Assembly: GCF_900188415.1 (NCBI RefSeq) | Contig: NZ_FZNV01000007.1 | Span: forward strand, 62,001 to 126,000 | Source of the DNA: Maribacter sedimenticola | Lineage (GTDB): Bacteria; Bacteroidota; Bacteroidia; Flavobacteriales; Flavobacteriaceae | Length of the DNA: 64,000 bases | Direction of reading: 5' to 3' | Shown here: one piece after another, positions 1-64,000 of the stretch | Layout of the letters: each line of letters opens with the position of its first letter | Position numbering within the stretch: position 1 is the first letter of the stretch | Made by a program: the position numbers and the translations under genes | Notes under the pieces: model-generated | The model's input: the letters and a program-made list of their open reading frames with translations, nothing else | Told to the model about the DNA's origin: nothing | The model's database searches: none

Positions 1-579
1 CGTTTTCCTATTAGAATCCAATTCAAAATAATCTAACGCCTCGCTCTTTGTTACGTTTAGCGTAACCAAATCTGAACGTACAGGGTTACCCGTTTTTACT
101 ATTTTATCCTTTGGAAAAAACTGTTCCATACCATCATAGGCTACACAGATTTTTTCCACTTTGTCCTTCAATAGTTTATTGGTAATACCGGCAAATGAAT
201 TCTGCTCTTGCAGCAAACAAGGTACCCCCTTAACGGTAGCCATTTTTAATAATGGACCGCTGGCAAAACCACCTGTACCAATTACGGCATGGGGTTTAAA
301 TTTCGATACGATGCTGTTTGCTTTCATTAAACTACTTATCAATTTTATAGGAAAAAGCAGATTTTTAAGGGTCAGTTTTCGCTGTATCCCTGTTATCCAC
401 AATCCTTCTATTTTATATCCTGCCTGCGGCACTTTCTCCATCTCCATTCTATCCTTTGCCCCTACGAACAAAAATTCGGCATCAGGATACCTTCTCTTCA
501 GTTCGTTGGCAATGGCAATTGCCGGGTAAATATGTCCGCCGGTACCGCCACCGGACAAGATGAATCTATAATTGCCCAC
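1..579 (-). CDS. murG: MurG, UDP-GlcNAc:lipid I N-acetylglucosaminyltransferase (partial, 3' end outside window)
   Basis: Makes lipid II by adding GlcNAc to lipid I on the inner face of the cytoplasmic membrane. The 193 codons present begin [20 protein letters not shown], which carries the family's N-terminal glycine-rich GGGTGGH loop. They run through GTGGFASGP and LLQEQNS to GNPVR, the hinge before the C-terminal UDP-GlcNAc domain, which lies beyond base 1. The start is a GTG at 579 that overlaps the ftsW stop by 14 bp. No ATG gives the conserved N terminus. It is the last visible gene of the dcw operon. The identification is firm. The GTG start is inferred from homology and overlap. Confidence 0.93.
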
Positions 580-1768
580 TTAATATCTCTAAAGGGTTCG
601 TTTCATCCATATCGTCTTCGGCCATACTTTCTTGCACTATACTTTTATTACTTGCACTCAATATGATGCCTATGGCCAAACAGGTCATCCAACTTGAGGT
701 TCCACCACTACTGATCAGAGGCAAATTCTGTCCGGTTACGGGAAAAAGCTCTACAGCTACCGCCATATTGATCATTGCCTGAAAAACAATGGGCAATCCA
801 ACCCCCAATACCAATAATTTAGCAAACACGGTAGAGGCCCCGTTGGCGACAACCACAATGCGGAACAATAGGAACAAATAGAAAAGCATTAGGCCAAAGC
901 CACCTAGCAGACCATATTCCTCCACAATTATGGCATAAATAAAATCTGACGAACTCTGTGGCAAAAAGTTTTTCTGAATACTCTTACCGGCCCCTTTTCC
1001 TACCACACCCCCTGTTGCAATTGCAATCTTTGCACGTTCTATCTGGTAATTGGCCTCTGTATTTTCAGGATTGGAAAAGCTATCTATACGGCTCATCCAT
1101 GTATCTACCCTATTGGGAAACAAATCTGGAAATGCCTTTGCCGTTACTATGAAGATAGACAGGAACAAAATTCCTGCACCCACTATACCCAACAAATACT
1201 TCATTGGATAACCGCCCAGAAAGCATAGGATCATTACCATGGAAAACAAAATGGCGGCCGTTGAAAAATTAGCGGGCAAAATCAACATAACGATCAAGAA
1301 CACCGGTAACCATAAAGGCAGAATACTTTCCTTAAAAGTAATCTGAATCTCCCTAACCTTAGAAAAATATCTGGCCACATAGATCATCAATACAACTGCC
1401 GCCAAGTTAGAAGGTTGAAATCCAAACCCCACTATGGGCAAGCGTATCCACCGGCTATCATTTGTGCCACCACCGGATGTTCCCTGAGCCAATACAAATA
1501 CGAGCAATACCACCACAATTGGCAAAGCGATCATGGACAGGCCCTTAAAGAAATGAGTGGGTATTCTATGTACGGCATAAATAATTCCAAAACCCAAGAA
1601 GAGCAAAATAGCATGCTTTACCAAATGGCCAACCGTGGTACCGTTTCCCACTACATAGACCAGATTACTACTTGCACTATATACGGGCAAAAACGAGAAC
1701 AATGCCAATAGTGCCGCAATGGCCCAAATAGCTTTATCCCCTTTTATATTTTGAAATATGTTCAACAC
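566..1768 (-). CDS. ftsW: FtsW, septal peptidoglycan glycosyltransferase (SEDS family)
   Basis: Polytopic inner-membrane SEDS protein that polymerises lipid II at the septum with its partner FtsI. The 400 residues contain about ten hydrophobic segments. The SEDS signature region lies at about residues 104-122 ([20 protein letters not shown]), and the C-terminal [11 protein letters not shown] motif at about 348-358. The ATG at 1768 lies 1 bp past the murD stop, so the genes are tightly coupled. The position between murD and murG argues for FtsW rather than the elongation paralogue RodA. Confidence 0.95.
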
Positions 1769-1769
1769 C

Positions 1770-3104
1770 CTATAAATTCCTTACACAGTTCTTAAATTGA
1801 TTTCCACGATCTTCATAATTTTCAAAAAGATCAAAACTTGCACACGCCGGTGACAATAAGACCGTATCACCACGTTCCGCTATTTTATAAGCTACCTTTA
1901 CCGCTTCCTCCATGGCAAAAGTCTCTACCAAAAGATCTACGGCATTGCCAAAAACATCCTTTATTTTTTCATTGTTCTCCCCAAGACATATAATGGCCTT
2001 TACCTTTTCACGCACCAACGGCATCAATTCCATATATTCATTGCCCTTATCTACACCGCCCACGATCCATACCGTTGGGGTCTTTACACTATCCAAGGCA
2101 TAATATGCCGCGTTTACATTAGTGGCTTTGGAGTCGTTGATATACTCTACATGATGTATTTTCAGTACTTTTTCCAAACGGTGCGGCGCCCCTTGAAAAT
2201 TAGACACACATGCCCTAATCGTTTCTTTTCTGATACCGATTAATTTTGCAATCGTGGCAGCTGCCATGGTGTTCTTTACATTGTGCTGACCTTCTAAGGC
2301 CAAAGTGTCTTTAATCATGCTAATAGTGTCTGTTGTTGTTTTTATTATTATCTCGTTTTGTGCTAAAAATGCTCCTTCTTTAAATTCCTCTTTCAATGAA
2401 AAAGGCATTAATTTCGATTTGACCGGGTGCTCCTTGAGCCATTGTACCAATACTTCATCGTCTGCATCATAAATCAAGTAATCTGACTCATCTTGATTTT
2501 CCGCTATTCTAAATTTCGATGCGATATAGTTTTCAAATTCATATTCATACCGATCTAAATGGTCTGGCGTAATATTGGTAATCACCGCTATGTGCGGTTT
2601 AAAATCTACAATACCGTCCAACTGAAAGCTGCTGATCTCCAGCACATAGTACTCAAAATCGTTTTCTGCCACCATCTTGGCATAGCTATCTCCTATATTC
2701 CCTGCCATACCTACTTTTAAACCTGCTTCGGCAAGAATATGGTTGGTCAACATGGTCGTGGTAGTCTTTCCGTTGCTCCCCGTTATACCTATAATTTTTG
2801 CATCGGTGTATTTTGATGCAAATTCAATTTCAGATATTACCGGAATCCCTTTTTCCACCAGTCTTTTTACCAAGGCAACTTTATCCGGTATACCCGGACT
2901 CTTCATTACCAAATCGGCTTTTAAGATGTGGTCTTCAGAATGTGTTTCCTCTTCCCAGTCAATTCCAAAATGTTCAAGAACGTTTTTATACTTCTCTTTA
3001 ATTTTTCCTTTATCGGATACAAAAACTTCGTATCCTTTTTTCAATCCCAAAATGGCGGTTCCTACTCCACTTTCCCCACCGCCAAGCACTACCAACATCG
3101 CCAT
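1770..3104 (-). CDS. murD: MurD, UDP-MurNAc-L-alanine:D-glutamate ligase
   Basis: Cytoplasmic ATP-dependent ligase that adds D-Glu to UDP-MurNAc-L-Ala. The 444 residues show a Rossmann-like N terminus (VVLGGGESGVG, residues 5-15), the Mur ligase P-loop GSNGKTTTT at 109-117, the central-domain NITPDHLDRY motif and the C-terminal NDSKATN motif that binds substrate. Length is normal for the family. It abuts mraY directly (mraY stop at 3105) and ftsW follows after 1 bp, consistent with one dcw transcript. Confidence 0.96.
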   Translation of the reverse strand: MAMLVVLGGGESGVGTAILGLKKGYEVFVSDKGKIKEKYKNVLEHFGIDWEEETHSEDHILKADLVMKSPGIPDKVALVKRLVEKGIPVISEIEFASKYTDAKIIGITGSNGKTTTTMLTNHILAEAGLKVGMAGNIGDSYAKMVAENDFEYYVLEISSFQLDGIVDFKPHIAVITNITPDHLDRYEYEFENYIASKFRIAENQDESDYLIYDADDEVLVQWLKEHPVKSKLMPFSLKEEFKEGAFLAQNEIIIKTTTDTISMIKDTLALEGQHNVKNTMAAATIAKLIGIRKETIRACVSNFQGAPHRLEKVLKIHHVEYINDSKATNVNAAYYALDSVKTPTVWIVGGVDKGNEYMELMPLVREKVKAIICLGENNEKIKDVFGNAVDLLVETFAMEEAVKVAYKIAERGDTVLLSPACASFDLFENYEDRGNQFKNCVRNL

Positions 3105-4325
3105 TTATCTAATTTTTAATGTAACTATGGTAATAATGGCCAACAGTATGCCCACAATCCAAAACCGTGTTACGATCTTACTTTCGTGATATCCTTTTTT
3201 CTGATAGTGGTGATGTAGGGGCGACATTAAAAATATACGTCTGCCCTCTCCGTATTTTTTCCGTGTATATTTAAAATACCCTACTTGCAACATCACTGAA
3301 AGTGACTCGGCAAAGAATATTCCGCACAGGACGGGAATCAACAATTCCTTTCTAACTATTATTGCTATCACCGCAATGACCCCACCTATGGTTAAACTAC
3401 CGGTATCTCCCATAAATACTTGCGCCGGAAAAGCGTTGTACCATAAAAACCCAATTAAGGCACCTACAAAAGCGGTAATAAAAATCAGTAATTCACCTAC
3501 CCTTGGTATGTACATGATATCTAAATAGTCCGAAAAAATAATATTACCAGATACCAAAGCGAATATGCCCAAAGTAAAAACGATAATGGCAGAAGTACCT
3601 GCAGCAAGACCATCAATACCATCCGTAAGGTTTGCACCGTTAGAGACGGCCGTTACGATAAGGATGATAATAGGGATAAACAACAACCATGCATATTGTG
3701 TGGCTCCTTCTCCGGCCCATTCTATTAAATAACCATAGTCAAATTCATTGTTCTTAAAGAAGGGCACCGTGGTCATGGTAGATTTTATTTCCGCCCCCTT
3801 AACCTGCTCTACGGTATATTCACTCGTAATGATGGTCTTATCATGATCGCGCATGGTAACGGCCGGATGAAAATATAGCACTGCACCTACTATAAGTCCT
3901 AAGGTTACCTGGCCCAACACCTTAAACCTGCCCTGTAAACCTTCCTTGTTCTTTTTAAACACCTTAATATAATCATCCAAAAAGCCAATAGCCCCCATCC
4001 ATAACATGGTGAAGACCAATAGAATGATATAGATATTCTCCAATCTGGCAAATAATAGTACGGGAATCAAGGTGGCCATTATAATAATAATGCCGCCCAT
4101 GGTTGGCGTACCCGCTTTTTGCTTTTGCCCTTCCAACCCTAGGTCACGAATAGTCTCGCCCACTTGCTGTCGTTGCAAAAACAAAATAATACGCTTACCA
4201 AAAGCCGTCGCGATCATTAGGGAAAACAATATGGCCATTGCCGCGCGAAACGTGCTAAACTGAAATAGCGAAGCCCCGGGGAACTGGTATTGTTTTTCTA
4301 AATATTCGAACAGGTAGGTTAACAT
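3105..4325 (-). CDS. mraY: MraY, phospho-N-acetylmuramoyl-pentapeptide transferase
   Basis: Integral membrane enzyme that transfers phospho-MurNAc-pentapeptide to undecaprenyl phosphate, giving lipid I. The 406 residues have about ten membrane segments and the diagnostic cytoplasmic motifs: [29 protein letters not shown] and the histidine-rich [12 protein letters not shown]. At 406 residues it is longer than the roughly 360 of E. coli. The extra length lies mostly in a periplasmic insertion around [16 protein letters not shown], which I recall as usual in Bacteroidetes. It sits between murE (34 bp gap) and murD (0 bp). Confidence 0.96.
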
Positions 4326-4359
4326 ATATATTTTTGGTTTTGACCCAATGTGGCCAAGG

Positions 4360-5823
4360 TTATTTATCTAGGTTGTTCAATACTTCCTTTACTATCTTAA
4401 AATCATCAAAATCTACACGAACACCATTAGTTTCCTGATAGGTCTCGTGCCCTTTCCCCGCTACTAGAATGATATCGTTATCATTGGCAAGTTGACAGGC
4501 GGTCTTTATGGCCTGCTCCCTGTTTTCTATGGAAAGGATTTTCTTAAAATGCTGGGGCTCCACACCGGCTTCCATTTCAGCAATGATCTCTGTTGGGGAT
4601 TCCGTTCTAGGATTATCCGATGTCAATATGACCTTATTGCTCATATCCGCAGCGATATTGCCCATTACCGGACGCTTAGATCTGTCTCTATCGCCACCAC
4701 ACCCCACAACGGTGATGACGTTTTCATTTCCAGTTCTCAACGTGTTGATTGTCTCAAGCACATTTTTTAGAGCGTCCGGCGTATGGGCATAATCAACAAT
4801 AGCCGTAATTCTGTTTTTTGATATAAAATATTGAAACCTTCCGTCTACATTGTCCAATTCACTGATCAGACGTAGGGTTTCCAATTTTTGCAGTCCCAAT
4901 AAATCTGCCGTGGCAAAAATGGCCAACATATTATAGGCATTAAAATGACCGATCAACTTGGTCCACAGTTCGTGCTCATCAATTTTTAACAATTGGCCAT
5001 CAAACTGATTTTCCAAAATTTGCGCCCTATAATCCGCATAATTCTTTAAGGCATAGGTAAATTTCCTTGCTTTGGTATTCTGTAACATGACAAGACCGTT
5101 CTTATCATCAATATTGGTCAGTGCAAAGGCAGATTTGGATAATTGATCGAATAATTTCTTTTTCGTATCCCTGTACTCCGCAAATGTCTTATGATAATCT
5201 AAATGATCATGGGAGAGATTTGTAAAAATCGCACCCTCGAATACCAAACCTTCTGTTCTTTTTTGATGTATACCGTGCGAGCTTACTTCCATAAAGCAAT
5301 ATTCAACACCGGCCTCGTTCATCATTTCCAAGTACTTGTTGATGACCAAAGCATCTGGGGTAGTATGCTTGGTAGGGTATTCCGCATCATCTATCATAAT
5401 CTTTATCGTGGACAACAACCCTACCTTGTAGCCTGCTTTTTTAAACAATTGATAAAGTAGGCTGGACACCGTTGTTTTTCCATTGGTACCCGTAACCCCA
5501 ACCAATTTTAAATTTTTTGACGGATTGCCATAGTAGTTGGATGCCATGACTGCCAAGGCCTGGTTCCCGTTCTCTACCTCAACATAGGTAACCTCATCTT
5601 GCATGGTATCCGGCAATTCCTCACAGATTACAGCCCTAGCACCTGCCTTAACTACCGCATCTATATATTTATGACCATCTGTCAACGTACCCTTTATGGC
5701 TACAAAAACATCATTTTTCTGTACCTGACGGGAATCAAAGCATATTGAAGCTATATCACAGGAGGTCGTACCGCTAACCGCAGTAAGATGTACACCATAT
5801 AATATGTCCTTCAATAATTTCAT
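4360..5823 (-). CDS. murE: MurE, UDP-MurNAc-tripeptide synthetase (meso-diaminopimelate type)
   Basis: Cytoplasmic ligase adding the third stem-peptide residue. The 487 residues contain the P-loop GTNGKTT at 112-118, the HTTPDA motif for the nucleotide sugar, [10 protein letters not shown] in the central domain and a C-terminal DNPRTE motif. The DNPR form is the one known to bind meso-diaminopimelate, so that substrate is inferred. The ATG overlaps the ftsI stop by 4 bp (5820-5823), indicating translational coupling. Confidence 0.96.
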
Positions 5824-7826
5824 ATCAGTTCCAATACAATTTTTTTGACTGTCTTTAAATCCGTGCCTTTTGAGATGGACTGTCGTTTTACCTTTCCATT
5901 GCCCCTTACCTCTACTTCAATACCTAAATTTTCAAGTATGGCAACGGCATCCATACCGCTCATACCCTTTACATTTGGCACCTGTGCATATTGCTGCTGT
6001 GCCTTTTTATAATATCCTTGGTATGCCTTTTCGGCATCGGCTATCTGTATGTTCTCCACATCTACCTCACTCGTTAATGGCGATGTAGCATATACTTTTT
6101 GTGCTACCGACTTAAATACCGGTCCAGAAACATCTGCGCCATAGTAACCAACACTCTTATCCGGCTTATGGATTACCACAATACAGGAATACTTAGGATT
6201 GTCCGCCGGAAAATAACCTGCAAAAGATGAGATATATTCATATTTACTCTTGTCTTTGGACACATAATTGGTCTGTGTGGTGCCTGTTTTACCGGCCATT
6301 GAAAAATTGGGGGAATACATACCATGGCCCGTACCATATTCCTTCTCGACTACATCTTTTAGAATCTGTTGCACTTTCTTTACGGTCTGTGGGGAACAAA
6401 CGGCAGGGTTCAGCACTTCCTTATCAAATCTTTTGATGGATTTGTTCCATTCCTTGACCTCTTTTAAAAGTCTTGGCTTCACCATTTCGCCATCATTGGC
6501 AATAGCATTATAGAATGCCAAGGTCTGCAGCGGTGTCATGGATACCTCATACCCATAGGCCATTTGTGCCAATGACAAACCAGACCAGCCTTTGTCGCCA
6601 GGGTACCGCAATACCGGAATTCCCTCTCCACGAACGGGCAAGCCCAACTCTTTATGAATACCCATACCCATTAGGCGGTTTACATATTTTTCCGGATCAT
6701 TCTTATAACCGTTATGTATCATTTTGGCAAAAGCGGTATTAGAGGACACCTCAAAAGCCTTGGCCACGGAAATTTTTCCATATCCGCCATGTTTGGAATC
6801 CTTTACCCAATGCCTGTATATTTTCCATTTTCCGTTCTCGGTATCTATTACCGTACTGGTATCTACCACTTTATCCTCTAAAGCAGCCACCAAATTCATT
6901 AACTTAAAGGTAGAACCCGGTTCATGGGACTCTCCTATAGCGTAATTTAAGCGCTCATAATATTTACCCTCTGGCGTTTGCCCTAGGTTGGCAATAGCCT
7001 TTACCTCACCGGTCTTCACTTCCATTACAATGACCGTACCATGGTCTGCCTGATATTTTTCCAATTGTCCCAAAAGTGCATGGTGGGCTATATCCTGTAT
7101 ATTGATATCTATGGTAGAGTACACATCATAACCATCCTTTGGCTCTATAATGTTATCCGTTCCTATTGGTTTCCAAAGCCCTTTGGCAATTTTTTGCTTA
7201 GCACGCTTACCTTCCACACCCCGTAAATATTCACCAAAAGCACCTTCCATACCTACACGGGTACGGTAGCCGTCCTTATCCACACGTTCGTACCCTACAC
7301 TACGCTCGGCAATTTTTCCTAAAGGATGCTCACGCTTGGTCTTTTGCTCAATGATCAAACCACCCTTATACGCACCTTTATTGAAAAGCGGAAAGGATTT
7401 TACGGCCATATAATCAGAATAATCAAGATCGCGTACGATCAGGGCATACCTGTTCTTATTTTCCTTTGCCTTCCTTAAAACCTGTTGGTAATGTGAAGAT
7501 GTCTTTCCAAATTGTTTGGCCAAGGCATCTGCCAATGGCTTTACGTTTTCCTTGAAATCCTCATTGCTAACGGTAACGGCATCAAAACGAATGGTATACT
7601 TAGATACCGATGTGGCCAATAAGCTACCGTCATCTGAATATAGGTTGCCTCTGTTGGGCTCTATAGTAAAGATGTGCGAGGTACGGGTCTCCGCCAAAGC
7701 CTTGTATTTTTCGCCATCCACAATTTGGATGGACACCAGCTTAAACAGCACAGCACCGGCAAATAGCACCAGGAACCCTGCTACTATATATAGTCGTTTT
7801 AATATGCTTTTATCGGTGGCGGCCAT
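5820..7826 (-). CDS. ftsI: FtsI-type class B penicillin-binding protein with C-terminal PASTA domain
   Basis: Septal transpeptidase that cross-links peptidoglycan and is the expected partner of FtsW. In the 668 residues a short cytoplasmic tail and one membrane anchor (about 12-32) precede a PBP dimerisation domain. The transpeptidase has its three motifs: SxxK at 305-308 (STFK), SxN at 361-363 (SSN) and KTG at 513-515. A PASTA domain occupies about 613-668. PASTA is absent from E. coli FtsI but known in the SpoVD/FtsI-like proteins of other phyla. The stop overlaps murE by 4 bp and ftsL lies directly upstream. Confidence 0.95.
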   Translation of the reverse strand: MAATDKSILKRLYIVAGFLVLFAGAVLFKLVSIQIVDGEKYKALAETRTSHIFTIEPNRGNLYSDDGSLLATSVSKYTIRFDAVTVSNEDFKENVKPLADALAKQFGKTSSHYQQVLRKAKENKNRYALIVRDLDYSDYMAVKSFPLFNKGAYKGGLIIEQKTKREHPLGKIAERSVGYERVDKDGYRTRVGMEGAFGEYLRGVEGKRAKQKIAKGLWKPIGTDNIIEPKDGYDVYSTIDINIQDIAHHALLGQLEKYQADHGTVIVMEVKTGEVKAIANLGQTPEGKYYERLNYAIGESHEPGSTFKLMNLVAALEDKVVDTSTVIDTENGKWKIYRHWVKDSKHGGYGKISVAKAFEVSSNTAFAKMIHNGYKNDPEKYVNRLMGMGIHKELGLPVRGEGIPVLRYPGDKGWSGLSLAQMAYGYEVSMTPLQTLAFYNAIANDGEMVKPRLLKEVKEWNKSIKRFDKEVLNPAVCSPQTVKKVQQILKDVVEKEYGTGHGMYSPNFSMAGKTGTTQTNYVSKDKSKYEYISSFAGYFPADNPKYSCIVVIHKPDKSVGYYGADVSGPVFKSVAQKVYATSPLTSEVDVENIQIADAEKAYQGYYKKAQQQYAQVPNVKGMSGMDAVAILENLGIEVEVRGNGKVKRQSISKGTDLKTVKKIVLELI

Positions 7827-8168
7827 TTACTGCTCTTCGTTAATTGATTTTACCCTAATTTTTTGCGGCGGCGTTTCTGATGGAAACAAACCTATTTCCG
7901 CTATTTTGTCCGTTATGCTCGATTCCAATTTTAATTGCTGCACATCTGAACGCATATCTACAAATTCGTTGCGCAGTTCCTTTACCTCTTCATTCAATAA
8001 AGCGATGGTATGGACCTTCTGGTCCGCACTATGTGAACTACTGATCATCACAGTTGCCAAAAAGGATATAAAAATGATGAACAGCCAATTTTTTGGAGAG
8101 TCTCCACTCACCAAAAACTTACCTTTTAAGAGGTCCAATACCCCTGTTTTCATTTTACTTTTTGTCAT
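7827..8168 (-). CDS. ftsL: FtsL-like septal membrane protein
   Basis: Small bitopic protein (113 residues) with a cytoplasmic N terminus, one membrane span at about 28-46 (FIIFISFLATVMISS) and a heptad-like periplasmic helix at about 50-90 (LNEEVKELRNEFVDMRSDV). This architecture plus the position between rsmH and ftsI is that of FtsL, a scaffold for the FtsQLB complex. Sequence identity between FtsL proteins is always low, so the call rests on topology and synteny. It overlaps rsmH by 14 bp and abuts ftsI. Confidence 0.85.
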   Translation of the reverse strand: MTKSKMKTGVLDLLKGKFLVSGDSPKNWLFIIFISFLATVMISSSHSADQKVHTIALLNEEVKELRNEFVDMRSDVQQLKLESSITDKIAEIGLFPSETPPQKIRVKSINEEQ

Positions 8169-9057
8169 TTTTCTCCGCTATTCTCAATTTTGCACTACGT
8201 GCCCTGTTATTTAATTTTATCTCTTCTCTCGTTGGTACAATCAATCCGCCAACTTTTTTTAAGGGTACATCTATATTTCCATAAAAATCTTTCTCCGGCT
8301 CCCCTTCAAACTGTCCTGCCCTGATAAAGCGCTTTACCAAACGGTCTTCCAAAGAGTGATAACTTATAACACTCAGCCTTCCCTTTGGATTCAATAGATC
8401 TGGCACTTGCTCCAAAAACTCTTTGATCACCTTGATCTCCTCGTTCACTTCAATACGAATGGCCTGATAAATCTGGGCCAATATTTTATGTTGCCTATGC
8501 TCGGGCAAAAACTGACTCAACACCTTCTTTAACGCATCGGTAGTTACAATTGCACCTTCTTCCCTACTTGCCACAATAACCTTTGCCATGGCGTTTGCAT
8601 TTCTTAGATCCCCATATTCAAACAACACCTTACGCAAATCATCATAAGAATAGTTATTGACCACATCATAGGCGGACAATGTGTTGCGCTTGCTCATCCG
8701 CATATCCAATCCCGCATCAAAACGGGTAGAAAAACCCCTTTCGGCCTGATCGAACTGATGTGACGATACACCATAATCTGCCAAGATCCCATCTACTTTC
8801 CGTATGCCATAGAACTTTAAAAATTGGGTGATGTACCTAAAATTTTCCGCTATAAGCGTAAATCTCTCATCTCCTAAAATGTTGGCCTGCGCATCTTCAT
8901 CCTGATCAAAGGCGAACAATTTACCGCCAGCACCCAATCGTTTCAATATTTCCTTGGAGTGACCGCCCCCACCAAATGTCACATCCACATAAATTCCATT
9001 CTCCTTAATGGCCAGTCCGTCTACCGACTCCTTCAACAACACAGGATTATGATACAT
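8155..9057 (-). CDS. rsmH: RsmH (MraW), 16S rRNA C1402 N4-methyltransferase
   Basis: Methylates N4 of C1402 in the ribosomal P site using S-adenosylmethionine. The 300 residues begin with YHNPVLLKESVDGL. They carry the SAM-binding DVTFGGGGHSKEIL region (about 24-37) followed by FAFDQDEDA, and end with the family motifs SYHSLEDRLVKRF and LNNRARSAKLRIAE. Length is standard. It overlaps mraZ by 11 bp and ftsL by 14 bp. Confidence 0.96.
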   Translation of the reverse strand: MYHNPVLLKESVDGLAIKENGIYVDVTFGGGGHSKEILKRLGAGGKLFAFDQDEDAQANILGDERFTLIAENFRYITQFLKFYGIRKVDGILADYGVSSHQFDQAERGFSTRFDAGLDMRMSKRNTLSAYDVVNNYSYDDLRKVLFEYGDLRNANAMAKVIVASREEGAIVTTDALKKVLSQFLPEHRQHKILAQIYQAIRIEVNEEIKVIKEFLEQVPDLLNPKGRLSVISYHSLEDRLVKRFIRAGQFEGEPEKDFYGNIDVPLKKVGGLIVPTREEIKLNNRARSAKLRIAEKNDKK

Positions 9058-9520
9058 CCTTATCCTCTTTTTTGTTCAGCATTACACGCTTGACCAAATT
9101 TTTCTTTTCTTCCTTGGATATGGAAATGGTTGCTTCGTACGCCTCCACATCCCAAATCTCCAAATGCTTTCGCATTGGCACGATCTTTACCTCTTTGGTT
9201 ATTCCTGCCAATGAAATAACATCCTTTGCCAATAACAACCTACCATTGCCATCTACTTCAACAGGACGTAGCCCGTCCATGAAAATTCTTTGAAACAGTT
9301 GACTTTCCTCATCAAATCTGTTCGTTTGGTCCATTTCTGCCATGATCTTATACCATTCCTGGGCTGGATATAGCTCCAAACATTCATTGTAATACGATTT
9401 CTTGATAAAAAAACCTTCATTCAGGATCGGCGTCATTTGATTACGCAGCGCAACAGGGAGCATGATACGCCCTTTGGCATCGGCCTTGCAATTGAATGTC
9501 CCGAAGAAATAAATGTCCAA
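9047..9520 (-). CDS. mraZ: MraZ, transcriptional repressor of the dcw operon
   Basis: DNA-binding protein that in other bacteria forms a ring and represses its own operon. The 157 residues contain two SpoVT-AbrB-like halves, each with the family turn: NCKADAKGRIMLP near residue 12 and EVDGNGRLLLAKDV near residue 87. The best start is a TTG at 9520 (MDIYFFGTFNCKADAKG). No ATG or GTG in frame fits the conserved N terminus. It is the first gene of the operon, and its upstream region holds phased GTGG boxes that fit autoregulation. Confidence 0.92.
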   Translation of the reverse strand: MDIYFFGTFNCKADAKGRIMLPVALRNQMTPILNEGFFIKKSYYNECLELYPAQEWYKIMAEMDQTNRFDEESQLFQRIFMDGLRPVEVDGNGRLLLAKDVISLAGITKEVKIVPMRKHLEIWDVEAYEATISISKEEKKNLVKRVMLNKKEDKDVS

Positions 9521-9546
9521 AATGGTCTGGTTTTATTTATATAACT

Positions 9547-9554
9547 CAAATATA
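9547..9554 (-). promoter_or_regulatory. -10 box of the mraZ/dcw promoter
   Basis: Reads TATATTTG on the minus strand, a perfect match to the Bacteroidetes -10 consensus TAnnTTTG, about 27 bp upstream of the mraZ TTG. No clear -33 TTG is seen. That area is taken up by the GTGG boxes. Confidence 0.6.
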
Positions 9555-9566
9555 TAAATATTATTA

Positions 9567-9663
9567 CCACATTTTACCACTAAAATCCACTTTGTTAATA
9601 AATTACCTCATTTGTGCACCACTTTTTTCCACTGATAGCATTTTTTTGACCGTCATTTACCAC
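9567..9663 (-). promoter_or_regulatory. MraZ operator: phased GTGG boxes
   Basis: On the minus strand GTGG occurs at 9570-9567, 9580-9577 and 9590-9587, exactly 10 bp apart, then again at 9622-9619 and 9632-9629 (also 10 bp apart), with a further copy at 9663-9660. MraZ in E. coli and Mycoplasma is known to bind direct repeats of GTGG-type boxes with 10-bp spacing. The triple lies just upstream of the -10 box, where binding would block RNA polymerase. Confidence 0.75.
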
Positions 9664-9727
9664 TAAGCCTTCAATACGGGAAAATTTGAACTGCTTGGTA
9701 AACCGTAATGCACCTAATGAAAAAGAG

Positions 9728-9760
9728 TTGTACGCTATTCTAGGTAATTACCTATATTTG
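9728..9760 (+). promoter_or_regulatory. Promoter of the hydrolase-engB pair, with an embedded palindrome
   Basis: TTG at 9728-9730 and TATATTTG at 9753-9760 with a 22-bp spacer match the Bacteroidetes -33/-10 pattern. The spacer and -10 include the perfect 14-bp palindrome TAGGTAATTACCTA at 9741-9754, a possible repressor site. The ATG follows at 9782. Confidence 0.55.
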
Positions 9761-9781
9761 GGCAATTATGATGAGTAGTGC

Positions 9782-10546
9782 ATGGAAAACGAATTGATTA
9801 ACGACGGAGGCTTTAATTATATAGAGAAAGGCGAAGGCAAACCCATAATTATCCTACATGGACTAATGGGCGGTCTAAGCAATTTTGAAGGAGTAACGTC
9901 TTATTTCCCCCCTAAAGGATATAAAATACTTATTCCCGAGCTCCCCCTATATTCTATGCCGATGTTGAAGACCACGGTAAAGAATTTTGCCAAATACCTA
10001 AAAAAATTCATTGATTATAAGGAATTGGACGATGTAATTCTGCTGGGCAACTCTTTAGGCGGCCATATAGGTCTCTTGCATACCAAATTATATCCACACA
10101 AGGTAAAGGCATTGGTCATTACAGGGAGTTCCGGGCTGTACGAAAGTGCAATGGGCGACGGTTATCCAAAACGTGGCGATTACGAGTTCATAAAAAAGAA
10201 GGCACAAGATGTGTTCTATGATCCAGAAGTAGCCACTAAGGAGATAGTGGACGAGGTGTTCGCTACGGTGAACGATCGCGTGAAACTGGTCAAGACCCTA
10301 GCAATCGCCAAAAGTGCCATAAGGCATAACATGGCGCAGGACCTCCCCAATATGAAAACACCAACCTGTATTATCTGGGGAAAGAACGATACGGTGACCC
10401 CACCGGACGTTGCAGAACTCTTTGACGAACTATTGCCGAACAGCGATCTCTTTTGGATGGACAAATGCGGGCATGCCCCAATGATGGAGCACCCCGATGA
10501 GTTCAACACCATACTAGACGCATGGTTGGAGAAAAACAAGTTTTAA
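9782..10546 (+). CDS. Alpha/beta-fold hydrolase of unknown substrate
   Basis: Likely cytoplasmic serine hydrolase, 254 residues, no signal peptide. The oxyanion region is ILHGLMGG near residue 25. The nucleophile elbow is GNSLGG near residue 89, with Asp in WGKNDTVTPP and His in CGHAPMMEHP near the C terminus, a complete triad. Nothing in the sequence fixes the substrate. It is divergent from mraZ, and the next gene (engB) starts 11 bp after its stop, so the two are probably co-transcribed. Confidence 0.85.
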   Translation: MENELINDGGFNYIEKGEGKPIIILHGLMGGLSNFEGVTSYFPPKGYKILIPELPLYSMPMLKTTVKNFAKYLKKFIDYKELDDVILLGNSLGGHIGLLHTKLYPHKVKALVITGSSGLYESAMGDGYPKRGDYEFIKKKAQDVFYDPEVATKEIVDEVFATVNDRVKLVKTLAIAKSAIRHNMAQDLPNMKTPTCIIWGKNDTVTPPDVAELFDELLPNSDLFWMDKCGHAPMMEHPDEFNTILDAWLEKNKF

Positions 10547-10557
10547 ATTTTATACAG

Positions 10558-11178
10558 ATGAAAATAAAGTCGGCCGACTTTGTAATGAGCAACTCTGATG
10601 TGGCCAAATGCCCCAATGAGCCTATACCCGAATATGCCTTTATTGGGCGTTCAAATGTAGGCAAGTCCTCATTGATCAATATGTTGACAGAACGTAAAAG
10701 TTTGGCCAAAACATCTGGTAGGCCGGGAAAGACACAACTGATCAACCATTTTAAAATCAATGACAATTGGTTCTTGGTAGATTTACCAGGATACGGTTAT
10801 GCACGTGTATCCAAACGCGATAAAAAGACCTTTCAAAAATACATAACCAATTATTTCCTACAGCGCGAGCAATTGGTCTGTTCCTTTATCCTAGTGGATA
10901 TAAGGCACGACCCGCAACCTATAGATTTGGAGTTTATGCAATGGATGGGTGAAAATGCCATACCATTTGCCATCATTTTCACCAAGGCAGATAAGTTAAA
11001 GCCCAAGGCCATTGAGCGAGAAGTGCAAAACTACCTTACCACCCTTACCACTGATATGTGGGAAGAAGCCCCGCAACATTTTGTCACCAGCTCTAGCCAC
11101 CGTACCGGTCGTGAAGAACTTCTTGCTTTTATAGATGACATTAACGAGAAATTTTTTGAAGCAACTAAGAATGGTTGA
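10558..11178 (+). CDS. engB: EngB (YihA/YsxC), ribosome-biogenesis GTPase
   Basis: GTPase needed for assembly of the large ribosomal subunit. From ATG 10558 (MKIKSADFVMSNSDVAKCP) it is 206 residues with G1 GRSNVGKSS, G3 DLPGYG, G4 TKADK and a late SSS G5-like element. An in-frame ATG at 10522 would add 12 residues overlapping the hydrolase gene. I prefer 10558 because MKIKSADFV is the usual N terminus in this phylum. Confidence 0.94.
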   Translation: MKIKSADFVMSNSDVAKCPNEPIPEYAFIGRSNVGKSSLINMLTERKSLAKTSGRPGKTQLINHFKINDNWFLVDLPGYGYARVSKRDKKTFQKYITNYFLQREQLVCSFILVDIRHDPQPIDLEFMQWMGENAIPFAIIFTKADKLKPKAIEREVQNYLTTLTTDMWEEAPQHFVTSSSHRTGREELLAFIDDINEKFFEATKNG

Positions 11179-11234
11179 TGGCTGGTAAACGCTTCGCTTT
11201 TTTTAGTATTAAGTAGATGGTTGTTCTTGTAAGT

Positions 11235-11387
11235 ACTTCCTACCTTGTACTTTATACTTAGTACTCTTTACTTATAACTTTATGCTACTTATTAATACCC
11301 AGTACGCTCCACTTATTACTTCCTAACTTACACCTCTTAGCTATTACTTATTACTTAAGACTTAGCACTTAATACTTAGCACTCTAT
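11235..11387 (+). repeat. Heptad-phased NNNACTT array (family 2)
   Basis: ACTT/ACCT/ACTC words start at 11235, 11242, 11249, 11256, 11263, 11270 and 11277. After a disrupted middle they start again at 11346, 11353, 11360, 11367, 11374 and 11381, an exact 7-bp step in both runs. A GTTGTTC heptad lies just before, at 11219-11225. This fills most of the 388-bp gap 11179-11566 after engB. I see no gene or terminator here. The rest of the gap includes one copy of the ACTTC-GCTACGCTCA repeat at 11439-11455. Confidence 0.75.
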
Positions 11388-11566
11388 TAAAAACGAAATA
11401 TCACTTCGACCGCAGTCGCGAACTACGAAACACTCATCACTTCAGCTACGCTCATCGACCGAGTAAGAATAACCGACAACCAAAACCTGAACGTACATTC
11501 AACCGATTACTAGATTGAGAAAAACTTATTCAAAAGACAAACTATAAATACGGGCACCTTGAACTG

Positions 11567-11938
11567 TTACTGAATATTGCCAACTGAAACAATTAACTCC
11601 TCCACTCCTTCAAATGCATTTAGCTGTTCGGTCGTGACCAATACCTCTAAATCATATCCGGTATCTACCAAAATAACCGGGAAGGTAAACTTATGCCCAA
11701 ACTTGCTTTGATACTGTTTTTGGAACTCATCTTTATGTAGGAATTCCAGTTGGTAATCTTTGGCCAATAGGTTTTCGCGGAATGTTTTCCACTTTACGTT
11801 CTCTGTAAATGTACCATAGGTAAGAGCACACAAGGAACAATTGTAGGTAGCGGGATTTATTATTTTATGGGCGAAATCCAGCATTTTACTACCGGTATCG
11901 CTATTGGCATTATAGATAAACAGAATTTTCTTTGACAT
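11567..11938 (-). CDS. Hypothetical protein with CSLC motif
   Basis: 123 residues, no signal peptide or membrane span. It starts with a beta strand (KKILFIYNANSDTGS) and has a CSLC motif near residue 34. It ends in a hydrophobic strand followed by EGVEELIVSVGNIQ. The alternating strand/helix pattern and CxxC suggest a small redox or thioredoxin-like fold, but I do not recognise the family and assign no function. It is convergent with engB and has no close partner. Confidence 0.6.
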   Translation of the reverse strand: MSKKILFIYNANSDTGSKMLDFAHKIINPATYNCSLCALTYGTFTENVKWKTFRENLLAKDYQLEFLHKDEFQKQYQSKFGHKFTFPVILVDTGYDLEVLVTTEQLNAFEGVEELIVSVGNIQ

Positions 11939-12359
11939 GACTATTTGGTCGTAAAAATACCACCACCCTACAAAAGTTGTGGCATTTTACAGGTTTCCCT
12001 CAACTCCTCTAACATGAACATTGAAAGTTTATATTGATTTTTGGCAATAACAACTAGTCTTTATATAGACAAAAAATCATTTGATTCACTAGTAACAAGT
12101 ATTAATACTCATATCACTTTTAGTATTTTATTATATTTCTTAGAAGACACACTTATGGTAACTCCTACCAAAATTGGTATAATTACATTGCAAAATCATT
12201 AAATATTCCACAAAAAATGGAAGGCCATAGCAACAATAAACCTCCCAAAAAATTATAAGAATCAACTACTTTTAAACCTCTACCTAAAGTCCATATAACA
12301 CCCTCAATTTCATTATTTTACCGTACATTGTATTAATAAAAACCAATTAAACCGATATT
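11939..12359. other. 421-bp AT-rich intergenic region
   Basis: Very AT-rich DNA between two divergent genes. No ORF, strong hairpin, TAnnTTTG box or repeat that I can defend. It presumably carries the two outward promoters. Confidence 0.4.
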
Positions 12360-12743
12360 ATGGAAACTGCTAAAAAAGTATCCAAGGGCATGTCATGGAC
12401 CTCTTACGTATTACAAGGAATAGTTGTACTAATGTTTTTAATGGGTGCCATTACCAATCTTATGCAAACGGAAATGGCCGTGGAAGGAGCCGTTTCAATG
12501 GGTTATCCGGAAGGTTCCGTAGTGTACCTAGGTGTTATTTTACTCATCGCCACCGTATTATATGCCATTCCTAAGACCATGTTTATAGGTGCCCTATTAT
12601 TAACAGCTTGGCTTGGAGGCGCTGTAGCTACCCACATTATCCATGGCGACCCTATGGGCAACACCTTGTTTCCTGTAATTTTTGGGATTGTTGTATGGGC
12701 AAGTATAATGCTCCGCAATACTCAATTGCGTGCCCTGTTCTAG
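12360..12743 (+). CDS. DoxX-like small membrane protein
   Basis: 127 residues with four predicted membrane helices: about 14-32, 53-72, 75-95 and 99-115. The pattern MSWTSYVLQGIVVLMFLMGAI at the start and the GALLLTAWLGGAVATHI helix are typical of the DoxX-like family found widely in Bacteroidetes. No enzymatic role is established for this subgroup. A weak AT-rich hairpin follows at 12750-12773. Confidence 0.75.
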   Translation: METAKKVSKGMSWTSYVLQGIVVLMFLMGAITNLMQTEMAVEGAVSMGYPEGSVVYLGVILLIATVLYAIPKTMFIGALLLTAWLGGAVATHIIHGDPMGNTLFPVIFGIVVWASIMLRNTQLRALF

Positions 12744-12783
12744 AAATGAATAGATATCTTTATTAAGATATATCATCGTACGT

Positions 12784-12827
12784 ATGACAAGTGTCATTTA
12801 AGGAAATTGTGCTACCATGTATATTTG
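12784..12827 (+). promoter_or_regulatory. Promoter with a class-II-positioned palindrome upstream of cupin/globin genes
   Basis: A -10 box TATATTTG lies at 12820-12827. A perfect palindrome ATGACAAGTGTCAT at 12784-12797 is centred about 43 bp before the predicted transcription start, the place used by class II activators of the CRP/FNR type. The promoter lies inside the longest reading frame of the cupin gene, which argues for an internal start. Confidence 0.5.
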
Positions 12828-12839
12828 GTAAAAACAGGT

Positions 12840-13196
12840 ATGATATTAGCATCCTTCAACGATAAACTATATTATAATGACCACAAAATAGTCATGGATG
12901 TCATGTTGGAAACTTCTTTTTCCAAAGAAATCCGCATTGCATTAAAAAAGGGTCAGATCATGAAAGAACATAAAGCACCCTTCCCCATTATAGTACATAT
13001 CTTAACAGGTGAAATCACCTTTGGCACAGGAGGCAAGGAATATGACCTAAAGCAAGGAGATATATTCACTTTAGATGGGAAAGTACCGCATGACTTAACG
13101 GCGTGTACAGATAGCGTAGTGCGCCTAACACTTTCAAAACCGGATACTACGGAGCGTGTAAAGCATGTTATTACCTTTTCACAAAACCAACTATGA
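12840..13196 (+). CDS. Small cupin-domain protein
   Basis: Single-domain cupin. The longest frame begins at a TTG (12807), but a TATATTTG promoter at 12820-12827 makes ATG 12840 (118 residues) or ATG 12894 (100 residues) more likely. The core has the cupin pattern: EHKAPFPIIVHILTGEITFG, then KQGDIFTLDGKVPHDL, with His/Glu-type metal ligand candidates. The stop overlaps the globin ATG by 4 bp, so the two are coupled. A role in nitrosative or oxygen stress is only suggested by that neighbour. Confidence 0.75.
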   Translation: MILASFNDKLYYNDHKIVMDVMLETSFSKEIRIALKKGQIMKEHKAPFPIIVHILTGEITFGTGGKEYDLKQGDIFTLDGKVPHDLTACTDSVVRLTLSKPDTTERVKHVITFSQNQL

Positions 13197-13588
13197 AAGA
13201 TATTACCAACAGAGGAGATGTAAGCAATTTGGTTCATGCATTCTACGAAAAAATTAGGACGGATGCTATGTTAGGACCCATTTTCAACGCACATATTAGC
13301 AATGAACAATGGCCGGAACATCTAAGCAAGCTTACCGACTTTTGGGAATCCAACCTATTTGGACTTCGTACCTTTAGGGGAAGTCCTTCCGCAAAACACG
13401 CCAATGTAGACAAAAATCTTAGCTACACCATTTCACAAGATCATTTTGCACATTGGCTACACTTATGGCTACAAACGATCGATGAACTTTACGAGGGTAC
13501 ATTGGCTATCAAGGCAAAAGAAATGGCACGTAGAATGTCCACCGGCCAATATATACACATTTGGCAGTGTAGACCAGGAAATCATTGA
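13193..13588 (+). CDS. Group III truncated hemoglobin
   Basis: 131-residue 2-over-2 globin that binds heme and diatomic gases (O2, NO). It has the family pattern VHAFYEKIRTDAMLGPIF, the W..HL..L..FW helix E region and the proximal-His helix DHFAHWLHLW. It overlaps the cupin gene by 4 bp (ATGA). In other bacteria group III globins with small cupins are often controlled by NO- or redox-responsive regulators. A fitting palindrome sits upstream of the pair. Confidence 0.88.
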   Translation: MKDITNRGDVSNLVHAFYEKIRTDAMLGPIFNAHISNEQWPEHLSKLTDFWESNLFGLRTFRGSPSAKHANVDKNLSYTISQDHFAHWLHLWLQTIDELYEGTLAIKAKEMARRMSTGQYIHIWQCRPGNH

Positions 13589-13725
13589 GGGTAGTATTAG
13601 TAAACCGTATCGATATTCTGCGGGTCGTGGTAGTTGGCACTTACACTAATCGGTCAAAAAATCCGTATATTAGTATTAAGTAATAATTTAAATGGATTAC
13701 TATTAATCTGCATACAACCCAAGGC

Positions 13726-14361
13726 ATGGATTACCTTTCCCCTACTTACTTTTTTGATTATAAAAGTGATGAGATACAGCAACTTATTGCAAATGTACCG
13801 TCAGCCTCGTTATCCCAAAAAGAAATTGCCCAGCATTTATTTTTAAAAGTTCGCGATCAGTGGCGCTATGACCCGTACAACCTAAGTTTTAACAAGGAAA
13901 AATACCGCGCCAGTGCAATTGCAAAACGTAAGGAAGGACACTGCGTGGACAAATCTATTCTCTTGATATCCTGTTTACGTGCAATGGGAATACCGGCCAG
14001 ACTACATTTGGCCAAGGTCAAAAACCATATTGCGGTAGAACGCCTGATCGAAAAATTTGGTTCTAACGAGTTAACGCCCCATGGAATGGTGGATGCCTAT
14101 ATCAATGATAAATGGCTAAAGCTAAGCCCTACCTTTAATGCTTCCTTATGCACTATACTCAAAGTGGCCCCTTTAGATTTTGACGGTGAAAATGATGCCG
14201 TACTGCAGGCTTTTAATGAAGAAGGAACTATGTTTATGGAGTACTTGGAAGACTATGGTCATTTTGATGATGTTCCCGTAGCGTTTATGATTGCCAATGC
14301 GCGCGAGCATTACCCCGCTATTTTTGCGGCCAATACCGACCAAACGGAGTTTCAACTCTAA
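13726..14361 (+). CDS. Transglutaminase-like (papain-fold) protein
   Basis: 211 residues, no signal peptide. The catalytic Cys lies in KEGHCVDKS near residue 71, followed by the helix ILLISCLRAMGIPARLHLAKV. The His is in PHGMVDAYI and the acidic residue follows in NDKWLKLSPTFN. This is the C-H-D triad of the transglutaminase-like superfamily, whose members include peptidases and peptide-modifying enzymes. The substrate is unknown. It stands alone between the globin gene and an exported protein. Confidence 0.8.
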   Translation: MDYLSPTYFFDYKSDEIQQLIANVPSASLSQKEIAQHLFLKVRDQWRYDPYNLSFNKEKYRASAIAKRKEGHCVDKSILLISCLRAMGIPARLHLAKVKNHIAVERLIEKFGSNELTPHGMVDAYINDKWLKLSPTFNASLCTILKVAPLDFDGENDAVLQAFNEEGTMFMEYLEDYGHFDDVPVAFMIANAREHYPAIFAANTDQTEFQL

Positions 14362-14450
14362 TATTTAACAAACATTTATATCCTATATCCCCAAGAGCCC
14401 CTTACAGAATTACTTTTTGTAGTACATTCGATTATCAAATTAAAACTTAC

Positions 14451-15038
14451 GTGAAGCACTTTTTGATTATAATCTTTTTAGCATATTGTTCTTCTTTGGC
14501 CACCGCACAAGAACCCATAGAATGGACACCGGATTATGAACTACAATTGACAGATTACCGATCACCGGAATCAGAGATCAATTCCGCATTAACGTCTTAC
14601 TCTATTTATTCCGGCTCAAAAATAGATTTCAGTTTTAACATGAATTCGGTTTCGTTTATGTTTACCAAAAATTTCAACAGCAAGATCAAAGCGGTATTCC
14701 ATCCCAATTTAGCAGTATTAGTTGCGCCAGACTCCCTTACCGCCCAACAATTGTTGCAATTTGGTCGTTATGATTTTGACCTGGTAGAATTATACGCCCG
14801 TAAAATAAGGAAGAAAGTATATGAGGAAAAAGGCGCTTTTAGCGACTCCAAATTATTTCAACCTATTTTTAACGAGTATCAAGAAGAAATGAATACCGTA
14901 AGTGCCCAAGTATTTAAAGCCACTGATTTTGGCAAAGATACCGAGCTTCTTATAAAAGAACATAACAAGGTCATTGATGGAATAAATCAACTTTCTGACT
15001 TTTGTATGACCTGTAAGCCTAATAAAAATAGGAAGTGA
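14451..15038 (+). CDS. Exported protein of unknown function
   Basis: 195 residues starting at GTG 14451. An N-terminal signal peptide (KHFLIIIFLAYCSSLATAQ) with likely cleavage after TAQ predicts a periplasmic or outer-membrane location. The mature part is a mixed alpha/beta domain with a long helical C terminus (LLIKEHNKVIDGINQLSDFC) and a final CMTC. I do not recognise the family. It is followed by a heptad-repeat element, not by a gene. Confidence 0.65.
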   Translation: MKHFLIIIFLAYCSSLATAQEPIEWTPDYELQLTDYRSPESEINSALTSYSIYSGSKIDFSFNMNSVSFMFTKNFNSKIKAVFHPNLAVLVAPDSLTAQQLLQFGRYDFDLVELYARKIRKKVYEEKGAFSDSKLFQPIFNEYQEEMNTVSAQVFKATDFGKDTELLIKEHNKVIDGINQLSDFCMTCKPNKNRK

Positions 15039-15046
15039 TTTTTTTG

Positions 15047-15135
15047 GTTGTTCGTTGATGGTTGTTCGTTGATGGTTGTTCGTTGATGGTTGTTCGTTGA
15101 TGGAAATTTAGCTTTGCTAAATTCCCATTAACGAA
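15047..15135. repeat. GTTGTTC heptad array with inverted end and hairpin core (family 1)
   Basis: Eight heptads, GTTGTTC and GTTGATG alternating, fill 15047-15102. A 23-bp core follows, then inverted heptads CATTAAC (15126-15132) and GAAAAAG. The bases 15093-15135 form arms of 20 bp with two mismatches around a TTT loop, so the transcript should fold into one long hairpin that may also stop transcription from 14451. It is part of the 300-bp gap 15039-15338. Confidence 0.8.
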
Positions 15136-15168
15136 AAAGTCTATTTTCTTATTTCTATTTTCTCATTC

Positions 15169-15259
15169 AATACTTCTTACCTCGCACCCTGTACTTTTTA
15201 CTTAATACTCTTTACTTAAGAATAAGTACTCAACACTTTCCAACTTCAACTCAGCACTA
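15169..15259 (+). repeat. Heptad-phased NNNACTT array (family 2)
   Basis: Thirteen consecutive 7-bp units, most with ACTT, ACTC or ACCC at positions 4-7 (AATACTT, TGTACTT, TTTACTT, AATACTC, AGTACTC and so on). Units 8, 11 and 12 are decayed. The array lies directly downstream of the family 1 element. No gene is visible. Confidence 0.75.
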
Positions 15260-15338
15260 AAATCCCACAATTGAGTAGTTATATTTATCTCAGCAAAACT
15301 AATTACTTCATCTTTGAAAACACAATAATCAACCATCC

Positions 15339-15998
15339 ATGGAAAACATCATTGAAACGTTTATTTATATACATGCCATTTTTGGCGGTTTAGGTCTTAT
15401 TACCGGTATAGCAAGTATTTTAGTAAAAAAGGGACAGCGCAATCATAGGCGATTAGGAAAATGGTTTTCATGGTCAATGATCATAAGTTCCGCCATCTCT
15501 TTAGTAGTAGCTCGTATGCCCAACCACAATAATACCTTCTTATTCTTGATTGGCATTTTTACTATTTACATGGTTTTGGCCGGTAATAGCGCACTTACCT
15601 TTAAAACAACCAAAAAGAAAAAGGCAAATAAAATTGATTTAACGGTTTCAATAACCATGATTGTTTCCGCCTTACTAATGATCGGTTTTGGTATTAACGG
15701 GCTCGTACATGGGTATTCCCAAAGTATCCTATTTTTATTTTTTGGACTCTTTGGTTTATTTATGCCTTATGGAGATTTTAAACTGTACAAAACCTCTTTA
15801 AGAAACCGTAAACTTTGGCTAATTAATCACCTTAGCAGAATGTTGGGCGCACTTATAGCTTCCATAACAGCATTCATTGTCGCCGGAATGCATCAAGACA
15901 CCCTGTGGGCATGGATTACACCATCCGTTTTAGGTACCGCCTATATCATTTATTGGATCAAGAAAACGAAAGGAAAAAAGAAATTGAAATCCGCTTAA
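15339..15998 (+). CDS. DUF2306-like multi-span membrane protein
   Basis: 219 residues with seven predicted helices and a lysine-rich C-terminal tail. The start IYIHAIFGGLGLITGIASIL, followed by KKGQRNHRRLGKWFSWSM, has the conserved His and the H..LGK pattern of the DUF2306 group, and a second His-Arg pair lies in NHLSRMLGAL. The function of the family is not established. It is convergent with gldC and their ends overlap by 4 bp (15995-15998). Confidence 0.7.
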   Translation: MENIIETFIYIHAIFGGLGLITGIASILVKKGQRNHRRLGKWFSWSMIISSAISLVVARMPNHNNTFLFLIGIFTIYMVLAGNSALTFKTTKKKKANKIDLTVSITMIVSALLMIGFGINGLVHGYSQSILFLFFGLFGLFMPYGDFKLYKTSLRNRKLWLINHLSRMLGALIASITAFIVAGMHQDTLWAWITPSVLGTAYIIYWIKKTKGKKKLKSA

Positions 15999-16336
15999 CC
16001 TTGTTCTTTTAAATTTAGGTTTTCCGCAAAGTAGTCACAGAAATCTTTCATGGTAGCGGTCATTTTCTCATCTTGGGTAGCCTTTAAAAAAGTGTCTGCC
16101 ATAGATACCAAGGTCTGATGAAAAAAAGTTTTCATTTCATCTACCGGCATATCTTTGGTCCACAAATCTATTTTCAAGGATTCTTGGTTCTTACTGTCCC
16201 AAACCGATAATAACATGGCCTTTGCCTCTTCGTTTTCCACGCCCCCATCCTGTGCGGACCAGTTCAATGTTTCGGGCACCCTATTTTCATCCAATCCTAC
16301 ACGTAAAGTTATTTCCGAAGTATGTAAATCTGCCAT
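15995..16336 (-). CDS. gldC: GldC, gliding motility protein
   Basis: 113 residues, cytoplasmic by sequence, opening TSEITLRVGLDENRVPETLNW and closing MKDFCDYFAENLNLKEQG, which I recognise as GldC. In Flavobacterium johnsoniae loss of GldC reduces gliding. It follows gldB with no gap (gldB stop 16337), as in other Flavobacteriaceae. Confidence 0.92.
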   Translation of the reverse strand: MADLHTSEITLRVGLDENRVPETLNWSAQDGGVENEEAKAMLLSVWDSKNQESLKIDLWTKDMPVDEMKTFFHQTLVSMADTFLKATQDEKMTATMKDFCDYFAENLNLKEQG

Positions 16337-17314
16337 TTAATTTCTTGGTTTGTAATTCGATTTTTTAAATATTTCCTCTGCAGGCATGGTCAGCATTTGT
16401 TTAATGCCTACGGTATTGTTCTCCATGAACGAACGTACAATTTGCCATCCCACAAAACGACCCAACCTACCGGGCGATTCATTATCCAGCTCAAGTCCAA
16501 ACTTTGAAAAGGGTGCGGGGTCTAAAAAACGCTGATTCAATTTGTTTTCCGTACTGTACAGATATTCGTTCTCAATGAAATTTCTCCACATGGGTTCCTC
16601 ATTTGCGTAGGCCCAATCCATTTCCTCCTCGGTATACCCTATTCTCTTTCGCTCCTCCATATTGGGCAACAACTTGTCCTTAAGGTACAGTTCTTTGCCA
16701 AAATAGACCATGCGCGCCAAAAAAGTCCTGTCCCTAGGACGTGGTACCACTTGTTTGGTAAAGGCACTGGCTACATCACTGAGCATAAAACCTCGATCTA
16801 GTGTTTTTGCAATATAGCGCTGAAACCCCCCATAATATTTATGCTCTGGACCCAGATAATTATCAAGGCTAATGAACAAAATACTGTCGGTCAAAATAAT
16901 TCGATTATTATAATCCACATCATTGGTTACGGTGATGACCTTGGGCACGGTATATTCCGGAAAATAATATTTTACATGTTTAAATAATTGCACCAAGCCT
17001 TCTTCTTCCTCTTCAAAACTATTAAAGGCATTACCTACCTCTTGAAACAGTTCTACCTGTAAAGAATCGTTCATTTTGGCTATCCAAACACTGTCCGGGG
17101 CCGGAAAAAGATATGGGTACATTTGGCGCAATGCGGGCAAGCCCTCTTCTCCAGAAGATGCAAATTCCCGATCAAAACGGGAAATGGAAAGCTCTACAGG
17201 TATTGCCGCTATCTCCTGAGCCGTTTTATCACTGTTATTACAGCTAAAAATTATCAAGAAAACTGACAATAGCATAAAAATAGGTTTTACCCTGCCAAGT
17301 ATTTTACAATACAT
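16337..17314 (-). CDS. gldB: GldB, gliding motility lipoprotein
   Basis: Lipoprotein required for gliding in Flavobacterium. From ATG 17314 it has 325 residues, with a signal peptide ending in the lipobox IFSC followed by NNSD. The mature part shows the GldB pattern ISRFDREF, then LRQMYPYLFP and PDSVWIAKMNDSLQ. The frame can be extended to a TTG at 17335, or to a GTG at 17326. The -10 box at 17349-17356 leaves too short a leader for 17335, so I favour 17314. The operon is gldB-gldC. Confidence 0.9.
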   Translation of the reverse strand: MYCKILGRVKPIFMLLSVFLIIFSCNNSDKTAQEIAAIPVELSISRFDREFASSGEEGLPALRQMYPYLFPAPDSVWIAKMNDSLQVELFQEVGNAFNSFEEEEEGLVQLFKHVKYYFPEYTVPKVITVTNDVDYNNRIILTDSILFISLDNYLGPEHKYYGGFQRYIAKTLDRGFMLSDVASAFTKQVVPRPRDRTFLARMVYFGKELYLKDKLLPNMEERKRIGYTEEEMDWAYANEEPMWRNFIENEYLYSTENKLNQRFLDPAPFSKFGLELDNESPGRLGRFVGWQIVRSFMENNTVGIKQMLTMPAEEIFKKSNYKPRN

Positions 17315-17348
17315 TTTATTTTTCACGGTGTTCAACTTATTTTTAAGG

Positions 17349-17356
17349 CAAAGTTA
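17349..17356 (-). promoter_or_regulatory. -10 box for gldB-gldC
   Basis: TAACTTTG on the minus strand, a full match to TAnnTTTG, with transcription expected to start near 17342. No well-spaced -33 box was found. Confidence 0.4.
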
Positions 17357-17384
17357 ATTTATTTAAACAAATAATTGGAGCGGT

Positions 17385-18173
17385 ATGCAAACTGAAAAAG
17401 TAATTGACCATATTGTAGATTGGTTAAGGGATTATGCTACGAATGCCAAACAGAAAGGATTTGTAATTGGAGTATCCGGTGGTATTGACTCTGCCGTAAC
17501 CTCGACCCTTTGTGCAAAAACGGGATTGGACCTGTTGTGCCTGGAAATGCCTATACACCAAGCGGCAAATCAATCTGATCGGGCATCTAGACATATAGAT
17601 TGGCTACAGAAGAATTTTAGTAACGTAAAAAGAAAAGAGGTTCAACTAACGCCGGTTTTTGATTCGTTGGTAGATGCTTTTCCTCCGGTTGAAAACGAAG
17701 AGGAACGTTTTATGTCATTGGCGAACACCAGGGCCAGGCTGCGCATGACCAGCCTTTATTACTTTGCGGCATTAAAACGCTACCTGGTGGCAGGTACCGG
17801 CAACAAGGTAGAGGATTTTGGCGTAGGGTTCTATACCAAATATGGTGATGGTGGGGTAGACTTAAGTCCTATTGCAGATTTAATGAAGACAGAAGTATAC
17901 GCCATTGCAAAGGTTTTGGGCGTAAACGAGGAAATTATAAAGGCCGCTCCAACGGACGGTTTATGGGGAGACAATCGTACGGACGAGGACCAGATCGGGG
18001 CGAGTTATCCAGAGTTGGAATGGGCCATGAACATGAAGGATGAAGGCCGCACAATCGCGGATTTTGAAGGTAGGCAAAAAGAAGTGTTCACCATTTTCAT
18101 GAAACTCAATACCATGAACCAACACAAAATGTTACCCATACCCGTTTGTGAGATACCAGAATCTTTAAAATGA
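17385..18173 (+). CDS. nadE: NadE, ammonia-dependent NAD+ synthetase
   Basis: Converts nicotinic acid adenine dinucleotide to NAD+. The 262 residues carry the N-type ATP pyrophosphatase P-loop GVSGGIDSAV near residue 31, plus VAGTGNKVEDFGVGFYTKYGDG and GLWGDNRTDEDQIG for substrate binding. There is no nitrilase (glutaminase) domain, so it should use free ammonia. GGAG lies 8 bp before the ATG, a better ribosome site than most here. It is divergent from gldB, a neighbourhood I recall from other Flavobacteriaceae. Confidence 0.94.
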   Translation: MQTEKVIDHIVDWLRDYATNAKQKGFVIGVSGGIDSAVTSTLCAKTGLDLLCLEMPIHQAANQSDRASRHIDWLQKNFSNVKRKEVQLTPVFDSLVDAFPPVENEEERFMSLANTRARLRMTSLYYFAALKRYLVAGTGNKVEDFGVGFYTKYGDGGVDLSPIADLMKTEVYAIAKVLGVNEEIIKAAPTDGLWGDNRTDEDQIGASYPELEWAMNMKDEGRTIADFEGRQKEVFTIFMKLNTMNQHKMLPIPVCEIPESLK

Positions 18174-18339
18174 CAATTCAACTATGAATCAGGCAATTAA
18201 ATCGAAAATAAAGCGTTAAATATCTATATAGCGTGAAAAAAGTGCATTTTTGGCTTCTAATTTAGAATTTTAAGCCTTACATTGCATGTAGTCTTTTTAG
18301 ACCATAGGTTTTTAAAAATCTATAAAAATCCAATAATTA

Positions 18340-18969
18340 ATGATCAAAGTATTAATAGCGGATAACCACCCTATAATTAGAATGGGAGTTAGGACGGTTC
18401 TAGAATCCGCTGAGGGATTTGAATTGATAGATGAGGTGGCTACCACCGAAGAGCTTTTCGAAAAACTTAAAGACACAACCCCCGATGTTGTCATGCTAGA
18501 AATGGATATTCCTGAAATTAACGGAATAGCAGCATTGCGAAAAATCAAAAAAGAATATGCCGACGTAAAAGTACTAATGTACAGTGGGCAGTCTGAAGAT
18601 GTATATGCCCTAAGTGCCATTAGAGCGGGTGCATTTGGGTATTTATCCAAATCTTCAGGAATTGAATACATTACCGCCGCAGTAAGAAAAGTAAGTGAAG
18701 GAAGCATGTTCATTACCAATGAACTTGCCCAGCGACTTGCCTTTGATGAAGGAACTAAAAAACCACGTAGATTCTTTAGAAAATTATCAACCAGGGAAAT
18801 AGAAGTATTGAAACTCTTGGCCAGTGGCAAGCGCAACAAAGAAGTGGCACAAGGTTTGAACCTAAATGAAAAAACGGTAAGTACTTATAAAGCACGTTTA
18901 ATGAAAAAGTTAAATGTGGACAATATGGTAGATTTATTACAACAGGCAAAAGCGCTTGAGCTGTACTAA
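18340..18969 (+). CDS. NarL/LuxR-type response regulator with Glu at the phosphoacceptor position
   Basis: 209 residues: a receiver domain (1-120) and a C-terminal LuxR helix-turn-helix (about 146-200, LSTREIEVLKLLASGKRNKE and EKTVSTYKARLMKKL). In the receiver the acidic pocket is ADN (7-9), but the line that normally holds the phosphorylated Asp reads VVMLEMDIPE, with Glu54 in that place. The switch Ser/Thr is present (YSGQS) and the conserved Lys is in LSKSSG. A Glu there often mimics the phosphorylated state. No histidine kinase is nearby. A terminator follows. Confidence 0.88.
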   Translation: MIKVLIADNHPIIRMGVRTVLESAEGFELIDEVATTEELFEKLKDTTPDVVMLEMDIPEINGIAALRKIKKEYADVKVLMYSGQSEDVYALSAIRAGAFGYLSKSSGIEYITAAVRKVSEGSMFITNELAQRLAFDEGTKKPRRFFRKLSTREIEVLKLLASGKRNKEVAQGLNLNEKTVSTYKARLMKKLNVDNMVDLLQQAKALELY

Positions 18970-18989
18970 ATTCCTACAACTATTAGTGT

Positions 18990-19023
18990 AAAAAAAGACC
19001 CGCCAATGGCGGGTCTTTTTTTT
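18990..19023. terminator. Bidirectional intrinsic terminator between response regulator and dnaG
   Basis: Perfect inverted repeat AGACCCGCC / GGCGGGTCT with an AAT loop, an A-run before and a T-run after. It can serve both convergent genes. Confidence 0.9.
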
Positions 19024-19039
19024 GCCTAAATATATTATT

Positions 19040-21019
19040 TTAAGATAATACCCTGTTCAATTTTTGATTCAGCAATTTGTTCAATTGAATATAGTTCATA
19101 ATCTCCTCCAAGGCCTCACGGTTATCCTTGGTTATATCTTCTGTTGTTTGCTGCAATGCGCCCATTCTTTTTTTAATCAAGAAACAACGTAGGGTCAGTA
19201 TGGTCTCACTGACCAATTGGGCAATACCAACTTCCTTTTTTTTAGGAAAAATATCCTTGCTCTCCCAATTGTGCAACGTATACTTTTCCTCGTCCATTAA
19301 AATAGTGGAAATCTGATTGGCCATTTCTTGATCCAGACTGTTTACAAACGTATTAATGGAAAATTCCTTTTCCTGGTTCAATGACTCTATCAGTTTATAA
19401 TACATATTACGGAAATCCTCGTTGGCCAATTCAATTTCATCTTCCTGAAGGTCCAAGTAGATTTTCTCGTACACTTTAATTTCCAAAGACTCCGGCTCTA
19501 ACACCAAATCACCGGATTCATTCTCCTTGAGTACCAAATCCTCAAACTCCTCCTTCTGATCACCATAAAGCATTAAGGATTCTATAATCTTACGCTCCAA
19601 TACATATTGCACATCTACAGCTTCCGGGGCGGCATCCTTACGGACCACCTCAAAGGCCTTTTGTTCTTCTTTATATTCCTTTTTGATGTTGGCCTCCCCC
19701 TTCTTGTCTATCTGGGCCAATGTATTAAAAAGTACCGCTTCAGAAACATTCATGATGCTTGCACATTCTTGAATATATATTTCCTTTTTGATACGATCGG
19801 GAATTTTTGCGATACTGTTTACAATATCCCTAACCGTGTCCGCTCTTTTAATGGGATCGTTAGATGCCTCCTTTACCAATAAAGATGCCTTAAACTGGAT
19901 AAAATCCTTAGCGTTGGATTCTAAATAAGCTTGTACCTCCTCTAGTTCATTATGCTTGGCAAAACTGTCAGGATCTTCCCCTTCAGGAAAAGTACAGACA
20001 CGAACGTTCATTCCCTGCTCCAATATTAAATCAATACCCCTTAGGGACGCCCGTAATCCTGCCGCATCACCATCGAACAGTACTGTAATGTTTTTGGTAA
20101 GCCTGTTTATCAAGCGAATTTGCTCTGGTGTTAACGCAGTACCACTGGACGACACCACATTTTGAATTCCCCTTTGTGCAAATTGGATAACATCCGTATA
20201 CCCCTCAACCAAATAACAATTATCCTCTTTTGCAATGGCTTGCTTGGCATGGTATATTCCATAAAGTACTTTGCTCTTATGGTAGATATCACTTTCCGGC
20301 GAATTAAGATACTTGGCCGCCTTTTTATCATTGGTTAGAATACGCCCCCCAAAACCCAAAACACGGCCACTCAAGGAATGTATGGGGAACATGACCCTAC
20401 CCTTGAACCTGTCAAACTTTCTTGACGTATTAGGGTTGTCCCGGTCTTCCTTTACAATGGTAAGTCCGGTTTTTTCAAGGTACTCCAATTTATATCCCTT
20501 GTCCAATGCCGCAACGGTAAAACCGTCCCATTGATTCAAACAATATCCAAGCTCAAATTTCTTGATGGTCTCATCTGTAAATCCACGCTCCTTAAAATAA
20601 CTAAGACCAATGGCCTTCCCCAATTCCGTATCCCACAGCATTTCCTTAAAATGCTTTTGTGCAAACTCTGATACCAGATACATACTCTCCCGTTCGTTTG
20701 CCTGCTCTTTCTGCTCATTGGACTGTTCTGTCTCCTCTACCTCAATATTATACTTTTTGGCCAGATACTTAATTGCTTCCGGATAGGTAAAATGTTCGTG
20801 CTCCATTAAAAATGCAACCACGTTACCCCCTTTTCCACTACTAAAATCCTTCCAAATCTGTTTTACGGGAGATACCATAAAACTTGGTGTACGCTCATCA
20901 CTAAAAGGACTTAGCCCCTTAAAATTGGAACCCGACTTCTTTAATTGTACAAAATCACCAATAACCTCCTCTAACCGGGCAGTTTCATATACTTGATCTA
21001 TGGTGTTTTTTGAAATCAT
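19040..21019 (-). CDS. dnaG: DnaG, DNA primase lacking the zinc ligands
   Basis: Synthesises RNA primers for replication. The 659 residues have the usual order: N-terminal CHC2-like domain (1-100), catalytic core with TOPRIM (YLVEGYTDVIQFAQRG, then FDGDAAGLRAS) and a C-terminal helicase-binding region. In the first domain the four zinc ligands of E. coli DnaG (Cys40, His43, Cys61, Cys64) correspond to Ser37, Ser40, Asp58 and Ser61. The fold residues around them (TPSF, FSSGKGGN) are kept. I recall the same substitution in other Flavobacteriaceae. It is convergent with the response regulator. Confidence 0.95.
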   Translation of the reverse strand: MISKNTIDQVYETARLEEVIGDFVQLKKSGSNFKGLSPFSDERTPSFMVSPVKQIWKDFSSGKGGNVVAFLMEHEHFTYPEAIKYLAKKYNIEVEETEQSNEQKEQANERESMYLVSEFAQKHFKEMLWDTELGKAIGLSYFKERGFTDETIKKFELGYCLNQWDGFTVAALDKGYKLEYLEKTGLTIVKEDRDNPNTSRKFDRFKGRVMFPIHSLSGRVLGFGGRILTNDKKAAKYLNSPESDIYHKSKVLYGIYHAKQAIAKEDNCYLVEGYTDVIQFAQRGIQNVVSSSGTALTPEQIRLINRLTKNITVLFDGDAAGLRASLRGIDLILEQGMNVRVCTFPEGEDPDSFAKHNELEEVQAYLESNAKDFIQFKASLLVKEASNDPIKRADTVRDIVNSIAKIPDRIKKEIYIQECASIMNVSEAVLFNTLAQIDKKGEANIKKEYKEEQKAFEVVRKDAAPEAVDVQYVLERKIIESLMLYGDQKEEFEDLVLKENESGDLVLEPESLEIKVYEKIYLDLQEDEIELANEDFRNMYYKLIESLNQEKEFSINTFVNSLDQEMANQISTILMDEEKYTLHNWESKDIFPKKKEVGIAQLVSETILTLRCFLIKKRMGALQQTTEDITKDNREALEEIMNYIQLNKLLNQKLNRVLS

Positions 21020-21073
21020 GGAGACACTGAATTTCCCTTAAACGGGGAACAATTTTTATGTAATTTAGAACCT

Positions 21074-21081
21074 CAAAAGTA
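21074..21081 (-). promoter_or_regulatory. -10 box for dnaG
   Basis: TACTTTTG on the minus strand matches TAnnTTTG, 55 bp upstream of the dnaG ATG. No -33 box is evident. Confidence 0.4.
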
Positions 21082-21086
21082 ATAAA

Positions 21087-21344
21087 ATGATTCTATTTTT
21101 TGGCACTAGGCCCGGTAAACCGGCAACCATTAAACTTTTAAACACATACTGCCCATATTGTGAACAAAGAGGAACCCTAACGGTGGTAACGCACACTAAC
21201 TATTTTCATCTGTTCTGGATCAAACTTTTTAAAATTTCCAGTACCGTTATGGCAGAATGCAGCCATTGCAAAAGAGGTTTTTATGAAAACGAATTTACCA
21301 ATACCATGCTAGAGGATTTGCAGCTATTAAAACAACGGTCATAA
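21087..21344 (+). CDS. Small zinc-ribbon protein
   Basis: 85 residues with two knuckles, CPYC near residue 22 and CSHC near residue 58, the pattern of the zinc-ribbon-15 family. Between them is an aromatic stretch (THTNYFHLFWIKLFK). The function of the family is not established. It is divergent from dnaG with a 67-bp gap. Confidence 0.7.
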   Translation: MILFFGTRPGKPATIKLLNTYCPYCEQRGTLTVVTHTNYFHLFWIKLFKISSTVMAECSHCKRGFYENEFTNTMLEDLQLLKQRS

Positions 21345-21404
21345 AACCGGCAATTATATCCAGTTCCATGACCGTAATATTCAATAAACACTATGCTATA
21401 CCAA

Positions 21405-22487
21405 TTATAGATCAAACCGCAATCCTAAGGAGACGTTTCGTTGTTCAACGGCAGCATCCTTGAAAATTGGATTTAAATCATATTTTACATACAACAGAAC
21501 ACCCTCTACCCCTGCATAGGCACTTAATCCATAAATTAAATTATTGGTATTGTAACTACGTTTTAGCTTATCCTTTACATGGCCACCATCTATTTCATAT
21601 TTCAATTTTTGTCGTGTGCCTAAATTAAACCCTGCATATCCACCTAACCCAATACGAAACTGATTCTTTAAGGAATACCTAATACTTTTTTCGGTAGCGG
21701 TATATTTTGACGGCCCCAGCTCAAAATGCATAGGAAACACCAAATTGTCTATCCTAAGTTTGGACTTGTTCAACTCATAATCAAATTCCTGTAATTCTGA
21801 TTGACCGTTTTCCAATGAAACAAAATATTGATTGTCCTTAGGTTTTAAACCGTTGAACTGAAATGAGAAGCCATAATTGAACCTTAGGAAATTGGTATTC
21901 TTGAATACCCGTGTTCTCCATTGCCAACCCATTTCAAAAAATCTGCTTCCGCCAATTTTGTACGGAGAGTCATCAAGCGACTGTCCTTCAATTATTGCAT
22001 TATTTAAACCAATAGCTACAACAAGGTCAGAATAAGTACGTCTATCATAAATTACTTTTTTCCTATTTGGATTTTCCTTGATACTAATTCCAAATATACG
22101 CTCGCCATCATTACTTCTGCCGCCATAACCTATTTCCAACCTAGTTCCAAAATTAAGCGTATCCAGCTCTAGGTTTTCAGTACCATTTCTATCCAACAAG
22201 GCTATCTTATTATCAATAATAGCTATCCTGTTCTCTATGTTCAAAGCCCTTTTCTCCGCCGCTTTCATTTTTAACGCATTCGCCTCGTCCAAGGTAATCT
22301 CCCCGTTCTCTACCCTTTTGGAAATAGCCTCTACCTCTTCTTTTAAGGCTAATTTTTCCTGTTGTGTAATCTTAGCCTTTTGGGCCTCTAAAAGTTCAAC
22401 TTTGCTTTCATTACCCTCTTGCGCCACTGCATTATGTACGATAAAGAGGGTTAGCAATACTACTGCATACATTGTAATTGTTCTCAT
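21405..22487 (-). CDS. Outer-membrane beta-barrel protein with N-terminal coiled coil
   Basis: 360 residues. A signal peptide (MRTITMYAVVLLTLFIVHNA, cut after VAQ) precedes a Lys/Glu-rich helical segment at about 25-100 (LKEEVEAISKRVENGEITLD), predicted as coiled coil. The rest is alternating-hydrophobic strands ending in LGLRFDL with a C-terminal Phe-x-Leu, typical of barrels. It lies 89 bp after an ECF sigma/anti-sigma pair and may belong to that unit. The family is not known to me. Confidence 0.65.
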   Translation of the reverse strand: MRTITMYAVVLLTLFIVHNAVAQEGNESKVELLEAQKAKITQQEKLALKEEVEAISKRVENGEITLDEANALKMKAAEKRALNIENRIAIIDNKIALLDRNGTENLELDTLNFGTRLEIGYGGRSNDGERIFGISIKENPNRKKVIYDRRTYSDLVVAIGLNNAIIEGQSLDDSPYKIGGSRFFEMGWQWRTRVFKNTNFLRFNYGFSFQFNGLKPKDNQYFVSLENGQSELQEFDYELNKSKLRIDNLVFPMHFELGPSKYTATEKSIRYSLKNQFRIGLGGYAGFNLGTRQKLKYEIDGGHVKDKLKRSYNTNNLIYGLSAYAGVEGVLLYVKYDLNPIFKDAAVEQRNVSLGLRFDL

Positions 22488-22576
22488 TTTGATTGATTTT
22501 TTTTTTGATGAATAAACTCCAATCCCTGTCCCTATAGCAACTTATAGGAATAAAGAAAAAAACGATTTAAAATTGA

Positions 22577-23332
22577 TTAATTATTACGGTCCGCCACCGC
22601 TGTACGTACCTTGATAAAACTGGCTTTCAATGAATTGAATATTTGGTCTCTGAAGGATTGATCAAGTTCTTCTTCAACCTCTGTCAACAAAGCCATAGCG
22701 TTGACAGATTTATCGGTATTAAAAATTTTATTCCTAAGAATTTCGTCTTGAGCCCGTTGTAATAACGAATCTACTTCGGCATCTGTAACGGTATTATATT
22801 GTTCCAAATCATTTACCTGGGCCACAACAAGAGCCACCTGTGTATTTATGATCTCCTCTGGTATTTCAATTTTAGGATTGACTTCGTTAGTAGATTTTTG
22901 CAGTACAGTTGCTACATCCAATTCATTAACTTCCTTAGGTCTTTGCCGATCAACAGCAACATATGCAGGCACTTCCCTATCCTTTACCTTAGGGTTGGAA
23001 TTATTGGATTTTGCCACAATCCCCTCTTCTGGTTCGTCCAGTATACGTTCTTCTTTTAAAATGGTTTTTGGTTTCAATACCTGTTCATTTTCAGTATCCA
23101 CCACCTTTACCGGCAATTGGTCTACATTTTTTTCACCCCGCATTACAAACAAAGCCACTCCTAAAATAATGACTACACTTGCGGCAATGCCCAACCAAGT
23201 ATATACCGGACTTTTAGATTGCGTATCTGTTTTCAGTTCCGAGGAAATTGAAGCCCAAGCCTTATCTGATGGACTAATTTCACGCTCACGCAACTTGTTT
23301 TTAATATGTTGTTCAAATTTATCGGTTTCCAT
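22577..23332 (-). CDS. Putative membrane anti-sigma factor
   Basis: 251 residues. A short N-terminal cytoplasmic helix pair (FEQHIKNKLREREISPSDKA) resembles the sigma-binding part of anti-sigma proteins. It is followed by one membrane span at about 45-64 (WLGIAASVVIILGVALFVM) and a low-complexity, acidic outer region with a helical end. It overlaps the sigma gene by 14 bp, which is the main evidence for its role. Confidence 0.7.
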   Translation of the reverse strand: METDKFEQHIKNKLREREISPSDKAWASISSELKTDTQSKSPVYTWLGIAASVVIILGVALFVMRGEKNVDQLPVKVVDTENEQVLKPKTILKEERILDEPEEGIVAKSNNSNPKVKDREVPAYVAVDRQRPKEVNELDVATVLQKSTNEVNPKIEIPEEIINTQVALVVAQVNDLEQYNTVTDAEVDSLLQRAQDEILRNKIFNTDKSVNAMALLTEVEEELDQSFRDQIFNSLKASFIKVRTAVADRNN

Positions 23333-23882
23333 ACCCTATAATATTTTGTTGTCTTAATTGATCTTGTAGCAACTTTCGCGCTTTTAACAATTGTGTCTTT
23401 GATGTACTTTCCGTGATGGACAGCATTTCCGCAATCTCCTTATGTTTGTACCCTTCTACGGTATACAGTACAAATACCATTTTATAACCTTGCGGCAAAG
23501 CATCTATTAGTTGCTGAATATGTTCCGTATCCAAATCCGTACTCTGTGCTATTGTGGTAGATTGGTTATTTTCATACACCTCATCGTCATACACCACAAA
23601 CTGCTGCTTTCTTAAGTAGGAAATACTTTCCCTTACCATTATTCTTCTTAACCAACCCTCAAAACTTCCCTCAAAATTAAATGTGTTCAACTTATTGAAC
23701 ATTTTCAGAAAGCCTTGTACCATAACGTCTTCCGCAAAATGTACATCCTTAATATATTGCCTACACACACTTAACATTTTTGGCGCATGTTTTTTATACA
23801 AACGTTCTTGGGCATCTCGGTTGCCGGATGAAGCTTTTTTAACAAGCTGCTTTTCGTTTTTATAAAAAGGTATAATTTTCAC
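23319..23882 (-). CDS. ECF RNA polymerase sigma factor
   Basis: 187 residues with sigma region 2 (LYKKHAPKMLSVCRQYI, DVHFAEDVMVQGFLKMF and WLRRIMVRESISYLRK) and region 4 (ALPQGYKMVFVLYTVEGYKH, then EIAEMLSITESTSKTQL). It starts at GTG 23882. It is paired with an overlapping anti-sigma candidate and a barrel protein, so an envelope signal is plausible. Its target promoters were not recognised. Confidence 0.9.
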   Translation of the reverse strand: MKIIPFYKNEKQLVKKASSGNRDAQERLYKKHAPKMLSVCRQYIKDVHFAEDVMVQGFLKMFNKLNTFNFEGSFEGWLRRIMVRESISYLRKQQFVVYDDEVYENNQSTTIAQSTDLDTEHIQQLIDALPQGYKMVFVLYTVEGYKHKEIAEMLSITESTSKTQLLKARKLLQDQLRQQNIIGYGNR

Positions 23883-24016
23883 AATATTGGTTTGGTCTTC
23901 TATTTAACTAGACGCATTATTTTACACAATAGTTGCCTGAAGATTATTTATTTTTTAAATAAATTTATAACGTATTGCTTATCAGTAAATTAAAGAAATA
24001 AAAAATCGTAAAAAAT

Positions 24017-24994
24017 TTACTTTTTACGATCTACTACATAATTTACCATAAGTTCCAAGGCGGCCCTATAATCAGATTCCGGATAGGAATGTAGCAGTTG
24101 TAATGCCTGATCCCGGTATTGCAGCATTTTAGCCACAGCATAATCCAAACCACCTTTTTCCTTAACAAAGGCGATAACTTCCTTTACCCGTTTTTTATCC
24201 TTGTTATGGTTTTTTATGGAATTGATAACCCAACTTTTTTCTTTTTTGGAACTGTTGTTCAATGCATAGATTAACGGCAAGGTCATCTTTTGTTCCTTAA
24301 TGTCTATGCCTGTTGGTTTACCTATTTTTTGGGCGCCATAATCAAACAGGTCATCCTTAATTTGAAAGGCCATACCACAAAGTTCACCAAATTTTCTGAA
24401 CGCTTCTACATCCTTACTTTCCGGCTTAACCGAGCAAGCGCCCAAAGAACAACATGCAGCTATTAGGGTTGCCGTTTTTTGCCTAATAATATCATAATAA
24501 ACATTTTCGGTAATATCCAAGCGCCTTGCTTTTTCTATTTGAAGCAACTCACCTTCACTCATTTCACGAACGGCTACCGAGATAATCTTAAGCAAATCAA
24601 AATCACCATTATCTATTGACAACAAGAGACCTTTGGACAAAAGATAATCACCGACCAAGACCGCAATCTTATTCTTCCATAGGGCGTTTATGGAGAAGAA
24701 GCCCCTACGCTTGTTACTCTCATCGACCACATCATCATGTACCAATGTGGCCGTGTGTATCAGTTCAATAACCGATGCACCACGATAAGTACGCTCATTG
24801 ACCTCACCATTGTTCAATAATTTTGCGGTAAGAAATACGAACATAGGCCGCATTTGCTTGCCTTTACGATTTACTATATAATATGTAATTCTGTTGAGCA
24901 ACGCCACCTTTGAGGTCATTGAATCCCTGAACTTGGATTCAAACAACTCCATTTCCTTATATACAGGTTCCTTTATTTGCGCTACTATTTTCAG
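24017..24994 (-). CDS. Polyprenyl diphosphate synthase (menaquinone side-chain type)
   Basis: Trans-type prenyltransferase that lengthens isoprenoid diphosphates, probably for menaquinone. It shows both Asp motifs: the first in LVHDDVVDES, the second in QIKDDLFDYG. GKQMRP near the N terminus binds substrate. The first ATG (24952) gives 311 residues, but the frame continues upstream with LKIVAQIKEPVYKEME, which resembles the N terminus of flavobacterial homologues. The only start there is CTG at 24994 (325 residues). I give the longer form with moderate certainty. Confidence 0.85.
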   Translation of the reverse strand: MKIVAQIKEPVYKEMELFESKFRDSMTSKVALLNRITYYIVNRKGKQMRPMFVFLTAKLLNNGEVNERTYRGASVIELIHTATLVHDDVVDESNKRRGFFSINALWKNKIAVLVGDYLLSKGLLLSIDNGDFDLLKIISVAVREMSEGELLQIEKARRLDITENVYYDIIRQKTATLIAACCSLGACSVKPESKDVEAFRKFGELCGMAFQIKDDLFDYGAQKIGKPTGIDIKEQKMTLPLIYALNNSSKKEKSWVINSIKNHNKDKKRVKEVIAFVKEKGGLDYAVAKMLQYRDQALQLLHSYPESDYRAALELMVNYVVDRKK

Positions 24995-25089
24995 ATGCGG
25001 TTTATTAGAAGGATAAAATTAGGCAAAAGCTAGCAGTTAACAGTACTCAGAGAGGATATAATGACAATGAACAACTACAGGTTTTACTA

Positions 25090-25178
25090 CAATAGTTCTT
25101 TACCGCCCACTATTATTCTTTACCGGTCCTACACTACCCGCTATATGCTTAATACTTCTTCCTTAGTTCTTTCCTAAC
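25090..25178 (+). repeat. Decayed heptad-type repeat tract
   Basis: TTCTTTACCG occurs twice, 20 bp apart (25096-25105 and 25116-25125). Heptads of the NNNNCTT kind follow at about 25144-25171. It resembles the family 2 arrays but is degenerate. Confidence 0.4.
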
Positions 25179-26217
25179 TCTTATTGGCCAATTGCCCGCA
25201 TGCCGCATCTATATCCTTACCACGTGAGCGACGGACGGTCACCACAATGTTATTTCGCTCCAAAGAACGTACGTAACAATCTATGGCCGCACCAGAAGCT
25301 TGTTTAAATTCCCCATCATCAATAGGGTTGTATTCTATAAGATTTACTTTAGAAGGTGCAAAACGGCAAAATTCCACTAACGCATCTATGTCTTTTTGAG
25401 TATCATTGATTCCGTCCCATACTACATATTCATAAGTAATACGACTTCTTGTTTTTTGATACCAATATTGTAACGATTCCCTTAAATCTGCCAAGGTGAA
25501 CTTAGCATTGAAGGGCATAATAGAAGTTCTAATCTCATCTATTGCCGAGTGCAGAGAAACAGCTAGTTTAAATTTCACCTCATCATCTGCCATTTTTTTT
25601 ATCAATTTGGGCACACCGGATGTAGAAACGGTTATTCGTTTAGGTGACATTCCCAAGCCGTCTGACGAGGTTATCTTATCTATGGCCTTTAGTACGTTGT
25701 TATAATTCATTAAAGGCTCGCCCATACCCATAAATACAATATTGCTTAACGGCCTGTCGAAATATAATCGGCTTTCATTGTCAATAGCGACAACCTGATC
25801 ATAAATTTCGTCAGGATTAAGGTTTCGCATACGTTTTAACCGTGCCGTAGCACAGAACCTACAATCTAAACTGCACCCAACTTGGCTAGATACGCATGCC
25901 GTGGTCCGCGTCTTTGTTGGAATCAATACCGATTCTACGATCAAATCATCATGTAGGCGTACCGCATTCTTTATGGTACCATCACTACTGCGTTGCATTT
26001 GATCCACTTTAATATGGTTGATGACAAAATTGGCCTCAAGCATTTCTCTGGTGTCCTTAGAGAGGTTGGTCATTACATCAAAAGAGTACGCGGCCTTTTG
26101 CCACAACCATTCATATACCTGATTACCTCTAAAAGCCTTGTCCCCATTAGAAACAAAGAATTCCCTAAGCTGCTCACGCGTTAGTGCCCGGATATCTTTT
26201 TTCCTTATTTCTTCCAT
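25174..26217 (-). CDS. rlmN: RlmN, 23S rRNA A2503/tRNA A37 C2-methyltransferase
   Basis: Radical-SAM enzyme that methylates C2 of adenine in 23S rRNA and some tRNAs. It has the CxxxCxxC cluster motif in GCSLDCRFCAT, the VFMGMGEPLMNY motif and the C-terminal Cys in IDAACGQL that forms the methyl-transfer thioether. From ATG 26217 it is 347 residues. A longer frame to 26265 would run through the queA terminator and is rejected. Confidence 0.95.
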   Translation of the reverse strand: MEEIRKKDIRALTREQLREFFVSNGDKAFRGNQVYEWLWQKAAYSFDVMTNLSKDTREMLEANFVINHIKVDQMQRSSDGTIKNAVRLHDDLIVESVLIPTKTRTTACVSSQVGCSLDCRFCATARLKRMRNLNPDEIYDQVVAIDNESRLYFDRPLSNIVFMGMGEPLMNYNNVLKAIDKITSSDGLGMSPKRITVSTSGVPKLIKKMADDEVKFKLAVSLHSAIDEIRTSIMPFNAKFTLADLRESLQYWYQKTRSRITYEYVVWDGINDTQKDIDALVEFCRFAPSKVNLIEYNPIDDGEFKQASGAAIDCYVRSLERNNIVVTVRRSRGKDIDAACGQLANKS

Positions 26218-26240
26218 TACATTAAAGGTAGGTATTACTA

Positions 26241-26282
26241 ATGATAAAAATCCCGCTTTCTGCACATGCAGATAAAGCGGGA
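26241..26282 (-). terminator. Intrinsic terminator of queA
   Basis: On the minus strand, ATCCCGCTTT(A)TCTGC pairs with GCAGAAAGCGGGAT around a short ATGT loop, followed by TTTTTAT. It lies between queA and rlmN. Confidence 0.8.
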
Positions 26283-26316
26283 TGTATTGTTATTTCTATG
26301 AGAGAAATCTAATTTC

Positions 26317-27366
26317 TTATAATATCAACATGGCGTCACCATAAGAATAGAACTTATAGCTTTCCAAAATGGCTTCCTTATACGCTTTGTTCATCAAATC
26401 ATGACCCATAAAAGCGGATACCATCATCAATAAGGTAGATTTTGGTAAATGAAAATTGGTGATCATTGCATTTGCTATGCTAAAATCATACGGTGGAAAA
26501 ATAAATTTGTTCGTCCACCCCTCATACGTATTCAAGGTTTGCTTAGAGGATACCGCACTTTCTAGACCTCTCATTGCCGTTGTACCTACTGCACAAATAC
26601 GTCTTTTTTTAGCTTTGGCATTATTTACGATCTCTGCTGCTTTTTCATCAATGAACATTTCCTCGCTATCCATTTTATGCTTGGAAAGGTCTTCTACCTC
26701 TACCGGGTTAAAGGTACCCAAACCAACATGCAACGTAAGTTCTGCAAAATCCACACCTTTTATTTCCAAACGCTTTAATAAATGCTTGGAGAAATGTAAA
26801 CCTGCCGTAGGAGCGGCAACAGCACCTTCATGCTTTGCATAAATGGTCTGGTAACGATTTTCATCTTCCGGTTCTACCTCTCTCTTTATGTATTTTGGCA
26901 ACGGAGTTTCTCCAAGTTCCCTTAGCTTCCTCCTAAAATCAAGATAGGCACCATCATAAAGAAAACGTAATGTCCTTCCTCTAGAGGTGGTATTGTCAAT
27001 TACCTCTGCAACCAATGTTTCGTCATCACCAAAATAAAGTTTGTTTCCAATACGTATTTTACGCGCAGGATCAACCAATACATCCCAAAGGCGTTGTTCT
27101 TCGTTCAATTCACGTAAAAGAAACACCTCTATACGGGCTCCCGTTTTTTCCTTGTTACCATATAGTCTTGCAGGAAAAACCTTTGTATTGTTAAGGACCA
27201 TAACATCTCCTTCATCAAAATAATCGATCATGTCCTTGAACATTCTATGTTCTATTTTGCCGGTATCCCTATGAATGACCATTAATCTAGACTCATCTCT
27301 ATTTTCCGATGGATGCTCCGCCAATAATTCTTTTGGAAGCTCAAAATTAAAATTTGATAATTTCAT
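26317..27366 (-). CDS. queA: QueA, S-adenosylmethionine:tRNA ribosyltransferase-isomerase
   Basis: Transfers and rearranges the ribosyl part of SAM onto preQ1 in tRNA to give epoxyqueuosine. The 349 residues have the family motifs [53 protein letters not shown] and [18 protein letters not shown]. Length is standard. It has its own -10 box and terminator, so it appears to be a single-gene unit. Confidence 0.96.
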
Positions 27367-27411
27367 GTAGCTATTTTATTTAGTGTAGCAAATTGCGGCT
27401 GCAAATATACA

Positions 27412-27419
27412 ATCTGCAG
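27412..27419 (-). promoter_or_regulatory. -10 box for queA
   Basis: TATATTTG on the minus strand, 46 bp before the ATG. It lies within the inverted repeat CTGCA...TGCAG. No preQ1 riboswitch is seen in the short leader. Confidence 0.5.
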
Positions 27420-27445
27420 ATAGGCCTTGTCAAGTAAATCCTTAA

Positions 27446-28675
27446 TTATAATTCCTTTATATCAAAACCCAGTTTCCTTAGGTCGTTCCAAAAATCTGGA
27501 TATGACTTGGAAACTACTTCTGCATCGTTTACTTTAAGTGTCGTTTTCATGGCCAAAGGAGCAAAGGCCATAGCCATTCTATGATCGTTGTACGTATCTA
27601 TGGCAATATTTTCAAGAATCCCTATAGATGGAACAATATCTAATTCCTTATCGGTTACGGAAATATTGGCCCCTAATTTGGTCAGCTCCGTATGTAAAGC
27701 TTCCAAGCGATCCGTTTCCTTGATCTTAAGAGTATGTAAGCCCGTTAAATGACAACCTACGCCCAAACCAAAACAGGTTACCGCAATGGTCTGTGCAATA
27801 TCCGGGGCGTTGGCCAGATCAAATACATTTTCCATGTCTACTTCCTTATCCGTCTTTTTTAAGATAATCTTGTTATCGCCAAAGGTAGTTTCCACACCAA
27901 AGGAGGTATAAATTTCAGCCAGTACACTGTCTCCTTGTAAACTTTGTTGTTTATAGGCAGATAGGGTTATTTTGGTCCCTGGTGCAGCCAATGCACAAAT
28001 GCCGTAATAGTAGGAAGCCGAACTCCAATCCGATTCTACCACCAAGGTAACCGGTGCTATTTCATTCTTTGGAAAAACCTTGATCACATTGTCTTTGAAC
28101 GAGGTCTCCACCCCTATTTCCTCTAACAAGGCCAAGGTCATTTTAATATATGGAACTGAAGTAATTTTACCAACCAACTCTAATTCAAGTCCGTTTTCCA
28201 AACTTGGTGCAATCAATAATAGGGAGGAGATATATTGGCTGCTTACATCTGCAGGAAGACTTACTTTATCCTTGACAAGGTTTTGTCCTTTTATTTTAAT
28301 GGGAGGATATCCTTCATCCTGCACATAACTTATCTCCGCACCCAAGGATTTTAAGGCATCCACTAAAATTTTAATTGGCCTTTCAGTCATTCTTTTGGAC
28401 CCCGTCAACACCACTTCTTTTCCTTCCTGAGCAGAAAAATAACCGGTTAAAAACCGCATTGCCGTACCGGCATGATGTATATCTACCGTACCCTGGGAAA
28501 TCTGCAGCCCCTTTGCCATTACCTGTGCATCATCAGAATTGGACAAATTGGTTATTTCAATATTTGGAAACAATGCGGACAACAATAAACTGCGATTAGA
28601 TTCACTCTTTGAACCCGTAATCGTTATAGCGTCTTTAATTTGATGGTTTTCCGGACCTGTAAGGTGAAGTTTCAA
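27446..28675 (-). CDS. aroA: AroA, 5-enolpyruvylshikimate-3-phosphate synthase
   Basis: Joins shikimate 3-phosphate and PEP in the shikimate pathway. The 409 residues show SKSESNRSLLL, HAGTAMRFLTGYF, SSQYISSLLL and YNDHRMAMAFAPLA motifs. It starts at TTG 28675 (MKLHLTGPENHQI). No ATG in frame keeps the N terminus. It is separate from the aromatic operon at 34-38 kb. Confidence 0.94.
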   Translation of the reverse strand: MKLHLTGPENHQIKDAITITGSKSESNRSLLLSALFPNIEITNLSNSDDAQVMAKGLQISQGTVDIHHAGTAMRFLTGYFSAQEGKEVVLTGSKRMTERPIKILVDALKSLGAEISYVQDEGYPPIKIKGQNLVKDKVSLPADVSSQYISSLLLIAPSLENGLELELVGKITSVPYIKMTLALLEEIGVETSFKDNVIKVFPKNEIAPVTLVVESDWSSASYYYGICALAAPGTKITLSAYKQQSLQGDSVLAEIYTSFGVETTFGDNKIILKKTDKEVDMENVFDLANAPDIAQTIAVTCFGLGVGCHLTGLHTLKIKETDRLEALHTELTKLGANISVTDKELDIVPSIGILENIAIDTYNDHRMAMAFAPLAMKTTLKVNDAEVVSKSYPDFWNDLRKLGFDIKEL

Positions 28676-28701
28676 TGCGTATCTTTTTAAAAATAGAGCA
28701 A

Positions 28702-28709
28702 CAAATATA
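28702..28709 (-). promoter_or_regulatory. -10 box for aroA
   Basis: TATATTTG on the minus strand, 27-34 bp before the TTG start, in the 37-bp gap after the MazG-like gene. Confidence 0.5.
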
Positions 28710-28712
28710 CGC

Positions 28713-29039
28713 CTATTTCAACTTTTTATTGGCGTGATGACGCTCATGATCACGCTTTGTTTTTAAATCTAACTTTTTATCAAAAGCTTGTTGTAAATTA
28801 ATATTGGTCTGATTTGCCAAACAGAGTACCACAAAGAGAACATCTGCCAGTTCTTCTCCCAAATCCTTTCCTTTATCTGACTCCTTTTCACTCTGTTCAC
28901 CATACCGCCTTGCTATAATTCTAGCTACCTCACCCACTTCCTCAGTCAACTGAGCCATGTTCGTTAGCTCGTTAAAATAACGAACACCATGTTCCTTGAT
29001 CCAATTATCTACCGCTAATTGTGCGTTATTAATGTTCAT
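28713..29039 (-). CDS. MazG-like nucleotide pyrophosphohydrolase
   Basis: 108 residues with the MazG/all-alpha NTP pyrophosphatase pattern: LTEEVGEVARIIARRYGE, where the two Glu residues bind Mg2+, then GEELADVLFVVLCLANQ with the second E..xD metal motif. It probably hydrolyses nucleoside triphosphates to monophosphates. The target nucleotide is unknown. Its ATG overlaps the dtd stop by 1 bp, so it is the third gene of the rsgA-dtd-mazG operon. Confidence 0.85.
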   Translation of the reverse strand: MNINNAQLAVDNWIKEHGVRYFNELTNMAQLTEEVGEVARIIARRYGEQSEKESDKGKDLGEELADVLFVVLCLANQTNINLQQAFDKKLDLKTKRDHERHHANKKLK

Positions 29040-29491
29040 TACTCTTTCTTCTTTGTATCAATAATTATTGTCACCGGACCATCATTCAACAATTCTACTT
29101 TCATATCCGCTCCAAATTCACCCGTACCAATGGTTTTTCCCAATTTATCTTCCATACTTTCAATAAATGATTCGTACAAAGGAATTGCAATTTCAGGTCT
29201 TGCCGCTTTAATATAGGAAGGTCTATTGCCTTTTTTTGTGCTTGCATGTAAAGTAAACTGACTTACCACTATAGCATCTCCATTAGTAGTGGACAATGAA
29301 GTGTTCATTACTCCATCTTCATCATTAAAAATACGAAGGTTCACAATCTTGTTCGTTAGCCATTCTATATCATCTTGGGAATCCTCAGTCTCAATACCCA
29401 ACAAAATTAAGAGTCCCCCGTTAATTGAACTTATTCTTTTACCATTGACCGTTACACCTGCTTTTGCAACACGTTGTATTACTGCCCTCAT
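29039..29491 (-). CDS. dtd: Dtd, D-aminoacyl-tRNA deacylase
   Basis: Hydrolyses D-amino acids from mischarged tRNA. The 150 residues carry the two active-site motifs: SQFTLHASTKKGNRPS and the cis-Gly-Pro region LLNDGPVTIIID. It is the usual length. It overlaps rsgA by 4 bp, so it is translated from the same message. Confidence 0.95.
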   Translation of the reverse strand: MRAVIQRVAKAGVTVNGKRISSINGGLLILLGIETEDSQDDIEWLTNKIVNLRIFNDEDGVMNTSLSTTNGDAIVVSQFTLHASTKKGNRPSYIKAARPEIAIPLYESFIESMEDKLGKTIGTGEFGADMKVELLNDGPVTIIIDTKKKE

Positions 29492-30441
29492 TTTTTATCG
29501 TCGTGTATATCTACCCTATAATTTTCATCCTCCCCTTTGATCATCTGCAGATAGCTATTATATCTGCTCCATGCAATTTCCCCATTTTCCAAAGCGCTCT
29601 TTACTGCACATTTTGGTTCATCTACATGTATACAGTTGTTGAACTTACAGTCTTGTTTTAACTTGAAAAATTCGGGAAAATAATCTCCAATCTCTTCCTT
29701 TTCCATATCTACGATTCCAAAACCTTTTATACCGGGAGTATCTATGATGCGGGCATTGAAACTTAAATCGAACATTTCTGCAAACGTAGTAGTGTGCTGT
29801 CCCTGTAAATGTTGTTCGGATATTTTTTTGGTCTTGATATCCAAAGTAGGCTCTATTGCATTTACCAATGTGGACTTACCTACACCGGAATGGCCTGAAA
29901 ACATTGAAGTTTTACCAACCATCATTTCCTTTACCTTTTCAACATTTTTACCCGTGGTAGCCGAAATACCAATGCAGGTATACCCAATTTTTCTATACAA
30001 GGCTGCTAAAAATTTTATTTCGTCCAATTCTTCCGGCGTATAGGTATCTACTTTATTGAACAATAAAATTACGGGAATTTCATAGGCCTCTGCAGTGATT
30101 AAAAACCGGTCTATAAACACCGGATATGTAGGCGGGTTGTTCAGCGTTACCAAAAGAAATACCTGGTCCAAATTGGCCGCAATTATGTGGGTCTGTTTGG
30201 ACAGGTTAACAGATTTGCGGATAATGTAATTTTTACGCTCTTCTATTTCATGGATTATACCAATGGTATCATCACCTATGGTCTCCACTTGAAAATGAAC
30301 TACATCACCAACCGCTACCGGATTGGTGCTTTTTATGCCCTTGATCCTAAACTTTCCTTTTATCCTACAATCATAGAAATCACCATTATCTGTCTTAACG
30401 GTATACCAACTACCTGTAGATTTATAAACAATTCCTACCAT
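29488..30441 (-). CDS. rsgA: RsgA, small ribosomal subunit maturation GTPase
   Basis: Circularly permuted GTPase of late 30S assembly. In the 317 residues an OB-fold N terminus is followed by G4 (LFNKVDTYTP), G5 (GISATTG), G1 (GHSGVGKST) and G3 (IDTPGIKGFG), the permuted order that defines the family. A C-terminal zinc knuckle follows (CKFNNCIHVDEPKC). It is first in the operon with dtd and the MazG-like gene. Confidence 0.95.
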   Translation of the reverse strand: MVGIVYKSTGSWYTVKTDNGDFYDCRIKGKFRIKGIKSTNPVAVGDVVHFQVETIGDDTIGIIHEIEERKNYIIRKSVNLSKQTHIIAANLDQVFLLVTLNNPPTYPVFIDRFLITAEAYEIPVILLFNKVDTYTPEELDEIKFLAALYRKIGYTCIGISATTGKNVEKVKEMMVGKTSMFSGHSGVGKSTLVNAIEPTLDIKTKKISEQHLQGQHTTTFAEMFDLSFNARIIDTPGIKGFGIVDMEKEEIGDYFPEFFKLKQDCKFNNCIHVDEPKCAVKSALENGEIAWSRYNSYLQMIKGEDENYRVDIHDDKK

Positions 30442-30498
30442 TTATCCAAAATACCTTCCATTTGTACAAAGTAACTGCTTTCAATGCAAAAAATACCA

Positions 30499-30506
30499 TA
30501 AATTTG
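30499..30506 (+). promoter_or_regulatory. -10 box for the exported protein at 30549
   Basis: TAAATTTG matches TAnnTTTG, 43 bp before the ATG. No -33 box with the right spacing. Confidence 0.4.
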
Positions 30507-30548
30507 AATTTCAACCTAGAACATTAAATATTAACCAATTACTTTAAA

Positions 30549-31361
30549 ATGAAAACTATCAAAAATTTTATCCTTTATGCTTTTTTACTGCTAACCTCTA
30601 TAGGTTTTGCCCAAGAAACCATAACCAATGAATCCGTTATACAAATGGTAGAATTGGGTTTCGATGATTATATGATCATTGACAAAATAAACACCTCTGA
30701 CGTTAAGTTCGATGCTTCTATATCTGCACTTGGCGAAATGAAAAATGCCGGGGTTTCCTCTGAAATTCTTTCATTGATCATGGACAAGTCAAAACAAAAC
30801 ACGAAATCAAAGACAGGTATTTATTATACGGATGCAAATGGGGAGGATAAATTGGTACAGCCAAGTGTTTTCTCAGGGTCAAACTCCAATGCCGTTGCAC
30901 AAAAATTAGTATCTGGTTTGATCAACTCCAAACAAAAGGCGCAACTACCTAAAACCCAATCCAACAATGTTATTCGTCAAAGTCAACCTGAATTTACATT
31001 TATCTTTGACCCAAGCGTAACAGAAGTTGACAATATGCAGAACAACCAAGGTAGTGATGCCGGTATTTTCAACTGGTGGTTTAGAATGGCCAGTAACCCT
31101 AACGAATTTGTTTTGGTAAAACTTACCGTTAAGGAGAAAAAGAACTTAAGGGAGGTCGTTACAGGTAAAAGCAGCTGGATTACCAGTAGTAGCGGTATTG
31201 ACCCAAAATATGCTCTTAATTTTTCCATAGAAGAAATTGAAGGCAATAAGTTCAAGGTTACACCAGATACCTTAGAACCAGGTGAGTATTGCTTTATTTA
31301 CCAAGGCCAAGTACCACAAGGCAGGGAAAACCAGTCTGTGTTCGATTTCTCCATTCAATAG
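30549..31361 (+). CDS. Exported protein of unknown function
   Basis: 270 residues with a signal peptide (MKTIKNFILYAFLLLTSIGF, cut after FAQ). The N-terminal helical part (VIQMVELGFDDYMIIDKI, MKNAGVSSEILSLIM) looks like a small helical repeat. A C-terminal beta-rich domain (FTFIFDPS to PGEYCFIYQGQV) follows. I do not recognise the family. It is a single gene between rsgA and its own terminator. Confidence 0.7.
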   Translation: MKTIKNFILYAFLLLTSIGFAQETITNESVIQMVELGFDDYMIIDKINTSDVKFDASISALGEMKNAGVSSEILSLIMDKSKQNTKSKTGIYYTDANGEDKLVQPSVFSGSNSNAVAQKLVSGLINSKQKAQLPKTQSNNVIRQSQPEFTFIFDPSVTEVDNMQNNQGSDAGIFNWWFRMASNPNEFVLVKLTVKEKKNLREVVTGKSSWITSSSGIDPKYALNFSIEEIEGNKFKVTPDTLEPGEYCFIYQGQVPQGRENQSVFDFSIQ

Positions 31362-31384
31362 TTTAAAACATACATTTAATAGGT

Positions 31385-31417
31385 AGTCCCGATGCTTTTT
31401 GTATCGGGACTTTTTTT
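31385..31417 (+). terminator. Intrinsic terminator after 30549-31361
   Basis: AGTCCCGAT / ATCGGGACT stem (9 bp) followed by seven T. Confidence 0.9.
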
Positions 31418-31528
31418 ATCCGCAGATTTTCAGATAGAACTTTTATAAGTTAATGTAATTCTTTGCTTTCTACATTATACCTTTTAATTTCATCCAATAA
31501 ACTTTAGTGAAATAAAAAAACCATCATC

Positions 31529-31969
31529 ATGAAAAAAATTATGTTATCCTGCTTTATTGCCTTAATCGCAATTACCACTATGACCGCCCAAGAATACAAA
31601 GTTATTACCAGTGTAGAATCTATAGTACCCAGTGGTTTAGGCAGATCAAGAATAATTGACGCCAATGCTGACCGGGACTATAAGGAGTTCTCTTCCGAAC
31701 AGACCGAAGAAGATAATACGCGCAATAAATCTAAACGTGGAGATATACGTGTAAAGGATTTTGAAGAGACCAAATTGCTTAATTTTTATAACATAGCAGG
31801 TATTCGCTTTCAGAACATTGCGGCAAACGATGCGCTTATTTCTTCCAAGTTGAGTAATATGGCACAAAATGGCTGGGAACTGGTTTTTGTAACCAGTGGT
31901 GTAGAGGCCGATGCTGGTAACACAGACGGACAAGGTATTTTCATTACCCGATATATCTTTAAAAGATAG
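31529..31969 (+). CDS. Small exported protein of unknown function
   Basis: 146 residues with a signal peptide (MKKIMLSCFIALIAITTMTA, cut near AQE). The mature protein is basic and acidic-mixed, with a C-terminal pattern LSNMAQNGWELVFVTSGVE and ITRYIFKR. The NGWELV phrase resembles small domains in which a strand follows a helix, as in DUF4177-like proteins, but the match is only suggestive. Single gene, with a terminator directly after it. Confidence 0.65.
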   Translation: MKKIMLSCFIALIAITTMTAQEYKVITSVESIVPSGLGRSRIIDANADRDYKEFSSEQTEEDNTRNKSKRGDIRVKDFEETKLLNFYNIAGIRFQNIAANDALISSKLSNMAQNGWELVFVTSGVEADAGNTDGQGIFITRYIFKR

Positions 31970-31982
31970 AACTATTACACAT

Positions 31983-32011
31983 AAAAAAGCCCGGTAAAAC
32001 CGGGCTTTTTT
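31983..32011. terminator. Bidirectional intrinsic terminator
   Basis: AAAAAAGCCCGGT / ACCGGGCTTTTTT with an AAA loop, between the convergent genes ending at 31969 and 32032. Confidence 0.9.
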
Positions 32012-32031
32012 AATACTAAATTTTTTTATAT

Positions 32032-34122
32032 CTACTGTGCCAGGTTAATCTCAACACGTCTATTTTTCTGTCTACCGTCTTTATACATATTGGTAGCAAT
32101 CGGCTTACTTTCCCCATATCCTATAGCTGTTAACCTAGAAGGTGATATGCCGCCTTTTACCAAAAATTGTAAGACAGCCTGTGCTCTTTGCTCAGATAAT
32201 TTTTGATTCGTAACAACTGAACCTATACTGTCCGTATGGCCCTCTACGGTAAATTTAGCGTTCGGGTACTCGTTCAGAATAGATATGATATCTACCAAAA
32301 CCGGCGTGGATTCGTCTTTAAGAGTAGATTTACCGGTAGTAAACAAAATGGTTTTTGCATAGGCGTTCAACGATTTTTGAACCTCTTCCGTAACAACAGG
32401 CTCCGGACAACCGTTATTGGCTACCGTTCCCATCTCATTAGGACAATCATCATCTTTATCAAAAACTGAATCTCCGTCACTATCTGGCCAAGGACATCCG
32501 TTATTCTCTACCGGTCCGGCTACATCTACACACTGATCTTCATTATCCAACAAGGTATCTCCATCGGTATCTACCCAAGGGCAACCATTGTTTTCTACAG
32601 GACCAGCCTTATCTGGACATTGATCCTCATTATCCAATACCGAATCACCGTCCGTATCTCCCCATGGGCAACCATTATTTTCTATTGGTCCTGCCTTTTT
32701 TGGGCAACCGTCTTCTTTATTTGGAATACCATCACCGTCAGAATCTTTAGGCTGACCGTAGTATACCGGTATCTTTAATCCAGCATAAACATCTGCCCCT
32801 TTAATTTCGCTTCTCGTAAAAGTAGAGATAATAGAACCCGAACCAAGATATAACGGACCTGCACGTAAGCCCGCACCAATCTGCAATCCACTATATTGGT
32901 ACCCACTTATAGGTACGTAAAAACTAAACCATTTACTTTCAAAACGCGGGGTCAATGAAACCAAATTAACAGTACGCATTGTATTTTCACCGGAAGATCG
33001 TAAGGTTAAATCTGTATTTAAGTTCAAATAAAAATGGTTTTTGATGTTCCAATCTGCATTAAAGTGCAATGCGGTTGGCAATTTAGCATTGATATCCGCA
33101 TTAGATTGTACAAAGGTATATAGGTTCTGTAAATCTTCAGAATCCTCAATATTATCGTAATCCTCCTGTGTAATGGTATTATTGATATTGTAGTTATCAA
33201 TTAAACCGCCCTTATATTTTACCGCACCTATATCCGTAAGGGAAAGGCCTAGTTTTAATTTGTATTTGTTTTTGTTCTTCATGACCGATGTTTCACCATC
33301 CGCACCCTTAACCACATATTTGTCATAATCTGGCCTCCATTCATATACAACACCTAGATCAAACCCAAAACCATTGGCATCCGGTACTTCGTAATCATAA
33401 TCATCGTCGTCATAATCTCCAGATCTACCATAGTATAAGTCTCCCGTAGACTCCAATGTACCACTAGTTGAACTATCAGGTAAAGTGGCACCATCTGCAT
33501 CATAGTCTATAGTTACATTTTTACCGGTAACATAGGCATTTCCAAAACCTTGTAAATATTTTAGGGAAAGTCCCCCCTTTAAAAAATGCTGTTCATTGTT
33601 CAACAAGACTTGGGCATAGGTAAGGCCAATTTCTGCCCAGCCATTTCCTGACATATAAAAATCTCCCTCGTTGACCATAAAGTCCTGGCTCTCATCAATA
33701 CTGTCATCCAAATCATCTATACTTTCCCCATTGAATTCATTACCGGTAAGTATGGTCCTGGCCCTTGTAAAAATGGCTATGGAAGATGTTTTACCAACAT
33801 TGAACATAAATGAAGGTCCCATTATATCTATATTACCTGAAAAGTTATTATTATCCGTCAAATAAAGATTGGCATCCGTATCAAACTCAAAATCACTGCC
33901 GGTAAGTTCTGAAAAACCTACACCTACGTAGTCATTGGCAAAAAAACCACTTGCCCCAATTAAATTTATGTCGGTCTTAAATCTAGAATCGGCAATATTG
34001 GCCGGGTTGGCTATTACCCCATGCACACCGCTGTAATTATCGGTTAGAAACCCTACATAAGATTGGGCCTTAGCGGTTAGTGTTACCATAACAAAAATGA
34101 TTGCCACAACTACTCTTTTCAT
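32032..34122 (-). CDS. OmpA-family outer-membrane protein with DUF5723-like barrel and TSP3 repeats
   Basis: 696 residues. After a signal peptide (cut after AKAQ) comes a long beta-rich domain, residues about 20-465, opening [20 protein letters not shown] as in DUF5723 proteins. Four thrombospondin type 3-like Ca2+-binding repeats follow ([15 protein letters not shown] and three variants ending ENNGCPW). A C-terminal OmpA peptidoglycan-binding domain carries [12 protein letters not shown] and [11 protein letters not shown], then [10 protein letters not shown]. It should tie the outer membrane to peptidoglycan. The TSP3 part makes the tandem DNA repeat at about 32420-32750. Confidence 0.88.
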
Positions 34123-34222
34123 ACTTTATCTCTTTTTATTGGTTGGATACACCCCTAACGCACCACATATATCCATATTGCAATCTATGTCCACTTTTTC
34201 TTACATATGTTAGGTATGGCAC

Positions 34223-34256
34223 AAAAAAAAGCACCCATAGCAAATGGGTGCTTTTT
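34223..34256. terminator. Intrinsic terminator between aromatic operon and OmpA gene
   Basis: GCACCCAT / ATGGGTGC stem with an A-run on one side and TTTTT on the other. On the minus strand it ends the aromatic operon. Confidence 0.88.
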
Positions 34257-34274
34257 AAATCGCTTATTATCTTC

Positions 34275-35357
34275 CTAACCGTTCACGATTTTCTCCTGAT
34301 GGTTAATGGACTCTTGATGAATTGCCTTGAACATTCTTAAAACAAATTCCTCGCTCAACCCTTTGCTTTCACCCTCTAATATCATGGCGCCTAAAATCTG
34401 GTTCCATCTATTTGATTGTAAAACGGCTACGTTTTTCTGTTTTTTAAGTTCGCCAATACCGTCGGATACTTTCATACGTTTACCCAACATTTCTATCAAT
34501 TGACTATCTATGACATCTATTTGAGCCCTTAGATTACTCAATTGTGAATTGTACTCCGCCTCTGGATCACTTTCCTTCCTGATCTTAAGATCTCTCATGA
34601 TCTGCACCAATTTTTCTGGGGTAACTTGTTGAGCAGCATCACTCCAAGCGTTATCTGGGTCATGATGCGTTTCTATCATCAATCCGTCAAAATTAAGATC
34701 TAAAGCAGTTTGGGATACATCAAAAATCATATCTCTCTTTCCTGTAATATGAGATGGATCGTTAATCAAAGGCAAGTCAGGAAATTTATTCTGGAACTCA
34801 ATCGCCATTTGCCATTCCGGGATATTCCTATACTTGCTCTTCTCATACGTAGAGAAACCTCTATGAATTGCTCCCAACTTTTTAATACCTGCGGTGTGCA
34901 ACCTTTCAATACCACCTAGCCATAACGCCAAATCTGGATTTACCGGATTTTTAACCAACACAATCTTATCAGTACCTTCAAGGGCATCTGCCAATTCTTG
35001 CATAATGAACGGACTTACCGTTGATCGAGCTCCAATCCATAACAAATCGATATCATGTTCCAAAGCCAACTCTACATGAGCACGGTTAGCAACCTCAGTA
35101 GCGGTTTTCATTCCGGTTTCGGCCTTTACTTTTTGAAGCCATTTTAGGCCCAAGGCCCCTACTCCTTCAAAATTTCCTGGACGGGTACGTGGTTTCCATA
35201 TACCTGCTCTGTAATAGTTTACATCGGTATCTTTTAGGGAGTGTGCTATACCTAACACTTGTTCCTCGGTTTCCGCACTACATGGCCCTGCTATTACTAG
35301 TGGATGGTCTAGTTTTAAATCATCCAACCATGTTCTCATTTGTTTTGAATTTTCCAT
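34275..35357 (-). CDS. Bifunctional DAHP synthase / chorismate mutase
   Basis: First step of the shikimate pathway joined to the branch step towards prephenate. Of 360 residues, about 1-255 are a class I KDPG-aldolase-type DAHP synthase (VIAGPCSAETEEQ, YRAGIWKPRTRPGNFEG, LINDPSHITGKRD, GLMIETHHDPDNAWSDAAQQ). Residues about 265-350 are an AroQ-type chorismate mutase (LRAQIDVIDSQLIEMLGKRM). This fusion is common in Bacteroidetes. It is last in the aromatic operon and is followed by a terminator. Confidence 0.94.
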   Translation of the reverse strand: MENSKQMRTWLDDLKLDHPLVIAGPCSAETEEQVLGIAHSLKDTDVNYYRAGIWKPRTRPGNFEGVGALGLKWLQKVKAETGMKTATEVANRAHVELALEHDIDLLWIGARSTVSPFIMQELADALEGTDKIVLVKNPVNPDLALWLGGIERLHTAGIKKLGAIHRGFSTYEKSKYRNIPEWQMAIEFQNKFPDLPLINDPSHITGKRDMIFDVSQTALDLNFDGLMIETHHDPDNAWSDAAQQVTPEKLVQIMRDLKIRKESDPEAEYNSQLSNLRAQIDVIDSQLIEMLGKRMKVSDGIGELKKQKNVAVLQSNRWNQILGAMILEGESKGLSEEFVLRMFKAIHQESINHQEKIVNG

Positions 35358-35362
35358 TTTAA

Positions 35363-36232
35363 TTAATCTATTTCTTGTTTAACGGTATTCTTTTTTAAAA
35401 TTCCTTTTATTTTATTGGTATTGTTCATTTCATTATAAATGCCTTCGTAATCATCATTAAGCAACAGCTCCTTGAATGCCGTAAGGTTTTGAATATACTC
35501 CTCTAACGTTTCTACAACATTGTCCTTATTCTGCTTAAATATTGGTGTCCACATAGCGGGCGAGCTTTTTGCCAAGCGTACCGTACTTTCAAACCCACTA
35601 CCTGCCATATCAAAAATATCGCGCTCGTTCTTTTCTTTCTCGATAACCGTTTTACCCAACATAAATGAACTAATGTGCGACAAATGCGATACGTAAGCTA
35701 TGTGCTTATCATGTGCTACAGGATTCATATATCTAATACGCATACCTATTGCCTGAAAAACCTTCAAAGCTCTTTCTTGTAACTTAAAAGCGGTTAGCTC
35801 AACTTCACAAATAATATTGGTCTTGTCCTTAAACAAATTGTTTATTGCTGCGGACGGACCCGAAAACTCCGTTCCCGCAATGGGGTGGCATGCCAAAAAA
35901 TTTCTTCTCTTTGGATGATTCTCAAGCACTTTACAGAGTAAAGATTTAGTGGAACCAACATCAAAAACTACACAATCTTCTTGTACGGCATCCAAAATAA
36001 TAGGAAGCTCGGTAACCATAACATCTACCGGTATACTTACAATGACCATATCTGCCAATTGTAAATCTTGATAGGTAGCCGCCTTATCTATAATACCCAA
36101 AGACAATGCCTCAGCTAAATTTGCTTCATTGGATTCTATGCCATAGACGGTGACATTGTCGAATGCCGACTTTATGTCCTTCGCCAAAGAACCTCCTATT
36201 AAACCGATACCTATTACAAATACATTCATCAC
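35363..36232 (-). CDS. tyrA: TyrA, prephenate dehydrogenase
   Basis: NAD-dependent oxidative decarboxylation of prephenate to 4-hydroxyphenylpyruvate for tyrosine. The 289 residues have the Rossmann motif GIGLIGGSLAKDI at the start, then DVGSTKSLL and the catalytic region CHPIAGTEFSGPSAA with the conserved His. HKHIAYVSHLSHISSF lies further on. No ACT or chorismate mutase domain is attached. It lies 2 bp after the aminotransferase and 5 bp before the DAHP synthase gene. Confidence 0.93.
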   Translation of the reverse strand: MMNVFVIGIGLIGGSLAKDIKSAFDNVTVYGIESNEANLAEALSLGIIDKAATYQDLQLADMVIVSIPVDVMVTELPIILDAVQEDCVVFDVGSTKSLLCKVLENHPKRRNFLACHPIAGTEFSGPSAAINNLFKDKTNIICEVELTAFKLQERALKVFQAIGMRIRYMNPVAHDKHIAYVSHLSHISSFMLGKTVIEKEKNERDIFDMAGSGFESTVRLAKSSPAMWTPIFKQNKDNVVETLEEYIQNLTAFKELLLNDDYEGIYNEMNNTNKIKGILKKNTVKQEID

Positions 36233-36234
36233 AT

Positions 36235-37380
36235 TTAAAATCTTGCGATTGCTTCTTTTATTTTATCTTCTGAAATACATAATGAAAAGCGAATATAACC
36301 TTCACCATTGCTTCCAAAAATAGTCCCAGGTGTTATGAACAGATCTTTCTTGTACAGGATATCATCTATAAATTCTTCTGATGATTTGCTACCCTGTGGC
36401 AATTTTGCCCATACGAACATACCGACTGCATTTCTGTCATAAGTACAACCCAAGGTATCTGCTAATTGAAAGATCAATGCCCTACGCTTACCATAAACAT
36501 TGTTCAATTCCTCAAACCAATCGTCCGTACTTTCCAGAGCGGCAATTGCACCTTTTTGTATACCGTAGAACATACCGGAATCCATATTGCTCTTCACCTT
36601 TAAAATTGCGTTGATATGTTCATCGTTACCCAATACAAAACCAACACGCCATCCGGCCATATTAAATGTCTTACTTAGGGAATTCAGTTCCAAACATACA
36701 TCCTTTGCATTTTCAATACTCAAGATACTTGCTGGATCGGAATTCAACACAAAACTATACGGGTTGTCGTTCACCAACAGAATATCATTCTTTCTGGCAA
36801 AGGCCACTATTTTTTTAAACTGGTCGCGCGTGGCCGTAGCTCCTGTGGGCATATGTGGATAACTTAGCCACATAACCCTTACCTTGGACAAGTCTTGCTT
36901 TTGCAATTCCTCCAAATCTGGGAACCAACCGTTTTCGTCCGTAAGGTCATAATATTTAGGAACAGCACCTACCAAATTGGTAACCGATGTATAGGTAGGA
37001 TACCCCGGGTTGGGAATCAATACCTCATCTCCTTCGTTCAAAAAAGCAAGGCTTATATGCATAATACCCTCTTTAGACCCCATTAACGGTAAAATCTCCG
37101 TGTCCGGGTCTGCAGTAACTTGAAATCGCTGCTTATAAAACTGAGCTATAGCCTTCCGTAATTGCGGTAATCCTTGATAACTTTGATATTGATGCGCACC
37201 ATTTTCGGTAACAGCTGTCTGTATTGCGTTCAATACCTTTTTAGAAGGAACCAAATCTGGACTACCAATACCCATATTGATGATAGGCCTACCTTGAGCC
37301 ATTAAACCACGTACTTCTCTTAATTTTTTGGAGAAGTAGTATTCCTGTATGCTATTTAACCTTTCGGCCGTACGTATCAT
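36235..37380 (-). CDS. Fold-type I PLP aminotransferase, aromatic operon
   Basis: 381 residues of the class I/II aminotransferase family, with the cofactor Lys in SLSKTFNMAGWRVGF. GSKEGIMHISLAFL, NPGYPTYTSV and MWLSYPHMPTGA complete the PLP site. Its place between pheA and tyrA, with a 4-bp overlap with pheA, suggests it transaminates phenylpyruvate and 4-hydroxyphenylpyruvate. By sequence alone it could also use methionine or diaminopimelate precursors. Confidence 0.88.
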   Translation of the reverse strand: MIRTAERLNSIQEYYFSKKLREVRGLMAQGRPIINMGIGSPDLVPSKKVLNAIQTAVTENGAHQYQSYQGLPQLRKAIAQFYKQRFQVTADPDTEILPLMGSKEGIMHISLAFLNEGDEVLIPNPGYPTYTSVTNLVGAVPKYYDLTDENGWFPDLEELQKQDLSKVRVMWLSYPHMPTGATATRDQFKKIVAFARKNDILLVNDNPYSFVLNSDPASILSIENAKDVCLELNSLSKTFNMAGWRVGFVLGNDEHINAILKVKSNMDSGMFYGIQKGAIAALESTDDWFEELNNVYGKRRALIFQLADTLGCTYDRNAVGMFVWAKLPQGSKSSEEFIDDILYKKDLFITPGTIFGSNGEGYIRFSLCISEDKIKEAIARF

Positions 37381-38204
37381 TGTCTTACATTTTTATATTC
37401 ACCCAACACCTTAAAGTCTTCCGCCATGATGTCCAATAGACTTTTAGCTTTGGAAAAATCAGCATATTTCGCAAAAGTAACATCCACGAAAAAGGCATAT
37501 TTCCATGGTGTTTCTATTACCGGCAACGATTGTATTTTTGTCAAATTTAATCTGCAATCGCTCATTACATTAAGCACTGCGGCCAAACTACCCCTTTTAT
37601 GGTCGGTTATGAACCGTACTGAAGCTTTTGAAATTTCGGCCTCTGGCAATACCTTATTTTTTGTCTTTACAATGATAAAACGAGTGGCATTATTTTTAAT
37701 GGTCTGTATGTCGCTCGCTACGATGTCCAACCCATATAATTCTGCCGCTACCTTTGGCGCAATTGCCGCAACTTGCTTTAAATTTTGTTCCTGAATCCGT
37801 TTGGCGGTTTCTGCGGTATCCATATCCTCCACCAATTTTATGTGTGGAAATTGCCTAAAATATTCCTTGCATTGCAACAGTGCCATTGGGTGTGAACTTA
37901 CCTCCTCAATATCCTCTATCCACTGCCCCTTAAGAACCATTAGATGATGATGGATGTTTAAATAATATTCCCCTATAATATGTAAGTTATTATGATTCAC
38001 CAGCGCATAGTTGGGAATTATAGAGCCTGCTATGGAATTTTCAATGGCCATAACACCCTGGTCCGCTTCATTGGACAATAATTTGTCTACCAAAACATCA
38101 AAAGAAAGGCACTCTACCAACTCAATATCGTCCCCAAAACAATCCTTTGCTACCTGATGATGATTGCTCCCCTTTATTCCCTGTATGGCTATTCTTAGAC
38201 TCAC
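37377..38204 (-). CDS. pheA: PheA, prephenate dehydratase with divergent ACT domain
   Basis: Makes phenylpyruvate from prephenate. The 275 residues start IAIQGIKGSNHHQVAKDCFG. The catalytic part carries ENSIAGSI and the Thr-Arg-Phe motif NNATRFIIV. A C-terminal ACT domain follows at about 195-270. There the Phe-binding motif usually read ESRP is QSLP (KIQSLPVIETPW) and GALV is GSLA. This may weaken feedback inhibition. It is first in the operon, behind a leader-peptide attenuator. Confidence 0.93.
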   Translation of the reverse strand: MSLRIAIQGIKGSNHHQVAKDCFGDDIELVECLSFDVLVDKLLSNEADQGVMAIENSIAGSIIPNYALVNHNNLHIIGEYYLNIHHHLMVLKGQWIEDIEEVSSHPMALLQCKEYFRQFPHIKLVEDMDTAETAKRIQEQNLKQVAAIAPKVAAELYGLDIVASDIQTIKNNATRFIIVKTKNKVLPEAEISKASVRFITDHKRGSLAAVLNVMSDCRLNLTKIQSLPVIETPWKYAFFVDVTFAKYADFSKAKSLLDIMAEDFKVLGEYKNVRQ

Positions 38205-38229
38205 TTTACCTACGTTTTATTCAAAAAAA

Positions 38230-38253
38230 AAGTTCCGATGTATATCGGAACTT
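38230..38253 (-). terminator. Attenuator terminator of the aromatic operon
   Basis: On the minus strand, AAGTTCCGAT / ATCGGAACTT (10-bp perfect stem, ATAC loop) followed by an unbroken run of T. It lies between the leader peptide and the pheA start, so it can end transcription early. A CGGGACT segment at the end of the leader ORF can pair with AGTTCCG of the left arm as antiterminator. Confidence 0.88.
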
Positions 38254-38278
38254 AGATTCTATTTTATATTAAAATATA

Positions 38279-38350
38279 CTACAACAGTCCCGTACCTCTC
38301 TTAAAAAAGAAGTAAAAATAAAAACCGTTCCAGAAATATTTTTTTGTCAT
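38279..38350 (-). CDS. Aromatic leader peptide (attenuation), 23 codons
   Basis: Too short for standard gene calling. ATG at 38350 opens a 23-codon frame ending in TAG at 38281-38279. Residues 5-16 read YFWNGFYFYFFF: six Phe, three Tyr and one Trp in twelve codons, followed by KRGTGLL. It lies in the 271-bp untranslated leader of pheA and is followed 25 bp later by the attenuator terminator. This is the layout of ribosome-mediated attenuation: starvation for Phe or Tyr should stall the ribosome and allow the CGGGACT:AGTTCCG antiterminator. A partial -10 box (AATATTTG) lies at 38446-38439. Confidence 0.85.
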   Translation of the reverse strand: MTKKYFWNGFYFYFFFKRGTGLL

Positions 38351-38475
38351 CACTTTTGTAATATGAGGCTAATGTAGTAATTATATTTAAAAATGGATGT
38401 TTTAGCTATAATTTTTTTGAAATTTTGAATTTCTATCTCAAATATTCGAGGTTTTGTGTTAATTATCTACAATTT

Positions 38476-38973
38476 TTACCATTTAAATGCTAAACCTAAT
38501 CCTGCTCCATTAGTAATTGGTTCTATTCTAAATGTTGTTTGATCATCAAACTGTTTGTTATAAGTTAAGATTGCTCGCCTTCTAGATTTGCTAGCACTAT
38601 TCATATAAATAAGCCCCACTACAGCCCCAACTATACCTCCTGCCATGGGACCAACAGCATTTATTGCCTTATCCCGTTTGGATAATGATGGATCATCATT
38701 CAATAATTCAGATGTTGCCCAAAATACACCTACAAACTCACCTACTAAAGCAATACCTGCAACCACATCTTTTGTATTCGCCTTTTTCCAATGCGCATAT
38801 ACATCTTCATTTTTAGAAAAAATACTTTTTACTTCTGCTTTGGTAATTTCCTTATCATCCTGGTAATATTCCATGCCCCACATAGTAGGAAACATTGTAA
38901 TTTCCTGTGATTTCACATTGGAGCAAACCAATATAACCAAGATTGAAAAGAGGTAGAACTTAATTAATTTCAT
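38476..38973 (-). CDS. Exported/membrane protein of unknown function
   Basis: 165 residues with a signal peptide (MKLIKFYLFSILVILVCSNV, cut after KSQ). Two hydrophobic stretches follow (VVAGIALVGEFVGVFWATSEL and NAVGPMAGGIVGAVVGLIYM), probably membrane helices with glycine zippers, and the end is a strand-like GAGLGLAFKW. No family recognised. A 34-bp gap separates it from the upstream membrane protein, so they may be co-transcribed. Confidence 0.6.
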   Translation of the reverse strand: MKLIKFYLFSILVILVCSNVKSQEITMFPTMWGMEYYQDDKEITKAEVKSIFSKNEDVYAHWKKANTKDVVAGIALVGEFVGVFWATSELLNDDPSLSKRDKAINAVGPMAGGIVGAVVGLIYMNSASKSRRRAILTYNKQFDDQTTFRIEPITNGAGLGLAFKW

Positions 38974-39007
38974 AAGTATCTATTTATTATTTAAAAAATT
39001 CAGAAAA

Positions 39008-40330
39008 TTAAGGAGCTGTCCTAGTATTGGGCTGAAAGTAAAATGGAATAGACCAATTATACTCCTTTATATCGCCTAATGTTTTAGTGACCATTATGGT
39101 ATTCTCTCCTGACTTTAATAATTGTTTATCGATATACGTTACAATACCAAATTGACCTGAAACCGGATGATTCTTTTTCAAAATATTCATTGTCAACAAT
39201 TCGCCGTTTAACTTTATAGCATGGTAATTTTCATAACATTTTAGATAAAACGCCCGTAGGCTCAAAGTATTATCATTTTGCGATAAACTTGCATCATCTT
39301 TATAGGTACCACAGGTAGACTCCTGATAATTTCGCTCTTGTTGAAAAACCGGGATAAACAACCTAACAGTTTGGCCCTCAATTAAGTCCGATTGAATTTG
39401 AGGTGTCAACAAAAATGATTTATCCGCACTTTGGTTTTCATAAAAACTTAAATACATTTGATCGGCATAATACCTATCTACGCCCAAAAGATAATATATG
39501 TTGGTATCCTTGATCTTAATTACGGATAAACAAATACCTGATACAAAAAACAACAAAACCAAACGTACCAACCATTTTTTCTTTTTAAAATTGGAACCGA
39601 ACACCATAGAAACCTGTAAAATGTTCTTATATAACGGTCCATACAATAACATTGAAGCCAAGCGTACTATTTTGAAAGACCAGTTCTGCAACCATTCTAT
39701 TTCCTTGAACCTTTTTATGTTTCCGACAATGGTCAATATACTTTGCACGGTGACCAAGATTCCCAATAATAAGGCCGGAATCAAGAGAACATAAGCCGGT
39801 ACATAGGAAGACAACAAATTAAACAGAAGTATATAACCACTGGCCAGTAAAGACATGTATGCATAGATTAACAAAATGGTAAATGCCGCGGAAAAAATAA
39901 CACTGCACAGCTCATCAACCTTTTGTATGGTATCTTCTTGTCTGGGCAATACTTTTAATAATTTAGAGGTATAGATTTTTGAGTATGCACTATCTTCTAT
40001 ACTATAATCAGGAAAAACCGAATTCAGGCCAACCAATCCGATCCAATAGGCCCTTAACGAAAAATGAATAATGAACATGGAAACCAAAATACTCACGGCA
40101 AGTAAACCCATGAACGAAATAAAATAACCGTATTCATATTGCTCCACGGGCAATAAATCTATAAATTTATTGGTGGCCCAATCTACCAACCCAAATAACT
40201 GAAACGTACCAAAAATGGCAATTGCGGAGACTAACAGTTCTGCCTCCCAACTTTCATCCTTTAAACGCTGAAGCCAATTCCCATTTTTCATGTGTTCTGA
40301 AGGTGTAGTTTTATTGGTTGGTCGGTGCAT
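39008..40330 (-). CDS. Multi-span membrane protein of unknown function
   Basis: 440 residues, with an alternative start at ATG 40291 (MKNGNWLQ). Hydrophobic helices lie at about 37-55, 72-95, 158-180, 185-210 and 275-292. A C-terminal extracytoplasmic region follows, with a CGTYKDD motif, ending in a strand-rich part (FGIVTYIDKQLLKSGENTIM). No catalytic motif is apparent and I do not recognise the family. Confidence 0.6.
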   Translation of the reverse strand: MHRPTNKTTPSEHMKNGNWLQRLKDESWEAELLVSAIAIFGTFQLFGLVDWATNKFIDLLPVEQYEYGYFISFMGLLAVSILVSMFIIHFSLRAYWIGLVGLNSVFPDYSIEDSAYSKIYTSKLLKVLPRQEDTIQKVDELCSVIFSAAFTILLIYAYMSLLASGYILLFNLLSSYVPAYVLLIPALLLGILVTVQSILTIVGNIKRFKEIEWLQNWSFKIVRLASMLLYGPLYKNILQVSMVFGSNFKKKKWLVRLVLLFFVSGICLSVIKIKDTNIYYLLGVDRYYADQMYLSFYENQSADKSFLLTPQIQSDLIEGQTVRLFIPVFQQERNYQESTCGTYKDDASLSQNDNTLSLRAFYLKCYENYHAIKLNGELLTMNILKKNHPVSGQFGIVTYIDKQLLKSGENTIMVTKTLGDIKEYNWSIPFYFQPNTRTAP

Positions 40331-40397
40331 TTAAATCATCTTAAAATTCAATTAGACTAATATACCTTTTCTAATAGTCTTATGAAATTTTAAATAG

Positions 40398-41534
40398 TTA
40401 GGCTGATGGAGCATTCTCAAAAAAACATGCTATTACAGCATCCAATTCCTGTTGTATTTTTGGATCCGTACAGTTAATTAAAATTGAAAAAACCAATTGC
40501 TGGCCAGGGTACACAAAGAAATTGGCATACCCGCCTACCCCGTTTCCTACATGCCCAAAAAATGTTCTGCCCCTTACATCTTCACTTACTTGCCAACCCA
40601 AACCATAAAATGTAGAATTACCCTGAACGCTTTGCGCAGTTAAAAACTGGCTCAACAGCCCCTCATCAACCATAACTTTTTTATCCAGGAACGCCTGTCC
40701 AAATTTTGCAATGTCCGTAGAAGTGGACAAATAGCCACCGCCCGCCAATTTGTAGAAATTATCTACGGGTATCGCTTTTCTAAATCCTGCCCTATCTTTT
40801 GTATAAAAGGTGGTTACCAAGTCTTGATGTTTTAATTTAGCAATAGAATTAACATTATTGCCAGTTTCATTTTGACCGCGTTCCGGATGACCTATTGGCG
40901 TATATGTGTTCAGCATACCTAAAGGGTCCAAAACCTTTTTTTGTACATATTCCTCAAAGGGAATTCCACTGGCCCGTTGCATGGCGGCAGCGATCATGAC
41001 CCAATCAAAACTATTGTACAGATAATCGGTTCCCGGTTCATAAACCAATGGATCCAACTTAAAAATTTCCAAGCCTTTGGGTATGGTTAGTGGTTGGTTT
41101 AACCCATACTCCTTTCCTTTATACGCCCTAATCCCAGCTGTATGCCCTGCCAATTGCCGTATGGTAAAATCCCATTTCTTTTTAGGATAGTCAGGAACAT
41201 AGGTGTAAAAAGATTCATCTAAACTTAGCTTCCCTTCTTGAACCATATGGGCCAATGCCGTTGCAGCAATAGGTTTGGATACACTGGCTATTCTAAAAAT
41301 TGAAGTTTTGGGGTCTATAAGGCGCTTACTTTCCAAATCTGCATACCCATATCCTTTTTCAAAAATTGTTTTCCCTTCTTTAATTACCGAAATGGAAATA
41401 CCTGGAACCTTTTTTTCCAGTATCAATCTCTGTAGTAAATAATCTGCCTTGACCATTCCGGTCAAATTTCTATCTTCCCCTAAAACCCTCTTGGCGGCAA
41501 ATACATTTTTAATATATCTAAGGATCGGGTTCAT
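40398..41534 (-). CDS. Serine hydrolase, class C beta-lactamase/esterase fold
   Basis: 378 residues with the SxxK motif SVSK near residue 83 ([15 protein letters not shown]), a YNS motif in [10 protein letters not shown] and a C-terminal [12 protein letters not shown] box in place of KTG. No convincing signal peptide is seen. Family members include D-aminopeptidases, esterases and beta-lactamases, so the substrate is open. It overlaps the DUF2807 gene by 4 bp and belongs to an envelope operon with the PagL-like gene. Confidence 0.82.
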
Positions 41535-42334
41535 TCCACGAATATCAATCGTCCGTTATACAATTCTTCCACATCTACGGATGCCGGTCTGTTATAACTA
41601 AGCACATCGCCCGTACCCCTAATTACACCATTTAAACTTGTTTGGGGGTTTACCCGTATATCGTTGGTTCCCCTATGGTTAAAATTAACACGACCTGCCG
41701 TTAATTCTTCCGCTTCAATTCTAGAATCACCGGCCGCTATATTAATATTCAGACTTTCCACAACACCCGCTAATTTAAAATAGGCAATACCGTTTACAGT
41801 AATACCGAGCGATGTTACATTTAAGTCCAACACAAACTCCCCATCCGTTGTTTCGGCATCCGGCACCGTAAAACTTTCCGACAAAAGACTTAGGCTATCA
41901 AAGTCCAATACCCCGTCCGATCGTATAGGAAATCCCGTACTACTTCTAATTTCGGTTAAATTGGGGGTGGTCACATATATTAACGTAATTCCGTAATCAC
42001 GCACGTAATTACAATCATTGGTATCACTAAGCAGCAAGCGACCATCCTCAACAGTGGCAGCAACTTCATTTCTTAAATTTTCGCCTGTTTCTATTTCCAC
42101 TTTTTGAGTAGAGCCCTGTTTTATAATCAAGGTTACGTTCTCATAAACAGTGATCTTTGTAAACTCAGGCACTATAACCTCATCCTTTACAATCTCCCCG
42201 GTATCCTGAAAACAATCTGAAGCATTTTCAGAATCGCAAGAAATAGTTAGGACCATTAAAATTCCTGACAGGATAAAAAGGACTGGATTTCGCCCGATCA
42301 GACAACTAAGTGGATTTTTTATCAATTTTACCAT
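41531..42334 (-). CDS. DUF2807 (head GIN domain) lipoprotein
   Basis: 267 residues, lipoprotein signal with lipobox TISC followed by DSENAS. The rest is a parallel beta-helix-like domain of DUF2807: [18 protein letters not shown] near the start, then repeated strands such as [20 protein letters not shown] and [15 protein letters not shown]. The biochemical role is unknown. It is the middle gene of three (1 bp after the PagL-like gene). Confidence 0.8.
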
Positions 42335-42335
42335 C

Positions 42336-43433
42336 TTACATTCTTATTCCTATACCAAATTCAACGGCCTCTGCTTTTGCTCCGTGCGACTTTAAGGTCA
42401 TTGCACCAAATACTTTGTTTCCAAAATAACGTTTTAAGCCTATACGGTTGTACATGCGCCCTTCAAAATCAAAAGGGTAATACACATAGTAGCCCAATTG
42501 TGCTATGACAGATAGTTTATTAATGAAAAGTTCATGCCCAATAAACATACCTACCCTTTTATAATCATCGTTGGCCGCAACATTATTTTCTGGAAACGCA
42601 ATACTTTGAAAACGTATCAATTCTTTTAAAAAATTGGAGAAATATGCATCTACGCCTAATTGTATAGCACTTTTTCTTCCTAATCTTTTATCTGCGTATG
42701 CAGATAGGACTACAAAACCGTATTGACCGGAATCAATAACGTCACTCTCATTAATTCCTGACCGCAATGCCAGATTAAAACGTAACGGCTCTGTCATTTT
42801 TTCTTTTTCCCTGTATACATATTCCAGTTCCTTTCCACCATCAAGATCATACACAAAACCTGCATTGAACGCCAATGTATTGGTAGAGGTATTGGGTGCC
42901 CTAAAATTGGCATTTGAGTAATGGATCAATGAAATACCTGCCTTAAACCCTAATCCGGCCACAATATTCTCTTTATGGAAATTGAACATTAAATAGGTTG
43001 AACTTAAAAAATCAGAGCCATAGGCGTTGTTCCTGAAATTGGTCTGTTTATCATAGGGGTTGGTGGCATAGGCGATGCCCTGACCAACCCTTAATTGTAC
43101 ATTTCTCCTAAAAAAATAAAAGTTATAGTGCGCGTATAGCCCAAAGGCATCACCCAACGTTTGGTTATTGGAATTTTGATAGATAAAGGAATAACCTAAA
43201 TCTGGATAATTATACAGTTCTTCCCATTCTTCCGCACCGTACGTTTTACGGTTATAACTTAAAATAACCCCGGCAGGGTGCGATGTTATTAAATGTGATA
43301 TATCTGGATTGTGCAGTATGATGGAACCATAGAATTGGTTGGCATCAAGCGTGTACTTCTTTTTCTCAGCACCTTCTTGCGCAAAACAAAAACTTACCGA
43401 TAACATTACAATAAATAGAAACTTAAAATTCAT
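42336..43433 (-). CDS. PagL-like outer-membrane lipid A deacylase (acyloxyacyl hydrolase)
   Basis: 365 residues from ATG 43433 ([19 protein letters not shown]). The frame extends to TTG 43442, but a TATTTTTG -10 box overlaps that start. After the signal peptide it is barrel-like and contains [15 protein letters not shown], matching the catalytic His-x-Ser-Asn segment of PagL, with [10 protein letters not shown] after it. PagL removes the 3-O-acyl chain from lipid A. The activity here is inferred. Confidence 0.72.
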
Positions 43434-43439
43434 TGTGGG

Positions 43440-43447
43440 CAAAAATA
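43440..43447 (-). promoter_or_regulatory. -10 box of the PagL-like operon
   Basis: TATTTTTG on the minus strand, ending 7 bp before the ATG at 43433. If used, the transcript would be leaderless or nearly so. Confidence 0.4.
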
Positions 43448-43459
43448 GTTATAAGAATT

Positions 43460-43533
43460 AAGTACGAAGTATTACGTAGTAAGTATTATCCTTATCGGAC
43501 ACATTGTACTTAAATTCTCTACTTAATACTTTT
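43460..43533. repeat. Inverted pair of family 2 heptad arrays
   Basis: AAGTACG, AAGTATT, ACGTAGT, AAGTATT in 7-bp steps (43460-43487). GTACTTA, AATTCTC, TACTTAA, TACTTTT follow in the opposite orientation (43506-43533). It lies between metF and the PagL-like gene. Confidence 0.7.
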
Positions 43534-43541
43534 TTAAACCT

Positions 43542-44495
43542 TTAAAAAAGTGCTTCTGCTATTGCCTTTATATTATCGGATTTACCCATTGAGTAATAAT
43601 GCAATACAGGTACCCCTGCCGCCTTCAACTCTTTAGATTGTTGAATGGCCCATTCTATACCCACGGCACGCACATCCTTATTTGTTGCACATTGATCTAC
43701 GGCCTCTATAAGATCTTGGGGCAAATCTATCCTGAATACCTGTGGCAATAATTGCAGATGCCTTTTTACCGCAATTGGTTTTATACCTGGAATAATTGGC
43801 ACATTAATACCTAAATTCCTTGCCGCCTCTACAAACTCAAAATACTTTTTGTTATCAAAGAACATTTGTGTTACCACATAATCTGCCCCGGCATCTACCT
43901 TTTCCTTCAACCTTTTTAAATCTGATTGTAAGGATGGAGATTCCAAATGCTTTTCAGGATAACCTGCAACACCTATACAAAACTCACTAGAATGTTCAGC
44001 TTCAACAGTTTCGTGCAGATACTTGCCTTTATTCAGGTTTTGAATCTGTTCTACCAGCTCAATGGCATAGGAATGCCCACCATGGGTAGGCTCAAAATAT
44101 TTTTGTTCACTACGGGCATCACCGCGCAAGGCCATTACATTCTCAATGCCTAGATAATGGCAGTCTACCAACATATATTCGGTTTCCTCCTTGGTAAAGC
44201 CACCGCAAATAACATGTGGTACCGTATCAACATTGTACTTATGCTGAATAGAAGCACAGATACCTACCGTCCCCGGCCTCATGCGCGTGGTCTTTTTATC
44301 CAATAACCCTTCTTTCTGGACATAAACGGTTTCCTCACGCGATGTGGTCACATCTATGAACGGCGGATTAAATTCCATTAAAGGATCAATATTGTTATAC
44401 AATTCCTGAATATTTTTCCCTTTTACCGGTGGTACGATCTCAAAAGAGAAAAGTGTTTTTCCCTTTGCATTGGTGATATGGTCTGTAACTTTCAT
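43542..44495 (-). CDS. metF: MetF, 5,10-methylenetetrahydrofolate reductase
   Basis: Supplies methyl-tetrahydrofolate to MetH. The 317-residue TIM barrel starts with FSFEIVPPVKGKNIQ. It has the FAD-site region ENVMALRGDAR, VAGYPEKHLESPSL and the folate/NADH site AGADYVVTQMFFDN, with PIIPGIKPI near the end. Length is normal. It follows the metH genes on the same strand, separated by the Flavo-1-like element. Confidence 0.95.
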   Translation of the reverse strand: MKVTDHITNAKGKTLFSFEIVPPVKGKNIQELYNNIDPLMEFNPPFIDVTTSREETVYVQKEGLLDKKTTRMRPGTVGICASIQHKYNVDTVPHVICGGFTKEETEYMLVDCHYLGIENVMALRGDARSEQKYFEPTHGGHSYAIELVEQIQNLNKGKYLHETVEAEHSSEFCIGVAGYPEKHLESPSLQSDLKRLKEKVDAGADYVVTQMFFDNKKYFEFVEAARNLGINVPIIPGIKPIAVKRHLQLLPQVFRIDLPQDLIEAVDQCATNKDVRAVGIEWAIQQSKELKAAGVPVLHYYSMGKSDNIKAIAEALF

Positions 44496-44560
44496 TCTAA
44501 TTTAAGTTGGTCGGTTTATATGTAATCGACTTTTCTTTTAAACTTTTACTTTATTTCCTT

Positions 44561-44675
44561 TTGGGCGTTCGGGCGGGCTTTACGCTATATTTTTTCTATT
44601 TGATCAAACATTTAAACTTGACCCGGACTTCGTTCAAAAATAGAAAAAGATGCCGCTGCAATCCCTAACGCATTA
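44561..44675 (+). ncRNA. Flavo-1-like structured RNA element
   Basis: The sequence TTGGGCGTTCGGGCGGGC...GCTATA near the start and ATGCCGCTGCAATCCCTAACGC near the end matches what I remember of the Flavo-1 RNA motif common in Bacteroidetes. GCGTT (44565-44569) pairs with AACGC (44667-44671). A long inner stem joins TTTTTCTATTT (44591-44601) to AAATAGAAAAA (44638-44648). It lies between metH and metF, antisense to them. The function of the motif is unknown. Confidence 0.65.
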
Positions 44676-47429
44676 GTCCACTATATTTGGCGCAAGCCAT
44701 TTTTCCGCTTCTTCAAACGAAATCCCCTTTCGTTCCGCAAAATCCTTTACCTGATCTTCCTTAATCTTTCCAAGTCCAAAATAGCGGGCCTGCGGGTTAC
44801 CAAAATAATACCCGCTTACAGATGCCGCAGGCCACATGGCAAGACTATCCGTCAATTCCACACCTATGGTTTCCTTTACTTTAAGAACATCCCAAATGGT
44901 CAATTTCTCCAAGTGATCGGGACAGGCAGGGTAACCAGGCGCAGGACGAATACCCTTATAAGACTCCTTGATTAAATCTTCATTGCTCAAATCCTCATTG
45001 GCAGCATAACCCCAATGTTTGGTCCTTACCTCTTTATGCAAATACTCGGCAAATGCTTCGGCCAAACGATCCGCCAAAGCTTTTACCATGATGGAGTTAT
45101 AATCATCCAGATCTTTCTCATACTGTGCCGCCAATTCTGCCGTTCCAAAACCTGTGGATACACAGAAACAACCTATGTAGTCTTGTTTCCCAGATTCTTT
45201 TGGAGCAATAAAATCTGCCAAGGCATAATCCGCAACCCCTTCCCTACGTTCTAATTGTTGACGAAGGGTACGGAAAGTATGGTTCTCATCCGCTACGGCT
45301 CCGCTAAGCGACCCAGTATTCCCATCTAAACTTGAACTAGTATCAACTAAAATATCATCGTCATTAATAGAGTTCGCAGGGAACAGTCCAAAAATACCTT
45401 TAGCCTTTAATTTCTTTTCGGAAATTATCTTGTTCAGCATCTCTTGAGCGTCTGCGAATAAATCGGTTGCTTGTTCCCCAACAACCTCATCGGTCAATAT
45501 TGCCGGGTATTTACCATGCAGTTCCCAACTTCTGAAGAAGGGAGTCCAATCTATATAGGGTACCAAAAGATTCAGATCTAAATCTTCGATCACCTGAATA
45601 CCCAATTTGTTCGGCTTTACAATTTCAGAAGTTTTCCAATCTATTTTAAACTTATTTCTCCGTGCCGCAGAAATTGGCTTATATGTTTTACTAGATGAAC
45701 GGTTCAAGAACTTTTCCCTAAACACACCATAATCATCTTTTATACTTTTCTTATAGCTTGTAGATGTTTCTTTCTGCAATAAATCGCCCACCACGGTTAC
45801 CGCTCTAGAAGCATCGTTTACATGAACGACCGCCTCTTTGTATTGTGGATCAATCTTTACCGCGGTATGCGCCTTACTGGTCGTTGCACCACCGATCAAC
45901 AACGGAATCTTGAAATTTTTACGTTCCATTTCCTTTGCCAAGTGCACCATTTCATCCAATGACGGCGTAATTAATCCGCTAAGCCCTATAATATCTACAT
46001 TATGCTCAATGGCTGCCGCAATAATTTTTTCCGGTGGCACCATTACGCCTAGATCAACGATTTCATAATTATTGCACGCCAGTACTACACCTACAATATT
46101 TTTACCGATATCATGAACATCTCCCTTTACGGTTGCCATTAATATCTTACCGGCATTATCGGTATCCCCTATTTGAGGATTCAACAACTTTTCTTCTTCA
46201 ATATAGGGTAACAAATAAGCTACCGCCTTCTTCATCACTCGGGCAGACTTTACCACCTGCGGCAAGAACATTTTTCCGCTACCGAATAAATCGCCCACCA
46301 CATTCATACCCGTCATTAGGTTGCCCTCAATAACTTCAATTGGTTTATTGGCAGCCAATCTGGCTTCTTCAACATCTTCAATAATATATTGATCTATACC
46401 TTTTACCAAGGCACGGGTAATACGCTCTTGTAAAGGTTCTTCTCGCCACGATAGATCTATTTTACTTTCCTTGGTTTTACCAACTACAGATTCGGCAAAA
46501 TCCAGCAAACGCTCCGTTGCATCATCTCTTCTATTTAAGATAACGTCTTCTACATGCTCCAATAAATCTTTAGGAATATCATCATACACCTCTAGCATAC
46601 TCGGATTTACAATACCCATGTTCATACCCGCTTTTATAGCGTGGTACAAGAAGACCGAGTGCATAGCCTCACGCACCGGGTTATTGCCCCTAAATGAAAA
46701 CGAAACATTACTAACTCCACCACTTACACTGGCATGTGGCAAGTTTTCACGCACCCATCTTGTAGCTTCAATAAAATCGACAGCATTTAATTTATGCTCA
46801 TCCATTCCCGTTGCTACTGGAAAAATATTTAAATCGAAAATGATATCCTCTGGCGCAAAGTTTACCTTGTTCACCAAAACATCATACGAACGTTTTGCTA
46901 TTTCAATTCTACGGTCATAATTATCTGCCTGACCCACCTCATCAAAAGCCATAACGATTACCGCGGCACCATATCTTTTTATGAGTTTGGCGTGGTGTAT
47001 AAATTGTTCTTCGCCCTCTTTTAAGCTAATGGAATTTACCACACATTTACCTTGAACAACTTGCAGACCGGCTTCAATGATTTCCCATTTAGAACTGTCG
47101 ATCATAATTGGCACACGAGAAATATCCGGCTCCGATATAACAAGGTTTAAAAATTTCACCATGGCCTGTTTACCATCGATCAATCCGTCATCCATGTTAA
47201 TATCAATAACCTGGGCACCATTTTCAACCTGCTCCCTAGCCACTGCCAATGCCTCTTCAAACTTTTCCTCTTTTACTAAACGAAGAAACTTTTTTGAACC
47301 CGCAACGTTTGTTCGCTCACCAACGTTTATGAAGTTCGTTTCTGGGGTAACAATTAGGGGTTCTAGGCCGCTAAGCTTTAGAAAACGTTGTTCGTTATTC
47401 GTTGTTCGTTGTTCGTTCTCTTTACTCAT
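44673..47429 (-). CDS. metH: MetH C-terminal part: pterin-binding, cobalamin-binding and activation domains
   Basis: 918 residues that with the 334-residue protein upstream make a split cobalamin-dependent methionine synthase. Order: pterin-binding barrel (about 25-285, [16 protein letters not shown]), B12 cap (about 300-400), B12-binding domain with DVHDIGKNI (the lower-ligand His) and [13 protein letters not shown], then SAM-binding activation domain (about 590-918, ending [14 protein letters not shown]). Residues 4-15 ([12 protein letters not shown]) come from GAACAAC heptad repeats and are absent from homologues as I know them. Its ATG overlaps the upstream stop (ATGA). Confidence 0.95.
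47387..47421. repeat. GTTGTTC heptad array inside the 5' end of metH (family 1)
   Basis: GTTGTTC, GTTATTC, GTTGTTC, GTTGTTC, GTTCTCT in consecutive 7-bp steps. It forms the 3' flank, in gene direction, of the four-helix-bundle gene and is in frame with metH. Confidence 0.85.
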
Positions 47430-47773
47430 AACTTCTTGTGATAATTTATGAATCCGTTCAACAACTTTTTCACTCTTTCTATTTCTTTTAAAACGATATC
47501 TGTATCTGAAATATAATTTAAATCTCCTGCTAAAATCAACTGGGTTTCCAACTCGAATAAGGAGCCTCTAGCAATATGTAAAAAATGAATTGTTTCTTTA
47601 TTGGATTGTCTTCCACAACCTTCAGCAATATTTGAAGGAACAGATATAACACATCTTCTAACCTGTGAGGTTAAAGAAAATTGCTCATCTTGTGGAAAGG
47701 ACTTCGTCAAAACATATACTGTTTTCACCAACATCCTAGCCTGCACCCAAATATCTAATTCTTTATAATCCAT
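47426..47773 (-). CDS. Four-helix-bundle protein, S23/23S rRNA intervening-sequence type
   Basis: 115 residues from ATG 47773 ([20 protein letters not shown]). A longer frame to 47812 would run into repeat DNA. It has the family core [20 protein letters not shown] followed by [12 protein letters not shown], then [13 protein letters not shown]. The family includes proteins encoded in 23S rRNA insertions and the Avd accessory protein of diversity-generating retroelements. It is positively charged on helix 2 and may bind nucleic acid. It sits between the two metH genes, flanked by inverted heptad arrays, and looks inserted. No reverse transcriptase is nearby. Confidence 0.85.
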
Positions 47774-47792
47774 ATCATATTTAAAAAACCAC

Positions 47793-47820
47793 GATAAACC
47801 ATTAACGAGCAACGAAAAAC
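47793..47820. repeat. Inverted heptad array upstream of the S23-type gene (family 1)
   Basis: GATAAAC, CATTAAC, GAGCAAC, GAAAAAC in 7-bp steps, the reverse orientation of the array at 47387-47421. CATTAAC and GAAAAA also end the element at 15047-15135. Confidence 0.7.
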
Positions 47821-47823
47821 GAT

Positions 47824-48828
47824 TTATTTACCGACAACTGTCAACTTTCTAGGTTCATACTTGGCTACCACCTCAGCAATCGCAGTAATATGTTCCGGAG
47901 TGGTTCCGCAACAACCCCCAACTATATTTACCAATCCTTTTTCCGCGTATTCTTTGATCTGTTCCGCCATTTGCTCTGGAGTTTCGTCGTACTCTCCAAA
48001 TGCATTTGGCAAACCGGCATTGGGGTGCGCTGAGACCGCATGTTCACTTTTGGTGGACAACACCTCTAAATGAGGCACCAACTGGTTTGCACCTAAAGCA
48101 CAATTAAACCCAACCGATAAAATAGGAATGTGGGATATGGATATTAAAAATGCCTCGGCCGTTTGACCCGATAACGTTCTACCGGATGCATCGGTAATAG
48201 TACCACTAACCATTATGGGAACATCTATATTTCTTTCCTCTTTAACTTCTTCTATGGCAAATAATGCCGCCTTTGCATTAAGTGTATCGAATATGGTCTC
48301 TACCAATAAAATATCCGCTCCGCCATCTAACAAAGCTTCCACCTGTTGTTTATAGGCCACACGCAACTCTTCAAAAGAAATAGCCCTGTAACCTGGGTCA
48401 TTAACATCGGGCGACATACTTGCCGTTTTATTGGTGGGCCCAATACTACCGGCTACAAAACGAGGTTTATTTGGTTCTTTTGCAGTAAATTCATCTGCTA
48501 CCATTTTAGCAATACGCGCAGATTCATAGTTGAGCTCATACACCAAATCTTCCATGAAATAATCTGCCATAGCAATCGTAGTCCCGGAAAAGGTATTGGT
48601 CTCTACAATATCTGCCCCGGCAGCAAAATATTTACGATGTACATCCGCAATTGCATCTGGCTGGGTCAATGACAATAAATCATTATTACCTTGTAAGGGG
48701 TGTTCCCAATCCTTAAAACGTTCTCCCCTAAAATCCTCTTCGGTAAACTTATACCGTTGCAGCATAGTACCCATGGCACCGTCCAAGATCAGGATTCGCT
48801 CTTTTAATATTTCTTTTATATCCTTCAT
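47824..48828 (-). CDS. metH: MetH N-terminal part: homocysteine-binding domain
   Basis: 334-residue zinc-dependent homocysteine methyltransferase domain. It starts with [15 protein letters not shown]. The metal ligands are the Cys of GFNCALGA and the pair in [11 protein letters not shown]. It activates homocysteine for methyl transfer from the cobalamin carried by the downstream protein. The split into two genes is common in Bacteroidetes. The SAM-I riboswitch ends 82 bp before its ATG. Confidence 0.95.
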
Positions 48829-48910
48829 TTTGCGCTATAACAAGTTCTATGTTCGCTTTATTTTATTGTGAAACCAAGTAAGGAAAGGAATGGGAAACGT
48901 TCTTTCTTCA
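48829..48910 (-). promoter_or_regulatory. Expression platform of the SAM riboswitch
   Basis: The leader between aptamer and ATG contains GGTTTCACA (plus-strand 48867-48875), a perfect 9-nt complement of TGTGAAACC in the aptamer (48977-48985). It is a candidate anti-aptamer strand. No intrinsic terminator is present, so control may be translational or Rho-linked. Confidence 0.55.
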
Positions 48911-49018
48911 GTTATCTGTCCTTATTTACAGGATAGAATGTAGCACCTTCTTTTCCATTTTGGAAAGGGTTGCCAAGGTTTCACAGGGTCTAGTCCCTCC
49001 GCCTTTCTTGATAACAGT
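48911..49018 (-). ncRNA. SAM-I (S-box) riboswitch upstream of metH
   Basis: On the minus strand: GTTATC...GATAAC closing stem P1, then AAGAAAGGCGGAGGGAC. TGTGAAACC and TTGGCAACCC follow, then AAGGTGCTACATTC before P1 closes. These are the conserved core segments of the SAM-I aptamer in order. High SAM should lower expression of the downstream metH and metF genes. Confidence 0.92.
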
Positions 49019-49041
49019 TCAATCTATTCAGGAACGAATTG

Positions 49042-49074
49042 CAAAGTAACGGTACTACCCGTTCTTAACCAAAA
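49042..49074 (-). promoter_or_regulatory. Promoter of the met operon
   Basis: -33 TTTTG (around 49072-49070) and -10 TTACTTTG (49049-49042, 7 of 8 to TAnnTTTG with a shifted A) with about 20 bp between. The start would fall near 49035, shortly before the riboswitch. Confidence 0.45.
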
Positions 49075-49117
49075 CTTCAATAGGTTTTTTAGCCCACGAA
49101 ATTTTCAAAAATTGTCA

Positions 49118-49154
49118 TAAAAAAACCTCCGTACACCATAAGCATCCGGAGGTC
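49118..49154 (-). terminator. Intrinsic terminator of the reductase gene at 49175
   Basis: On the minus strand ACCTCCG / CGGAGGT around a 15-nt loop, followed by seven T. Confidence 0.8.
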
Positions 49155-49174
49155 ATACTAACCAAATAAATAAG

Positions 49175-50236
49175 TTATGCGATACTCTGTACCACCTCTT
49201 TCTTAGCTTCTTTCTTAGAACCGTCAAAACCTTCTACCCCACCTACGGTGGTATATTTCATGACAAAACGTTTACCAGGGTTGATCTGTTGGTATGCATA
49301 TTGACACATAACGGCTGCTTCGTGAAACCCTGAAAGTATCAATTTCAGCTTACCTTCATAAGTATTTACATCGCCAATGGCATATACTCCCGGTATGTTG
49401 GTCTGGTAATCTTTTGCGTTATTTACCTTAATGGCATTTTTCTGAATTTCCAAGCCCCAATCACCTATAGGACCTAATTTAGGAGACAGACCGAATAAAG
49501 GAATAAAATTATCCACTTCTAAATACGTATCTTCTTTTTCCTTGTCGGTGTGCTTAATAACCACTGCCTTAAGTTCATTTTCACCATGTAGTTCTTTTAC
49601 CTCAGCTTTGGTAATCAACTTGATTTTACCCAGTTTCGCCAGTTCTGATGCTTTCTCAACGGAATCCAGTGCTCCTCTAAATTCATCCCTTCTGTGTACC
49701 AAGGTTACTTCTGCCGCTACATCGGTCAAAAATATAGCCCAGTCCAAGGCAGAATCACCACCACCGGCAATGACCACTTTTTTATCGCGATATACTTCTG
49801 GATCCTTGATCATATAGGAAACACCTGTATCTTCAAAGTTTACAATGTTAGAAATAGGTGGTTTTCTTGGTTCAAAAGAACCTAGACCCCCAGCAATTAC
49901 CACTACAGGCGCATTGTGCTTTGTTCCTTTATTCGTTGTTACAACAAAAGAACCATCTTCTAACTTATCTAGCGTTTCCGCTCTTTCTCCCAAAGTGAAT
50001 CCTGGTTCAAAAGGCTTTATCTGCTCCATAAGGTTATCTACCAAAGTACCTGCCAAAATTTCTGGAAATGCAGGAATATCATAGATAGGCTTTTTAGGAT
50101 ATATCTCTGAACACTGACCACCTGGTTGTGGCAATGCATCTATTAAATGCGTTTTCAACTTTAATAATCCTGCTTCAAATACCGTGAACAATCCGGTAGG
50201 TCCCGCTCCTATAATGAGCATATCTGTTTTAATCAT
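49175..50236 (-). CDS. Thioredoxin reductase-like ferredoxin/flavodoxin-NADP+ reductase
   Basis: 353-residue two-dinucleotide-fold flavoprotein. The FAD motif is IIGAGPTGLFTVFEAGLL, with PGGQCSEIYPKKPIYDI after it. The NADPH motif is VVIAGGGDSALDWA and YAIGDVNTYEGKLK contacts FAD. It lacks the CxxC of thioredoxin reductases, the mark of the YumC-type FNR group. It probably passes electrons to the sulfite reductase two genes upstream, an inference from context. It has its own terminator. Confidence 0.88.
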   Translation of the reverse strand: MIKTDMLIIGAGPTGLFTVFEAGLLKLKTHLIDALPQPGGQCSEIYPKKPIYDIPAFPEILAGTLVDNLMEQIKPFEPGFTLGERAETLDKLEDGSFVVTTNKGTKHNAPVVVIAGGLGSFEPRKPPISNIVNFEDTGVSYMIKDPEVYRDKKVVIAGGGDSALDWAIFLTDVAAEVTLVHRRDEFRGALDSVEKASELAKLGKIKLITKAEVKELHGENELKAVVIKHTDKEKEDTYLEVDNFIPLFGLSPKLGPIGDWGLEIQKNAIKVNNAKDYQTNIPGVYAIGDVNTYEGKLKLILSGFHEAAVMCQYAYQQINPGKRFVMKYTTVGGVEGFDGSKKEAKKEVVQSIA

Positions 50237-50348
50237 AATTCTCTTTTTAGTAAAAAGTAATTCTACAAAGTTGACATCATTCTATACAACTACTTTTTAG
50301 CTTCTTTTAATTTTACTTAATCTATATACTTATCCTTTACTAAATTTG

Positions 50349-51152
50349 CTATGCTTTATTTACTTCAACAAAACTGACATTTTCTTCAGCAAACTTATGC
50401 GTCGCCTCCGCTAACGCTTCACGATGTCTAACTACTTCTCCTATGATAATGATCGCAGGATTAGAAAGCTTTTCTTTTTCCACCACATCAACTATGGTAT
50501 CTATAGTCGCAATTCCTATTTTTTCGTCCTTTCGTGTTCCGTTCTGAATTATAGCTATCGGCAATTCCGATTTACCTTCAGACTTAAATAATTCCACTAT
50601 CTGAGGGAGTTTTGACATCCCCATCAATATGACTACCGTAGCACTACTTTTTGCAGCTAAGGCAACATCAGTTGATAGTTTATGCTCTTTTGTAGTTCCT
50701 GTTATTACCCAAAAACTTTCTGAAGAACCTCTTTTTGTTACCGGAATGTTTTGATATGCAGGTACACTCAAACTTGACGATATACCTGGTACCATGGCTA
50801 CTTGCAAACCATGCGAGGCGGCATATTCCATTTCTTCCGAACCGCGACCGAATACAAAAGGATCTCCTCCTTTTAACCGCACCACATGTCCGTTAGATTT
50901 TGCCCTGCTCACAATAAGCTCATTAATCTGCTCTTGTTGATATGCATAGCATCCTTTGCGTTTACCTACAAAAATCAATTCCGCATTCTTGGCATAATCC
51001 AGCAATTCCTCGTTCACCAAAGCATCATACAAAACCACATCGGCATTTTCCAGCGTTCTGATCGCTTTTAACGTGATCAGCTCTACATCACCTGGTCCTG
51101 CACCAACTACGGTTAACTTAGGTTTCTTTATATGTTGTAAATGATTTGCCAT
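50349..51152 (-). CDS. cobA: CobA-type uroporphyrinogen-III C-methyltransferase
   Basis: Makes precorrin-2, the first step to siroheme, using SAM. The 267 residues have LTVVGAGPGDVELITLKAI, VVLYDALVNEELLDYA, VRLKGGDPFVFGRGSEE, MVPGISSSLSVPAYQNIPVT and a late PAIIIIGEVV. No CysG dehydrogenase/chelatase part is attached. It starts 3 bp after the sulfite reductase stop, whose cofactor is siroheme, so a joint role is well supported. Confidence 0.94.
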   Translation of the reverse strand: MANHLQHIKKPKLTVVGAGPGDVELITLKAIRTLENADVVLYDALVNEELLDYAKNAELIFVGKRKGCYAYQQEQINELIVSRAKSNGHVVRLKGGDPFVFGRGSEEMEYAASHGLQVAMVPGISSSLSVPAYQNIPVTKRGSSESFWVITGTTKEHKLSTDVALAAKSSATVVILMGMSKLPQIVELFKSEGKSELPIAIIQNGTRKDEKIGIATIDTIVDVVEKEKLSNPAIIIIGEVVRHREALAEATHKFAEENVSFVEVNKA

Positions 51153-51155
51153 TAT

Positions 51156-53246
51156 CTATGCTTCTGCCAATTCTTGCTGTCTGAACTTTTCTACACTCTC
51201 CAAAAATTCTTTCGCATCCTTTATGTACGATTGTGCAAATTCTTTTGTTGGCTCGTTCTGATTTAATTGAAGTACCAATTTTTCAAATCCGCCGGCTACG
51301 GCAATTCTGCCATCGGCAACAAATTTCTCATCAAAATCCTTAATGATACTTGCGTGGGTATTCACTTTTGTATTTTCAGCGGTCAACATTGCCTTAGCGG
51401 AGTTTACCATAGAAGAATATGCGTGATAGATACTGGCAGACCATTTTTCGGCATCGAACATTTCTTGTGCATTCTGAATTTTCTCTTCACTTTCAAAAAG
51501 TAATGTTGCGATCAAGTCGATAACAACACCTGCACATTCACCTACACCGATAGCTTTTTCATAACGCTCCGTATTACCCCAATCTATAAAGTCTTCTGGC
51601 GTTAAGTCATCTATTGATGATAATGGCGTAAGAAAATCATAGAAATACATTTGTCCTTTTTCGGCATAATAATCCGGGAACGATAGATCTCCACCATTGG
51701 CATCAAAATCATTTAAGATCAAACGCAGTGCTTCCGGACCTCTTTTACTTGGCACTTTCACCACTTTGTCCGCAAAACGACCGTTACCGTTACCATCATT
51801 GCTACCGCCCAACAATACCTGAAGCGCTGGAGCTACCAATTTATCCTTTGTACGAACCGACATGCCCTGAAAACCAATATTTGCCATATTGTGCTGCCCA
51901 CAGGCATTCATACAACCACTGATTTTTATAACAACATCATCGTTATTAATATAATCTGGGTATTCTGTTTTAATCACTCTTTCCAGTTCCTCTGCAATTC
52001 CCGTACTACTTGCAATTCCCAGGTTACAGGTATCCGTACCCGGACAAGCCGTGATATCAAGAGCCTTATTATAACCAGCCTCAACAAAACCTAACTTTTC
52101 CAATTCAGTATAAAAGAATGCTACGTTGTCTTCTTTTACGAAAGGAATCAAAATGTTTTGACGTAAGGACAATCTTAACTCACCCGCTGCATATTTCTGT
52201 ACCAAGTTTGCCAATAAACGTGCCTTATCCGTATAGAAATCACCTAATAACACTTTAATACCCAAAGCAACATAACCTGGTTGTTTTTGTGGTATTACGT
52301 TGGTAGATTTCCATTGTTCAAAAGCTTTTACGTCACTAATTTCTACTGCCGGAACCTCTAACTCCGACACCTTTACCTTAGGATATGCCTCTGGGTCTAT
52401 TGGAAAAGTATCAAAAGGTACCGCCGTTTTCTCTGCCGCCAAAAGCTCTTTAAATCCGTCAAGACCTAAATCTTTCAACAAGAATTTCATTCTAGCTTTA
52501 GCTCTACTTTTACGCTCACCGTAACGGTCAAAAACACGAACTACGGTTTCCATTAAAGGAATTATCTGATCCGCAGGCAAAAAGCTATACAACTCATCGG
52601 CATGTCGTGGTTGTGAACCCAATCCGCCACCAAGCATTACTTTAAAACCTACTTCGCCATTTTGTAATTTGGCAATAAAGCCCAAATCATGCATATAGGA
52701 CAAACCGGTATCTGCATCACTTGCGGAAAAAGAAACTTTGAACTTACGTCCCATTTCTTGACTTACAGGATTTCTAAGGAAATACTGAAATAATGCGTTT
52801 GCATATGGTGAAACATCAAAAGGTTCATCAACATCAATACCAGCCGTTTCACTTGCGGTTACGTTACGTACCGTGTTACCACAGGCTTCCCTTAAGGTAA
52901 TTTCATCTTTCTCCAATTCTGCCCACAACTGCGGCGTTCTATTCAAATCTACATAGTGGATCTGAATATCTTGGCGTGTGGTAATATGCAATCTACCTGT
53001 AGAATATTCGTCCGATACATCACAAATACGAAGCAACTGCTTAGAGGTCACCTTACCATAAGGCAACTTTATACGAATCATTTGAACCCCTTCTTGACGC
53101 TGTCCGTAAACACCACGTGCCAATCGAAGACTTCTAAATTTTTCTTCATCTAGCTTGCCACCATGAAACTCATGAATTTTACGTTCCAATTCAAGAATAT
53201 CCTTTTCAACTACCTGATTTTCTAATTCTGTTCTAAAACTTTGCAT
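51156..53246 (-). CDS. Ferredoxin-type sulfite reductase with C-terminal HEPN domain
   Basis: Six-electron reduction of sulfite to sulfide, or possibly nitrite to ammonia. The 696 residues hold two sulfite/nitrite reductase repeats with the siroheme-[4Fe-4S] ligands in CPGTDTCNLGIASSTG and GCMNACGQHNMANIGFQG. Substrate-contacting Arg motifs are STGRLHITTRQDIQIHYVDL and LRLSLRQNILI. Residues about 585-690 are an all-helical HEPN-like domain (YHAYSSMVNSAKAMLTAE), an addition not found in E. coli CysI. The cluster with cysDNH points to sulfite. Confidence 0.9.
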   Translation of the reverse strand: MQSFRTELENQVVEKDILELERKIHEFHGGKLDEEKFRSLRLARGVYGQRQEGVQMIRIKLPYGKVTSKQLLRICDVSDEYSTGRLHITTRQDIQIHYVDLNRTPQLWAELEKDEITLREACGNTVRNVTASETAGIDVDEPFDVSPYANALFQYFLRNPVSQEMGRKFKVSFSASDADTGLSYMHDLGFIAKLQNGEVGFKVMLGGGLGSQPRHADELYSFLPADQIIPLMETVVRVFDRYGERKSRAKARMKFLLKDLGLDGFKELLAAEKTAVPFDTFPIDPEAYPKVKVSELEVPAVEISDVKAFEQWKSTNVIPQKQPGYVALGIKVLLGDFYTDKARLLANLVQKYAAGELRLSLRQNILIPFVKEDNVAFFYTELEKLGFVEAGYNKALDITACPGTDTCNLGIASSTGIAEELERVIKTEYPDYINNDDVVIKISGCMNACGQHNMANIGFQGMSVRTKDKLVAPALQVLLGGSNDGNGNGRFADKVVKVPSKRGPEALRLILNDFDANGGDLSFPDYYAEKGQMYFYDFLTPLSSIDDLTPEDFIDWGNTERYEKAIGVGECAGVVIDLIATLLFESEEKIQNAQEMFDAEKWSASIYHAYSSMVNSAKAMLTAENTKVNTHASIIKDFDEKFVADGRIAVAGGFEKLVLQLNQNEPTKEFAQSYIKDAKEFLESVEKFRQQELAEA

Positions 53247-53301
53247 TGCTTAGTATTAAATGTTCAGTATAAATACCGATGTAAATTATTACTATATTTT
53301 G

Positions 53302-53325
53302 CCTATAGATTTTATAGACTTAATA
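53302..53325. promoter_or_regulatory. Putative sulfur-regulon operator, copy 1
   Basis: CCTATAGATTTTATAGA followed by CTTAATA, 56-79 bp upstream of the sulfite reductase ATG. It shares 15 of 17 bases with the copy at 56686-56708 and is partly palindromic (CTA...TAG). Confidence 0.55.
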
Positions 53326-53327
53326 AA

Positions 53328-53350
53328 AACAGTCAATATAAAATTGACAT
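53328..53350 (-). terminator. Weak terminator after cysN
   Basis: Minus strand GTCAAT TTTAT ATTGAC, then TGTTTTTATT. The stem is AT-rich, so readthrough is likely. Confidence 0.4.
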
Positions 53351-53357
53351 GTTTATA

Positions 53358-54605
53358 TTAACTTATGAATCCTGCACCTACGGTACTGTTGGATTTTGTA
53401 TCAATCAATATAAATGAACCGTTTGTTCTGTGATTTTTAAATTGATCATAGAAAATTGGTTTATTCAAACGGAAACTCACTTGAGCAATATCATTCATGC
53501 CCAAAGACTCCGTTTTCTCATCTATACCAGAATAATCCGGAGCGATCTTATGATGAACTTGCTCTACCTTCGCCAATACTTTATTGACACCATGCTGAAC
53601 AATATATTTATTACCGGCCGCCAAAGGCAATGAATCCATCCAAGAGATCGTTGCCGTAAATTGCTTGTCTACCGTTGGCAGATCGCCCGCTTTTACTAAC
53701 ATATCTCCGCGACTCAAATTAATTTCATCTTCCAATGTTATGGTTACCGATGATCTCCTTGATGCCGTTTTATATTTTTTGTCATGAAAATAAATATCCT
53801 TTATTTTAGAGCGTGTCTGTGATGGAAGCGCCACTACCTCATCTCCTACGCTTAATTCGCCACCATATACTTTACCGGCAAATCCTCTAAAATCATGGTG
53901 CTCATCCGTTTTTGGACGGATAACATATTGCACCGGAAAACGTGGTGTACCCACATTGAAAATATCCTTTCTATCCAATGCTTCAAAATGCTCTAACAAA
54001 GACTGACCTTTATACCAAGGGGTCTTGTCTGACAAGTTTACTACGTTATCCCCTTTCAACGCGCTTACAGGAATAAAAGTGATTTTCTGATCTTGATAAT
54101 CTCTCTTTGCCATCAATGCCTCAAAATCAGCTTTAATTGCATTGTAAGTTTCTTCAGAATAGTCTACCAGATCCATCTTATTAATAGCTACCACTACATC
54201 TTTTATACGTAATAGGTTATTGATAAAAAAGTGTCTATTAGTTTGCTCTATTACCCCTTTACGTGCATCGATCAAAATAATCGCCGCTTGTGAAGTTGAA
54301 GCTCCGGTCACCATGTTACGCGTATATTCTACGTGCCCAGGTGTATCTGCTATAATGTAACTTTTCTTTGCCGTTGAGAAATAGATATGGGCCACATCGA
54401 TCGTGATGCCTTGCTCACGTTCCGCTACCAGACCATCTGTTGCCAAAGAGAAATCTAAATAATCATATCCCTTTTGCTTACTGGTTTTTTCTATTGCCTC
54501 TAATTTATCGCTGGTCAGTGACTTTGTATCATACAATATTCTCCCAATCAAGGTACTTTTACCGTCATCTACACTACCTGCTGTTGCTATTTTTAGTACT
54601 TCCAA
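53358..54605 (-). CDS. cysN: CysN, sulfate adenylyltransferase GTPase subunit
   Basis: GTPase that drives APS formation by CysD. EF-Tu-like: G1 GSVDDGKST, G2 region REQGITIDVAH, G3 DTPGH, G4 NKMDLVD, then beta-barrel domains. No fused APS kinase. The frame reaches TTG 54668 (436 residues), but residues 1-21 (for example LTTNNRQRTTK) are translated heptad repeats. I place the start at TTG 54605 (MEVLKIATAG, 415 residues), which fits homologues. No ATG is available. Confidence 0.9.
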   Translation of the reverse strand: MEVLKIATAGSVDDGKSTLIGRILYDTKSLTSDKLEAIEKTSKQKGYDYLDFSLATDGLVAEREQGITIDVAHIYFSTAKKSYIIADTPGHVEYTRNMVTGASTSQAAIILIDARKGVIEQTNRHFFINNLLRIKDVVVAINKMDLVDYSEETYNAIKADFEALMAKRDYQDQKITFIPVSALKGDNVVNLSDKTPWYKGQSLLEHFEALDRKDIFNVGTPRFPVQYVIRPKTDEHHDFRGFAGKVYGGELSVGDEVVALPSQTRSKIKDIYFHDKKYKTASRRSSVTITLEDEINLSRGDMLVKAGDLPTVDKQFTATISWMDSLPLAAGNKYIVQHGVNKVLAKVEQVHHKIAPDYSGIDEKTESLGMNDIAQVSFRLNKPIFYDQFKNHRTNGSFILIDTKSNSTVGAGFIS

Positions 54606-54609
54606 TTTC

Positions 54610-54683
54610 GTTGTTCGTTGTCGGTTGTTGGTTGTTAGTTTTATTCGCGATCTACCATCAACGAACAACTAACAACTATCAAC
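54610..54683. repeat. Inverted pair of GTTGTTC heptad arrays (family 1) at the cysN start
   Basis: GTTGTTC, GTTGTCG, GTTGTTG, GTTGTTA, GTTTTAT (54610-54644), an 11-bp spacer, then CATCAAC, GAACAAC, TAACAAC, TATCAAC (54656-54683), all in 7-bp steps. It fills the cysD-cysN gap. Confidence 0.85.
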
Positions 54684-54687
54684 CAGA

Positions 54688-55638
54688 TTAAAAATATCCT
54701 TGTTGTTTTCTTTTTTCCATTGCCGCTTCTGAACGCTTATCGTCTATACGCGCGCCACGCTCTGAAATGGATGAATCCCTAATTTCCTCTACTACCTTAT
54801 CGATCGTTTCAGCATCTGAAAGAACGGCTGCTGTACAGGACATATCGCCTACGGTACGAAAACGCACCAAACGCTCTTCTACTACCTCATCTTCTTCCCT
54901 AAAAACGATACCATCTTCCGCGGACCAGATCATACCATCCCTCAAGAAAGTTTTACGCTTATGTGCAAAATAGATAGAAGGAATTTCAATTTGTTCCTCT
55001 TTAATATAGGACCAAACATCTAACTCCGTCCAGTTAGAAATAGGGAACACTCTTACGTTCTGTCCTAATTCTATTTGTCCGTTCAACATATCGAACAATT
55101 CCGGACGCTGATTACGCTCGTCCCACTGACCAAAATCATCACGAACAGAAAATATACGTTCTTTTGCACGTGCCTTTTCTTCATCTCTACGAGCTCCACC
55201 AATACAAGCGTCGAACTTAAATTCCTCAATGGCATCTAACAACGTCGTTGTCTGCAAGCTATTTCTACTTGAATACCTACCTGATTCTTCTTTCACCTTA
55301 CCTTGATCAATAGAATCCTGTACATTACGTACAATCAATTCTAGACCTAACTCTTCTACCAACCTATCTCTAAATTCTATGGTTTCAGGAAAGTTATGAC
55401 CTGTATCAATATGCATTAAAGGGAAAGGAATTTTTGATGGCCAAAATGCCTTCTGCGCCAAACGTACCAATGTGATCGAGTCTTTTCCTCCCGAAAACAA
55501 CAGTACAGGCTTTTCAAACTGAGCTGCGACCTCCCTAATGATATAAATGGCCTCATTTTCAAGGGCATTGATATGGGATGTATCCTGCAAAAGTTCAGTG
55601 GATGGTGTTACTTCCAACTCGGTGCTTGTATTACTCAT
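54688..55638 (-). CDS. cysD: CysD, sulfate adenylyltransferase catalytic subunit
   Basis: Transfers AMP from ATP to sulfate, giving APS. 316 residues of the N-type PP-loop family with LFSGGKDSITLVRLAQKAF, MHIDTGHNFPET and ACIGGARRDEEKARAKER. RTVGDMSCTAAV lies near the end. Length is standard. It lies between cysH (46 bp upstream) and cysN in the order cysH-cysD-cysN. Confidence 0.96.
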   Translation of the reverse strand: MSNTSTELEVTPSTELLQDTSHINALENEAIYIIREVAAQFEKPVLLFSGGKDSITLVRLAQKAFWPSKIPFPLMHIDTGHNFPETIEFRDRLVEELGLELIVRNVQDSIDQGKVKEESGRYSSRNSLQTTTLLDAIEEFKFDACIGGARRDEEKARAKERIFSVRDDFGQWDERNQRPELFDMLNGQIELGQNVRVFPISNWTELDVWSYIKEEQIEIPSIYFAHKRKTFLRDGMIWSAEDGIVFREEDEVVEERLVRFRTVGDMSCTAAVLSDAETIDKVVEEIRDSSISERGARIDDKRSEAAMEKRKQQGYF

Positions 55639-55684
55639 TCTAATTTTTTAGATCAATTATCTTTATTTTTTCTACTACCTATGA

Positions 55685-56308
55685 TTAACTATGTAACCCG
55701 CACTCCCTATTTGCCAACACTTTGGTAGGATCAAAATAGTTATGCTCGTTAGGTAGGTTATATTTTTTTAAATAGGTATCTAATTGGGTATCGTTCCAAT
55801 GGTAGAACGGACTCACTTTTAAAACCCCATCTTTACTTAGGCTTAATATATCCAAACTATCCCTGTGTGCAGTCTGACCTTTTCTAAGATTAGTAAACCA
55901 AACATCTGGCTTAAAATCTGCCATTGCCCTTTTAAACGGCTCCAACTTTACCTGCTCGGTAAACTCTGCATGCCTAGGATCATCTATTTGCGGTATACCC
56001 ATTACGGCATCTCTATGCGCGGTGGTTTGTTTTGGTACATATAATTTTATGTTCAAGCTCAACCTTTCGATCAACTCTTCTGCATGTTTATATGTTTTGG
56101 GCGTATTGTACCCCGTATCGCACCAAACTACAGGAATATCTTTTTTCACTTCTGAAACGGCGTGCAAAATAGCCACTTCGTATGGTCTAAAATTGGTGGT
56201 AACCACAGGAGTCTGCCCGTGTTTTACGGCCCAAGAAATAATTTCTTCCGGCGGTATCCCTTTAAATTGAACGTTCAATTGTTGAACTTGTGCTGCTGTT
56301 AATGCCAT
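55685..56308 (-). CDS. cysH: CysH, phosphoadenylyl-sulfate reductase (PAPS type)
   Basis: Reduces activated sulfate to sulfite with thioredoxin. 207 residues with WCDTGYNTPKTYKH, TNLRKGQTAHRDSL, VSPFYHWND and the C-terminal catalytic Cys in ECGLHS. The paired Cys motifs that hold the [4Fe-4S] cluster of APS reductases are missing, so PAPS is the expected substrate. That implies an APS kinase gene elsewhere in the genome. Confidence 0.92.
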   Translation of the reverse strand: MALTAAQVQQLNVQFKGIPPEEIISWAVKHGQTPVVTTNFRPYEVAILHAVSEVKKDIPVVWCDTGYNTPKTYKHAEELIERLSLNIKLYVPKQTTAHRDAVMGIPQIDDPRHAEFTEQVKLEPFKRAMADFKPDVWFTNLRKGQTAHRDSLDILSLSKDGVLKVSPFYHWNDTQLDTYLKKYNLPNEHNYFDPTKVLANRECGLHS

Positions 56309-56321
56309 TGCCCTAAGTTTA

Positions 56322-56585
56322 TTATTTACCCCACTTTACTAAATTCCAGATTCTTTCATGAAAAAAGTACAATACCATTTTCGTTACAAAATCAATGGAA
56401 GCAATAGATGCGGCAAGAGAAATTTTACCTGTAAGTATGTATGATATTACCAAAGTGTCCAAAGTTCCTATTACTCTCCAACTAAATGCCTTTGCTACAC
56501 TTCGTAAAGGCTTTTCTGAGGTTTTATCCTCTTTATAGGTAGTCTTAGACTCTTTTTTATTTATTATAAGTTGATCTGCAATCAT
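56322..56585 (-). CDS. DUF2061 small membrane protein
   Basis: 87 residues with the DUF2061 pattern SVAKAFSWRVIGTLDTLVIS and two membrane helices, ending FFHERIWNLVKWGK. In many Bacteroidetes and proteobacteria this family sits next to cysteine or sulfate genes. A transport or membrane accessory role has been suggested but is not established. It is the first gene of the cysH-cysD-cysN run (13 bp before cysH). Confidence 0.85.
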   Translation of the reverse strand: MIADQLIINKKESKTTYKEDKTSEKPLRSVAKAFSWRVIGTLDTLVISYILTGKISLAASIASIDFVTKMVLYFFHERIWNLVKWGK

Positions 56586-56628
56586 CTTTACTTTAATTTT
56601 TATTACCCTACTAATTTAATAGAGTTTT

Positions 56629-56662
56629 CAAAAATAGTATATATTTTCAAAGTAGTCGTCAA
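56629..56662 (-). promoter_or_regulatory. Promoter of the DUF2061-cysHDN operon
   Basis: -33 TTG (56662-56660) and -10 TATTTTTG (56636-56629) with 23 bp between. The leader to ATG 56585 is about 37 nt. Confidence 0.5.
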
Positions 56663-56685
56663 AAATTGAGATAAATTTCTATTAC

Positions 56686-56708
56686 CCTATAGATTTAGTA
56701 GATTAATA
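56686..56708. promoter_or_regulatory. Putative sulfur-regulon operator, copy 2
   Basis: CCTATAGATTTAGTAGA followed by TTAATA, about 65-85 bp upstream of the inferred start of the cysHDN transcript, a place suited to activation. A looser copy (TATAGATTAAGTA on the minus strand) lies at about 50314-50331 before the reductase gene. Confidence 0.55.
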
Positions 56709-56780
56709 ACAAAAGGGCATGAAAATTTGAGATTCCTCAACACGAAAACACCTAATACCGAGAATTTATATGGGCTGTAA

Positions 56781-57191
56781 TTAAGAAATTAAATCCTTTA
56801 AAGTATTTTTTCTGTAAACCTCCAAAGTACTATCACGCACCTGCAGCATTAATTTATGAACGGAACAAGTTTGTTCATCCGGACAATCATCACAGGTTTC
56901 ATAAAAGTTTAAGCTTACACAAGGTACCATAGAAATAGGACCCTCCAGTACTCTCATTACATCTGTCATGGATATTTCCTCTGGAGATTTCAATAAATAA
57001 TATCCGCCGCCCTTTCCTTTTTTAGAACCTAAAAACCCTGTTTTTCGCAAGCTCAATAAAATACTTTCCAAGAATTTTTGTGAGATATTTTCCTTTTCGG
57101 CAATTTCTGATATCTGCACAGGCTTTTTATCAACCTGTAAGGCTAAATATGATAGGGCCTTTAATCCGTATTTTGTCTTTTTAGAGAGCAT
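56781..57191 (-). CDS. Rrf2-family transcriptional regulator
   Basis: 136 residues: a winged helix (LSKKTKYGLKALSYLALQ, ISEIAEKENISQKFLESILL, GKGGGYYLL) and a C-terminal segment with four Cys at 91, 100, 103 and 109. Such Cys sets hold an Fe-S cluster in IscR and NsrR. Members without a cluster (CymR) sense cysteine status. Its place beside the sulfate genes makes it the best candidate to bind the shared operators. That link is inferred. Confidence 0.88.
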   Translation of the reverse strand: MLSKKTKYGLKALSYLALQVDKKPVQISEIAEKENISQKFLESILLSLRKTGFLGSKKGKGGGYYLLKSPEEISMTDVMRVLEGPISMVPCVSLNFYETCDDCPDEQTCSVHKLMLQVRDSTLEVYRKNTLKDLIS

Positions 57192-57279
57192 AACGCTAAG
57201 ATAGCCAAATAAAAAAATATTGATAAAATACTTGAAGGTTCAATTTAACGTTTTACATACGCTAACAAGCTATTCCCTT

Positions 57280-57807
57280 ATGAGAAAAATATTCGTTTTG
57301 ACCCTTTTGGTTACGTTCACTTTGATAAACTTATCCTGTTCTAACGATGAGGGTGAAACCTTAAACGCCAGTGAATCTGAAATTACAGGTACATGGAACT
57401 TGACCGCACTTGAAACAAAAGATGGTAGATCAGATACTAATTTAGACGGCACTTCTATACCTACAACTTTCACCGCGGTTGGTAAGGATTTTAATACTGT
57501 GGTTACTTTTTCAAAAGACCCTAACATTGTAACTAGTGAAGGTTCTTATACCACTGTAACTACCACTACGGTTATGGGAGAAACATCGACCGAAGAAGAA
57601 ACCGGTGAAGACTTTTTTGAAAGTGATGCATGGAGACTAGATGGCAGTACCCTATATTTTGGCACTGGTGATGAGGAAGTAGGCTTTACCATTACAGAAC
57701 TTACGGATAATAAAATGTCCCTGCGCTATACAATTGACGAAACTGTAGATTTCTTCGGTGCTACAACAAGTGTTAGTGCAACTTATAATATGACATTGAC
57801 AAAATAA
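57280..57807 (+). CDS. Lipocalin-like lipoprotein of unknown ligand
   Basis: 175 residues from ATG 57280 (MRKIFVLTLLVTFTLINLSC), a clear lipoprotein signal with lipobox NLSC. The longer frame from 57220 is rejected because it puts 20 residues before the signal. The mature part starts ITGTWNLTALETKDG, the opening of lipocalin-like beta barrels, and has VTFSKDPN and later TLYFGTGDEEVGFTI. It is divergent from the Rrf2 gene and is followed by a strong terminator. Confidence 0.75.
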   Translation: MRKIFVLTLLVTFTLINLSCSNDEGETLNASESEITGTWNLTALETKDGRSDTNLDGTSIPTTFTAVGKDFNTVVTFSKDPNIVTSEGSYTTVTTTTVMGETSTEEETGEDFFESDAWRLDGSTLYFGTGDEEVGFTITELTDNKMSLRYTIDETVDFFGATTSVSATYNMTLTK

Positions 57808-57822
57808 CTCAGCTTATATAAC

Positions 57823-57854
57823 AAAAAAAGCCCGGTACGTGCCGGGCTTTTTTT
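57823..57854. terminator. Bidirectional intrinsic terminator
   Basis: AAAAAAAGCCCGG / CCGGGCTTTTTTT with a TACGTG loop, between the convergent lipoprotein and sulfhydrylase genes. Confidence 0.92.
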
Positions 57855-57873
57855 GTTTTAATCACTATATCTT

Positions 57874-59046
57874 TTAGCCTAAGGCCTGAGCAATATCCGC
57901 TATGATATCGTCTATATGTTCCAGGCCTACAGAAATTCTGACCGTACCATCTGATATGCCCACTGCAGCACGTTCCTCTACACTTAATTTACTATGCGTT
58001 GTAGATGCCGGATGCGTAACGATAGTTCTTGAATCTCCTAAATTGGCAGAAAGGGATAATAGTTTAATGGAATCGAAAAACTCCCTACCCGCTTCTAAAC
58101 CGCCTTTAACTTCAAAGGCTACTACACAACCACCCGCTTTCATCTGCTTTTTTGCAATTTCATATTTAGGGTGCGATTTTAAAAATGGATATTTTACCCA
58201 GTTTACCTTATCGCTCGCTTCTAAATATTCGGCTAACTTTAAAGCATTATCACAATGTCTGTCGACTCTTATTGCCAGTGTTTCTAAACTTTTAGAAAGA
58301 ACCCAGGCATTGAAAGGTGAAAGTGCCGGACCGGTAATTCGTGAGAAACGATACACCTTATCCATCAAATCCGCACTACCAACGGTAATACCTGCCAATA
58401 CCCTACCTTGACCATCCATTAGTTTGGTACCGGAATGTATGACCAAGTCCGCCCCAAATTTAATGGGCTGTTGTAAGTAAGGTGATGCAAAACAATTATC
58501 TATGATTAAAATTAGATTATTCTTTTTGGCAATTTTACCCAATTCCTCCAAATCCAATACATCAACACCTGGATTGGTAGGCGTTTCCGCATAGATGATT
58601 TTTGTCTTTGGTGTAATTAGACCTTCAATTTTTTCTAACTCATCTATTTTAAAGTATGTATGATCAATATTCCACTTTGGAAAAAAGTTGGTAAACAACG
58701 AATGCGTAGAACCAAAAATACTTCTTGCCGATAACACATGATCTCCACTATCTAACAACGCTGCCAATGTTGAAAATACAGCTGCCATCCCCGATGCAAA
58801 AGCAAATCCGCTCTCCGCTCCTTCCATTTGGCATACCTTTTCTATAAATTCAGATGAATTAGGGTTAGAATATCTTGAGTATATATTACGATCTTTTTCC
58901 TCAGCGAACGAAGCACGCATATCTTCAGCGTCTTCAAATACAAAACTAGAGGTCAAATACAATGGAACGGAATGCTCCAAATTTTCGCTTCGTTTTAATT
59001 GTGTACGTATTGCGTTCGTTTCAAATTTATTGTTGTTTTTTTTCAT
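57874..59046 (-). CDS. Trans-sulfuration PLP enzyme (O-succinyl/O-acetylhomoserine sulfhydrylase or cystathionine gamma-synthase)
   Basis: 390 residues of the Cys/Met metabolism PLP family. ENLEHSVPLYLTSSFVFEDA opens the protein, YSRYSNPNSSEFIEKV binds the cofactor phosphate of the neighbouring subunit and the Schiff-base Lys is in IHSGTKLMDGQGRV. It closes with SLSANLGDSRTIVTHPAST. The closest pattern is MetZ, which uses free sulfide. It is the third gene of the metY/fusion/metZ run. Confidence 0.88.
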   Translation of the reverse strand: MKKNNNKFETNAIRTQLKRSENLEHSVPLYLTSSFVFEDAEDMRASFAEEKDRNIYSRYSNPNSSEFIEKVCQMEGAESGFAFASGMAAVFSTLAALLDSGDHVLSARSIFGSTHSLFTNFFPKWNIDHTYFKIDELEKIEGLITPKTKIIYAETPTNPGVDVLDLEELGKIAKKNNLILIIDNCFASPYLQQPIKFGADLVIHSGTKLMDGQGRVLAGITVGSADLMDKVYRFSRITGPALSPFNAWVLSKSLETLAIRVDRHCDNALKLAEYLEASDKVNWVKYPFLKSHPKYEIAKKQMKAGGCVVAFEVKGGLEAGREFFDSIKLLSLSANLGDSRTIVTHPASTTHSKLSVEERAAVGISDGTVRISVGLEHIDDIIADIAQALG

Positions 59047-59083
59047 TACACTAATTCTTCTCTATTCCTATTTCTACTTTCAT

Positions 59084-59111
59084 ATACTTTGTACTTTGTA
59101 CTTCGTACTAT
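59084..59111 (+). repeat. Short NNACTTN heptad array (family 2)
   Basis: ATACTTT, GTACTTT, GTACTTC, GTACTAT in 7-bp steps between the fusion gene stop (59115) and the sulfhydrylase gene. Confidence 0.7.
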
Positions 59112-59114
59112 CCA

Positions 59115-62100
59115 TTACCCTTTCTCCGCTATTCGCAATATATCCCCAAAGACACCTCTTGCTGTTACTGCTGCGCCTGCACCTGCGCCTTGTATTACTA
59201 ACGGATTTTCACCGTAAGATTCCGTATAGATCTCTATTATGGAATCCGACCCTTTTACTTGCCCCAGGGCACTTTCTTTGGGTACGGAGACCAATTTAAC
59301 ATCTAATACTCCTTTCTCTTTCTGAAGATTGCCATGCAGATCACCTACATAACGCAATACATGGTCTGGTTTTTGGTTCTTCTTAATTTCATTGAACTTG
59401 GTATCCAACACTTCTAAATGCTGCAAGAAGAAATCTACCTCACCATCTTGTAGTTTTTTAGGTATCAGGTTTTCAATATTGATATCTGCAAACTCATTAT
59501 GCAAATCCAGTTCACGTGCTAAAATCAATAATTTACGCCCAACATCATTTCCAGAAAGATCTTCACGTGGATCAGGCTCTGTAAATCCTTTTTGCATTGC
59601 ATCTTTCAAAATCGATGAAAAAGGTACATCCACTTCTGAGAATGTATTGAAAATATAACTTAAAGAACCTGAGAACACGCCTTTTATCCTTGTTATATTC
59701 TCTCCGGATAAATGTAACAACTTAATGGTATCAATCAATGGCAATCCTGCTCCTACATTGGTTTCGTACAGATATTGCTTTTGATTTTTTTGCAATTCTT
59801 CCCTCAATAACTGATAAAAATCGTAACGCAAGGTATTGGCAATTTTGTTAGATGACACAATATCAAAACCATGCTCTACAAATTCAAAATAGTTGGCTAC
59901 GAAATCTTTACTTGCCGTATTATCAATTACAATAAGGTTCTCTAAATGGTGACGCTTTGCAAATTCAAAGACGTCATCAACCTTATACGGTTTTCCTTTC
60001 TGCTCCAGTTGTGTTTTCCAATTCTTGGCAATACCCTTTTCATTCAACAATATTTTTTTAGAGTTTGCAATTCCAAAAACCCTTAGGTCTAATTTCTTGC
60101 GCTCTTTTATGGACTTTGCCGATTTTAAAATCTGCTCTATTAACGTACCGCCTACATTCCCGTGACCGAAAATCAAAATATTAATTTTCTTGCTGATGCC
60201 GAACACCTGACCGTGCATAACGTTGACCGCCTTATACAAATCCGATTTCTTCACCACCAAACTTACGTTCTTGCCAGATACCGTATTATTGAACAACAAC
60301 GGTACAATCTGGTTTTTGATCAATGCATTGAAAGGATTGTGAAAAGTACTTAAATCTTGACCTACGATAGATATGATAGATACATCATCCATCACCGTAA
60401 TCATATTTACATCCTTTGATTCAAAATCGTTGCTAAACTCATTTTCCAGTGCCAGCTTTGCCCTTTTTGCCTTATCCTTTTTCACCACAAGTCCTATTCC
60501 CCTTTCAGATGATCCTTGGGAAATAATACTCACACTAATATTGCTAGATTGTAAGGCTTTAAAAATACGGGCATCTACCCCTACTTTCCCTAACAAGCCA
60601 CGACCTTCTATATTGATCATAGCAACATCTTCTATAACCGAGAGCGACTTTATACCTTCTTTACTGGATTTAGCGCTTATTAAAGTACCCTCATTATCAT
60701 CATTATAGGTATTTAAAATACGTAACGGAATGTTCTTCTCGATTAAGGGAATTATGGTTTTGGCATGTAAAATAGTAGCTCCAAAATTGGCAAGCTCATT
60801 TGCTTCTTCATAAGATAGGTTAGCCAGTCTTTTCGCCTCCGGCACATAATCAGGATTTGCAGTATAAATACCATCAACATGGGTATAATTCTGTAATTCT
60901 TCGGCATCTAAGAAATTAGCCAATAATGCGGCGGAATAGTTACTACCGTTCCTACCTAAAGTAGTTGTCTCGTTCTCCACTGTAGAAGCTATAAAACCTG
61001 TAACTACCGCTACCGTATCACTCGGAATTTCTGCAAATTTTAAAAGCACCAATTCTTTGGATTCATTTTCAAGTACCTTGGCGTCACCAAAGGTATCATC
61101 GGTCTTAATGACTTCACGAGTATCTACAAGTTTGGCATTGATTCCTTTACCGATCAATAGCTTGGTTACCAGTTTGGCAGAGATCAACTCGCCATACGCC
61201 AACACCTCATCTTTTATTTTGGCACTATAATCTCCCAACAAGGAAACTCCTTCATACAGCTTTGCCAAGCCCTTGAATTCCGCAGATAGATTTACGTTGG
61301 AATAGGTATGTTTTTGATACTTCTCCAGCGCTTCAAAATCTGACCTATAATCTTTTTCCTTGGCTGCTTTCTCTAGCATATCCTCTAGCTGATCCGTAGC
61401 CTTTTCCCTGGCGGAAACCACCATGGCTACATTCTCATTGTTCTTGACCTTTTGTGTCACGATATCCAAAACACGCTCAAGTCCCTCGCCATTGCTTAAC
61501 GATTTACCACCAAATTTTAAGATTTTGATTTTCTTGATATTACCGTTGGCATTAAAAATACCGGTCAGCAATTTTTCCATCTGATCAAACTCGATCAAAA
61601 AGGCATCATGCCCATGCAAAGATTGTACTTCACCATAGGTAACATTACTCTTTGCCTGCGCCAATTGCTTAAAGGTATCTTTGTTTTCTTGGGCGGTAAA
61701 GAACATATCGGAATCTACCCCGATTATATGAATATTGGTATCGCTATTTTGTAGTTTAATGAAATTCTCATCACCATCCCTAGTAACATCAATGGTCTTT
61801 AACAATTGATTCATCAACTTATACGCAGACAATTGAAAACGCTCTTGTAGCTTATCTCCATGGTGCATTAACCAACTTTCTACATTAAAAACCTTAAGCT
61901 CCTCATTGGTACTTCGTTTAAATCGCTCTTTAAAGGAAGCCGGGGTCCTATAACATAACATGGCATGCATACGGGCATCATGCACAGGTTGTTTAGAGTT
62001 CACTAAAAACTGTTCCTGTATTTGGCAATTGGCTATTAACCAATCGGTCGATTTCCAGTCAGATGCCACAGGAATCAAATGTTCTGTCAGCGTTGGGTGC

Positions 62101-62501
62101 AATGCTGCCATTTCCCAAGCGATACCACCACCTAAAGATCCACCGATCAATGCAAACAAACGCTCTACTTTTAACTGCTGTAGGCCCAATAAAAATATTT
62201 TAGCTACATCACCGGCTACAAAATCCTTATAGTTCTCGATTACAAACTTATCATGACCATTACCCGGAATGTTGAATGCCAAAATAGTGTACTTGTTGGT
62301 ATCTATACACTTTTCTTCTCCGATCAAGGCAGACCACCAACCATTTTCTCCGGTAACATTAGAATTGCCCGTTAATGCATGGTTCACCAATATAATGGGT
62401 GCAGTATGTAATTTTTTTCCAAATACCTGATACGATAATTGAATATCTTGAGTACTACCGCTTAGGGTCTTGTATTTTTTAATCTGTAGTTGATGTAACA
62501 T
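59115..62501 (-). CDS. Trifunctional fusion: homoserine O-acetyltransferase (MetX-like), aspartokinase, homoserine dehydrogenase
   Basis: 1128 residues. About 1-320 is a MetX-type alpha/beta hydrolase: VNHALTG, nucleophile Ser122 in GGSLGGG, Asp in GVDSDMFF (263/265) and His296/298 in LHGHDAF. About 325-615 is aspartokinase (KFGGKSLSNGEGL, VVSAREKATDQLEDML, TLGRNGSNYSAALLA). Two ACT domains follow at about 620-768. From 772 comes homoserine dehydrogenase (ILIFGHGNVGG, VFSGSLSYIFNTF, GFTEPDPREDLSGND). The aspartokinase motif has Lys in place of the usual Thr of KFGGTS. One protein would thus hold three steps from aspartate to O-acetylhomoserine, used by the flanking sulfhydrylases. Confidence 0.93.
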   Translation of the reverse strand: MLHQLQIKKYKTLSGSTQDIQLSYQVFGKKLHTAPIILVNHALTGNSNVTGENGWWSALIGEEKCIDTNKYTILAFNIPGNGHDKFVIENYKDFVAGDVAKIFLLGLQQLKVERLFALIGGSLGGGIAWEMAALHPTLTEHLIPVASDWKSTDWLIANCQIQEQFLVNSKQPVHDARMHAMLCYRTPASFKERFKRSTNEELKVFNVESWLMHHGDKLQERFQLSAYKLMNQLLKTIDVTRDGDENFIKLQNSDTNIHIIGVDSDMFFTAQENKDTFKQLAQAKSNVTYGEVQSLHGHDAFLIEFDQMEKLLTGIFNANGNIKKIKILKFGGKSLSNGEGLERVLDIVTQKVKNNENVAMVVSAREKATDQLEDMLEKAAKEKDYRSDFEALEKYQKHTYSNVNLSAEFKGLAKLYEGVSLLGDYSAKIKDEVLAYGELISAKLVTKLLIGKGINAKLVDTREVIKTDDTFGDAKVLENESKELVLLKFAEIPSDTVAVVTGFIASTVENETTTLGRNGSNYSAALLANFLDAEELQNYTHVDGIYTANPDYVPEAKRLANLSYEEANELANFGATILHAKTIIPLIEKNIPLRILNTYNDDNEGTLISAKSSKEGIKSLSVIEDVAMINIEGRGLLGKVGVDARIFKALQSSNISVSIISQGSSERGIGLVVKKDKAKRAKLALENEFSNDFESKDVNMITVMDDVSIISIVGQDLSTFHNPFNALIKNQIVPLLFNNTVSGKNVSLVVKKSDLYKAVNVMHGQVFGISKKINILIFGHGNVGGTLIEQILKSAKSIKERKKLDLRVFGIANSKKILLNEKGIAKNWKTQLEQKGKPYKVDDVFEFAKRHHLENLIVIDNTASKDFVANYFEFVEHGFDIVSSNKIANTLRYDFYQLLREELQKNQKQYLYETNVGAGLPLIDTIKLLHLSGENITRIKGVFSGSLSYIFNTFSEVDVPFSSILKDAMQKGFTEPDPREDLSGNDVGRKLLILARELDLHNEFADINIENLIPKKLQDGEVDFFLQHLEVLDTKFNEIKKNQKPDHVLRYVGDLHGNLQKEKGVLDVKLVSVPKESALGQVKGSDSIIEIYTESYGENPLVIQGAGAGAAVTARGVFGDILRIAEKG

Positions 62502-62519
62502 CTATTTCAAAATCAATTT

Positions 62520-62660
62520 GTGGCTGAGCTTCGACTACGCTCAGCCACCACATGTAAAATAATATATTCTTGAACATTCAATGACTTCGGCTAGGCTCAG
62601 CCGCCACCAATATTCTTTTTTTCTTAAACCACCGATCACTTCGGCTACGCTCAGTGACCG
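62520..62660. repeat. Three copies of a palindromic CTTCGRCTACGCTCAG repeat
   Basis: Copy 1 (62520-62548) is a perfect 10-bp hairpin, GTGGCTGAGC / GCTCAGCCAC, around TTCGACTAC. Copies 2 (62583-62602) and 3 (62637-62660) keep TTCGGCTA and GCTCAG with shorter stems. A fourth relative lies at 11439-11455. REP-like, in the gap between metY and the fusion gene. Confidence 0.75.
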
Positions 62661-62685
62661 GTTGTTGACTATATGGCAACCTATA

Positions 62686-63960
62686 TTAAAGACTGGCAAA
62701 TGCCTGCTCTAAATCTGCTTTTAAATCTTCTATATCTTCAAGACCTACCGACAAACGAATTAAATCCTGCCCTACACCTGCACCTTCTTGCTGCTCTGCG
62801 GTTAATTGCTGGTGGGTAGTACTAGCCGGATGAATGATCAATGATTTGGTGTCACCAATATTGGCAAGTAATGAAAATATCTTAGTGGCATCGGTAACCT
62901 TTTTAGCCGCTTCAAAACCGCCCTTGATACCAAAGGTAACCAATCCGCTTTGACCTTTTGGCAAGTATTCTTGTGCCAAATCATAGTATTTATTGCTCTT
63001 CAATCCTGGATAATTTACCCAAGCCACTTCTTCCCTACCTTCTAACCAGGTGGCCAATTCCAATGCATTTGCACTGTGTTGCTTTATACGTACCGGCAAA
63101 GTCTCTAAACCTTGTATAATTTGGAAAGCGTTAAACGGACTCAATGCCCCACCAAAATCACGTAAACCTTCCAATATCAATTTAAAGGTAAATGCTGCCG
63201 CGCCTAATGCCTCGCTATATACCAAACCGTGGTAACCTGCAGATGGTTCCGTGAATTCAGGGAATTTTCCGTTGGTCCAATCGAAGGTACCGGCATCTAT
63301 AATTGCGCCACCTAAAGACGTTCCTTGACCGCCAATATATTTTGTCAATGAATGAATGACCAAGTTGGCACCGTGCTCAATAGGATTTAACAATGAAGGT
63401 GTAGCCACAGTGTTATCTACTATAAATGGTACTCCAGCCGCTTTAGACTCCTTTGAGATCCCTTTTAGATCCAACACATCCAATTTCGGGTTACCTAAAG
63501 ATTCCACAAAGAAAGCCCTTGTATTATCCTTTACGGCATCGGTAAAGTTCTTTGGGTCAGATGCATCTACAAAGGTGGTCGTAATGCCGAATCTTGGTAG
63601 GGTAACATTCAACAAATTAAAGGTGCCACCGTATAAACTGCTAGATGCTACAATATGATCGCCCGCTTTTAACAAGGTCAATAAACCTGTAGAAATAGCA
63701 GCAGTACCAGATGCAAAGACTACTGCACCAATACCACCTTCAACAGCAGCCAATCTGTCTTGTAAAATTTGATTGGTAGGATTGTTCAAACGTGTGTAAA
63801 TAAACCCTAGTTCTTTAAGTGAAAATAAGTTTGCCGCATGATCGGTATCATTAAATACATACGATGATGTTTGATAAATAGGCACTGCCCTTGTACCTCC
63901 ATTTGTAGTGGTGTCGTGACCTGCGTGTAATGCGTTTGTTGCTAATTTGTGATTACTCAT
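62686..63960 (-). CDS. metY: MetY-like O-acetylhomoserine sulfhydrylase
   Basis: Makes homocysteine directly from O-acetylhomoserine and sulfide. 424 residues opening LATNALHAGHDTTTNGGTRA, which with the length fits MetY rather than MetB. YTRLNNPTNQILQDRLAAVE binds PLP phosphate, the Schiff-base Lys is in HSLTKYIGGQGTSLGG, and SLLANIGDTKSLIIHPAST is near the end. Its substrate is the product of the MetX domain encoded next. Only 40 bp of its upstream region are in the window. Confidence 0.92.
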   Translation of the reverse strand: MSNHKLATNALHAGHDTTTNGGTRAVPIYQTSSYVFNDTDHAANLFSLKELGFIYTRLNNPTNQILQDRLAAVEGGIGAVVFASGTAAISTGLLTLLKAGDHIVASSSLYGGTFNLLNVTLPRFGITTTFVDASDPKNFTDAVKDNTRAFFVESLGNPKLDVLDLKGISKESKAAGVPFIVDNTVATPSLLNPIEHGANLVIHSLTKYIGGQGTSLGGAIIDAGTFDWTNGKFPEFTEPSAGYHGLVYSEALGAAAFTFKLILEGLRDFGGALSPFNAFQIIQGLETLPVRIKQHSANALELATWLEGREEVAWVNYPGLKSNKYYDLAQEYLPKGQSGLVTFGIKGGFEAAKKVTDATKIFSLLANIGDTKSLIIHPASTTHQQLTAEQQEGAGVGQDLIRLSVGLEDIEDLKADLEQAFASL

Positions 63961-64000
63961 GATTTTGTTGTTTTTAAAAATTATTTTAATAATTAAAAAG

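Follow-up and report, generated by a model that had tools for sequence, protein, structure and literature searches.

Upstream of pheA in Maribacter sedimenticola, a short open reading frame crowded with aromatic codons is followed by a strong hairpin, and the question raised by this locus is whether the two together form a switch through which aromatic amino acids would control the genes beyond. We analysed a stretch of 64,000 nucleotides (the window, whose positions are used throughout) from this 4.27-Mb genome, for which a sequence-only reading had proposed ribosome-mediated attenuation before pheA. That proposal is supported by a conserved leader, by alternative RNA pairings and by a characteristic spacing, and from this comparative evidence we hold it highly probable that the element is a ribosome-mediated transcription attenuator of the Phe/Tyr operon.

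The genes in question lie on the minus strand and almost abut one another. The first, pheA, encodes prephenate dehydratase (37377..38204, GTG start; PF00800 over its cut-off, with the best NCBIfam match below its own) and overlaps by 4 nt a class I/II aminotransferase gene (36235..37380; PF00155). These are followed by tyrA, encoding prephenate dehydrogenase (35363..36232; NF006307 over its cut-off), and by a DAHP synthase/chorismate mutase fusion (34275..35357; PF00793 and PF01817). We therefore take this series to be a Phe/Tyr operon. Our sample of relatives comprises the best 80 of 94 confirmed pheA loci, at which the aminotransferase gene stands beside pheA in all 80 cases and tyrA in 77; DAHP synthase was detected at none of the 80, because its gene would lie beyond the 2-kb flank retrieved. 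The 14 loci whose PheA is nearest to that of the window (86-92% identity) all belong to Maribacter.

The leader ORF, MTKKYFWNGFYFYFFFKRGTGLL with a TAG stop, occupies 38279..38350 on the minus strand and has 23 codons, starting with the ATG at 38350. Residues 5-16, YFWNGFYFYFFF, contain ten aromatic residues in twelve, exactly as had been claimed. The two strands of the window together hold 635 ORFs that begin with ATG and have 12-45 codons; among them ten aromatics in 12 codons is a value unique to the pheA leader, the runner-up having 7. Twenty dinucleotide shuffles of the window produced no equal: the maximum was 8, and ORFs with at least 7 numbered 10 in total. The leader RNA is also unusually stable, its 140 nt reaching a folding energy of -34.5 kcal/mol where shuffled versions average -20.6 (z -4.1; none of 200 shuffles was as good).

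A pattern search places the motif TACATTAG at 38369..38376 on the minus strand. It follows the pattern TAnnTT[TA]G, which we take to be the -7 promoter element of Bacteroidota. Of 80 leaders (that of the window and 79 others), 77 have this pattern no more than 60 nt 5' of the ATG, and 66 of the 81 matches begin 25-27 nt 5' of the ATG; in the control, 378 of 4000 mononucleotide shuffles contain it. Judged by this motif, transcription would start approximately 15-20 nt 5' of the leader ATG, and the short ORF rich in aromatic codons would thus lie near the putative 5' end of the operon transcript. A -7-like motif so near the ATG therefore leaves little space for a further sensor in the 5' UTR. 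Bacteroidota make little use of Shine-Dalgarno sequences.

Between the leader ORF and the first structural gene stands an intrinsic terminator, and here too the original description proved accurate. Its hairpin, termed 3:4 (38230..38253, minus strand), was recovered by a hairpin search and by pair conservation; it consists of 10 perfect pairs, 4 of them GC, around a loop of 4, and leads into a run of nine T (38223..38231, minus strand). The interval 37900-38600 contains three terminator-like sites, compared with a shuffle mean of 0.2, and two of the three are this pheA hairpin read on both strands. Within the left arm of the terminator lies segment 3, AGTTCCG (38246..38252), the right arm being segment 4 (38239-38230). 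Segment 2, CGGGACT (38286..38292), lies in the last leader codons and is complementary to segment 3 at 7 positions, one of them a G-U; this complementarity had been pointed out before, and the pairing is conserved over leaders. Segment 1, which had been overlooked, is AACGGTTTT at codons 8-10 (38321..38329), found from folds and pair counts, with 38291-38283 as its partner when the leader is not translated. The 1:2 structure also encloses an inner hairpin, defined by pair counts, whose 5' arm TACTTCTTT (38306..38314) lies inside the leader and whose 3' arm is AGAGAGGTA (38293..38301); all of these segments are on the minus strand. Because segment 1 is able to pair with segment 2, the set of four segments known from classical attenuation is complete, and we predict that 2:3 acts as antiterminator, 3:4 as terminator and 1:2 as protector. 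Segment 1 would thereby provide a route to termination when the leader is untranslated.

Is the arrangement conserved? An alignment of pheA leaders from related Flavobacteriaceae had been suggested as a check, with loss of the mini-ORF in relatives as the adverse outcome. We find an aromatic leader and a terminator upstream of pheA at 79 of the 80 loci; at the exception (L041) only 155 nt upstream of pheA are present, in which the terminator is visible. Of 299 genomes from the family, 244, representing 202 of 236 genera, have a match at E 1e-3 to a covariance model made from 43 leaders. Taking the 20 weakest among the matches listed, 18 lie directly before pheA (within ~75 nt), and for the remaining two pheA is on another contig (G083) or has no match in the genome (G150). 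We also tested 20 of the 55 genomes lacking a covariance match, of which 12 have no pheA match and 8 do. In seven of these 8 there is a leader with at least 7 aromatics in 12 codons; most of the tested genomes with pheA but no covariance match therefore reflect divergence, not loss.

The proposed helices were assessed in 43 leaders, each less than 90% identical, chosen from 78 distinct ones (80 minus 2 identical); loci L082-L141 and L236-L245 were left out of the leader counts. As a control the partner strand was slid by 1-3 columns, although the structures were read from the window, itself one row of the alignment, which alone favours the real over the slid versions. In the antiterminator 2:3, 97.3% of cells are paired compared with 21-56% when slid, and the covariation score is 0.272 compared with 0.210 when shuffled (0 of 500) and at most 0.110 when slid. 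Double changes affect 3 of its 7 pairs, a number reached by 37 of 500 shuffles, and 10 cells, slid versions reaching 10 and 8. The terminator 3:4 is paired in 93.9% of cells (23-54% slid), with a covariation score of 0.362 (at most 0.116 slid) and five double-change pairs, which 99 of 500 shuffles also reach. An antiterminator that excludes the terminator is thus conserved as a pairing. For 1:2 the figures are 87.8% of cells (45-62% slid) and a score of 0.224 (at most 0.173 slid), with double changes in 16 cells and 8 pairs, compared with as many as 18 cells and 8 pairs in slid versions. In all three helices the double-change counts discriminate less sharply than the covariation scores do. We regard 1:2, with its weakest covariation, as the least secure of the helices because its double-change counts are poorly separated from those of the slid controls; its aligned pairs are often broken in the Polaribacter/Lutibacter and Kordia groups. 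Examples of matching sequences in segments 1 and 2 are AACGG/CTGTT, AATGG/CTATT, ACTGG/CTGGT and CAAGG/CTTTG, and an RNA role of segment 1 would account for the retention of the non-aromatic codons Asn8-Gly9.

The position of segment 2 relative to the reading frame varies. In Maribacter it is inside the last codons, and in Polaribacter and Lutibacter it is on or just past the stop codon; its position shifts while its pairing is kept, and segment 2 therefore tracks the RNA, not the peptide. To the 43 near leaders we added a far set of 55, made up of 35 further family members, 8 leaders from other families of the order and 12 from other orders, none identical to a near leader. This set left out 23 of 80 loci having fewer than 7 aromatics in 12 codons and 2 of the 57 leaders then obtained, which had no terminator by our rule. 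A duplex test of the leader end against the left arm of the terminator gave p≤0.05 for 40 of the 43 near and 42 of the 55 far leaders, the 0.05 level being missed by 3 and 13 respectively; outside the family, 15 of 20 leaders reached it.

With the start of segment 2 defined by the best duplex of the leader tail with the left arm of the terminator, we measured how far it lies beyond the final aromatic codon in the main cluster. Of the 43 near leaders, 42 have a distance of 7-12 nt (median 10, sd 1.2), as do 50 of the 55 far ones (median 10, sd 2.1), compared with 15.6% and 13.2% of mononucleotide-shuffled tails; the leaders are related, so these trials are not independent. By group, the far leaders within this range are 31 of 35 family members (13.4% of shuffled tails), 7 of 8 leaders from other families (13.4%) and 12 of 12 from other orders (14.5%), giving 19 of 20 outside the family. 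Beyond the codon in its A site a ribosome covers about 10 bases more, and with the last aromatic codon in that site segment 2 would therefore begin at the ribosome's edge. Taking this footprint size, the codon cluster is so placed that a stalled ribosome would leave segment 2 free while one at the stop codon would cover it, and the spacing of 7-12 nt fits a ribosome paused until a charged aromatic tRNA arrives.

How far does the element reach beyond the Flavobacteriaceae? In other families of the order, 8 of 16 regions upstream of pheA have a leader with at least 7 aromatics in 12 codons, compared with 12 of 1600 dinucleotide shuffles. In other orders of the class, 14 of 26 regions (the best 26 of 34 matches) have one, compared with 9 of 2600 dinucleotide shuffles. 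The reverse-strand control gave 1 of 16 and 0 of 26, respectively. No aromatic leader was seen at the three tested loci (L167, L169, L170) of a family with 0.6-Mb genomes, and in some of the class-level negatives pheA may lie inside a longer operon. Across the class Bacteroidia the peptides have little in common except their richness in aromatic residues. Relatives of the predicted switch are thus widespread in Flavobacteriaceae and recognisable in other orders of the class. Outside the class we chose 20 regions among the matches listed, drawn from many families and from open frames of less than 350 aa, and not at random; 3 of them (L251, L254, L263) have an aromatic leader before pheA, compared with 2 of 1000 mononucleotide shuffles. 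PheA in these three genomes is 43-46% identical to the query, compared with 32-37% in the remaining 17. Most simply, this pheA lineage would have brought its own leader into other classes of the phylum, and for these three loci a transfer of pheA together with its attenuator is possible.

These features suggest how the switch would work. When aromatic tRNAs are charged, the ribosome would pass the F/Y/W codons, reach the stop codon and cover segment 2; segment 3 would then be free, and the 3:4 terminator would form before pheA. When Phe, Tyr or Trp is short, the ribosome would be expected to wait at an aromatic codon, upstream of segment 2, which would be left free to pair with segment 3 once this is transcribed. 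No terminator would then form, and the operon would be read. If the leader is untranslated, the 1:2 pairing would allow the terminator to form.

Folding calculations on the RNA as far as segment 3 give 2:3 when the ribosome footprint is masked at codon 5 or 7, and 1:2 when there is no ribosome. With codon 16 masked, 1:2 forms around the ribosome; a ribosome placed at the stop codon covers segment 2, and segment 3 pairs with bases of the leader that lie 5' of this ribosome. The calculation allows pairing around the ribosome, and we consider the pairings that span it in these last two states sterically doubtful. The minimum-energy fold of the full-length leader has the terminator in all five ribosome states tried; antitermination must therefore be kinetic, decided before segment 4 is made. 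In classical attenuation the decision likewise falls before segment 4 is made.

There are other possible explanations for a conserved aromatic ORF at this position. The one that survives best, though we judge it very unlikely, is that the leader is an arrest peptide that senses a free aromatic amino acid in the exit tunnel rather than tRNA charging. TnaC is an arrest peptide of this kind, sensing free amino acid in the ribosome exit tunnel, and it is true that YFWNGFYFYFFF is very constant in Maribacter and its neighbours, the single Trp included. However, the constancy of N8-G9 coincides with RNA segment 1, 11 of the 43 near leaders and 29 of the 55 far ones lack Trp, the frame or length of the tail varies (L018, L065, L071, L075, L077-L080), and the class-wide peptides, as noted above, are alike in little but aromatic richness. 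Still less probable is that the ORF encodes a functional small protein, such as a membrane peptide, that stands before pheA by chance. The peptide is indeed hydrophobic and conserved, but its aromatic residues interchange, its C-terminal part tracks RNA pairing instead of peptide sequence, and its distance to segment 2 is maintained. Least credible of all, and rejected here, is that the hairpin terminates transcription of the upstream gene and that the aromatic ORF arose by chance in AT-rich DNA: a same-strand gene (38973-38476) does lie ~220 nt before the hairpin, and AT-rich DNA does give rise to many Phe codons, but the 20 shuffled windows hold nothing comparable, the leader and hairpin persist at 79 of 80 loci while the upstream gene is found at 13 of 80, a promoter-like motif lies at a fixed distance between that gene and the leader, and the pairing of segment 2 with the hairpin arm recurs from leader to leader, so that conservation, motif and shuffles are all contrary to it. 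The element is thus very probably an attenuator of the classical ribosome-mediated type, with specificity for Phe, Tyr and Trp.

Ribosome-mediated attenuation has long been known in kind. The pheL-pheA system of enterobacteria has a short Phe-rich leader peptide, alternative RNA pairings and a terminator before pheA, whereas the Maribacter leader mixes Phe, Tyr and often Trp, ahead of an operon that makes Phe and Tyr. The corresponding Rfam family, RF01859 (Phe_leader), aligns over its full length to 38351-38224 with 24.2 bits (E 0.059), far below its gathering score of 55, and the Maribacter leader is therefore not a member by sequence. Rfam 15 gave no family at cut-off on the pheA leader, riboswitches and T-box included, and relaxed thresholds gave the same outcome. 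The E. coli trp attenuator has four segments in a scheme of 1:2, 2:3 and 3:4 pairings, and the Maribacter element resembles it in these four segments and in their logic; the operon and the sequence are different. In the window, unlike the trp attenuator, the closing codons of the leader ORF overlap segment 2, and the 5' UTR is likely to be very short.

Leader-peptide attenuation in Bacteroidota is hardly described in the literature we searched. A transcriptome study of Flavobacterium psychrophilum reports a structured 5' element upstream of pheA, conserved in other genera of Flavobacteriaceae and without an Rfam match (PMC9723704); clues to leader-peptide attenuation at amino-acid operons are stated there apart from the pheA element. 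This element has the same position in the same family as ours, and the text, to the extent available to us, gives no anatomy, peptide or amino-acid specificity, on which the supplement may hold more. We therefore do not claim to be the first to see an element before pheA in Flavobacteriaceae. The sequence-only reading had known of no described case in the family; in that respect it has to be amended, given this conserved pheA 5' element, while the anatomy was not found in the literature searched. For B. thetaiotaomicron, short ORFs in long 5' UTRs, reminiscent of attenuation leaders, have been described in a paper whose main text does not mention pheA (PMC7366714). Within a literature search of partial coverage we found no account of the leader anatomy, of its spacing or of how far the element extends in class Bacteroidia, and Lopatovskaya, Seliverstov and Lyubetsky 2010 (Mol Bio 44:128) may report Bacteroidetes cases. 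What may be new is this anatomy, spacing and class-wide reach; the type of attenuator is itself known, of which this would be an unusually well-supported example.

Candidate leaders stand before other amino-acid genes of the same genome, the only one in which the His, Trp and Thr candidates were sought. On the minus strand of one contig, hisG (L171, G000:C11) is preceded by a His-rich ORF, MKNTFYFYNRMKNRTTHHHIHTHAQAR, and a strong hairpin, whose T run is short and which does not pass our terminator rule; a conserved 5' element at hisG is also among those reported for F. psychrophilum (PMC9723704). The best trpE match (L225, G000:C17), which at 439.5 bits is under the family cut-off of 517.7, is preceded by the ORF MKNLNVNTWWWSNLRKTS, with three consecutive Trp codons, and by a hairpin and a T-rich stretch. 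A Thr/Ile-rich ORF, MDCEKTDITINITSVTNCYGSTTAWFTLRG (L231, G000:C11:52500-53800, minus strand), stops 29 nt short of the open frame for a homoserine dehydrogenase, the N-terminus of which is presumably aspartokinase-like, and is a possible Thr leader. The genome's second homoserine dehydrogenase domain is at 59136-59741 on the minus strand, in an open frame of 1128 aa. No leader was seen in the 400 nt upstream of ilvD. The window itself has only two matches to Rfam 15 at gathering score, both on the minus strand: a SAM riboswitch (48909-49017, 72.2 bits) and a Flavo-1 RNA (44567-44674, 45.8 bits against a cut-off of 42).

Taken more broadly, we think it reasonably probable that this attenuator of the aromatic operon is ancient, having been passed down throughout class Bacteroidia and having travelled with its pheA lineage into other classes of the phylum. 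Its peptide and sequence would drift freely, the fixed elements being the aromatic codons, the 2:3/3:4 switch and the spacing of ~10 nt. Together with the His, Trp and possibly Thr leaders of the same genome, this would make leader-peptide attenuation a general control of amino-acid operons in Bacteroidota. The near-constant spacing would serve as a comparative read-out of where the edge of a stalled Bacteroidota ribosome lies on the mRNA, and the element would provide a concrete regulator of aromatic amino-acid synthesis in a large phylum of marine and gut bacteria, about whose gene control little is known.
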